Source: Bacillota bacterium (GTDB lineage: Bacteria > Bacillota > Bacilli > Alicyclobacillales > SLC66). From it: a DNA stretch of 37,713 bases. Each line of letters opens with the position of its first letter. The first letter of the stretch is position 1. Positions 1 to 37,713 of this stretch are shown here, piece after piece. The notes below the pieces were generated by a model that ran no database searches, was not told the origin of the DNA, and saw nothing but the letters and a program-made list of their open reading frames with translations. The DNA is taken from NCBI GenBank assembly GCA_021846165.1, contig JAJZCL010000007.1, positions 1 through 37,713 on the forward strand, written 5' to 3'. The position numbers were made by a program, and so were the translations under genes.

Positions 1-1081
1 GAATGCTGATTTTATCGCTGCATTGGATCAATTGGAAAGAGAACGCGGAATCAGCAGCGCCGTATTGCTGGAGGCGATTGAGGCGGCGCTGATGTCGGCT
101 TATAGACGTAACTTCAGTTCGGCGCAAAACGCACGTGTGGAGATTGATCGCTTGACTGGCGAAATTAAGGTTTATGCGCGAAAAACCATCGTTGATGAAC
201 CGGGCGATTCGCGTTTGGAAATCTCACTGGATGCCGCTCTCGATATCAACCCGAATTTTCGCCTGGGCGATATCTTGGAACTGGAGGTGACGCCGCGCGA
301 GTTCGGGCGGATTGCCGCGCAGACGGCGAAGCAGGTCGTCACGCAGCGCATTCGGGAAGCGGAACGGGGGATCATCTACTCGACCTACGCCGATATGGAG
401 GAAGACATCGTGACGGGCATCATCGCGCGTCAAGATGGACGTAATTCTTACGTCGATCTGGAGCGTACCGAGGGGCTGCTTCCGCAAAGCGAACAAATTC
501 CTACAGAGCGACTGCACATCGGCGACCGGATTAAGGCGTATATCCTGCGCGTGGAAAAAACGACAAAAGGGCCACAAATTCTTTTGTCCCGCATTCATCC
601 CGGACTTTTAAGGCGATTGCTGGAGCTTGAGGTGCCGGAAATTTTTGAAGGCATTGTGGAAGTCAAGGCGGTGGCAAGAGAGGCGGGCGGACGCTCTAAA
701 GTGGCAGTATTTTCCCGCAATAAAGACGTCGATCCGATCGGTGCTTGCGTAGGGCCGAAGGGGATGCGCATTCAGGCGATTGTGGGGGAGTTGAAAGGCG
801 AGAAGATCGACGTGATCGAGTGGAGCAACGACCCAGCGATTTTTGTCGCAAGCGCCCTTTCGCCCGCAAAAGTGGTCGACGTCGAGGTTCTGGCATCGGA
901 AAAAACGGCGCGCGTCGTGGTACCCGACCATCAGTTGTCGCTCGCGATCGGCAAAGAAGGACAGAACGCGCGTCTTGCCGCCAAATTGACTGGTTGGAAG
1001 ATCGATATTAAAAGCGAGAGTCAGGTCGGTCGCATGGCTTCCGTGTTCGCTGATCTGAATAAAGACCTTTTTTTTCAATGA
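1..1081 (+). CDS. nusA: Transcription termination/antitermination factor NusA, 5' end cut by window edge
   Basis: NusA binds RNA polymerase and nascent RNA and modulates pausing, termination and antitermination. Reading frame 2 is open from the first base and reads NADFIAALDQLERERG, so base 1 is probably the G of the start ATG and only about one codon is missing; a TTG at 23 is internal. The visible 359 residues show the N-terminal polymerase-binding domain, an S1 domain around residues 130-200, and two KH domains (GPKGMRIQAIVGELKGEKID; LAIGKEGQNARLAAKLTGWKID). It ends soon after KH2, as expected for Firmicutes, which lack the C-terminal acidic repeats of E. coli. It is followed 18 bases later by ylxR, the usual nusA operon order. 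The operon promoter lies outside the window. Family assignment is very sure. Confidence 0.97.
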   Translation, partial: NADFIAALDQLERERGISSAVLLEAIEAALMSAYRRNFSSAQNARVEIDRLTGEIKVYARKTIVDEPGDSRLEISLDAALDINPNFRLGDILELEVTPREFGRIAAQTAKQVVTQRIREAERGIIYSTYADMEEDIVTGIIARQDGRNSYVDLERTEGLLPQSEQIPTERLHIGDRIKAYILRVEKTTKGPQILLSRIHPGLLRRLLELEVPEIFEGIVEVKAVAREAGGRSKVAVFSRNKDVDPIGACVGPKGMRIQAIVGELKGEKIDVIEWSNDPAIFVASALSPAKVVDVEVLASEKTARVVVPDHQLSLAIGKEGQNARLAAKLTGWKIDIKSESQVGRMASVFADLNKDLFFQ

Positions 1082-1099
1082 TCAGGAGGGAATTCATCC

Positions 1100-1372
1100 A
1101 TGCGCAAAACGCCTCTCCGGCAGTGCGTGGGCTGTCAAGAACAGAAGCCAAAGCGTACGATGATACGGGTAGTACTGACTCCCGAGGGCGACATCCTGCT
1201 CGACCCAACCGGCAAAAAATCTGGGCGCGGCAGTTACATCTGTAATCATCGCGCTTGTTTTGAACAGGCAAAGAAGCGCCGATCTCTGGATCGGGGACTA
1301 AAAACGCAGGTCACTGATGAGGTTTACGATCAGTTGCTTGCGCAGATAAAGGCGCATGAAATCGAACACTGA
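1100..1372 (+). CDS. rnpM: RNase P modulator RnpM (YlxR, DUF448)
   Basis: A 90-residue protein of the YlxR family, reported in B. subtilis to bind and modulate RNase P. The family signatures are visible: CVGCQ near residue 9, then GRGSYIC around residues 42-48, followed by a basic helix. The ATG is preceded by a strong Shine-Dalgarno sequence (AGGAGGG, 1083-1089). It lies between nusA and ylxQ as in nearly all Firmicutes. Its last 17 bases overlap ylxQ, suggesting coupled translation. Length is normal for the family. The function is taken from the family, not from this sequence. Confidence 0.93.
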   Translation: MRKTPLRQCVGCQEQKPKRTMIRVVLTPEGDILLDPTGKKSGRGSYICNHRACFEQAKKRRSLDRGLKTQVTDEVYDQLLAQIKAHEIEH

Positions 1373-1688
1373 GTGGTATGGCGTGTTGGGACTCGCGGCG
1401 CGTGCCGGAGCGCTGGCGGTCGGGGAATCAGCCTGTTTGCGCGCCATTCGGTTAGGGCAAGTCAAGCTGGTATTGCTTGCTACGGATGCGGGCGCCAACG
1501 GGGCAAAAAAAATGAAAGACAAGTGCGCCTATTATCACGTGAAGGTGATTCAGGCGTTAAGTAAGGATGAAATCGGTCGGGGCATCGGCAAGGATTGGCG
1601 AACCGTGGTTGCCGTGACGCAGGAGGGGTTCGCGCATCGATTGGGTCAAGTATTGATGGACATGATGGAGGTGAAGGCGTTTGACTAA
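1356..1688 (+). CDS. ylxQ: L7Ae/L30e-family RNA-binding protein YlxQ
   Basis: A 110-residue member of the L7Ae/L30e/S12e/Gadd45 fold that usually binds kink-turn RNA. Typical sequence is seen: [14 protein letters not shown] near the N-terminus, then [18 protein letters not shown] (family pattern LVILAxDAS/A, here with Gly). The ATG at 1356 lies inside the end of ylxR. There is no strong ribosome binding site, so translation is probably coupled. Its own end overlaps the infB start by 8 bases. B. subtilis YlxQ is the syntenic counterpart; its in vivo role is still poorly defined. Confidence 0.9.
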
Positions 1689-4560
1689 ACTTAGGGTTTA
1701 CGAATACGCGAAACAACTGAATATGTCGAGTAAAGAGATTATTACGATTTTGAGCCGCTTAAACATCCCGGTCAATAACCACATGAGCGTGATGGAACCG
1801 AGAATGGTGGAGGCGGTGGAGGGCTTTTTCTCGGATGTGAAGGCCAGAGCCGCAGCGCGCACTGCCGCAAGACAGGAACAAGAAAGCGTGCGGAGAAAGG
1901 AACATGACGCCAAGCCCACAAAGCCTGTTCAACACGCGAAAACGGTGAATGAAGCAAAGCGTGAAGAGTCGGCAAACCGCGAACCGGTTGCTGCCCATCA
2001 GGGTTTTCAGCGCCGCAAACAAGACCAGGCGGGTCACGAAGAGCGACCAGCAAAGAAAGCGGAGTCGGCGCCATCATCGGCGAAACCGCACAAAGAAGAA
2101 GAAGACGAGGCGATTTCTATTACAGGAGCAAGAACGCAAGCTTATGTGGCACATCGGCCAATGCAAAGGAATCACCAAGAGCGAACGGCTGAACAACGCC
2201 CCGGTCAAACGGGAACAGCGGGAGCGCGAGCGAATCACCCCAGACCGAATAATCGGCAGGGCGAAAGACAAGGAGAACGGACAACCGACCGGCAGCCGGA
2301 GCGGTCGTCTGACCGTTCGGAACCACGCACACGCCAAGGTGGCAACACGCGTAACTTCGATCCCAACAGGCCGCCGCGTTCAGAACAGAGCGGAGACGGC
2401 GCAAAGCGCTTTGATGATCGGCGGCAGTCGGGTGGGTTTAGGAAGGATGCGCCTCCCGGTCAACGCCAAGGGACGGGACAAGGCGGTGCGCCGCGTTTTG
2501 GCCAGTCGGGAGATCGTTCAAGCACCACTGGCGGATCTGGAAATCGTGGCGCCAGTGCCGGACGCAACAACCAGAGTAACGCGAAAAGCCCCTGGCGTGG
2601 CAATGATCGCCCCAAGACGGGCGGTTTTGAGAGTGCAGACGCGAATCGTCAGACCCCAAGTCAAAGTGCGCCGCGTAAACGAACCACCTCGAATGCGCGT
2701 GACTTCAATCGCGACGTGTCAGCGGAAAAAAGAGAAAACAGCAGGAAGCTTCAACAATCAAGGAGCCGTTCACAAACAAAATCCCAACCGATCAAGTTTC
2801 CTGAAGGCCCTAAGCAGGTGACGGTGGATGGGGCGTTGAACGTCAGCGAGTTCTCGCGACTGATTCGGCGCGAATCGTCGGAAGTCATCAAAAAGCTGTT
2901 GTTTTTAGGGGTCTTGGTGACGATCAATCAGGAAATTGACACAGACACGATGGTGTTGGTGGGAGCTGAGTTTGGCACGGAAGTGGTCGTAGAAGCCCCG
3001 CGTGACCTTGAAGCGGAAGAAATGCTGGTGGAAGAGGTCAATCAAGAGGAACTTGAACAAAGGCCGCCAATCGTGACGATCATGGGGCACGTCGATCACG
3101 GCAAGACCACGCTGCTCGACGCCATTCGCGAGACGAATGTGACCGCGACCGAAGCGGGCGGCATCACGCAACACATCGGTGCTTACCAAGTGGAGATCAA
3201 CCATCGTAAAATCACCTTCCTTGATACGCCCGGCCACGCTGCGTTTACGACCATGCGCGCAAGGGGCGCACAGATCACTGACATCACCGTGCTGGTGGTC
3301 GCGGCGGATGACGGCGTCATGCCGCAAACGGTGGAGGCGATCAGTCACGCCAAGGCGGCGAACGTTCCCATCATCGTCGCGATCAACAAAGTCGATAAAC
3401 CCGGCGCCAACCTGGAGCGCATCAAACAGGAACTGACGGAGCATGGGCTGGTGGCCGAAGAGTGGGGCGGCGACACGATCTTTGTGCCGATTTCCGCATT
3501 GAAAAAAGAGGGCATTGAAGAACTTTTGGAGATGATCCTGCTCGTGGCGGACGTGGCCGACTTGAAGGCCAGTAAGTCTGCGCGCGCGCGCGGCACTGTG
3601 ATTGAGGCTGAACTGGATAAAGGCCGCGGACCTGTCGCCACCGTTCTCGTACAAAGCGGTATTCTGCGTGTTGGCGACATGGTGGTCGCAGGGAACACCT
3701 ACGGCAGGATTCGCGCGATGGTGAATGATCACGGTCGTCGGGTAAAAGAGGCGTTTCCGTCGATGCCAGTTGAGATTATCGGTCTGTCTGACGTTCCCGG
3801 CGCAGGCGATCTGTTTGTCGTCTATGACGACGAGCGCCAGGCGCGAATCGTATCGGAGCGCCGGACGACAAGGCAACGCGCGGAGGAACTGAACGCGACC
3901 AGCCGGGTCACGCTGGATGACCTGTACAAGCGCATCCAGGAAGGCGAAATCAAAGAACTCAATATCATCCTGAAGGGTGATGTTCACGGTTCTGTCGAAG
4001 CGGTGATGGGTTCGCTGCAGAAGATCGATGTCAGCGGCGTGCGCGTGAAAGTGATTCACACCGGCGTTGGCGCGATCACGGAATCCGACATTTTGCTGGC
4101 GTCCGCTTCCAATGCGGTTGTCATCGGCTTTAACGTTCGTCCTGAACCGAACGGCGTCAAGATGGCAGAAGCGGAAAAAGTGGAAATTCGCCTGTACCGC
4201 ATCATTTACAACCTGATTGAAGACATCGAAGCGGCGCTCAAAGGCTTGCTGGATCCCGTCTTCAAGGAAGTGGTGGTGGGCCATGCGGAAATTCGTCAAT
4301 TGTTCAAAGTTTCCAAGGTGGGGACGATTGCCGGCGGGTATGTGCAGGACGGGAAAATGGTACGTGATGCGGATGTGCGGCTTCTGCGCAACGGCGTGAT
4401 CGTATACGAAGGCAAATTGGATTCGCTGAAACGCTTTAAGGACGATGTGCGCGAGGTGAACTTCGGGTATGAGTGCGGCTTTACGCTGGAAAACTTTAAC
4501 GACATCAAAGAAGGAGATGTCGTGGAAGCTTATAAAATGGAGGCCGTATCTGCAGAGTAG
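1681..4560 (+). CDS. infB: Translation initiation factor IF-2, long N-terminal region
   Basis: IF-2 is the GTPase that delivers initiator fMet-tRNA to the 30S subunit and promotes subunit joining. The start is TTG at 1681, with GGAGGTGAAGG just upstream (1668-1678) and an 8-base overlap with ylxQ. Domain order: an IF2N subdomain at about residues 3-50; a long low-complexity basic/Gln/Arg/Asn/Gly-rich linker to about 375; a second IF2N subdomain around 380-430; the G domain with G1 GHVDHGKT (469-476), G3 DTPGH (515-519) and G4 NKVD (569-572); then domains II, III and the fMet-tRNA-binding C-terminal domain. At 959 residues it is much longer than B. subtilis IF-2 (716), and the excess is all in the linker. 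It is intact with no frameshift. Confidence 0.97.
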
Positions 4561-4569
4561 GTGATGACG

Positions 4570-4953
4570 ATGAAGGTGCGTGCAGAACGCATTGCATTAC
4601 AAATGCAACGGGAGATCAGCGATATCATCCAGACCCACCTTAAGGATCCGCGCATTGGGTTTGTGACGGTGACGGGCGTGGAACTGACTAGCGATCTGCA
4701 ACACGCGAAGGTGTTTGTGTCCGTGTATGGCGACGCCAATCAGCGACAAAACTCGCTGGCGGCGTTGGAACACGCGAAGGGGTTCGTGCGCACGGAAGTG
4801 GGCAAGCGAATTCGTTTGCGGTTGACGCCGGAAATCCATTTTAAGCTGGATGAGTCGATTGACTACAGCATGAAGATCGGCAAGGTTTTGCATCAAATAT
4901 TTCCCGACGGAGAAACGGACGGTGGCAAGAGTGACGGGGACGGGAACCCATAA
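4570..4953 (+). CDS. rbfA: 30S ribosome-binding factor RbfA
   Basis: RbfA binds the immature 30S subunit near 16S helix 1 and is needed for late assembly and cold growth. The 127-residue protein has the KH-like fold signature: RAERIALQMQREISDII, LKDPRIGFVTVT, then AKGFVRTEVGKRIRLRLTPE and LDESIDYSMKI. I chose ATG 4570 because AGGTGA (4559-4564) sits 5 bases upstream; GTG 4561 and ATG 4564 are in-frame alternatives that would add 3 or 2 residues. It follows infB directly and its end overlaps nrnA by 32 bases. The acidic tail (DGETDGGKSDGDG) is variable in the family. Confidence 0.95.
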   Translation: MKVRAERIALQMQREISDIIQTHLKDPRIGFVTVTGVELTSDLQHAKVFVSVYGDANQRQNSLAALEHAKGFVRTEVGKRIRLRLTPEIHFKLDESIDYSMKIGKVLHQIFPDGETDGGKSDGDGNP

Positions 4954-5923
4954 TTACCGGGAGGTCTACGACACCTTGGTGAATTCGCCAAATCCGGTGC
5001 TGGTGGTTTGCCACATCAGTCCGGACGGCGATGCCATCGGGGCGGCGCTGGCCATGGCGCATTTTTTGAAACGGGCGGGAAAGTCGTTCGTACTGGTGAA
5101 CGACGATCCCATTCAGTCCCGCTACGATTTTATGCCTGGTGTGGGGTTGTTTCAACGTACGGCAAGTATGCGGCAAAAGTTTGCCACGATCGTGGCGCTC
5201 GATTGCGCGGACAGCAAACGAATGGGCAAAACGACCAGCCTGTTTGCCGAAGGTCATTGCTTGGTCAACATCGATCACCACGAAACCAACGACAGGTTCG
5301 GTCATGTCAATCTCGTTCAGGCGGAGGCCTCTGCGACCTGCCTGGTACTCTACCGGTTGTTCCACGCGACCGATGTGGCGATTGACCGCGACATGGCAAT
5401 ATGCCTTTATACCGGAATTTTGTTTGATACAGGTGGGTTCCGTTATAACAACACCACGCCAGAGATTCATCATGCGGCGGCGGACTTGTTGTCGCGCGGG
5501 TTTGAACCGTTTATGATTGCTGACCGGGTGTTGGAATCGCTCACGCGGGAGCAGGTGGAGCTTGTTCGCCTGGGACTTGCGACGCTGAAAATCCATCCCT
5601 CGGGTCGCATCGCGTACGTGGCGGTAAGCAAGGATCTACTTGCCGCATCGGGTGCGAGTGATGATGACACAGAGGTGCTTTTGCCTTACACACGGTCGCT
5701 TTCCGGCATTGAGGTTGGGCTTTTGTTTCGGGAGAAGCCAGACGGATCGGTCAAGGTCAGTCTGCGTTCCCGCGACCGTGTGGATGTGGCGAGTATCGCG
5801 CTGGGATTTGGCGGCGGCGGGCATGTGCGAGCGGCGGGGTGCAGCATGCCGGGACCGCTGGCGCAAGCGATTGACAGTATGGTGGCGAAGGTCGCCGATG
5901 CGGTGATGAGCGCTTTTGCCTGA
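4922..5923 (+). CDS. nrnA: DHH-family nanoRNase / pAp phosphatase NrnA
   Basis: NrnA degrades 2-5 nt RNA (nanoRNA) and dephosphorylates 3',5'-pAp, taking the place of Orn in Firmicutes. The 333-residue protein has the DHH metal-binding motifs: HISPDGDAIG (H31, D35, D37), VALDC (D94), DHH at 118-120 and ILFDTGG (D169). The C-terminal DHHA1 domain carries GGGGHVRAAG from 297. The start is GTG 4922, with GGAGA at 4909-4913, inside the end of rbfA; GTG 4931 is a possible alternative. Its end overlaps truB by 8 bases. The position between rbfA and truB is conserved in Firmicutes. Confidence 0.94.
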   Translation: MARVTGTGTHNYREVYDTLVNSPNPVLVVCHISPDGDAIGAALAMAHFLKRAGKSFVLVNDDPIQSRYDFMPGVGLFQRTASMRQKFATIVALDCADSKRMGKTTSLFAEGHCLVNIDHHETNDRFGHVNLVQAEASATCLVLYRLFHATDVAIDRDMAICLYTGILFDTGGFRYNNTTPEIHHAAADLLSRGFEPFMIADRVLESLTREQVELVRLGLATLKIHPSGRIAYVAVSKDLLAASGASDDDTEVLLPYTRSLSGIEVGLLFREKPDGSVKVSLRSRDRVDVASIALGFGGGGHVRAAGCSMPGPLAQAIDSMVAKVADAVMSAFA

Positions 5924-6824
5924 CAGAAGTGGAATCGTCGTGCTGGACAAGCCGCGTGACCTGACTTCCCAACAGGCGGTGACGCGAGTCAAGCGCATGC
6001 TTGGCGCGAGCAAGGCCGGACACGGCGGGACGCTCGACCCCGCTGCGACGGGGGTGTTGCCGATCTACCTCAACCAGGCGACGCGGCTTGCGGAGTATGC
6101 TCTCGACGGCGATAAAGAGTATCTTGCGGAGGCGGTGTTTGGTGTTGCCACCACGACGCAGGATGAATCTGGGGATGTGGTGGCGGTCGGCAACCCGTCG
6201 CGGTTGACGGCGGATCTGGTGCAACGGGCGCTTATGCAGACGGTCGGCTCGTTTGCGCAATTGCCGCCGCAGTACTCGGCGCTTAAGGTGCGAGGAAAGC
6301 CCGCCTATGCCTACGCGCGCCAGGGGGAAACGGTAGAATTGCAACCTAGAGCGGTGACTGTGCATGACATTCGCGTGGAGGAGATCATGTGGGCGGCGCC
6401 AGATTTTCGGGTGCGGTTTTACATTCGCTGCAGCAAAGGAACCTACATACGCACCGTTTGTCACGACCTTGGCGAACGACTCGGCGTTCCCGCCCATATG
6501 GCGACGCTTAGGCGCACGAAAACGGGCGCGTTTTCAATTGGGCAGGCCCACACGCTGGAAAGTGTGGAGCGGTTAGGGTGGGAGGCAGTGATCCCGCCGG
6601 AAGCGGGCGTCGATCACTTGCGTGCATGGCGCCTTGATGCGCACCAAACCGCTCTGCTACGACATGGCCAGACTTTGGTATTTTGCGCGTCGGCTACGAC
6701 CTTCTACGCTGATGAAACAATCAGGGTACACGATGATGGTGGAGAGTTGATCGCGATTTGTGCCGTCGAGTTGGCGGACAAGGAGTGTGTGCGGTTGCGC
6801 CCGACCAAAGTTTTTTCTGGATGA
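5916..6824 (+). CDS. truB: tRNA pseudouridine-55 synthase TruB
   Basis: TruB isomerises U55 to pseudouridine in the T-loop of nearly all tRNAs and acts as a tRNA chaperone. The catalytic-site block GHGGTLDPAATGVLP is present, with nucleophile D41. The motif KEYLAEAVFG and the RCSKGTYIRT block (conserved in TruB) follow, and a PUA-like C-terminal region begins around residue 235. The start is TTG 5916, with GGTGATG at 5902-5908, overlapping nrnA. The length of 302 residues is normal. It lies directly before ribF, the standard Firmicutes order. Confidence 0.96.
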   Translation: MPDRSGIVVLDKPRDLTSQQAVTRVKRMLGASKAGHGGTLDPAATGVLPIYLNQATRLAEYALDGDKEYLAEAVFGVATTTQDESGDVVAVGNPSRLTADLVQRALMQTVGSFAQLPPQYSALKVRGKPAYAYARQGETVELQPRAVTVHDIRVEEIMWAAPDFRVRFYIRCSKGTYIRTVCHDLGERLGVPAHMATLRRTKTGAFSIGQAHTLESVERLGWEAVIPPEAGVDHLRAWRLDAHQTALLRHGQTLVFCASATTFYADETIRVHDDGGELIAICAVELADKECVRLRPTKVFSG

Positions 6825-6839
6825 GGTGGTGGATAGAGA

Positions 6840-7778
6840 ATGCGGGAACCATTTGTGTACTTGACGTCGCCTCCGAACAATGCGGATGCGGTCGCAAGAA
6901 CATTTGCCATCGGCAAGTTCGATGGCCTACATATCGCCCATCAGGCGGTGCTTCGGCAAGCGGTGTCGACCGCCCAGAAAACCCACTCTACGCCTTGTGT
7001 TTTTACGTTTTCTCCGCACCCGCGCTTTGTTCTAATCAATGATCCGGCATACGAAAAAATGCTGACCCCGCCCTATGAACGCGCGGCAGTGGCGAAGCGA
7101 TTCGGCATTGAAGAGTTGTATGTGGCGAATTTTGACACTGTATTTCGTACGCAAAGCGCCGAAGAATTTCTGGCGCATTACTTAATTCCGCTCGGGGCGA
7201 ATCACATTGTGGTAGGCTATAACTTTCATTTTGGGAAAAATGGCGCCACCGACGCACTGGGACTGTGTCGGATTGCGGAACAAATGGGCATCACCATCGA
7301 TGTGATCGATTCGGTGCAGGATCATGGGCACTCCGTCAGCAGTTCACTTGTCCGCATGAACCTGGAACTTGGGGATGTTGTGGCAGCAGGCAAACTGCTT
7401 GGTCGTCCCTACCGCATGCGAGGAATGGTGGTGCGGGGCGACGCGCGCGGGCGCACCATCGGGTTTCCCACCGCGAACCTGACATTGACGGAACCATACG
7501 TGTTGCCGAAAACAGGGGTGTATGTGGTCGCGGTCGAGGTGGACGACGCAAAATACCGAGGCATGATGAACCTGGGGTATCGACCAACGGTGGAGTCGGC
7601 TTTGCACATTTCCCTTGAGGTTCACCTGTTAGACTTTGACGGCGATTTGTACGGAAAAGAACTGATCGTCGACGTACTCTACTTTATCCGCGACGAAGAA
7701 AGGTTTGCCTCGCTTGAGTCACTGCGTGAACAACTTGGTAAAGATCGCGAATTTGTCCAAAACTGGTCTACGAACTGA
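6840..7778 (+). CDS. ribF: Bifunctional riboflavin kinase / FAD synthetase RibF
   Basis: RibF phosphorylates riboflavin to FMN and adenylates FMN to FAD. The N-terminal nucleotidyltransferase domain has AIGKFDGLHIAHQ with the HxxH pair H31/H34 (most homologues read GNFDGVHxGHQ, so this is a mildly divergent version), VVGYNFHFGK around 124-133, and SVSSSLVR at 165-172. The C-terminal kinase domain has GDARGRTIGFPTAN at 200-213 and the NLGYRPT block. The ATG at 6840 follows GGTGGTGGA (6825-6832). The 312-residue length is normal. It is the last gene of the nusA-type operon here; the next gene, rpsO, is 192 bases away behind its own candidate promoter. Confidence 0.96.
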   Translation: MREPFVYLTSPPNNADAVARTFAIGKFDGLHIAHQAVLRQAVSTAQKTHSTPCVFTFSPHPRFVLINDPAYEKMLTPPYERAAVAKRFGIEELYVANFDTVFRTQSAEEFLAHYLIPLGANHIVVGYNFHFGKNGATDALGLCRIAEQMGITIDVIDSVQDHGHSVSSSLVRMNLELGDVVAAGKLLGRPYRMRGMVVRGDARGRTIGFPTANLTLTEPYVLPKTGVYVVAVEVDDAKYRGMMNLGYRPTVESALHISLEVHLLDFDGDLYGKELIVDVLYFIRDEERFASLESLREQLGKDREFVQNWSTN

Positions 7779-7788
7779 GCGCTTTTCC

Positions 7789-7817
7789 TTTACTCGTTGA
7801 TTTCGGAAGTGTATACT
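7789..7817 (+). promoter_or_regulatory. Candidate sigma-A promoter for rpsO-pnp
   Basis: TTTACT (7789-7794, 4/6 match to the -35 consensus) and TATACT (7812-7817, 5/6 match to -10) are separated by 17 bases in the ribF-rpsO gap. It would give a leader of about 145 nt before rpsO. This is a motif match only. Confidence 0.5.
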
Positions 7818-7824
7818 TAAATCC

Positions 7825-7970
7825 ATTGTGCCATACTTGAGTAACAAGCGTGGATGACAATAACTTCGGCCTGATCTAGCGGTTTTTGCGACTTCGCGGT
7901 ACGCTGCGTCCTCGGCGGGTACTGGGTGGTTCGTTGATCGAAGGGCTTGATTTGAGGAGGGAATGGCATT
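7825..7970 (+). promoter_or_regulatory. rpsO leader region, possible S15 autoregulatory element
   Basis: About 145 nt of untranslated leader precede rpsO. It contains short self-complementary pieces (GCG-ACTT-CGC near 7887; TTCG-TTGAT-CGAA near 7930) and a strong ribosome binding site, AGGAGGG, at 7955-7961, 9 bases before the ATG. Ribosomal protein S15 is known to repress its own translation by binding structured leaders in several bacteria, including Geobacillus. I cannot fold the RNA here, so the regulatory role is inference. Confidence 0.3.
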
Positions 7971-8240
7971 ATGGCGCTTACGCCAGAACGTAAATCGGAA
8001 ATCATCAGAGATTTCGCCGTTCATGAAGGGGATACCGGTTCTCCTGAGGTGCAGGTTGCACTGTTGACGGAACGGATTAACTACCTGAACCAACACTTCA
8101 GGACGCATAAGAAGGATCATCACTCCCGGCGCGGACTGTTCAAGATGGTGTATCAACGCGCTCACTTGCTGCGCTACCTGCGCGAACACGATATCAATCG
8201 CTACCGGACGCTGATCACTCGTTTAGGTTTGCGTAAATAA
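7971..8240 (+). CDS. rpsO: 30S ribosomal protein S15
   Basis: S15 is a primary 16S rRNA-binding protein that organises the central domain of the 30S subunit. The 89-residue protein shows the hallmark blocks [27 protein letters not shown] and [10 protein letters not shown]. The ATG at 7971 has AGGAGGG 9 bases upstream. A clear intrinsic terminator follows at once, and pnp begins 63 bases downstream, the universal rpsO-pnp pairing. Confidence 0.98.
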
Positions 8241-8242
8241 CG

Positions 8243-8270
8243 AAAAAAGCGGGGGTTTACCCGCTTTTTT
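8243..8270 (+). terminator. Intrinsic terminator between rpsO and pnp
   Basis: AAAAAGCGGG, loop GGTTTA, then CCCGCTTTTTT form a stem of about ten pairs (four to five GC pairs plus the A/T extension) ending in a T-run. It begins two bases after the rpsO stop. Read-through must supply pnp unless there is an unseen promoter, so it may act as a partial terminator that sets the rpsO:pnp ratio. Confidence 0.85.
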
Positions 8271-8303
8271 CTCTCGATACAGATTGTGAGAGGAGGTTTT
8301 GGC

Positions 8304-10529
8304 TTGGTATTTCAACAACGAACAACACTCGGTGGCAGGCCGCTGACCCTGGAAACGGGCAGACTGGCCAAGCAGGCGAACGGTGCCGTACTGGTCACGT
8401 ATGGTGACACAGTCGTGTTGGCGACGGTGACTGCGTCGAAAAAACCAACCGAACTTGATTTCTTTCCCTTGACCGTCAACTTTGAGGAGCGATTATACGC
8501 TGTCGGCAAGATTCCTGGCGGTTTTATCAAACGCGAAGGGCGCCCTAGCGAAAAGGCGATTCTTGCCAGTCGTCTGATTGACCGACCGATTCGTCCGCTG
8601 TTTCCAAAAGGCTTCCGCAATGATGTGCAAGTAGTGGCAATGGTCATGTCGGTCGATCAGGACTGCTCTCCGGAAATCGCGGGCATGATTGGCGTATCGG
8701 CGGCGCTTGGCGTTTCTGACGTGCCGTTTGACGGCCCGATTGCGGGCGTCATCGTCGGGCGCGTCGATGGCGAATTCATCATCAACCCCACGCCGGCACA
8801 GGCTGAGGTCAGCGACATGCATCTTGTTGTCGCGGGGACGAAGGACGCCATCATGATGGTGGAAGCTGGCGCGAAAGAGGTGCCAGAGAGCGTCATGCTA
8901 GAAGCGATCATGTTTGGTCATGAGGAGATCAAGCGCGTGATCGCTGTGACAGACCTGTTGATCGAGGAAGCTGGCATACCGAAAATGCCCGTCATTGTGC
9001 ACGTCATTGACGCAGGCGTGGAGGCACTCGTGAGGGAGTACGCGACGGACAAGCTGCAAAACGCGATCTATCAGGCGGAGAAGCACGCTCGGCAAGAGGC
9101 GATCGACGCAGTGGTGGAAGCAACCCTGGCGCACTTCACGAGTCAGCACCCTGACCAGATGGGCGACATCAGCGAGGTATTGCACAAGATCGTGAAAGAA
9201 GTGGTGCGCACGGCGATCCTGGTCGACGGCATGCGTCCTGACGGTCGTACACTCGACGAAATCCGGCCGATTTCGGTGGATGCGGGGGTTTTGCCGCGCA
9301 CACACGGGTCTGGACTGTTTACGCGCGGTCAGACGCAGGCCTTATCGGTCTGCACACTGGGGGCGCTTGGCGACGTGCAGATCCTAGACGGCATCAGTCT
9401 GGAAGAATCGAAGCGGTTCATGCACCACTACAATTTTCCGCCGTTTTCGACGGGCGAGGCAAGGCCGCTGCGTCCGCCGAGTCGTAGGGATATCGGCCAC
9501 GGTGCGCTGGGGGAACGGGCGCTGGAACCGGTCATTCCGAAAGACGACGAGTTTCCGTATACGATTCGGTTGGTTTCTGAGGTGCTGGAGTCGAACGGAT
9601 CTTCTTCTCAGGCGTCGATCTGTGCGTCCATTCTCGCGTTGATGGATGCCGGGGTGCCGATCAAGGCGCCGGTGGCCGGTGTCGCTATGGGGCTTGTGAA
9701 AGAAGGCGAGCAGGTAGCGGTACTGACCGACATTCAAGGCATGGAAGACCACCTTGGCGATATGGACTTCAAGGTGGCAGGTACGGCAAGTGGCGTGACT
9801 GCGCTGCAAATGGACATCAAGATCGGCGGCATTACGAAAGAGGTGCTAGAACAGGCGCTGGCGCGGGCGCATACAGGCAGGATGTTTATTTTGGACAAGA
9901 TGCTTGAAGCGATTCGCGAACCGCGATCCAGTCTGTCGCCGTATGCGCCAAAAATCATCACGCTTCGAATCCATCCCGACAAGATTCGCGAAGTGATCGG
10001 CCCTGGTGGTCGCGTGATTAACAAAATTATCGACGACACGGGCGTCAAAATCGACATTGAGCAGGATGGTCGCGTATTTATCTCCACGCCCGATCAGGCG
10101 GCGGGCGATCGGGCGCGCCAAATTATCGAGGCGATCGTGCGCGATGTAGCGGTCGGCGAAACCTACGAAGGCAAAGTGACACGCGTCGAAAGCTACGGGG
10201 CGTTTGTGGAGATCCTGCCGGGCAAGGAAGGCCTGGTGCATGTGTCCCAGCTTGGTGCCGAGCGCGTGAAGCGCACGGAGGACGTGGCGGAAGTGGGCGG
10301 ACACTTGACGGTGAAGGTGACCGAGATCGACAGTCAGGGGCGCATCAACCTGTCTCACCGCGAGGCCTTGCGTGATGCGGGTGTGCCGGTGGCGGAAAAC
10401 GTCCCGCGGAACGATCGCGGAGACGGGAATCGCGGACCGCGCAAAGACGGCGGGGGCAATCGTAACAACGATCGGAGAGGATCGCACGAGCGTTCAGAAC
10501 GGCCACATTCGGCACCGGTCAATCGCTAA
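8304..10529 (+). CDS. pnp: Polyribonucleotide nucleotidyltransferase (PNPase)
   Basis: PNPase degrades RNA phosphorolytically 3' to 5' and can add tails. The order is RNase PH domain 1, helical linker, RNase PH domain 2, KH (GPGG at 566-569), S1 (from about 617), then a short Arg/Asn/Gly/Asp-rich tail. Phosphate-binding and active-site blocks are visible: RRDIGHG and [10 protein letters not shown] (serines 433-435). The residues before RRDIGHG read LRPPS where B. subtilis has MRGPG, a small divergence. I chose TTG 8304 over the in-frame GTG 8286 because AGGAGG (8291-8296) lies 7 bases before the TTG and would be inside the coding region otherwise. The length is 741 residues. Confidence 0.97.
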
Positions 10530-10552
10530 AACCGCATAGGAAGTACGGAAGG

Positions 10553-10576
10553 GCAGCCTTGTAGGCTGCTTTTGTT
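10553..10576 (+). terminator. Intrinsic terminator after pnp
   Basis: GCAGCC, loop TTGTA, GGCTGC, then TTTTGTT. It is a six-pair GC-rich stem with a moderately T-rich tail, 23 bases after the pnp stop. It separates rpsO-pnp from ylxY. Confidence 0.75.
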
Positions 10577-10625
10577 ATGTTTTGCCGCATTTTGCGCACA
10601 CTTTTCTAGAAAGGCGGTGGCGCGT

Positions 10626-11570
10626 GTGCGTAAGATGGGAATGCTCAGGATCGTGTTGATCATGGCGCTAGGTGCTTCGTTCATGGGCGATGGTGCCAAG
10701 GCATCGCCAGATCAGGCGCAATCGGTCTTGCAACAAGTGGCGAATCGCTATCAGGCGGCGCCAGTGAATGCGCACATCGATCCTGTCTGGCAGTTGATCC
10801 CCGCGCTCAACGGGGCGCGACTCGATAGGAAACGAACGCTTGCACGCTGGAATAAAAAAGATCCGCAAGCCTCATTGCTGACGTTTGAACAACTGCCGCC
10901 TACTATTGCCACCGAGACGATGATTGCCCCGATTTATCGCGGCCATCCAAGCAAACGGCAAATGGCTCTGATGTTCAATGTGGCCTGGGGAGAAGAGTAC
11001 CTGCCGAAGATCCTCGCGACGCTCAAACAACGCCAGGTCAAAGCCACGTTTTTTATCGATGGAAAATGGGCGGCTGTGCATCAGAAGGAACTGCGTGACG
11101 TGGTCGACGCTGGAATGGAACTTGGCAATCACGGGTATGGGCACCGCTTGTTTGGACGCCTGACTAAAGCCCAAATGCACACCGACATTGCAAAGACCAA
11201 CGCGATTGTCCATGCAAAGGTTGGCGTTGCTCCTGTTTTGTTTGCGCCCCCTGCCGGGGACTATAACGCCACGTCGGTGCAGGTGGCAGCGCAACTTGGC
11301 ATGAAGACGGTGCTGTGGACCGTAGACACGATTGACTGGAAACGCCCTCCCTCGGAAGTGATCACGGCGCGCGTGGTCAAGAAAAAAACCCCCGGCGCCC
11401 TTGTTCTCATGCACCCCACGGCGCCAACAGCAAAAGCGCTGGCAGCGCTGATTGAGAACTTGCAAAAGGATGGGTATCGGCTTGTCAGTGTCAGCGATCT
11501 GATCAGTCCCACAAGACCGCTCCCGAAAACGGTAAAAGAGGCGCTTGTTGGCTTGAGGTCACAACCGTAA
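10626..11570 (+). CDS. ylxY: YlxY-type polysaccharide deacetylase-like protein, probably catalytically altered
   Basis: A secreted or membrane-anchored protein with a NodB/CE4 fold, at the same place (pnp-ylxY-mlpA) as sporulation-associated ylxY in B. subtilis. I start at GTG 10626 with AAGGCGGTGG (10611-10619) upstream; this gives 314 residues and an N-terminal signal segment (about 6-25). CE4 motifs seen: the usual TFDDG motif is replaced by FNVAWG (N118, V119); HGYGH (H169, H173) keeps the metal His pair; the RPPYG motif has become APPAG; DTIDW (234-238) and LMH (H263) are kept. Loss of the catalytic Asp pair and the Arg suggests a non-hydrolytic or altered role. The variant first motif appears to be shared by YlxY relatives (recalled, not checked). 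Confidence 0.85.
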   Translation: MRKMGMLRIVLIMALGASFMGDGAKASPDQAQSVLQQVANRYQAAPVNAHIDPVWQLIPALNGARLDRKRTLARWNKKDPQASLLTFEQLPPTIATETMIAPIYRGHPSKRQMALMFNVAWGEEYLPKILATLKQRQVKATFFIDGKWAAVHQKELRDVVDAGMELGNHGYGHRLFGRLTKAQMHTDIAKTNAIVHAKVGVAPVLFAPPAGDYNATSVQVAAQLGMKTVLWTVDTIDWKRPPSEVITARVVKKKTPGALVLMHPTAPTAKALAALIENLQKDGYRLVSVSDLISPTRPLPKTVKEALVGLRSQP

Positions 11571-11629
11571 GTTGGTATATTGAGGTCAGCTTGCGTTGGA
11601 TCGAATGGCCAGCGATAGGGAGGTTCCTC

Positions 11630-12892
11630 TTGATACAACGGTATACGCTTACAAACGGAATTCGGCTCGTCTATGAAGAACTGCCGTTCCTGCGCTCTGT
11701 CAGTTTAGGAGTGTGGATCGGAACGGGATCGCGGGATGAAGACCCGCATCAAAGCGGCATTTCGCATTTTCTCGAACACATGTTTTTTAAGGGAACTACA
11801 AGTAAAACCGCCAAACAGTTAGCGGAGTTGTTCGATCAGGTGGGCGGTCAGGTCAATGCCTACACGACCAAAGAATACACCAGCCTCAACGCCAAAGTGT
11901 TGGATGAGCATGTGGAGTTGGCGTTTTCGCTGTTGGCGGAAATGATCTGGGAATCGACGTTTGCCGAGGAAGAAATGGAACGGGAAAAACAGGTGATCGT
12001 CGAGGAAATCAAAATGTACGAAGACAATCCGGAGGAAGCGGTTCACGATTGGGTTGTCGAGCGCTCCTATGCGGGGCATCCGCTCGGTATCAATATACTA
12101 GGGAGCGAAGCGTCGTTGCTCAAGATCACGCGCACGGATTTAATCGCTTACATGAAAAAAGGGTATACGCCCGACAACATGGTGATTGCCGTGGCTGGCA
12201 GAATCGATGGCGAGAAAATCCTCGCGCTTGTCGAGTCGATGTTCGGCCAGGCGCGTGGCAAGCGCGACGAACTGAAACAGTCGTTGCCGGCCTTTACGCC
12301 AGTAAAGGTGTTCGATCCGCGCCCCATTGAACAGGCGCATGTTTGCCTTGCAGTGCCAGGGTTCTCCTACACGGATGCACGCATGTACGCATTGGCGCTG
12401 ATCAATCATAGTCTCGGGGCGAGTTCAAGCTCGCTTTTGTTTCAAGAGGTGCGCGAAAACCGAGGACTCGCGTATAATGTATTTTCCTACCATACGCCAT
12501 TTCGCGATTCGGGGTTGTTTACCATTTATTATGGTTGTTCACCCGACCGCGCTGACGAGGTGTACCAACTGACGGAGGAGATGATCCGTCATCTGCGCGT
12601 GCGCGGGATTGATGTGACGGATCTCAATAAGGCCAAGATGCAAATGATAAGTTCTTTTTGGTTGAATCATGAAAATACATCCAGTCGGATTGGCAGAATG
12701 GCAAAGAATGAGTTGTATTTTGGGCGTCAGTTAGAGTTGGATGAAGCGGTAGCGGCATTGCAGTCGGTGACGCCAGCAGATGTGAAGTTCGTGCTGGAAG
12801 AGTTATTTCGTTCGCCGCTGGCGGTGGTGGCGCTTGGTCCGTACGGCACAAATATCGAGGGTGGGATGCAGGGGGAGAATACAGATGGATGA
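11630..12892 (+). CDS. mlpA: M16-family zinc peptidase MlpA/YmxG
   Basis: An insulinase-type (pitrilysin, M16) zinc metallopeptidase. The inverted zinc motif HFLEH (46-50) is present, with the downstream EEIKMYED block supplying the third ligand, and the R/Y-containing substrate-binding region (RENRGLAYNVFSYH) in the C-terminal half. The start is TTG 11630, preceded by AGGGAGG (11617-11623); an upstream in-frame TTG at 11591 lacks a ribosome binding site. The 420-residue length is close to B. subtilis MlpA (409). It follows ylxY, as in Bacillus, and its end overlaps dut by 8 bases. The physiological substrate is unknown. Confidence 0.94.
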   Translation: MIQRYTLTNGIRLVYEELPFLRSVSLGVWIGTGSRDEDPHQSGISHFLEHMFFKGTTSKTAKQLAELFDQVGGQVNAYTTKEYTSLNAKVLDEHVELAFSLLAEMIWESTFAEEEMEREKQVIVEEIKMYEDNPEEAVHDWVVERSYAGHPLGINILGSEASLLKITRTDLIAYMKKGYTPDNMVIAVAGRIDGEKILALVESMFGQARGKRDELKQSLPAFTPVKVFDPRPIEQAHVCLAVPGFSYTDARMYALALINHSLGASSSSLLFQEVRENRGLAYNVFSYHTPFRDSGLFTIYYGCSPDRADEVYQLTEEMIRHLRVRGIDVTDLNKAKMQMISSFWLNHENTSSRIGRMAKNELYFGRQLELDEAVAALQSVTPADVKFVLEELFRSPLAVVALGPYGTNIEGGMQGENTDG

Positions 12893-13340
12893 TCAGCGGG
12901 GCTTTGAGTTTGTGCCTGGGGTTGACCACGAGGGGCTGATGCTGCCCGCCCGGCAAACGGACGGTGCGGCGGGGTACGATCTGTTCGCCAGGGAAGCGAC
13001 TGTGGTTGCTGTCGGCAAGATCGCGCTGGTGCCGACGGGCGTGCGAGTTTGGTTGCCCGAGGGGGAGTTTTTGGCCGTGTACGCGCGCAGCAGCCTTGCC
13101 GTCAAATGGCGCTTGATCCTCGCCAACGGCGTCGGCGTGGTGGATGCGGATTATTACGGGAATCCGGATAATGGCGGGGAAATACTGGTTCCCCTTTGGA
13201 ACGTCGGCGATGCGCCTGTGACGCTGCCCCGCGGCGAACGCATCGCCCAAGGCGTTTTTACGCGTTATTTCACTACGTCGGCGGACAGGTCGACAGGCAA
13301 AGCGCGTACCGGGGGATTTGGCTCGACAGGCGGTCAATGA
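12885..13340 (+). CDS. dut: dUTP diphosphatase
   Basis: Hydrolyses dUTP to dUMP and pyrophosphate, preventing uracil incorporation into DNA and feeding dTMP synthesis. All five trimeric dUTPase motifs can be seen in the 151 residues: I AGYDLFA, II YARSSLA, III GVVDADYYG, IV GERIAQGVF, V RTGGFGSTG. The ATG at 12885 overlaps the mlpA stop and has GGGGAG (12870-12875) upstream. B. subtilis has ymxH at this position; here dut takes it. Only four bases separate its stop from the end of the reverse-strand SGNH gene. Confidence 0.93.
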   Translation: MDDQRGFEFVPGVDHEGLMLPARQTDGAAGYDLFAREATVVAVGKIALVPTGVRVWLPEGEFLAVYARSSLAVKWRLILANGVGVVDADYYGNPDNGGEILVPLWNVGDAPVTLPRGERIAQGVFTRYFTTSADRSTGKARTGGFGSTGGQ

Positions 13341-13344
13341 CCGC

Positions 13345-14076
13345 TTAATTTTTGAACGCGATCGGCTGTTTGCCAAATAGGCGGAGCAAGTTCTTCTCAA
13401 GGATCTGTCCTGCCAAGATGTGACCTTTTTCGTTGGGGTGCCAACCGTCGTGAGAGTACGGCTTGTACGTTTGGTGATGGGCTTTGAGGTACCCCTTCAT
13501 TTGGTTCATGAGGTCAATAAAGTAGACGTTTTTGTTGTTGAGCGCCTTGACCACCAAGTGTTCTTTGGTGTCGTATTTTTCCACTTGAACTGGATATTGT
13601 GTATAGGTGGCCTTCGTCACGGGAGGTGAAACGACCAGTACAACCGCATGATACGTCAGCGCTTCAAGGATCTCTTGTTTAAGGTACATGGCGAATTCAT
13701 GATACGGAACTTTCGGCAGGGCGTCGTTGAGGAGTCCCCAGGAGATGATGACGACGGTGGGATGGATTGAATTCAGCCACTTGGTGTAGTCGCCTTTGTA
13801 CATGGTGGCGAGTTGGTGACCGTTGGCGCCGACAATTGTGCGGTCATAAAAAGCGTAAGGAACAAAGGTCGCTGTTTCTAGTTCCTGCAACGCTCGATGT
13901 AAATACCCCTCGCTCTTGACGTCTTTCCAGCCGTGCGCAACAGACCCGCCGATGGTCATCACCTTCTCGGTTGGCGCAGAAGCCTTGACCGATGCTGCTG
14001 CATAGGCGATTCCGCCGACCAAGACAAGCGTAGTGGTTCCCAAAGTCGAAAAATACATTAAACGATTCTTCACCAT
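13345..14076 (-). CDS. Secreted SGNH/GDSL-type hydrolase
   Basis: A 243-residue lipase/esterase-like protein with an N-terminal membrane anchor or signal segment (about residues 8-28). The SGNH blocks are recognisable: block I GGSVAHG with Ser45 (Asp of GDS replaced by Gly), a Gly in the VGANG block near 83-86, GLLND with N117, and DGWHP with D210 and H213. The Ser, Asn, Asp and His are therefore all kept and the enzyme should be active on an ester or acyl group, probably at the cell surface. Its start has a purine-rich site (GAGAGGAACG) just before the ATG. It is the only reverse gene inside the mlpA-dpaA block, so it interrupts the ancestral order. The substrate cannot be told. Confidence 0.82.
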   Translation of the reverse strand: MVKNRLMYFSTLGTTTLVLVGGIAYAAASVKASAPTEKVMTIGGSVAHGWKDVKSEGYLHRALQELETATFVPYAFYDRTIVGANGHQLATMYKGDYTKWLNSIHPTVVIISWGLLNDALPKVPYHEFAMYLKQEILEALTYHAVVLVVSPPVTKATYTQYPVQVEKYDTKEHLVVKALNNKNVYFIDLMNQMKGYLKAHHQTYKPYSHDGWHPNEKGHILAGQILEKNLLRLFGKQPIAFKN

Positions 14077-14178
14077 TCGTTCCTCTCTTTCTCCATTGAG
14101 GTGGCCCCACTTTTGCGATCATGTGGTCAAGTTTGGCTGAAAACAATTAAAAACGTCTTAATGGTTACCTGCGACAAC

Positions 14179-14207
14179 GCACCGCAGGCGGCTTTTGCGC
14201 ATATCAT
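14179..14207 (+). promoter_or_regulatory. Candidate sigma-K promoter for dpaA operon
   Basis: GCAC (14179-14182), a 17-base spacer, then CATATCATG (14200-14208) fits the mother-cell sigma-K pattern (AC at -35; CATAnnnT at -10). The dpaAB (spoVF) genes are sigma-K dependent in B. subtilis. The motif is short and could occur by chance. Confidence 0.4.
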
Positions 14208-14248
14208 GGGCAGTGCAAGACGGGAACGGCAACTGCTTTTGCGCAGGC

Positions 14249-14276
14249 TTGCTATTTGCGCGACTTGGCGTACAAT
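14249..14276 (+). promoter_or_regulatory. Candidate sigma-A promoter before dpaA
   Basis: TTGCTA (14249-14254, 4/6) and TACAAT (14271-14276, 5/6) with a 16-base spacer. Transcription would begin at about the ribosome binding site (AAAGGGG, 14283-14289), leaving almost no leader. That argues against it being the main dpaA promoter, although asd-dapG-dapA downstream need vegetative expression from somewhere. Confidence 0.3.
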
Positions 14277-14298
14277 GAGTGGAAAGGGGTACCCGGAC

Positions 14299-15213
14299 GT
14301 GATACTAACGGGGATTCGCATCGCCTTTCTCGGTGGAGACGCGAGGATGGCAGAGGTCATCCGCTACCTGGAAGCGTGGGACGCCTCCATTTTACTGTTT
14401 GGGTTTGAGCATTTACCCATTGAGGGCGCGGATGTCGTCAAGCGGGAACTCAGCCCGAAGGCATTGGAGGATGCCGATGTTGTCATTTTTCCTGTGGCGG
14501 GAATGAACGAGCAGGGCGAAGTGGAAGCCCTGTATGCCGATCAACCGTTGCGATTAAACGACGATCACTTTGCGGCAATGAAGCAGAACGCGCTTCTGTT
14601 TACCGGGATTTCGCGCAGTTTGATGACGCGACAGGCGGAAAAGTACAGGCTGCAAACGGTTCGTTTGATGGAACTGGACGAAGTGGCGATCGCGAATTCG
14701 ATTCCCACAGCGGAAGGCGCTCTTGCACTGGCGATGCAGCACACGGCCATTACGTTGCACGGATCGAAGTCGGTGGTGCTGGGTCTTGGTAGGTGTGGGC
14801 TCACTCTCGTGCGCATGTTATTCGGCCTCGGTGCTAAGGTGCGGGTGTGCGCTCGCAAGACGGCCGATTTGGCGCGTGCCGAGGAGATGGGGATTCCCTC
14901 GTATTCGATGAACCAGTTGGAGAGTGCGCTCGCTGATGCGGAGATCATTTTCAATACCATCCCCGCGCACGTACTCACAGCGGATGTGTTGACGCAAATC
15001 CCGCGTACCGCTGTCATTATCGACATTTCCTCCGCCCCTGGAGGGGTCGATTTTCGTTATGCCGAGAAGCATGGCATCAAGGCGATTCTGGCTCCAAGCC
15101 TGCCTGGCATTGTCGCTCCCGTCACTGCCGGACGAATACTGGCACAGACGATCGTGCGCAGCATTGACGAAAAGCGCAGGCAGGGGGAGTTTAGCCTTGA
15201 ACTTAATGGGTAA
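14299..15213 (+). CDS. dpaA: Dipicolinate synthase subunit A (SpoVFA)
   Basis: With DpaB it makes dipicolinic acid from the DapA product in the mother cell; DPA with calcium gives the spore core its heat resistance. The 304-residue protein has a divergent N-terminal nucleotide-like domain (ILTGIRIAFLGGDAR) and a Rossmann NAD(P)-binding motif GLGRCG at 162-167, followed by GIKALLAP-like APSLPGIVAPVTAGRI. The open frame reaches back to 14101, but homology to DpaA begins at GTG 14299, which has AAAGGGG 9 bases upstream. It overlaps dpaB by 17 bases. Presence of dpaAB is direct evidence of an endospore-forming lineage. Confidence 0.94.
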   Translation: MILTGIRIAFLGGDARMAEVIRYLEAWDASILLFGFEHLPIEGADVVKRELSPKALEDADVVIFPVAGMNEQGEVEALYADQPLRLNDDHFAAMKQNALLFTGISRSLMTRQAEKYRLQTVRLMELDEVAIANSIPTAEGALALAMQHTAITLHGSKSVVLGLGRCGLTLVRMLFGLGAKVRVCARKTADLARAEEMGIPSYSMNQLESALADAEIIFNTIPAHVLTADVLTQIPRTAVIIDISSAPGGVDFRYAEKHGIKAILAPSLPGIVAPVTAGRILAQTIVRSIDEKRRQGEFSLELNG

Positions 15214-15781
15214 AACGATTGGGTTTGCAGTGACTGGGTCTCATTGTACCTACAGCGAGGTCTACCCGGAAATCGAGCGCGTGGTGGCGACGGGCGCGGA
15301 AGTGGTGCCAATTTTGTCAAACGCAGTGGTGAAGGTGTCGACGAGGTTTGGCGAGGCAGGCGAGTGGGCAGAAAAGATCGAGGGACGAACGGGCAGGAAG
15401 GCGATTACGACCATCTCCGAGGCGGAGCCATTGGGGCCGACAAGGCGACTTGACGCGCTCGTGATTGCGCCTTGTACGGGCAGCACCCTCAGCCGGCTTG
15501 CCAACGCGCAGACGGATTCGCCCGTATTGATGGCTGCCAAGGCGACGATGCGCAACGACAGGCCAGTGGTGGTCGCAGTTTCGACCAACGACGGACTGGG
15601 ACTCAGCATATATAACATCGCGAAGCTGTTGAACACGAAAAACGTTTTTTTTGTGCCTTTTGGGCAGGATGATCCGTTTGTAAAAATGAATTCTCTGGTT
15701 GCAAAAATGGAAAAAATCGTACCAACACTTGAGGAAGCATTGGAAAAAAGGCAGTTACAGCCTTTGTTGATGGGGAGATAA
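15197..15781 (+). CDS. dpaB: Dipicolinate synthase subunit B (SpoVFB)
   Basis: The flavoprotein-like subunit of dipicolinate synthase. Blocks shared with SpoVFB are visible: GFAVTGSHCTY near residue 9, AEPLGPTRRLDALVIAPCTG, ANAQTDSPVLMAAKATMRN and FFVPFGQDDPF. The start is TTG 15197, 7 bases after GGGGGAG (15183-15189), and lies inside the end of dpaA; ATG 15206 is a less well placed alternative. The length is 194 residues. asd follows 44 bases later, as in B. subtilis. Confidence 0.94.
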   Translation: MNLMGKTIGFAVTGSHCTYSEVYPEIERVVATGAEVVPILSNAVVKVSTRFGEAGEWAEKIEGRTGRKAITTISEAEPLGPTRRLDALVIAPCTGSTLSRLANAQTDSPVLMAAKATMRNDRPVVVAVSTNDGLGLSIYNIAKLLNTKNVFFVPFGQDDPFVKMNSLVAKMEKIVPTLEEALEKRQLQPLLMGR

Positions 15782-15825
15782 GGTTGGCGCGACGAAGGTC
15801 GCGCTGTTTGGAGAGGATGGTTGTT

Positions 15826-16869
15826 TTGGTTCAGGGCGTCAATGTGGCAGTGGTCGGCGCGACGGGAGCGGTGGGGCAAGCGATGATCGCCACCCTCGTG
15901 CGCAGAAATTTTCCTTGGGCAACGCTTAAATTGCTGGCATCGAAGCGGTCAGTGGGCAAGCGAGTGATGGTTGGCGAACACAGCCTGACGGTCGAGGAGG
16001 CGACGCCAGAGGCGTTTGCAGGCGTCGATATTGCGCTGTTCAGCGCTGGTGGGGACGTTTCTTTAAAACTCGCGCCGGAGGCGGTGGCAAGGGGGGCGCT
16101 CGTCATCGACAACTCGTGTGCTTACCGCATGCATCCGGATGTGCCGCTGGTGGTGCCGGAGGTGAACGGCAAGGATCTGTTCGCTCACAAGGGGATCATT
16201 GCGAATCCCAATTGCTCGACCATCCAGATGGTGGTCGCCCTGAATCCGATTTATCGCAAATACGGCATCAAGCGGATTATCGTTTCGACGTATCAAGCCG
16301 CGTCTGGTGCGGGGTCGCGGGCGATCGATGAACTACGGGACGGTGCGCTGGCGATGCTGGCGGGCGAGGAGCCACGCGCTGAGGTATTGCCAGTGGGAAA
16401 ACTCGCGCGGCACTACCCGCTCGCGTTTAACATTTTGCCGCAAATCGACGTGTTTGAAGAGAATGGTTACACAAAAGAAGAAATGAAAATGGTCAATGAA
16501 ACGAAGAAAATCTTTCACGATGCTGACATTTCGGTGACGCCGACGGCGGCGCGTGTGCCGGTCGTGTACGGACACTCGGAGGCGGTTTACGTAGAAACTG
16601 TCAAGCCGTTTGACCTTGCGGAACTGAAGGCTGAATTGCGGGCGGGTGAAGGGATCGTTGTCAAAGACGACCCGGCGTTGCAGGAGTACCCGCAACCGCT
16701 TGAGGCGGCCGGGCAGCTCGAAGTGTTTGTAGGCCGTATCCGCAAAGACCTTGACGATGATCGTGGGCTTTCGCTTTGGGTGGTGGCCGACAACATACTA
16801 AAGGGCGCGGCGTGGAACGCCGTCCAGATTGCGGAGCGCTGGATCGCCCGGGACGGTGCGGGGCGTTGA
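15826..16869 (+). CDS. asd: Aspartate-semialdehyde dehydrogenase
   Basis: Reduces aspartyl phosphate to aspartate semialdehyde, the branch point to DAP/lysine, threonine and methionine. The NADP-binding motif GATGAVG is at 11-17, the catalytic Cys130 lies in NPNCST, and the substrate-binding IRKDLDDD block comes near the end. I chose TTG 15826, 9 bases after GGAGAGG (15810-15816); ATG 15817 directly abuts that site and is less likely. The 347 residues match the family. It overlaps dapG by 4 bases and so is translated with it. Confidence 0.96.
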   Translation: MVQGVNVAVVGATGAVGQAMIATLVRRNFPWATLKLLASKRSVGKRVMVGEHSLTVEEATPEAFAGVDIALFSAGGDVSLKLAPEAVARGALVIDNSCAYRMHPDVPLVVPEVNGKDLFAHKGIIANPNCSTIQMVVALNPIYRKYGIKRIIVSTYQAASGAGSRAIDELRDGALAMLAGEEPRAEVLPVGKLARHYPLAFNILPQIDVFEENGYTKEEMKMVNETKKIFHDADISVTPTAARVPVVYGHSEAVYVETVKPFDLAELKAELRAGEGIVVKDDPALQEYPQPLEAAGQLEVFVGRIRKDLDDDRGLSLWVVADNILKGAAWNAVQIAERWIARDGAGR

Positions 16870-18089
16870 AGATTATCGTGCAAAAGTTTGGCGGCACTTC
16901 CGTTTCAACGCGGGAAGTGCGTGAACTTGCCATCGAACACATCGAGGACGCGATGGCGCAGGGGTACAAGGTGGTTGTGGTGGTGTCGGCCATGGGACGC
17001 ATGGGCGATCCGTATGCGACCGACACCTTGCTTGGTATGATTCCTAAAAAAGACAAAACAATCCATCGCGATCTGGATCTGCTCATGTCTTGCGGCGAAC
17101 TGATCTCTGCCGTCATTTTTGCCGCGATGCTGCGCGCCCGCGGTCATGAAGTGACGGTGCTTTCGGGCGCACAGGCGGGCATCGTGACGAGTGCGGATTA
17201 CGGCAACGCGCGCATCGTGAGCATCAATCCCGAGCGGATGATCCTGGAACTGGAAGCGAATCGGGTCGTTGTGGTCACCGGTTTTCAAGGGGCGACGCCA
17301 GACGGGGAAACAACCACCCTCGGGCGCGGTGGTTCCGACACGTCGGCGACGGCGCTTGGCGTCGCGCTGAACGCAGAACTGATCGACATTTTTACGGATG
17401 TGGACGGGGTGATGACCGCCGATCCGCGGATTGTTGAAAACGCATCGCGCTTGCATCAGATGACGTATGCGGAGATCAGCAATCTGGCGTATTATGGGGC
17501 AAAAGTCATTCATCCGCGGGCGGTGGAGATGGCGATGCAAAAAAGCATTCCCATTCGCGTCCGCTCCACGCACTCGAAAGACCCTGGTACGCTCGTCACC
17601 AGTGGCGCCGCGTATTTTGAAGGCAGAAACGCGAGCGATCACATCTTGACCGGTGTCACGCACTCGTCCCACATCACGCAGTTGCGTGTGCGGCGAGTGG
17701 CTGAGATCACGAATTTTCAAACGACCGTGTTTCAAACGATGGCGAAGCTGGGGATTTCTGTTGACTTTTTCAACATTACTCCCGATGAAGTGGTGTACAC
17801 AATTCCCAATCAGCGTGTGGAGCAGGCGCTTGGCGCACTGCGAAACATCGGTTTTGAGGTGCGCACCGTTCCTGACGTGGCCAAGATCGCGGCGGTTGGA
17901 GCGGGCATTCACGGCGTGGTCGGCGTGACTGCGATGATCGTTGAGGCACTCAGCGAAGAAGGAATTGAGATTCTGCAATCGGCAGACTCCAATACGACGA
18001 TTTGGTGCCTTGTTCACGACAAGGATACGGTCAGAGCGGTACGTGCGATTCACGACAAATTTGGTTTGCATACACTAGGGGGAGTTTGA
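16866..18089 (+). CDS. dapG: Aspartokinase I (DapG type)
   Basis: Phosphorylates aspartate, the first step of the aspartate pathway. The kinase signature KFGGTS is at residues 7-12, the GRGGSDTSATALG substrate block follows, and two ACT regulatory domains fill roughly the last 140 residues (ISVDFFNITPDEVVYTI; GVTAMIVEALSEEGIEILQ). The start is TTG 16866 (protein MKIIVQKFGG), overlapping the asd stop; the upstream open frame inside asd is not coding. In B. subtilis this isozyme is inhibited by diaminopimelate and sits in the dpaA operon, which agrees with the location here. The length is 407 residues. Confidence 0.95.
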   Translation: MKIIVQKFGGTSVSTREVRELAIEHIEDAMAQGYKVVVVVSAMGRMGDPYATDTLLGMIPKKDKTIHRDLDLLMSCGELISAVIFAAMLRARGHEVTVLSGAQAGIVTSADYGNARIVSINPERMILELEANRVVVVTGFQGATPDGETTTLGRGGSDTSATALGVALNAELIDIFTDVDGVMTADPRIVENASRLHQMTYAEISNLAYYGAKVIHPRAVEMAMQKSIPIRVRSTHSKDPGTLVTSGAAYFEGRNASDHILTGVTHSSHITQLRVRRVAEITNFQTTVFQTMAKLGISVDFFNITPDEVVYTIPNQRVEQALGALRNIGFEVRTVPDVAKIAAVGAGIHGVVGVTAMIVEALSEEGIEILQSADSNTTIWCLVHDKDTVRAVRAIHDKFGLHTLGGV

Positions 18090-18090
18090 T

Positions 18091-18984
18091 GTGTTCGGTA
18101 GTCTGATCACCGCGATGGTGACTCCTTTTGATGAAAATGGAAATCTCGATCTCGGCAAGTTACCGCGGCTGGTCGATCACCTGCTCGAAACGGGAACGGA
18201 GGCGCTGGTCGTTTGCGGAACCACAGGCGAGTCGCCGACGCTGTCGCATGACGAGAAGCTGGATCTGTTTGCCGCTGTCGTTGAAGTGGCGGCAGGCAGG
18301 GTTCCGATCATTGCGGGAACGGGCGGCAATGACACCCGAGCGGTCGCTAACTTGACGCGCGAAGCAGAACGCCTTGGCGTGGACGGGTTTTTGCAGGTGG
18401 CTCCCTATTACAATAAACCTTCCCAAGAAGGATTGTACCGGCATTTTCGCGAGATTGCCGAGGTTACGGACAAACCCGTCATCATCTACAACATTCCCGG
18501 TCGCACCTCCGTCAATGTGCAGGTGGAAACGATGGTGCGTTTGGCGGAGATCGAAAATATTGTGGCCGTCAAGGAATCGTCGGGGGATTTTGTTCAGATT
18601 TCGCGCATGATTTCCGAAACCCCTGAAGATTTTGCGGTGTACAGCGGCGATGACAAGTACGCCCTGCCGATTCTGGCGCTCGGTGGCGTCGGTTTGGTGA
18701 GCGTGGCCGCTCATGTGGTGGGCAGGTCGTTGCATAAGATGTTGAAGGCCTTTCTTGAAGGTGATGTGCGTACGGCGCAAATGCTTCACCACGAGCTTTT
18801 CCCTGTTTTTGAAGGGTTGTTCCGCACGACCAATCCCGTGCTTGTGAAGGCGGCACTTGAACTTTTAGGAATTCCGGTCGGTTCCGTCAGGTTGCCACTC
18901 GCTTCGATCAGCGAAAGTGAACAACAACAACTGTTACTGGATTTACGAGGATGGATCCCGGAAAATCTGGAACAATCTCGTTAG
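18091..18984 (+). CDS. dapA: 4-hydroxy-tetrahydrodipicolinate synthase
   Basis: Condenses pyruvate with aspartate semialdehyde; its product feeds both DAP/lysine and, through DpaAB, dipicolinate. The Schiff-base Lys161 lies in VAVKESSGD; GTTGE (43-47), Tyr133 and Arg138 (IIYNIPGRTS) complete the active site. The start is GTG 18091 with AGGGGGAG (18077-18084). It is one base after the dapG stop. The 297-residue TIM barrel has normal length. Confidence 0.97.
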   Translation: MFGSLITAMVTPFDENGNLDLGKLPRLVDHLLETGTEALVVCGTTGESPTLSHDEKLDLFAAVVEVAAGRVPIIAGTGGNDTRAVANLTREAERLGVDGFLQVAPYYNKPSQEGLYRHFREIAEVTDKPVIIYNIPGRTSVNVQVETMVRLAEIENIVAVKESSGDFVQISRMISETPEDFAVYSGDDKYALPILALGGVGLVSVAAHVVGRSLHKMLKAFLEGDVRTAQMLHHELFPVFEGLFRTTNPVLVKAALELLGIPVGSVRLPLASISESEQQQLLLDLRGWIPENLEQSR

Positions 18985-19006
18985 GCACGCATTTGGAGGT
19001 GTACAT

Positions 19007-20677
19007 TTGAAAAACAATACCCAAAAGTTATTCATCATTCCTTTGGGCGGATTAGGCGAAATCGGAAAGAACATGACGGCCTATTTATATGGGAATGACA
19101 TCATTGTGGTCGATGCCGGCCTTAAATTCCCTGATGAGGAATTACTTGGTATCGATATCGTCATCCCCGATATTTCCTACCTGGTGGAAAACAAACACAA
19201 GCTGCGCGGCATTTTTTTGACGCATGGTCACGAGGATCATATTGGCGGTCTGCCTTATGTGTTAAAAAGCGTGTCGGCGCCCGTGTACGGCACGCGCCTG
19301 ACGCTTGGGCTTGTGGAACCGAAGCTGCGCGAACACGGCATTCTGGAGCAAACCAAGTTGATCACGATCCATAACAATAGCGAGGTCAAGATCGGCGCGT
19401 TTACTGTCAGTTGTTTTAATGTTAGCCACAGCATTCCCGATTCGGTCGGGTACGCGATCGACACGCCTGAGGGTCTGATTGTGCAAACGGGCGACTTCAA
19501 GTTTGACCAAACGCCTGTCAGTGGACAACCTCCCGATTACGCGAAATTGACAGCGCTTGGCGAGCGCGGCGTGTTGGCGCTGTTGTCGGACAGCACCAAT
19601 GCCGAACGCCCGGGCGTGACGATGTCGGAGCGGACGGTCGGTGTGACGATCGACGATGCGTTTCGCTCGGCGGAGGGCAGGGTGATTCTGGCTACGTTTG
19701 CGTCGAACATCCACCGCATTCAACAGGTGATTTACTCGGCCGAACGAACCGGGCGCAAGGTGGCGGTGATCGGCCGCAGCATGGTCAACAACATTAACAT
19801 CGCCAAAGACTTGGGTTACCTAACAGTCAAGTCGTCCACGCTGATTGAGCCGGATGAACTGTCCCGCTTCAATGCGCACGACGTGGCGCTGCTCACCACC
19901 GGTTCACAGGGGGAACCGATGTCGGCGCTCACGCGCATGGCGCGCGCCACGCATCGCAAGGTGGAGATCATCCCGGGCGATACGGTGATCATTGCGTCGT
20001 CCCCCATCCCCGGCAATGAGAAGTCGATTTCGCGAACCATCGACCAATTGTTTCGCGTGGGTGCAAATGTAATCTACCAGTCTGTATCGGGAGTTCACGT
20101 TTCCGGCCACGGCAGCCAAGAAGAACTGAAGCAGATGTTGAACTTTATTAAACCGAAGTACTTTCTCCCAGTTCACGGTGAACACCGCATGCTGCGAAAG
20201 CATGCTGAACTGGCGCGCGCGACGGGTGTGAATCCCGAGCGCATCTTTATCCTCGACATCGGCGATGTGATCGAATTCCATAACGGAACGGCGCGACTCG
20301 GCGGACGCGTGACGGCGGGAGCCGTGATGATCGACGGGCTGGGCGTTGGCGACGTGGGGAACATTGTGTTGCGCGACCGTAAGCTGCTGTCGCAGGACGG
20401 CATACTGGTCGTGGTGGTGACGTTGTCCAAGCAGACAGGGATGATTTTGTCCGGCCCCGACATCATCTCCAGAGGATTTGTCTATGTGCGCGAATCGGAA
20501 GAATTGTTGGAAGAGGCGAACCGGATCGTCTCGATGACGCTGCACAAGCTAGTCAACGAAGACAACGTCAATGACTGGTCAGGACTGAAAACGGGTGTGC
20601 GCGACGCGGTTAGCCGTTTTTTGTACGAACAGACGCGCAGGCGACCGATGGTGCTGCCGATTATCATGGAGGTTTGA
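19007..20677 (+). CDS. rnjB: Ribonuclease J, at the rnjB locus but with an intact catalytic motif
   Basis: RNase J is a metallo-beta-lactamase/beta-CASP nuclease with 5'-3' exo- and endonuclease activity in mRNA decay. The zinc motif HGHEDHIGG is complete at 73-81, followed by HSIPDSVGY, TGDFKFDQTP and LLSDSTNAERPG. The beta-CASP and C-terminal domains end in PIIMEV, as in B. subtilis J2. The start is TTG 19007 with TTTGGAGGTG (18993-19001); the in-frame ATG 18917 lies inside dapA. In B. subtilis the gene here (ymfA/rnjB) encodes RNase J2, whose motif is degenerate (HGHDEN); this copy has the active form. The length is 556 residues. Confidence 0.93.
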   Translation: MKNNTQKLFIIPLGGLGEIGKNMTAYLYGNDIIVVDAGLKFPDEELLGIDIVIPDISYLVENKHKLRGIFLTHGHEDHIGGLPYVLKSVSAPVYGTRLTLGLVEPKLREHGILEQTKLITIHNNSEVKIGAFTVSCFNVSHSIPDSVGYAIDTPEGLIVQTGDFKFDQTPVSGQPPDYAKLTALGERGVLALLSDSTNAERPGVTMSERTVGVTIDDAFRSAEGRVILATFASNIHRIQQVIYSAERTGRKVAVIGRSMVNNINIAKDLGYLTVKSSTLIEPDELSRFNAHDVALLTTGSQGEPMSALTRMARATHRKVEIIPGDTVIIASSPIPGNEKSISRTIDQLFRVGANVIYQSVSGVHVSGHGSQEELKQMLNFIKPKYFLPVHGEHRMLRKHAELARATGVNPERIFILDIGDVIEFHNGTARLGGRVTAGAVMIDGLGVGDVGNIVLRDRKLLSQDGILVVVVTLSKQTGMILSGPDIISRGFVYVRESEELLEEANRIVSMTLHKLVNEDNVNDWSGLKTGVRDAVSRFLYEQTRRRPMVLPIIMEV

Positions 20678-20726
20678 ATAGCTCGCTATATTTGGTTCAC
20701 ACTAGAAGTGTTAAGGGGTGAATCAA

Positions 20727-21467
20727 GTGGCGAAAAGCAGAGCGGAAACGGAAGAGTATACGATCGCGCCAGTCGAACCGGCGGCGCAAGATCAAAACGC
20801 CGATACCATCGAAAAATACGGTCAGGCGCAGGTGTTGCAAGAGGAATCGAACATTTACGTTCTGACCATCATCGGTCAGGTGGAAGGTCATTATGTGTTG
20901 CCGCCGCAAAACAAGACGACGAAATACGAACACGTGATCCCGCAACTGGTGGCGGCAGAACAAAACGAAAAAATCGAAGGCGTTCTGATCATTCTCAACA
21001 CGGTGGGCGGCGACGTGGAGGCGGGACTGGCGTTGTCGGAAATGATCACGTCGCTCTCGAAACCGACGGTGACCCTGGTGCTGGGGGGCGGACACAGCAT
21101 CGGCGTGCCGATCGCCGTTGCGAGCGATTACTCCTTTATTGCCGATACCGCTTCCATGACGGTTCATCCGATTCGTTTAAACGGGCTTGTGATCGGTGTT
21201 CCGCAAAGTTTTGAGTACCTGGAACGGATGCAGGAACGGGTAACGAGGTTTGTCACGAAGCACTCGCGCATATCCGAAGATACGCTGCGCGAGTTGATGA
21301 TGAAAACGGGCGAACTCACGCGCGACATCGGTACGACATTAATCGGTGTCGATGCGGTGGAGTACGGGTTGATCGACGAAATCGGCGGGCTGGGGATGGC
21401 GATGGCGAAGCTTCGCGCGATGGTGGAAGAGCGGCGGGCGCCAGCCTCGAAGGAGGCTGAAGAATGA
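20727..21467 (+). CDS. tepA: ClpP-like serine protease TepA (translocation-enhancing protein)
   Basis: A ClpP/SppA-crotonase-fold protease; the B. subtilis counterpart TepA/YmfB is linked with protein export and sporulation. The Ser-His pair is visible: GGGHSIG with Ser124 and TVHPI with His147; [17 protein letters not shown] forms the oxyanion and adjacent helix region. I start at GTG 20727 with AAGGGG (20713-20718) upstream; GTG 20718 overlaps that site. The 246 residues include a variable N-terminal 35. A ylzJ-like gene overlaps its stop. Confidence 0.9.
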
Positions 21468-21682
21468 TCTGGTCGATCGTGCCTGATGAGTTCATTTTTC
21501 AAGGTGCAGACGAGCCGCCAGCGCCAGCCAAAAAGGCGACGCTGCACATCGACGGCGTCACGATGATCGTCGAAGTGACGGGGTTTGGGGAGGCGAAGAT
21601 TGAGCAACTGATTTCCCCTCACCCGCGCGATTACCTCAAGCCAGAGTGGGCGCCGGGCAGTGTGATCCGCCTCTTCCCGTGA
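21464..21682 (+). CDS. ylzJ: YlzJ-like small protein
   Basis: A 72-residue protein of the YlzJ family, found between tepA and spoIIIE in many Bacilli. The family features are a short N-terminal [13 protein letters not shown] strand, a central VTMIVEVTG strand and an end with [15 protein letters not shown]. The ATG at 21464 overlaps the tepA stop (ATGA), and AAGGAGG (21450-21456) is well placed. No function is known. A terminator follows at once. Confidence 0.82.
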
Positions 21683-21709
21683 GGTTCCGCAGTTCGCGGA
21701 ACCGTTTTT
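21683..21709 (+). terminator. Intrinsic terminator after ylzJ
   Basis: GGTTCCGC, loop AGTTC, GCGGAACC, then GTTTTTC. The eight-pair perfect stem begins right at the ylzJ stop. It closes the dpaA-ylzJ run and separates it from spoIIIE. Confidence 0.88.
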
Positions 21710-21772
21710 CTTGCAGAAGTTCGACACGGGCGTCGCGAATGAAGGCGGGCGGGAGAATTTGGGGGCATCGAA

Positions 21773-24262
21773 ATGGCGAAGCGTGACCACACAAAAAGGT
21801 TATTAAGATATGAAATTTTGGGTCTTATTCTGTTGGTGATTGGCATCGTGATTTTGGGAGACCTTGGCGCCGTCGGACAAGCGCTCGATGACCTGTGTGT
21901 GGTGTTGGCCGGAAACTGGCATTTTTTACTGCCGATCTACCTTGTATGGATGGCTGGGTGGATCATGATCAAGCGTCACCGTTTCCGCTTCACTTCGATG
22001 CAGGTCGGGCTGCTCATGCTGCTCCTCGTGGTCTTGACGTGGAGTGAGATGGATCTGTACGCGCAGGCAGTTAGGGCCTATGGGAACGCGCCAGATCTGC
22101 TGTCGCTCACGCGCACGGGCATCAACTCGCTGTCCGCGTCGCTGAAGGTGATTGTCGTCACCAAAAATGGTGCGCTGCCACCTGCCGGCGCGGGTGGCGG
22201 AATGATCGGGTTCGCGCTTTTTACGGGACTCAAGTACTTGTTTGCCGTCACCGGCACGATGCTGGTGTTGATTGTTTCCATCATGGTGGCAGTGGTGCTG
22301 ATCTCGCGGCGCTCGCTCGTGGCGACACTGGGGAAAGGGTCGAAGTACTTTGAGCAGCGCATTGACCGCAGTTGGACAAGCGCCGTAAGGTGGATCGCGC
22401 GCGCGCTTCAGGCAGAAGGCAAAAAACAAAAATCAGCGCACGGCGCACGCCGCCACCGCAAGCAACCAGATCTTGCTGGGGACGCTCCCGACGAAGATGC
22501 AACACCGCACGCCGCAGAGAAACGCGGAAAGAAGAAGCGCACGCAAAAACCTGCTGGTGCGCTCGCCGGGGACGATGGTCACGCACAAGAGCAGGAAGCG
22601 GCTCCTGCGCCAACCTCGTTTCCGTTTCCTGATTTCGGGATGCCATATAAAGAAGACCCTGGGTTTGAACACTTTGTCGCGGCAGAAGAGGAGGCCGAAC
22701 AGCCACAATTTGAGGTGGATCCGGAAGCGCACCGGATTGTCGTGCGGTTGCCGGAGCGGGAGCGCCAGGAGTTGGCGCCTGATCCGCCATTTGTCGCGCA
22801 CGCTGCGGACAGTGTTGGCGCAGTTCTCGACGTGCGCCCCTATCGCCTGCCCGATCCGCGCTTGCTCAGCAAAAGCGACGGCAAAAAAGGGGATCGCGGC
22901 GCCCTGCAGCGGGAGTTGCAGGCGAATGCGACCAAACTGTCGGAAACGTTTGAGAGTTTTAATGTGCATGTGAAGGTACTCGGTTACAGCAGGGGACCTG
23001 CGGTCACCCGCTATGAAATTCAACCGGCTACCGGTGTTAAGGTGTCGCGCATCCTCGGGTTGGCCGACGACCTGGCGCTCGCTCTTGCGGCCCGCGACAT
23101 TCGCATTGAAGCGCCGATTCCCGGGAAGTCGGCAGTGGGCATCGAGGTTCCCAACAACGAAGTGGCCATTGTAACCTTGCGCGACGTGATTGAAACGCCG
23201 ACGTTCACGGAAGCCAAGTCGCCGCTTTCGTTTGTGCTAGGCAAAGACATCGCTGGCAACGCGATCATCGCCGATCTCGCCAAAATGCCCCATTTACTCG
23301 TTGCGGGCGCGACTGGTTCCGGTAAAAGCGTGTGCATCAACGGCCTCATTTCCAGCTTGTTGTTTCACGCGCAGCCGGATGAGGTCAAATTCATCATGAT
23401 CGATCCCAAAATGGTGGAGCTAGGGGCGTACAACGGCATCCCGCACCTTTTTTCTCCGGTTGTCACCGACGCGCGCAAGGCGGCGGGTGCCCTGCGCAAG
23501 GTAGTGGCAGAAATGGAACAGCGCTATGAAAAATTCAGCAAGGCCAAAACGCGGGATTTGGAGCGCTATAATCAATCTGCAGAGAAAAACGGAACGCCCA
23601 AGTTGCCTTTGATTGTCGTCATCATTGATGAACTCGCCGATCTGATGATGGTGGCGCCGGGCGACGTGGAGGACGCCATTTGCCGATTGGCGCAGATGGC
23701 GCGCGCGGCGGGCATTCATCTGGTGGTGGCCACGCAGCGTCCGTCGGTCGACGTCATCACCGGATTGATCAAGGCGAACATCCCGTCGCGCATTGCGTTT
23801 GCCGTTTCTTCTGGCGTCGATTCGCGAACGATTCTCGACATGGCGGGAGCGGAGAAACTGCTCGGACGCGGCGATATGCTGTTTATGCCCGTCGGCGCGG
23901 CAAAGCCGATTCGTTTGCAGGGGGCATTTATCTCTGAAAACGAGGTGGAGTCACTCACCGAGTATGTGCGTAAGCAGCAAGAGGCGGAATACGTGGAAGA
24001 CTTTAGCCGTATCGAAGTGGGATCGAGTGATTCTGCTTCTGATCTGGATCCGCTTTATGAAGACGCGGTGCGGTTAGTGGTGGAATCGGAACAGGCGTCG
24101 GTGTCGTTTTTGCAACGGAAGCTGAAAGTCGGTTATGCGCGCGCCGCACGCATCGTCGATCAGCTGGAAGCGTCTGGGGTGATCGGCCCGTTTGAAAACA
24201 GCAAGCCGCGCGAAGTGCTGCTAAGCCGCGAGGCTTGGATGGATCGCCAGTCCTCTCCGTAA
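21773..24262 (+). CDS. spoIIIE: DNA translocase SpoIIIE/FtsK
   Basis: An ATP-driven DNA pump that moves the chromosome into the forespore and clears DNA from division septa. The 829-residue protein has membrane segments at about 13-30, 50-67, 76-91 and 144-178, a charged low-complexity linker (about 220-330), the RecA-like motor with Walker A GATGSGKS (512-519) and Walker B IIDELADL (D619, E620), and a C-terminal winged-helix gamma domain (about 762-829, with [13 protein letters not shown]) that reads KOPS-type sequences. The ATG at 21773 follows GGGGG (21761-21765). Position after tepA-ylzJ identifies it as SpoIIIE rather than the soluble SftA. Confidence 0.95.
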
Positions 24263-24284
24263 ATCGGACATGTTCCCCCGCTCC

Positions 24285-24309
24285 TATGCGTATAGATCAA
24301 TGACGCATA
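24285..24309. repeat. Inverted repeat upstream of an unknown gene
   Basis: TATGCGT (24285-24291) and ACGCATA (24303-24309) form a perfect seven-base dyad with an 11-base AT-rich centre. It lies in the 63-base gap between spoIIIE and the next gene, just before its ribosome binding site. It could be an operator or a small RNA hairpin; no T-run follows, so it is not a standard terminator. Confidence 0.5.
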
Positions 24310-24325
24310 CGGCAGGAGGGATCGT

Positions 24326-24877
24326 ATGAAGGGACGGGTTTTTGCGAGCTGGGGGTTGGCCTCGGTGGCGGTATTGATGTTAACGGGGTTGGCGTGGTGG
24401 TTCAGGCCGTATGGATCCAGTCAGTCGCCTCTGTCGACGGCTGTTCAGGCACAGTATTCCGATCAAGTAATATCGGCAGGAGACGAACAAAAAATTTCCC
24501 TAACACTGACCGCCGCCGTGCCTGAACTTGAGGACGTGGATTACCAATTGATGAGGAGCGGAAAGATGTCGGTGGTGGGTACGGCTGCGCTTGACGGGTA
24601 CGGGGATCGGTACACTCTTGCGGCGGACATGACCGCGCGCTTTTTTGAAACGGTGTACCGTGACTCGCCTGTGCCGGTGGCCTATGCGGCTCTTTACGCC
24701 ACGTACCAAGGAAGATACGTGATGGCTGCGGGGCTCGGGCGCCAAGCGGCGGCGGAGTTGGCGTTGACAACGTTGGGCGCCGACCAAGGCGTACAGTTGG
24801 TCGAGCAACTGGCACGTCTTGGTCAATCTGGTGGCACTCCGTCCACGCAGGCGTTTGCCGAATACCGTCAACCGTGA
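24326..24877 (+). CDS. Membrane-anchored protein of unknown function
   Basis: I do not recognise this 183-residue protein. It has a short basic N-terminus and one hydrophobic segment (about 8-26) that could be a signal or anchor, followed by a soluble, probably extracytoplasmic region with alternating strands and an Ala-rich helical part (about 140-165). There is no Cys at a lipobox position. The start is well supported: ATG 24326 with AGGAGGG (24314-24320). A palindrome lies just upstream. It faces an unknown reverse-strand gene with only 14 bases between stops. No catalytic motif is evident. Confidence 0.72.
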   Translation: MKGRVFASWGLASVAVLMLTGLAWWFRPYGSSQSPLSTAVQAQYSDQVISAGDEQKISLTLTAAVPELEDVDYQLMRSGKMSVVGTAALDGYGDRYTLAADMTARFFETVYRDSPVPVAYAALYATYQGRYVMAAGLGRQAAAELALTTLGADQGVQLVEQLARLGQSGGTPSTQAFAEYRQP

Positions 24878-24891
24878 TCGGTACGATCTGT

Positions 24892-25239
24892 TCAGGAGCC
24901 GTAGCGGCGGTTTTCGGCGCCAACGATGTAAAGCTGGGTAAACCCGATCTGGGACTTGCGTATGTGCCTGATGAGCTGCCTGAAGATGGCTTCATGTCCC
25001 GTCTTGAACAGTGTCTCCACGATGGTATGGGCTGTAAATGGCTCATCAAGGCTTGCGCGTACATTGGGGTCTTCCTCCAAGTGGTGAATCCACTCGTCCC
25101 GGTACCTGTCTCCGCGTCGTTCCGCATAGGCGCTGTGATAAAGGTCTTTGACGGAAAACGGGGCGCCGACAGTCTGCAAATAGAAATCCAATTGATAAAA
25201 AGCTTGGGCCACTGAACGATGGTCCTTGTTCGCGCTCAT
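24892..25239 (-). CDS. Conserved-looking protein of unknown function
   Basis: I do not recognise this 115-residue protein. It appears soluble, mainly helical, rich in His, Arg and aromatic residues (for example QAFYQLDFYLQTVG and KDLYHSAYAERRGDRYRDEW), with no signal segment or Cys. The ATG is preceded on its strand by GAGGTG, 6 bases away, and by a promoter-like pair further upstream; this favours it over the antisense open frame on the + strand. It diverges from the lipoprotein gene and converges on the 24326-24877 gene. Confidence 0.65.
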   Translation of the reverse strand: MSANKDHRSVAQAFYQLDFYLQTVGAPFSVKDLYHSAYAERRGDRYRDEWIHHLEEDPNVRASLDEPFTAHTIVETLFKTGHEAIFRQLIRHIRKSQIGFTQLYIVGAENRRYGS

Positions 25240-25257
25240 TGATTACACCTCAATTTT

Positions 25258-25286
25258 ATTATGAGTCAACATGACACAACTAGCAA
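25258..25286 (-). promoter_or_regulatory. Candidate sigma-A promoter for the reverse-strand unknown gene
   Basis: On the reverse strand, TTGCTA (25286-25281, 4/6) and CATAAT (25263-25258, 5/6) are 17 bases apart. The start of transcription would be just before the GAGGTG ribosome binding site. Motif match only. Confidence 0.4.
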
Positions 25287-25301
25287 GTGTGGAATCCAAG
25301 G

Positions 25302-25310
25302 TGGTACAAT
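25302..25310 (+). promoter_or_regulatory. Extended -10 promoter for the lipoprotein gene
   Basis: TGGTACAAT (25302-25310) is a TGn-extended -10 element, about 35 bases before the lipoprotein start. No good -35 is seen 17 bases upstream, which is common for extended -10 promoters. Confidence 0.45.
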
Positions 25311-25345
25311 GTGATAGATAAATTGAAGAGGATGGGTCTTTACAT

Positions 25346-26338
25346 ATGCATCGGCTTATGCGCATGGCTTTGGGTCTGCTGAGTGCGACGATCGCCATCA
25401 GCCTGTCTGGTTGCGGTTTTGTCAATGTGGCAAACTTAAAGCCCTCCGTCCGTAAAACGTACGCGTTGATCGTGGCTTCGCGCACTTGGCTCAGGAATGC
25501 GCAGGTGGCAAATGAACTCGCAAGTCCGCCCGACGGGGTTAGCATCGTGTCCATGATAACGGACGGGGTCTCGACAACACGGTTAATTTCTGAAATTGAT
25601 CATTCAAATGCCAACGTCATTGTGATGATTCAACCAGTCGCCGCTTTACTGTCTTTGCCTGCCGATCATCCACAGGTGCATTACGATGTCATCGGTGCGG
25701 AACAACCTGTCGCCGGTCAGAATGTGACGACAGTCGCGCCGAATCCTGAACAGGCTGCGTCTGTCGCAGGGTATATTGCGGGCGGTAACGCAGTTTTGGG
25801 GCAACCCATTTACGTTTTGAGCGCGAATGCTAACCCGATTGCGATGGCGGGGGTGGTGAACGCTGTTTATTCGGGGGCACGAGCGGCGTTCTCTAAAAGC
25901 AGTGTGAGTTGGACGAACGCGCTTGCCACTTCCTACTCTGCGTTGAATGGGATCTGGTTGGTGTGGGGCAATGTGCCGACAAGTGATGTGGCACCGATTA
26001 TCGCCACTAGACAACCGCTGATTACGATCAATTCCAACAACGACTTGTCAAGTACGACGCTCTTGGCTGAATTGACGTCAACGGCATGGGTGGCGAACGG
26101 ACTGAAGATGGCGCTTCAGACCATCGCCGAAGGGCAGTCACCGCCAACTGTGAATGTGCCTGTGAAGTTTCGTTTGCTGGCTTCTTCCGGATGGCAACAA
26201 CCTGACGGCATAACCAACTATGAAAACATGATCGCTCAGGGCACTCTTTCTCCGACGGGATTTTTACAAGGCGTTCCCAGCGTGAAAGCGGCGCAGTCGT
26301 TGCGCCTGCCGCTGCCGCCACACACCGCGAAAGGTTAG
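25346..26338 (+). CDS. Lipoprotein with BMP/periplasmic-binding-like fold
   Basis: A 330-residue exported lipoprotein: positively charged N-terminus, hydrophobic stretch and lipobox LSGC with Cys23. The mature part alternates strands and helices in a periplasmic-binding-like pattern (YALIVASRTW, NVIVMIQPVAALLSL, YVLSANANPIAMAGVV, GIWLVWGNVPTSDVAPIIAT, LITINSN), resembling the BMP/Med group of basic membrane lipoproteins. That similarity is by eye, and family membership is moderately sure. Med in B. subtilis affects competence; other BMP proteins bind nucleosides. ATG 25346 follows AAGAGGATGGG. It has no ABC transporter genes beside it. ymfK begins 10 bases downstream. Confidence 0.7.
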   Translation: MHRLMRMALGLLSATIAISLSGCGFVNVANLKPSVRKTYALIVASRTWLRNAQVANELASPPDGVSIVSMITDGVSTTRLISEIDHSNANVIVMIQPVAALLSLPADHPQVHYDVIGAEQPVAGQNVTTVAPNPEQAASVAGYIAGGNAVLGQPIYVLSANANPIAMAGVVNAVYSGARAAFSKSSVSWTNALATSYSALNGIWLVWGNVPTSDVAPIIATRQPLITINSNNDLSSTTLLAELTSTAWVANGLKMALQTIAEGQSPPTVNVPVKFRLLASSGWQQPDGITNYENMIAQGTLSPTGFLQGVPSVKAAQSLRLPLPPHTAKG

Positions 26339-26348
26339 GGGGGATACG

Positions 26349-27107
26349 ATGAACGAATGGTATATGGAATACCGGATTTATAAAGACCGTTTTGGCTTGT
26401 TGGGCGATATCGCTTCACTGCTTGGCATGATGGCGATTAATATTGAAACGTTGCGAGACATTGAAGACCGGCGGCGAGGGTTTTTGATTCGCACGGATGA
26501 TCCGGCGAAGATCGAGAGCCTGCGCACTCTTTTGGAATACGTGGAGAACATCAAATTGACAGCGCTTCGCCAACCCACACTGCTGGATCGGCTGGCGCTT
26601 CGTCACGGCAAGCTGATCACGAAAAGTGTTCAAGAAGAGAAGGTGAATACGTACCAGTTCACGCGCGATGAACTTGGTATGTTGGTGGATTTCCTGGGCG
26701 AACACCTTAAGGCGTCAGGCAATCAGGTAATGGGAATACGCGGCATGCCAAGGGTGGGCAAAACCGAGTCGTTAGTCGCGGCCAGCGTGTACGCTGGTAA
26801 ACGTTGGACGTTTGTTTCGTCCACGCTTTTAAAGCAGACCATTCGCAAGGAGCTTGATGACGAGGAGTTGAGTGTGGAAGATCATGTGTATATCATTGAT
26901 GGCATTGTGTCCACAATGAGGGGGGACGAGGAGCATACGCGACTTCTGCGTCGGATTTTGCGATTGGAGGCTCCCAAGATCATCGAACACCCGGATATTT
27001 TTGTGCAACGTTCCGAATTTTCATGGAAGTTGTTTAATCGCATCATTGAACTCCGCAACACGCCGGATGAAGTGATTACTTACGAAGCGCTCAAGCACTT
27101 GGAATGA
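26349..27107 (+). CDS. ymfK: YmfK family protein (DUF3388): ACT-like domain plus P-loop
   Basis: A 252-residue protein matching the DUF3388/YmfK family that sits upstream of rodZ (ymfM) in Bacilli. The first 75 residues look like an ACT domain (YRIYKDRFGLLGDIASLLG, then INIETLRDIEDRRRGFLIRTDD). Next comes a region ending in a Walker A-type loop GMPRVGKT (132-139), and a hydrophobic strand with Asp, DHVYIIDGI (178-186), that may be Walker B. ATG 26349 follows AGGGGGGAT. No experimental function is known to me; the layout suggests a ligand-sensing nucleotide-binding switch, which is inference. Confidence 0.82.
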   Translation: MNEWYMEYRIYKDRFGLLGDIASLLGMMAINIETLRDIEDRRRGFLIRTDDPAKIESLRTLLEYVENIKLTALRQPTLLDRLALRHGKLITKSVQEEKVNTYQFTRDELGMLVDFLGEHLKASGNQVMGIRGMPRVGKTESLVAASVYAGKRWTFVSSTLLKQTIRKELDDEELSVEDHVYIIDGIVSTMRGDEEHTRLLRRILRLEAPKIIEHPDIFVQRSEFSWKLFNRIIELRNTPDEVITYEALKHLE

Positions 27108-27126
27108 AGAGTGGGAGGTGTTTCAT

Positions 27127-28104
27127 CTGCAGGGCAACCGTTCTGACACGTCAAACGACAGTCACATGGACGCGAATCGTTTGCGGGAAATGGGCGCGTT
27201 TTTAAAGCGAACCCGCGAAGAGAAGGGCATTGGTCTGGAGGCGGCAGTTCATGCGACGAAGATTCGCAGTCGTTATCTGCTGGCGATTGAAGAAGGGGAA
27301 TTTGAGGTGTTGCCGGGCAACGTGTACGCGCGTGGTTTTGTGCGCGGTTACGCCAATTATTTAGGGCTCGACGGGGAAAAAATCGCCCAACAGTACATGG
27401 GCGGCGCGGTAGAGTCGCGATCGGAACAACGGCGTGAGGAAAGCCAATTTGAGCCACCGCGGGAAAATCAGGCGGGCATCATGGAGGAAGCGGCACCGTT
27501 CATTCCGATGTTGCCAAAAATCCCGTCGCAGACGAAACCGCAACGGGTGATGGCAAAGCGCAAAGCGCGGTCTGCCGTGGTCGGTAGGCGAAAGGGCAAT
27601 TCCGGAACGGGGTTGTCAAGTTTGATCATGTGGGTGGCAGGGATTATTCTGTTGCTGACGGCTGCGATTGTTGTGTACAACTACTCGATGAGCTTCCATT
27701 CGCAAAGCAACATGGTCGCGACGGGAACACAACCGCCGTCGACAGTGGCGTCGAGTACGGTTTCTTCGCAAACGAAAATTCCATCTGCATCGCAACCGAT
27801 CAAATTTGTCCAGGCATCTAGCGGAACTTACTCGGCGACCTACAATGTGATAACGACAAAACCGTTGCAGGTCGCGGTGAAGGCAGTCGCGGGCAAGTGC
27901 TGGTTTGAGGTCAAGGCAGACGGCAAGGTGATTGAACCAAGCTTGACCCTGCAAAAAGGACAGATGCAGGTGTGGATGGCAACATCGAACATGCAACTGC
28001 TTGTTGGCGATAGTTTGAACATTTCGATGACGATTAACGGCGCCAATGCCCCTTTAAATCGTCATGCGAACGGGGGATACACCTATATGTTTGTCAGAAA
28101 ATAG
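27127..28104 (+). CDS. rodZ: Cell-shape/cytoskeletal protein RodZ (YmfM)
   Basis: RodZ links MreB filaments to the membrane. Order of parts: N-terminal HTH_25/Xre-like domain (LREMGAFLKRTREEKGIGL through GFVRGYANYLGLD), a basic linker, one membrane segment (LIMWVAGIILLLTAAIVVY), a Ser/Thr-rich linker, and a C-terminal extracytoplasmic DUF4115 beta-domain (VAVKAVAGKCWFEVKADGK to the end). The only strong ribosome binding site, GGGAGGTG (27113-27120), overlaps the in-frame GTG 27118 and is 6 bases before CTG 27127, so I place the start at CTG; ATG 27166 would still keep the HTH but lacks a site. About 325 residues. Confidence 0.88.
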   Translation: MQGNRSDTSNDSHMDANRLREMGAFLKRTREEKGIGLEAAVHATKIRSRYLLAIEEGEFEVLPGNVYARGFVRGYANYLGLDGEKIAQQYMGGAVESRSEQRREESQFEPPRENQAGIMEEAAPFIPMLPKIPSQTKPQRVMAKRKARSAVVGRRKGNSGTGLSSLIMWVAGIILLLTAAIVVYNYSMSFHSQSNMVATGTQPPSTVASSTVSSQTKIPSASQPIKFVQASSGTYSATYNVITTKPLQVAVKAVAGKCWFEVKADGKVIEPSLTLQKGQMQVWMATSNMQLLVGDSLNISMTINGANAPLNRHANGGYTYMFVRK

Positions 28105-28131
28105 ACATCATTTTAGAAAGGGAGATGGAGG

Positions 28132-28623
28132 ATGGCAAAAGAGTCGTCGTTTGACATCGTGTCAAAAACCGACATGCAAGAAGTGGTCAACGCAGTGCAT
28201 CAAACGCAAAAAGAAATCGAAACGCGCTTTGATTTTAAGGGAAGCAAGAGCCGACTCGATTTGCAGGGGGAAGAGATTGTGGTCGTCGGGGACGATGAGT
28301 ACAAGCTCGACAGCGTGATTGATGTGCTGAAGTCCAAACTAATCAAGCGCGGTGTGGGCTTAAAGTCGTTGGAGTACGGCAAGGTCGAGCCTGCCACGCA
28401 AGGCACCGTCAGGCAAACGATCAAGGTCAAGCAGGGCATCTCCCAAGAGATCGCAAAACAGATCGTTAAAGACGTGAAAGAATTGAAAATCAAGGTGCAG
28501 CCTTCCATCCAGGGCGATCAGGTGCGCATGGTCGGCAAGGAAAAAGATGAACTGCAAGCGGTCATCAAGTTTTTGAAAGAGCGGGACTACCCAGTGGATC
28601 TTCAGTTTGTGAATTATCGTTAA
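28132..28623 (+). CDS. yajQ: YajQ family nucleotide-binding protein
   Basis: A 163-residue UPF0234 protein with two ferredoxin-like halves. Family blocks: MAKESSFDIVSKTDMQEVVNA, TRFDFKGSKS, VKQGISQEIAKQIVKDVKE, LKIKVQPSIQGDQVRMVGK and LKERDYPVDLQFVNYR. Members bind RNA or nucleotides, and Xanthomonas YajQ homologues bind cyclic di-GMP; the role in Firmicutes is not settled. ATG 28132 has AAAGGGAG (28117-28124). It is the last gene before the rimO promoter. Confidence 0.94.
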   Translation: MAKESSFDIVSKTDMQEVVNAVHQTQKEIETRFDFKGSKSRLDLQGEEIVVVGDDEYKLDSVIDVLKSKLIKRGVGLKSLEYGKVEPATQGTVRQTIKVKQGISQEIAKQIVKDVKELKIKVQPSIQGDQVRMVGKEKDELQAVIKFLKERDYPVDLQFVNYR

Positions 28624-28641
28624 GTGGTTCCCCGTTGGATT

Positions 28642-28670
28642 TTGACACTTTTCTATAAGAACGATATAAT
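28642..28670 (+). promoter_or_regulatory. Consensus sigma-A promoter for the rimO operon
   Basis: TTGACA (28642-28647) and TATAAT (28665-28670) are exact consensus hexamers with a 17-base spacer. GAAC (28659-28662) and GTTC (28671-28674) flank the -10 as a small dyad. The predicted leader is about 75 nt and holds a short GCGG-GTCAT-CCGC hairpin followed by a T-rich stretch. Confidence 0.88.
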
Positions 28671-28752
28671 GTTCGAATAGGTAATGTGATGCTGTGTCGA
28701 GTGGCGGGTCATCCGCTTCATTTTTTTGTCAACTTTTCTTCTGGAGGAACTT

Positions 28753-30087
28753 ATGATGTCCGCTCGGCGAGTTGCCATAGTGACATTGGGCTGTGAAAAA
28801 AATCTGGTGGATTCAGAAGTGATGTCCGGCCTGGTCGAACAAAAAGGTTATGTCTTGACAAAGGATCCAGAGCTTGCGGATGTTGTGATCGTCAATACCT
28901 GTGCGTTTATCGACGCGGCTAAGCAGGAATCCGTCGACACGGTGCTGCAGATAGCCGATTTGAAAGCAAGGGACGCCAGTAAGAAGTTGTTGGTTGCCGG
29001 GTGCATGGCACAGCGGTATGCCGATCAGTTGCTGGAGGAACTGCCGGAAATCGATGGCGTTGTGGGAACGGGCGAATTTCCTCGCATTACGGAACTGATC
29101 GAACGTGTGCAATCTGGGGAACGGCCGAAACTGATCGGCAATCCAGTCTACCTTTACGATGACCGCACGCCGCGCAAACTGCCTGACGGCAGTGCGTCTG
29201 CGTATGTGAAAATCGCGGAGGGCTGCGATCATCAGTGTACGTTTTGCGTGATTCCCGCCATTCGCGGTCGTTATCGTTCGCGTTCACTGGAAAGCATCGT
29301 TCGGGAAGTCGAGGAACTGGCGCATAAGGGTGTCCGGGAAGTCAACTTGATTGCTCAGGATACGACGCAGTACGGGTATGATCTGTACGGCAAACGCCGC
29401 TTGGCGGATCTGTTGCGAGCGCTTAACGCCGTGGCGGGGATCGAGTGGATTCGCGTCCACTATGCTTATCCAGGCGCCTTTACGGACGAGTTGATCGCCG
29501 CGTTCCGGGATATGCCCAAGGTGGTCAAGTACGTCGATTTGCCGTTGCAGCACTCGCAAGATCACATCTTGCGCGCGATGTTGCGTCCAGGAAGACAGGC
29601 GCAAATTCGAGAGTTGGTCGCGCAAATTCGCGAAAACATTCCCGACGTCGCGATCCGCACATCGCTGATCGTCGGCTTTCCGGGCGAAACTGCCGAAGAT
29701 TTTGAGCAGCTGAAGCGATTCGTTGAGGAATTGGCGTTTGACCACGTTGGGGTGTTCACGTACTCGCCAGAGGAAGAAGCTCCTTCGTTTCACTTTGCGC
29801 TGCAGGTGAATGAAGCGGAAAAGGAGCGCCGCGCCAATGAATTGATGGAAACGGCAAGGGTGGTGGCGGCACAGCGCCTGGAACGCCACGTCGGTAAAGT
29901 GGTTCCCGTGTTGATTGAAGAGGCGTCAGAAGATGCGCCAGGGGAGTACACGGGGCGCTCGCCCTATGACGCGCACGAAATTGACGGCGTCGTTCACGTG
30001 CTTGGCGTTGGCTTGGAAGTCGGGGCAATCGTTCCGGTGCGCATTACCCATTCGCTTGATTTTGATCTTGTCGGGGAGGCCGTGTGA
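28753..30087 (+). CDS. rimO: Ribosomal protein S12 methylthiotransferase RimO
   Basis: A radical SAM enzyme that adds a methylthio group to an Asp of ribosomal protein S12. The N-terminal MTTase domain has three cluster cysteines (C14, C50, C84), in TLGCEKNLVDSE, VNTCAFID and VAGCMAQ. The radical SAM motif is C158, C162, C165 in EGCDHQCTFCVIP. The IRTSLIVGFPGET and HVGVFTYSPEE blocks and a C-terminal TRAM domain follow. GCEKNLVDSE and the 'APGEYTGRSPYDAPEIDG'-like end favour RimO over MiaB/MtaB. ATG 28753 (or 28756) follows GGAGG (28743-28747). To my knowledge B. subtilis lacks RimO, so this gene is an addition relative to that map. 444 residues. Confidence 0.93.
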   Translation: MMSARRVAIVTLGCEKNLVDSEVMSGLVEQKGYVLTKDPELADVVIVNTCAFIDAAKQESVDTVLQIADLKARDASKKLLVAGCMAQRYADQLLEELPEIDGVVGTGEFPRITELIERVQSGERPKLIGNPVYLYDDRTPRKLPDGSASAYVKIAEGCDHQCTFCVIPAIRGRYRSRSLESIVREVEELAHKGVREVNLIAQDTTQYGYDLYGKRRLADLLRALNAVAGIEWIRVHYAYPGAFTDELIAAFRDMPKVVKYVDLPLQHSQDHILRAMLRPGRQAQIRELVAQIRENIPDVAIRTSLIVGFPGETAEDFEQLKRFVEELAFDHVGVFTYSPEEEAPSFHFALQVNEAEKERRANELMETARVVAAQRLERHVGKVVPVLIEEASEDAPGEYTGRSPYDAHEIDGVVHVLGVGLEVGAIVPVRITHSLDFDLVGEAV

Positions 30088-30666
30088 GTGAATCTGGCCA
30101 ATCGCCTTACGGTGGCAAGAGTCATTCTGGTTCCTTTTGTGATTTTGTTCCTACTGATTCCAACGCCGCATTGGGGTTTGCAAATGGACGGTCGCTGGTT
30201 GTCTGGCGGCGCGATGCTGGCCACCGTGATTTTTGTCGTGGCCTCCGCGACCGACACGCTGGACGGGTATATCGCCAGGAAACACGGACTGATTACTAAC
30301 TTTGGGAAGTTTATGGATCCCCTTGCGGATAAGCTGCTGGTTTCCGCCGCTTTGATTTCTTTGGTCGCGCTGCACCGCGTTCCAGCGTGGATCGCGATCG
30401 TGATGATCGGTCGCGAGTTTGCGGTGACCGGACTCCGTACGGTTGCTTCGGCAGCGGGCGTGGTGATTGCGGCAAGCCAGCTTGGCAAATGGAAAACCGT
30501 CACTCAGATGGTGGCGATCGTGTTGTTAATGTTGAACGACTTCCCCCTCGCTTACATAGGCTTTCCGCTTGATCAGGTGATGCTGTATCTGGCGGCGTTG
30601 ATGACGCTTTGGAGCGGGTTTGATTATTTCTACAAAAATCGCCACGCCATACGCATCAACGAGTGA
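30088..30666 (+). CDS. pgsA: CDP-diacylglycerol-glycerol-3-phosphate 3-phosphatidyltransferase PgsA
   Basis: Makes phosphatidylglycerol phosphate, the committed step to phosphatidylglycerol and cardiolipin, in the membrane. The complete CDP-alcohol phosphotransferase motif is present: D56, D59-G60, A63-R64, G73, D77, D81. Several hydrophobic membrane segments cover most of the 192 residues. The start is GTG 30088, adjacent to the rimO stop, with GGGGAGG (30073-30079). cinA follows after 14 bases. Confidence 0.96.
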   Translation: MNLANRLTVARVILVPFVILFLLIPTPHWGLQMDGRWLSGGAMLATVIFVVASATDTLDGYIARKHGLITNFGKFMDPLADKLLVSAALISLVALHRVPAWIAIVMIGREFAVTGLRTVASAAGVVIAASQLGKWKTVTQMVAIVLLMLNDFPLAYIGFPLDQVMLYLAALMTLWSGFDYFYKNRHAIRINE

Positions 30667-30680
30667 TGGGGGAGGCTGTC

Positions 30681-31934
30681 ATGAACGCAGAATTGATCGC
30701 AGTCGGCACGGAAATTCTGCTGGGGGATATCGAGAACTCGCACGCTCGTTACTTGTCCCAGGAGTTTTCTAAATTAGGGATCAGCGTGTATCACCACAGT
30801 GCCGTAGGCGACCATTTGGGGAGAGTGGTGGAGCAGGTCAAGCTTGCTTTGGATCGTTCCGACGTGATTGTCATCACGGGCGGTCTTGGACCGACAGATG
30901 ATGATGTGACGCGCAAAGGAGTGGCTGACGCCTGTGGGTTGCCGCTTTGCTTTGACGAAGCAGCGTATGCAATGCACGTAGTGCCTTATTTTGATCAAAT
31001 AGGCAGAGAGCCTAAACCAGTCCAAAAGCGTCAAGCAGAACGGGTGGGCGCTGCGGTTTTTTTGCCGAACGAGCGCGGCACCGCACCCGGGCAGTACCTT
31101 GAGTGGCAGGGAAAGCACTTGTTTTTGCTGCCTGGCCCGCCGCTTGAGATGAGGGGAATGTTTGCGTCTTCAGTGCGTCCGCTGCTTGTCAAAATTGCCG
31201 GAACAGGCACCATTGCGAGCCGGGTGTTACACCTGTTTGGGATTGGCGAGTCGGCGGCGGAAGCGAAGGTACTCGACGTATTGCAGGCGCAGACGAACCC
31301 GACCATCGCGCCGCTTGCCGGCGAGGGAGAGATGCTTTTTCGCATCACCGCGAAAGCGGATGACGTGGCGCACGCGAAGGCTATGATCGCCCCTGTTGAG
31401 GCGGAGATGAAGGCACGTCTTGAACGGTACATTTACGGTTATGATGAAGATACGCTGGCATCTGTCGCGTTTCGCCGCTTGGCGAAGCGGCATGCGCGGG
31501 TCGGGTTTGCAGAAAGCTGCACGGGCGGGATGCTCTCGTCAATGCTGGTCGACTTGCCGGGCAGTTCCGAGGTGTTTGCGGGTGCTGTGGTCGCTTACGA
31601 CAACCGCGTCAAGACGGACTTGCTTGGGGTTGATCAGGGCGTGTTGGAACGCTTCGGGGCGGTCAGCGAAGAAACGGCCAAATTCATGGCGGAAGGCGTG
31701 CGCAGGAGACTAGTTTGTGAGATCGGGGTTGGCGTGACGGGCATCGCCGGACCTGGCGGGGGCACGGACGAGAAACCTGTGGGGCTGGTGTATGTGGCCG
31801 CCTCAGATGGTGCCGTTACTCACGTGGAACGATATGTTTTTCCGGGTAGCCGCGCGCAGGTGCGGTTGCGCGCCGCTAAGGCGGCATTGCACATGGTAGT
31901 GAACTTGTTAAATGACCTTGAGGTGAAAAAATGA
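30681..31934 (+). CDS. cinA: CinA-like protein (NMN deamidase / ADP-ribose pyrophosphatase family)
   Basis: A two-domain CinA: N-terminal MoaB/MogA-like domain (COG1058) with GGLGPTDDD at 67-75, and C-terminal CinA domain with AESCTGG (277-283) and GVTGIAGPGGGT. The C-terminal domain is an NMN deamidase in characterised members; CinA is competence-induced in some Firmicutes. ATG 30681 follows GGGGGAGG (30668-30675), so the in-frame GTG 30663 is not used. The length of 417 residues matches B. subtilis (416). Its stop overlaps the start of the helicase gene (ATGA), suggesting coupled translation. Confidence 0.94.
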   Translation: MNAELIAVGTEILLGDIENSHARYLSQEFSKLGISVYHHSAVGDHLGRVVEQVKLALDRSDVIVITGGLGPTDDDVTRKGVADACGLPLCFDEAAYAMHVVPYFDQIGREPKPVQKRQAERVGAAVFLPNERGTAPGQYLEWQGKHLFLLPGPPLEMRGMFASSVRPLLVKIAGTGTIASRVLHLFGIGESAAEAKVLDVLQAQTNPTIAPLAGEGEMLFRITAKADDVAHAKAMIAPVEAEMKARLERYIYGYDEDTLASVAFRRLAKRHARVGFAESCTGGMLSSMLVDLPGSSEVFAGAVVAYDNRVKTDLLGVDQGVLERFGAVSEETAKFMAEGVRRRLVCEIGVGVTGIAGPGGGTDEKPVGLVYVAASDGAVTHVERYVFPGSRAQVRLRAAKAALHMVVNLLNDLEVKK

Positions 31935-33532
31935 CAACGTTTCTGGAGTTTGAATTAAGCAAAAAATTACAAGACGCGATTGATGAAATGGGTTATGAGG
32001 AGCCGTCTCCCATTCAAGCGACTTGCATTCCGCTTGTCCTCGCAGGGAAAGACGTGATTGGACAGGCTCAGACAGGCACTGGAAAAACGGCGGCGTTTGG
32101 CATCCCCCTCGTGGAGAAGTCGACGAACGCCCCCCTCGTACGGGCGATTGTGTTGCTGCCGACGCGGGAGCTAGCGATTCAGGTGGCGGGGGAAATTCGC
32201 AAAATATCCAAATTTAAGCGCACCAGGGTGTTGCCGATTTACGGTGGTCAATCGATCGGGCATCAGATCCGCGCGCTTGAGCAAGGGGTGCATATTGTGA
32301 TCGGGACGCCGGGGCGGGTACTTGATCACCTGCGCCGCGGCACTTTAAAACTCGACAAAGTCCAGTCGGTGGTGCTGGACGAGGCGGATGAGATGCTTGA
32401 CATGGGATTTATCGAGGATATCGAGACCATTCTGCAAGAAACGCCAAGTGAGCGGCAAACGCTGCTGTTTTCGGCGACGTTTCCCCCCGAGGTGAAGCGA
32501 CTGGCTGTTCGCTACATGAATCAACCGGAACATGCGCAGATGGTCAGCGGAGAGATGACGGTGCCGCTGACGGATCAGGTGTATTACAAGGTGCTGGAGC
32601 GCACCAAGTTAGACAGCATGTGCCGGATCATTGACAGTGAGGACGTTTCCCTTGGCATTATTTTTTGCCGTACCAAGCGCGGTGTCGACGAATTGACGGA
32701 GGCGTTGATCGGGCGCGGCTATATGGCTGACGGGTTGCATGGGGACATGAGCCAGGCGCAGCGTGATCGGGTGATGAAACGGTTCCGTTCCGGTGATATC
32801 GAGTTGCTGGTTGCGACCGATGTGGCGGCGCGTGGCCTGGACGTAGGCAACGTGACGCATGTGTTCAACTATGACATTCCGCAGGACACCGAGGCGTATG
32901 TCCACCGCATTGGCCGTACTGGACGCGCGGGCAAGCGTGGTTTGGCGATTACGCTGGTGACGCCGCGTGAATTCAAGTTGTTGAAAATGATCGAACGGGA
33001 CACGAAAGCGACGATCGAGGGGCGCGATTTGCCAACGGTGCAGGATGTGGCGGAACGGCAGGCGGAGATTTGGCGGGAACGGTTGCAGGTAGCGGTGCAG
33101 GAAGGTGGCCTGGCGCATTACAAGGCTGTACTTGGCCCGATTATCGACGAGGTCGATCCGGTGGACTTGGCGGCGGCAGCTCTCAAACTCGCCTCCGACG
33201 GGGATCTGGAGGTCAACGCCTATGACCAGTACGACTTTGGCGATACGGGCGGTGCATCGGGTATGGTGAGGTTCTTTATCAACTTAGGTCGCGGTTCACG
33301 AATGGGCCCCAGCGACTTGGTACGCGCGATTTCCGCTGAGTCTGGAATTCCGGGCAGCGCGATTGGAAAAATCGACATTTTTGACAAGTTTTCATTTGTG
33401 GAAATTGAAGAAGATTCGGCGCCGTTTGTGTTTGAGGCGTTGCGACAGTCGCGCATTAATGGCATTCGTGTGAATATTGAACCGGCGCGTCCGCGTGAGG
33501 CGGACAAGTCGTATCGGCGTAGCCGATTCTAG
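31931..33532 (+). CDS. DEAD-box RNA helicase with DbpA-type RNA-binding domain (DeaD/CsdA-like)
   Basis: An ATP-dependent RNA helicase of 533 residues. Core motifs: Q motif around GYEEPSPIQ, I AQTGTGKT (46-53), Ia PTRELAIQ, II DEAD (150-153), III SAT (181-183), V ATDVAARGLD, VI HRIGRTGR. A linker is followed by a DbpA-like RNA-binding domain near 445-520 (FINLGRGSRMGPSDLVRAI, IGKIDIFDKFSFVEI) and a short Arg/Ser end. It combines a DeaD/CshA-like core with a DbpA C-terminal domain, so a role in ribosome assembly or cold-related RNA remodelling is likely. ATG 31931 overlaps the cinA stop, with GAGGTG upstream. In B. subtilis cinA is followed directly by recA. Confidence 0.93.
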   Translation: MTTFLEFELSKKLQDAIDEMGYEEPSPIQATCIPLVLAGKDVIGQAQTGTGKTAAFGIPLVEKSTNAPLVRAIVLLPTRELAIQVAGEIRKISKFKRTRVLPIYGGQSIGHQIRALEQGVHIVIGTPGRVLDHLRRGTLKLDKVQSVVLDEADEMLDMGFIEDIETILQETPSERQTLLFSATFPPEVKRLAVRYMNQPEHAQMVSGEMTVPLTDQVYYKVLERTKLDSMCRIIDSEDVSLGIIFCRTKRGVDELTEALIGRGYMADGLHGDMSQAQRDRVMKRFRSGDIELLVATDVAARGLDVGNVTHVFNYDIPQDTEAYVHRIGRTGRAGKRGLAITLVTPREFKLLKMIERDTKATIEGRDLPTVQDVAERQAEIWRERLQVAVQEGGLAHYKAVLGPIIDEVDPVDLAAAALKLASDGDLEVNAYDQYDFGDTGGASGMVRFFINLGRGSRMGPSDLVRAISAESGIPGSAIGKIDIFDKFSFVEIEEDSAPFVFEALRQSRINGIRVNIEPARPREADKSYRRSRF

Positions 33533-33575
33533 ACGAGAGAACAGCGGCATATAGAGCGGCAACTATGCTTGCGCC

Positions 33576-33619
33576 AGCGGCGACTGCGTCGCATAAAAAG
33601 GCGCGACGCAGTCGCCGCT
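33576..33619. repeat. Nested 17-base inverted repeat between helicase and recA genes
   Basis: AGCGGCGACTGCGTCGC (33576-33592) and its perfect reverse complement (33603-33619) are separated by 10 bases (ATAAAAAGGC). Each arm is itself a dyad: GCGAC-TGC-GTCGC at 33580-33592 and GCGAC-GCA-GTCGC at 33603-33615. There is no T-run after either arm, so it is not a standard terminator, though the RNA could form a very stable hairpin. It might instead be a double operator or a repeated genomic element. The nearest gene downstream is recA. Confidence 0.8.
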
Positions 33620-33679
33620 CTGCTTCGTGTTGTTGCTTTGCATGCGTCCATGTAGCGTATATTTACAATTGAAAATTTA

Positions 33680-33693
33680 CGAACAGATGTTTG
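33680..33693 (+). promoter_or_regulatory. LexA/DinR SOS box at recA
   Basis: CGAACAGATGTTTG matches the Gram-positive SOS box CGAACRNRYGTTYC at 13 of 14 positions. It overlaps the putative -35 of the recA promoter, so LexA binding would block polymerase; DNA damage would release it. Confidence 0.85.
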
Positions 33694-33719
33694 TGTTTTG
33701 TCGATATTTTATGTACAAT
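33691..33719 (+). promoter_or_regulatory. recA promoter
   Basis: TTGTGT (33691-33696, weak -35) and TACAAT (33714-33719, 5/6 match to -10) with a 17-base spacer, directly after and overlapping the SOS box. The leader would be about 57 nt. Confidence 0.65.
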
Positions 33720-33782
33720 GACAGTAACGAATTGTAGGGTGAACTGGTATTAGAGATTTCCCCGTGAAAGGTGTGGGAGAAG

Positions 33783-34838
33783 TTGGCCGACCGGAAAACT
33801 GCGTTGAATTTGGCTTTAAAACAGATTGAGAAGCAGTTTGGCAAAGGTTCTATCATGATGCTGGGCGAGGCGCGGTCGTCAATGAACGTGGAGACCGTTT
33901 CGACGGGTTCGATTGCGATTGATATCGCGCTAGGGGTCGGCGGGTTTCCTAAAGGCCGCATTATTGAGATTTACGGTCCGGAATCATCCGGCAAGACCAC
34001 CGTCGCGCTGCACGCCATTGCGGAGGTGCAGCGGCTTGGCGGACAAGCCGCTTTTATCGATGCGGAACACGCCCTTGATCCGCAATACGCGCACAATCTT
34101 GGCGTCAATATCGAAGAGTTGCTGATTTCTCAACCAGACACTGGCGAACAAGCGCTGGAGATCGCCGAGGCGCTGGTGCGCAGCGGCGCGGTCGACATCA
34201 TTGTGATTGACTCTGTGGCGGCGCTGGTGCCAAAGGCGGAGATTGAAGGCGAGATGGGCGATTCCCACGTGGGACTACAAGCACGTTTAATGTCACAAGC
34301 CTTGCGTAAACTGAGTGGAGCGATCAACAAATCGAAGACGATCACGATTTTTATCAATCAGATTCGCGAAAAGGTCGGAGTGATGTTTGGCAACCCAGAA
34401 ACGACCACTGGCGGGCGTGCGCTCAAGTTTTACGCCAGTGTGCGCCTTGAGGTGCGGCGCGCCGAGTCGCTGAAGATCGGCAATGATCTGGTGGGCAATC
34501 GAACCAAAGTGAAGGTGGTCAAGAACAAGGTGGCTCCTCCCTTTAAGCAGGCAGAGGTGGACATCATGTTCGGCGAGGGGATTTCTCGGGAAGGCAGTTT
34601 AGTTGATCTCGGCACTGAACTTGAAATCATTCAAAAGAGCGGTGCATGGTACTCGTATGGCGATGAGCGGTTGGGGCAAGGCAAGGAGAACGTGAAGATT
34701 TACCTTAAAGAACACAAACAGTTAGCGGATTCGATCGAATCCAAGATCAGGGAACTGAGCCTGGCGAGTTTATCAAGCGTTCCGAATCAGACTGCTGACT
34801 TTGCGGACGATGACGCTGGCGTCGAGTTTGACGAGTAG
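33783..34838 (+). CDS. recA: DNA recombinase RecA
   Basis: RecA forms filaments on single-stranded DNA, drives strand exchange and stimulates LexA self-cleavage. Walker A GPESSGKT is at 65-72; the [30 protein letters not shown] and [19 protein letters not shown] blocks are canonical. I choose TTG 33783 (protein MADRKTALN, aligning with the B. subtilis N-terminus MSDRQAALD) with AAAGGTG 9 bases upstream; GTG 33771 overlaps this site. The 351 residues end in an acidic tail ([13 protein letters not shown]). An SOS box controls the promoter. recX follows after 31 bases with no terminator. Confidence 0.98.
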
Positions 34839-34869
34839 TGGAAGAGTGGAGTAAGGCGAGGGCAACGGT

Positions 34870-35508
34870 TTGGAGCAGCGTGTGATTGCCATTCAACAGC
34901 ATGCCACACACCCTGAACAACGCGTCTTGCTGCTGACCGATCGGAACACGGTCGGCCCGTTTGACGCAAGTAGTTTAATTTCTTGCGGCGTTTCTGTGGG
35001 GTGTGAGTGGAATCCAGTGATTGCCGAATGCTTGGATGAAGCGGAACAGTTGTTGATTGCCAAGCGGTATGTCATGGTGTATCTAACAAATTCGCAGCGA
35101 ACGGAAGCGGAAATTCAACGGTATTTGATCAAAAAAGGAATGGCGAAGGCGATTTGCGATCGGACGGTTGAGTGGGTGCGCACGCAAGGCTGGGTTAACG
35201 ATGAAGAAGTTGGATTATACTTGATTCAGAAGGCTCAACAATCGGCATCAAAGCACAGCAAGAACCAAATGGCCGCCAAATTAATCAAGCGCGGCATCCC
35301 TGTGCGCAGTGTAGAACAGTTATTAAAAAGCGAAAATTATGACGAACTGCCCGCCGCGCGAGCGATGGCTCAAAAGAAGTGGTTGGAGATAATGCGTAAA
35401 GACCGTGAACATCCACGCGCGGTATTGGCAGGGTATCTTGCAAGGAAAGGGTTTGCGACTGCCACTGTGAAAAAAGTGCTGGCAGAATTTCAACATTTTG
35501 ATGAATAA
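34870..35508 (+). CDS. recX: RecA regulator RecX
   Basis: RecX binds RecA filaments and usually limits them. The 212-residue protein has the three-helix repeats typical of RecX: VMVYLTNSQRTEAEIQRYLIKKG near 67-90, VEWVRTQGWVNDEEVG, and QMAAKLIKRGIPVRSVEQLL, with a further copy in ARKGFATATVKKVLAEF. The start is TTG 34870 with GAGGG (34858-34862) 7 bases before it. It follows recA in what appears to be the same transcript, so SOS control probably extends to it. Confidence 0.9.
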   Translation: MEQRVIAIQQHATHPEQRVLLLTDRNTVGPFDASSLISCGVSVGCEWNPVIAECLDEAEQLLIAKRYVMVYLTNSQRTEAEIQRYLIKKGMAKAICDRTVEWVRTQGWVNDEEVGLYLIQKAQQSASKHSKNQMAAKLIKRGIPVRSVEQLLKSENYDELPAARAMAQKKWLEIMRKDREHPRAVLAGYLARKGFATATVKKVLAEFQHFDE

Positions 35509-35526
35509 TTTGAGTGCATTTAAAGG

Positions 35527-35555
35527 TTGACAGGGTTTTACAAGTATCGTACAAT
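35527..35555 (+). promoter_or_regulatory. sigma-A promoter for rny
   Basis: TTGACA (35527-35532, exact) and TACAAT (35550-35555, 5/6) with a 17-base spacer, 19 bases after recX ends. It gives a leader of about 130 nt before the rny start. Confidence 0.85.
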
Positions 35556-35562
35556 TTAATTG

Positions 35563-35691
35563 CGTATATCTGCTTTTTTTCTTGCTATTGCAGATTGATT
35601 CATTCGTTTTCGCGTGTGATCGAATGACTGTGGCAAGATTGTGAATTGGTTGATCTCGGCGTCCTTGCTTGTGAGCGGTGGCAAGGGGGCA
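35563..35691 (+). promoter_or_regulatory. rny leader with inverted repeats
   Basis: The 5' untranslated region holds a seven-pair dyad TCATTCG (35600-35606) and CGAATGA (35621-35627), and GCAAG (35633-35637) able to pair with CTTGC (35664-35668). A T-run (35574-35581) lies near its start. A structured leader before an RNase gene suggests possible autoregulation of mRNA stability; this is inference. Confidence 0.35.
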
Positions 35692-37254
35692 ATGGAGTAC
35701 GTGATAAGCTGGATTGTATTTGTTGTCGTTCTTTTGGTGGTTATCGTTGTCGTGGCCTTGGCGGTGATTTTTTGGTTTACATCGCGCGGCAAAAGTGTCG
35801 AGATATCCTTGTCCGCGGCGCGGGCGCAAGCGGAACAGATTGTCGAGGCTGCAAAACGTGAAGCTGAAAGAAAGATCAAGGAATCCGCATTAGAAGCTAA
35901 GGAAGAATCCCACCGGATTCGCAATGACGCAGAACGAGAACTTCGTGAGCGGCGATTGGAAGTGCAGAGACTAGAACGAAGGCTGCTGCAAAAGGAAGAA
36001 GCGTTGGATCGTAAGTCGGAGTCGATGGAAAGGCGCAGTGAAGCGCTTGCGTCTGAGGAACTTGCGGTAGAGGAGAAGCAGCGTCGACTGGAAGCCGCGA
36101 TGAAGGCGCAAGTATCGGAACTGGAGCGTATTTCCGGGCTCACGCAGGAACAGGCGAGAGAACAGATCCTTGCGCAGGTTGGTGCCGAGTGTCAACATGA
36201 TGCGGCAATGCTCATGAAGGAGATCGAACAACAAGCGAAAGAAGAAGCGGATCGCAAGGCGAAGGAGATTATCGCCACGGCGATTCAACGCTGCGCTGCG
36301 GATCACGTGGCTGAAACGACGGTGTCGGTGGTGTCACTGCCCAGCGATGAGATGAAGGGCAGAATCATTGGTCGTGAGGGTCGCAATATTCGTACGTTGG
36401 AGATTTTGACTGGCGTTGATTTGATTATCGACGATACGCCGGAAGCGGTGATCCTTTCCGGGTTTGATCCGATTCGCCGCGAGGTGGCAAGGATCGCTTT
36501 GGAGCGATTGGTTGCGGATGGTCGTATTCACCCTGCCCGGATCGAGGAAATGGTCGAAAAGGCTCGTCGCGACGTGGATGAACGCGTTCGCGAAGAAGGT
36601 GAGCAAGCGGTGTTTGATGTGGGCATCCACGGTATTCATCCGGATTTTGTGAAAATATTAGGGCGATTGAAGTATCGAACGAGTTATGGCCAAAATGTTT
36701 TGAAACACTCCGTTGAGGTGGCGAGTTTGGCAGGTCTGATGGCGGCGGAGTTGGGACTTGACATTGCGCTTGCGAAACGCGCTGGTCTGTTGCATGACGT
36801 GGGCAAAGCGATCACTCATGAAGTGGAAGGCTCCCATGTGGAAATTGGCGTAGATTTGGCAAAAAAATACAAAGAACACCCTGTTGTGATCAATGCGATA
36901 GCCGCTCACCACGGAGATGTCGAGTATACCTCGCCCATATCCGTTTTGGTGGGAGCGGCGGACGCGTTATCGGCAGCCCGTCCTGGAGCGCGGAGAGAAT
37001 CGCTTGACGTGTATCTGAAGCGGCTTGAGCGCTTGGAGGAGATCGCGAGTTCTTTTGAAGGCGTGGACAAGTCGTACGCGATTCAGGCAGGACGTGAAGT
37101 GCGCATTATTGTGAAACCAGAGCAAGTGGACGACGCCGAATCGGTTCGTGTGGCGCGGGAAATATCTAAACGCATCGAGAGCGAACTGGATTACCCTGGG
37201 CAAATTAAGGTCACAGTCATACGCGAGACAAGAGCAGTAGAATACGCAAAATAA
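35692..37254 (+). CDS. rny: Ribonuclease Y
   Basis: RNase Y is the main membrane-anchored endonuclease that starts mRNA decay in many Firmicutes. Order: N-terminal membrane anchor (about 2-29), a long coiled coil rich in Glu/Arg/Lys/Ala to about 190, a KH domain with [10 protein letters not shown] (223-232), and an HD domain with HD at 368-369 (LLHDVGKA). The end, [15 protein letters not shown], is identical in style to B. subtilis. ATG 35692 gives 520 residues, the family's usual length, but the purine tract AAGGGGG (35683-35689) is only 2 bases away, so the nearby GTG 35701 or the upstream GTG 35641 cannot be excluded. Confidence 0.95.
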
Positions 37255-37283
37255 GGCGGCCTTTTGGCTGCCCTTATTTTTTT
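37250..37283 (+). terminator. Intrinsic terminator after rny
   Basis: AATAAGGCGGCC, loop TTTT, GGCTGCCCTTATT, then a run of T. The stem has about 12 pairs with one bulged base and one G-U pair. It starts inside the last codons of rny and includes its stop codon. Confidence 0.85.
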
Positions 37284-37295
37284 AGGGGGGATCGT

Positions 37296-37713
37296 ATGAA
37301 TATTTTGTTGATTGGCGACGTGACGGGCAAGGCGGGAATTGACATGGTGGCAGAAACGTTGAAGGTATTGCGCAAAGAAGAGCCATTGGATTTGATCGTC
37401 GCAAACGGCGAGAACGTCGCCTGGAACGGACGGGGCTTTACGGAGTCCGCCCTGGAAGGGTTGTTTGATGCGGGTGTGGACATCATCACGCTCGGCAATC
37501 ACACCTGGGATCAGAAAGAGGTGATTCACAGGCTGGAAAGTGACGAGCGCATCGTCCGACCCGCCAATTTTCACGACAGTACGCCTGGTCGAGGGTATGT
37601 GATCTGTGCTGTCGGTACCCGTAACGTGGCGATCCTGAATCTGATTGGACGCGTGTATATGGGTCTTTACGCCTGCCCGTTTCAGACGGCGGATCGCGTC
37701 CTCGCTGAGTTAA
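37296..37713 (+). CDS. ymdB: YmdB metallophosphoesterase, 3' end cut by window edge
   Basis: A calcineurin-like phosphoesterase of the TIGR00282/YmdB family; the B. subtilis enzyme hydrolyses cyclic nucleotides in vitro and affects biofilm and late gene expression. The metal-binding residues are visible: GDVTG (D8), NGEN (E39, N40) and GNHTWD (N68, H69). ATG 37296 has AGGGGGG (37284-37290) upstream. 139 codons are present out of about 265; the TAA at the last three bases is out of frame. It follows rny as in B. subtilis. Confidence 0.93.
   Translation, partial: MNILLIGDVTGKAGIDMVAETLKVLRKEEPLDLIVANGENVAWNGRGFTESALEGLFDAGVDIITLGNHTWDQKEVIHRLESDERIVRPANFHDSTPGRGYVICAVGTRNVAILNLIGRVYMGLYACPFQTADRVLAEL

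Follow-up and report, generated by a model that had tools for sequence, protein, structure and literature searches.

ACT domains are mostly regulators of amino-acid metabolism, and some of them have no known ligand. In AAA+ proteins, sensor 1 lies where strand 4 ends; a lid, a Walker B glutamate and a sensor 2 are features of the motor-type members. RodZ links the membrane with MreB, and its cytoplasmic part contacts MreB in other bacteria. The matching of wall elongation to nutrient state in rod-shaped bacteria is an open question. The gene described here lies directly before rodZ in a window of 37,713 nt, by which the whole stretch of DNA analysed is meant. It belongs to DUF3388, a family without an assigned function that includes Bacillus subtilis YmfK.

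A search of open-licence papers found none on DUF3388, and rodZ together with "ACT domain" returned only papers unrelated by title. One paper has a single mention of ymfK, as the neighbour of rodZ in a figure legend (PMC5073135), and another places it within a group co-evolving with polC (PMC3814617). A further paper (PMC3616918) lists a Staphylococcus aureus homologue of YmfK, SAUSA300_1174 (65% according to that paper), as a GntR regulator; this label is at odds with the ACT-P-loop architecture described below. An Escherichia coli gene table also has a gene named ymfK (PMC4448311).

The reading put forward here, to which we give a probability of a little under 0.4, is that YmfK is a ligand- and nucleotide-controlled switch that would act on the cytoplasmic part of RodZ and tune the RodZ-MreB elongation complex.

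Sequence data and family membership

The sample consisted of 398 genomes of the phylum and 14 named control genomes, searched for DUF3388 at a threshold of E ≤ 0.001. Conservation was counted in 51 relatives, reduced from 74 matches so that no two share the same last 200 residues; they represent 42 genomes (one of two identical rows removed) and 10 contigs. Two weak DUF3388 matches, L057 and L058, were excluded before the conservation count and from the DUF3388 counts. Both were rejected as family members, L057 being matched only around the P-loop and L058 being a radical SAM protein whose match was taken as chance.

The window protein matched PF11868 (DUF3388) over residues 71-249 with an E value of 6.4e-72 and 241.4 bits against a cut-off of 25, and is thus a member of the family by the curated Pfam cut-off. 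The Pfam model begins at residue 71, so that the ACT part lies outside it. No membrane helix was found in the protein (hydropathy maximum, 1.43). A search by sequence for a solved structure among its relatives gave only weak matches up to an E value of 10. The features of the locus are listed in Table 1.

Table 1. Coordinates of the DUF3388 gene, its domains and motifs, and nearby genes in the window
Feature	Position (nt)	Strand	Basis or remark
ORF	24326-24877	+	No Pfam match
ORF	24892-25239	-	No Pfam match
Lipoprotein-like gene	25346-26338	+	No Pfam match
DUF3388/YmfK gene	26349-27107	+	ATG start, 252 aa; PF11868 match
ACT domain, residues 3-74	26355-26570	+	Pfam ACT in relatives; predicted topology
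F-x-R-x-x-L box, residues 104-109	26658-26675	+	5' of P-loop; F104 50/51, R106 49/51, L109 48/51
Walker A GMPRVGKT, residues 132-139	26742-26765	+	Conservation in 51 relatives; predicted P-loop fold
Walker B strand ending in D184	26883-26900	+	D184 51/51; predicted strand 179-184
EHPD, residues 213-216	26985-26996	+	Each residue 51/51; predicted strand 210-213, EHPD at end of strand 4
rodZ (HTH, membrane helix, RodZ_C)	27118-28104	+	HTH_25 E 2.8e-22, RodZ_C E 2.5e-8; hydropathy maximum at residue 168

The C-terminal ends of the relatives differ between groups. Outside the window's class, the terminal motif in 27 of 27 rows is [SA]FD, then I, L, V or C, then S or G, and within the class 7 rows end in F-[DNE]-F and 6 rows in Y[ST]D[DE][IL]. 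The 11 rows of the window's clade are without the conserved tail, which is absent at window positions 27060-27104. The conserved tail of the relatives may be a docking peptide. One contig, L075, encodes on its minus strand (1730-2353) a 207-aa DUF3388 protein without the segment between the ACT domain and the P-loop (profile positions 66-118); this form may be real or an assembly fault.

The P-loop domain

A sequence-only reading of this DNA had taken residues 132-139 for a GxxxxGKT loop, with a possible Walker B at 178-186. Both assignments are borne out by the relatives. In the Walker A, G132, P134, G137, K138 and E140 were each present in 51 of 51 sequences and V136 in 50, and residue 139 was T in 48 and S in 3, so that free variation of the GKT residues is not seen. 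Averaged over residues 132-140, the commonest residue had a frequency of 0.96 in these 51 relatives, versus 0.61 over the whole protein. Judging by this conservation, GMPRVGKT is a genuine Walker A and not a chance occurrence. With G132, G137, K138 and D184 invariant, the protein has the conserved Walker A and Walker B aspartate by which a P-loop NTPase is recognized. D184 is followed by G in 42 of the 51 relatives and by A in the other 9, never by E. Further residues present in all 51 are W153, S157, R166, H196, E213, H214, P215, D216 and E234. Placed by the order of elements in the model, EHPD would occupy the sensor-1 position, and it is our guess that its E213 replaces the missing Walker B glutamate.

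The expected P-loop fold was present in the predicted structure, both in the full-length model (pLDDT 74.2, pTM 0.70, built from 11 sequences) and in the best model of the domain alone (residues 77-252; pLDDT 84.8, pTM 0.83, with the other four models at pLDDT 44-60). For the domain alone, the 50 rows listed by Foldseek were all AAA+ entries (TMq up to 0.50). The 50 rows listed by VIA were also AAA+ entries, with ORC1 at Z 8.7 and rmsd 3.2 over 129 residues, where the tool states a background of 7-8. The rows are titled FtsH, p97, NSF, ORC, RFC, RuvB, Vps4, dynein and others, which we take to be AAA+ proteins. In the whole-model comparison, AAA+ entries made up 48 of the 50 rows listed, the other 2 being S6-like, and residues 104-238 aligned to NSF at Z 10.0 and rmsd 3.2 over 134 residues. 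Foldseek with the whole model placed DAHP synthase chains at the top, with TAP export-factor chains also present (TMq at most 0.36). In a comparison with a viral structure library, AAA and Rep proteins came up at low TM.

Profile comparisons by hhalign used sets of five genomes each. The pooled AAA set scored 96.1%, the AAA_16 set (20 sequences, impure by eye and including Clp-, Lon- and ABC-like proteins) 95.5%, the AAA_33 kinases (12 kept of 15 after 3 without the motif were dropped, one FtsH-like protein included) 91.2%, GTPases 78.0% and a RodZ decoy 0.1%. With residues 129-140 masked, these values were 21.6% (in the same register), 5.0%, 1.6%, 0.3% and 0.1%, respectively. AAA subsets of three to six sequences gave 90.1% (FtsH), 89.2% and 85.3%, and 3.1, 0.4 and 0.3% with the Walker A masked. 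Since the subsets lie at or below the kinases when unmasked and around their 1.6% when masked, sequence separates AAA proteins from kinases weakly. By predicted structure, the P-loop domain bears the closest resemblance to an AAA+ core, at modest structure scores and with modest support from profiles. It is called AAA+-like and not a member of AAA+, because it lacks the Walker B glutamate and has no predicted lid: strand 231-236 is followed by one short helix (246-249), leaving no lid with a sensor 2 before the protein ends at residue 252.

The excluded L057 protein has a BTAD-AAA_16-TPR architecture. It matched the DUF3388 profile with 37.1 bits over the F-x-R-x-x-L box and Walker A and scored 46.0% by hhalign with the Walker A masked; two other AAA_16 proteins taken singly scored 6.5% and 0.8%. 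AAA_16 was absent among the Pfam matches of the window protein up to an E value of 10.

The alternative that survives best, itself unlikely, is that YmfK acts as an enzyme, namely an NTP-dependent kinase or transferase under control of the ACT domain, with a small molecule or a protein of the rod complex as its substrate. Its active site would be formed by the P-loop together with the invariant E140, R166, D184, H196, E213, H214, D216 and E234, a dense set of polar residues that does resemble an active site. The kinase profile, level with that of FtsH alone, and the lack of the lid, Walker B glutamate and sensor 2 of motor-type AAA+ proteins also agree with an enzyme. However, each domain-alone structure comparison listed AAA+ entries throughout and no kinases, and the pooled AAA set exceeds the kinases after masking, yet its subsets alone do not do so consistently. 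For the 2-phosphoglycerate-kinase/zeta-type kinase fold in particular, no structure row was found and the pooled AAA set outranked the AAA_33 kinases both masked and unmasked; this fold was lowered in likelihood.

Linkage to rodZ and genomic context

DUF3388 was matched in 44 of the 398 genomes, 42 of them strongly, and B. subtilis was the sole match among the 14 controls. The 42 strong genomes span 18 numbered families, 12 of which lie outside the window's class. In the window, rodZ is the next gene, starting 10 nt past the DUF3388 stop by longest ORF, and its true start may be further in. The next same-strand gene was rodZ in 42 of 42 genomes and in 10 of 10 further contigs, as called by blastp to the window RodZ in 51 of the 52 and, in genome G184, which has a RodZ_C match, by eye on the translation. 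The sequence-only reading had described the gene as a constant neighbour of rodZ in Bacilli; in this sample the linkage is stronger than that and reaches beyond the class. The gaps between the two genes, again by longest ORF, range from a 62-nt overlap to 194 nt, and many are below 30 nt. The named records of Bacillus velezensis and Cytobacillus spongiae have the order DUF3243, YmfK/DUF3388, RodZ/HTH protein, pgsA, cinA-like and recA. Since DUF3388 directly precedes rodZ in every examined genome that has it, it may relay a metabolic signal to cell growth.

RodZ_C was found at E ≤ 0.001 in 317 of the 398 genomes and in 41 of the 42 DUF3388 genomes, and MreB was matched in 42 of 42. Most RodZ genomes are thus without DUF3388, indicating that RodZ functions without it. 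For comparison, 20 RodZ genomes that lack a DUF3388 match were hand-picked from the best-scoring RodZ_C rows with one per family. Among them, ftsK was directly before rodZ in 10 and lay two or three genes upstream of it in 6; the DUF3388 profile matched no ORF at these loci. From the adjacency and these comparison loci, the DUF3388 gene seems to be an optional member of the ftsK-rodZ stretch, adjoining rodZ wherever it occurs. A comparison of 43 RodZ sequences linked to DUF3388 with 20 others showed residue differences, but these track taxonomy. The one DUF3388 genome without RodZ_C, G171, encodes next to DUF3388 (L050, 8357-8794, plus strand) a 145-aa RodZ that consists of HTH, linker and membrane helix and has no extracytoplasmic domain. 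This single case suggests that the cytoplasmic HTH and linker are the likely contact.

It is also conceivable, if improbable, that YmfK is a co-expressed passenger that sits before rodZ for reasons of expression and has an unrelated target, for example in amino-acid metabolism. This would suit the usual role of ACT domains and the run of same-strand genes within which the window gene sits. The nearest named ACT matches are those of phosphoglycerate dehydrogenases, all of them weak (TIGR01327, E 0.031; PDB chains, E 0.65), and these too would fit. However, among the 43 loci of at least 4.5 kb rodZ is the sole neighbour kept throughout: clustering places it at +1 in 42, and inspection by eye does so for the remaining locus. 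Of the other neighbours within four genes on either side, none exceeds pgsA with 26 of 43 (yajQ, 22; ftsK, 18). A passenger would be expected to have separated from rodZ in some of the 18 families.

Around the gene itself, Pfam was run on eight window neighbours, and the names of the remaining window genes are labels from their translations. Five neighbours were named (rodZ, yajQ [DUF520], Clp-like, GDSL lipase-like and dipicolinate synthase subunit A) and three were unmatched. Ten loci of the window's clade retain the lipoprotein-like gene directly 5' of DUF3388, and in L071 a BPD_transp_2 permease gene stands upstream of DUF3388 in its place. The plus- and minus-strand ORFs further upstream (Table 1) have apparent counterparts in 9 and 7 sister loci, respectively, as judged from place and length alone. 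Promoter-like sites around the gene numbered 4 versus 2.3 in shuffled sequence, and terminator-like sites 6 versus 4.0.

No DUF3388 relative was matched in the phage collection, and among viral contigs 33 stretches fitted the search pattern and none encodes one. Two large records filed as plasmids carry the gene in its usual chromosomal-type neighbourhood. A special tie to sporulation was considered and rejected: SpoIVA was found in 336 of the 398 genomes overall, and of the 42 DUF3388 genomes 39 have it (G105, G081 and G306 do not, and the match in G169 is weak).

The ACT domain

The sequence-only reading had assigned the N-terminal 75 residues to an ACT domain, and the relatives and the predicted topology uphold this. 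PF01842 matched the window protein itself over residues 12-45 at E 0.0042 and 17.3 bits, below the cut-off of 27. It matched 35 of 36 relatives scanned singly at E ≤ 1, the best at E 3.3e-7, and ACT_4 matched 21 of the 36. In the best full-length model, strands at residues 3-10, 31-34, 42-48 and 68-74 and helices at 17-27 and 52-63 follow the beta-alpha-beta-beta-alpha-beta order of an ACT domain over residues 3-74. Residues 1-78 of this model align to a chain of a B. subtilis ribosome structure (Z 9.1, rmsd 2.1, 77 residues), identified by its length and by the next such row as ribosomal protein S6, which has a ferredoxin-like fold.

In the 51 relatives, E7, G16, G26 and I32 are invariant, R43 is present in 50 and N31 in 49. 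The loop and turn region with G16, G26, N31, I32 and R43 presumably corresponds to the region that holds serine in the ACT domain of phosphoglycerate dehydrogenase. That YmfK is instead a scaffold or chaperone of RodZ, with the ACT domain as a ligand-free dimerisation module and the nucleotide as a structural element, is quite improbable: ACT domains without a known ligand and the absence of the glutamate after the Walker B aspartate in all 51 relatives would be consistent with it, but the retained loop and turn residues speak against it.

Proposed function

The absence of a membrane helix, the presence of a putative ligand-sensing and a putative nucleotide-binding module and the candidate partner encoded by the adjacent gene lead us to propose that YmfK passes a metabolite signal on to the rod complex. 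As such a switch, YmfK would be a soluble two-domain regulator with an N-terminal ACT sensor and an AAA+-like P-loop domain. The ACT ligand is probably an amino acid or a related metabolite, and the P-loop domain may bind, and perhaps slowly hydrolyse, ATP or GTP. Produced beside RodZ, the protein would act on the cytoplasmic HTH and linker of RodZ, and ligand and nucleotide state could jointly decide whether RodZ is bound or released. The outcome would be a tuning of the RodZ-MreB elongation complex, with a possible effect on MreB, or of the other contacts of RodZ.

The switch on RodZ is supported by the invariant Walker A and D184, the ACT match in 35 of 36 relatives, the predicted P-loop fold, the adjacency to rodZ and the presence of MreB in each of the 42 genomes. 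Against it stand the RodZ genomes without DUF3388, the poor quality of four of the five domain models, the Z of 8.7 that is little above background, the DAHP synthase chains that lead the whole-model Foldseek list, the drop of the AAA score from 96.1% to 21.6% on masking, the score of FtsH alone below that of the kinases and the restriction of the short RodZ to one genome. A more specific form of it, in which a lidless AAA+-derived switch with a catalytic carboxylate relocated to E213 and an ACT sensor gates the cytoplasmic domain of RodZ across 18 or more families of the phylum, is doubtful as a whole. The analysis extends the sequence-only reading by the AAA+-like class, the lack of both a Walker B glutamate and a lid, the invariant EHPD and the tightness and breadth of the rodZ linkage.

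In that more specific form, DUF3388 would serve the rod complex as a dedicated source of metabolic input, by which an amino-acid-type signal reaches MreB-driven elongation. A soluble ACT-P-loop protein whose gene adjoined rodZ wherever it occurred in this sample is a candidate for the nutrient input to elongation.

Comparison with known systems

The ACT domain of D-3-phosphoglycerate dehydrogenase is the nearest named counterpart of the N-terminal part of YmfK, through the weak matches given above. The dehydrogenase has a dehydrogenase domain, whereas YmfK is without one and its other half is a P-loop domain. With the STAND NTPases (AAA_16), DUF3388 shares the F-x-R-x-x-L box before the P-loop, as in the matching L057 protein. 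In contrast to them, YmfK has no C-terminal repeats, and nothing follows the core in the model; it is therefore not placed among the STAND proteins. YmfK resembles the AAA+ core of FtsH, p97, NSF and ORC in its predicted fold, at modest scores, and in the order Walker A, strand 2, Walker B and strand 4. It differs from this core in having no glutamate after the Walker B aspartate, no predicted lid, and EHPD in place of the usual sensor 1.
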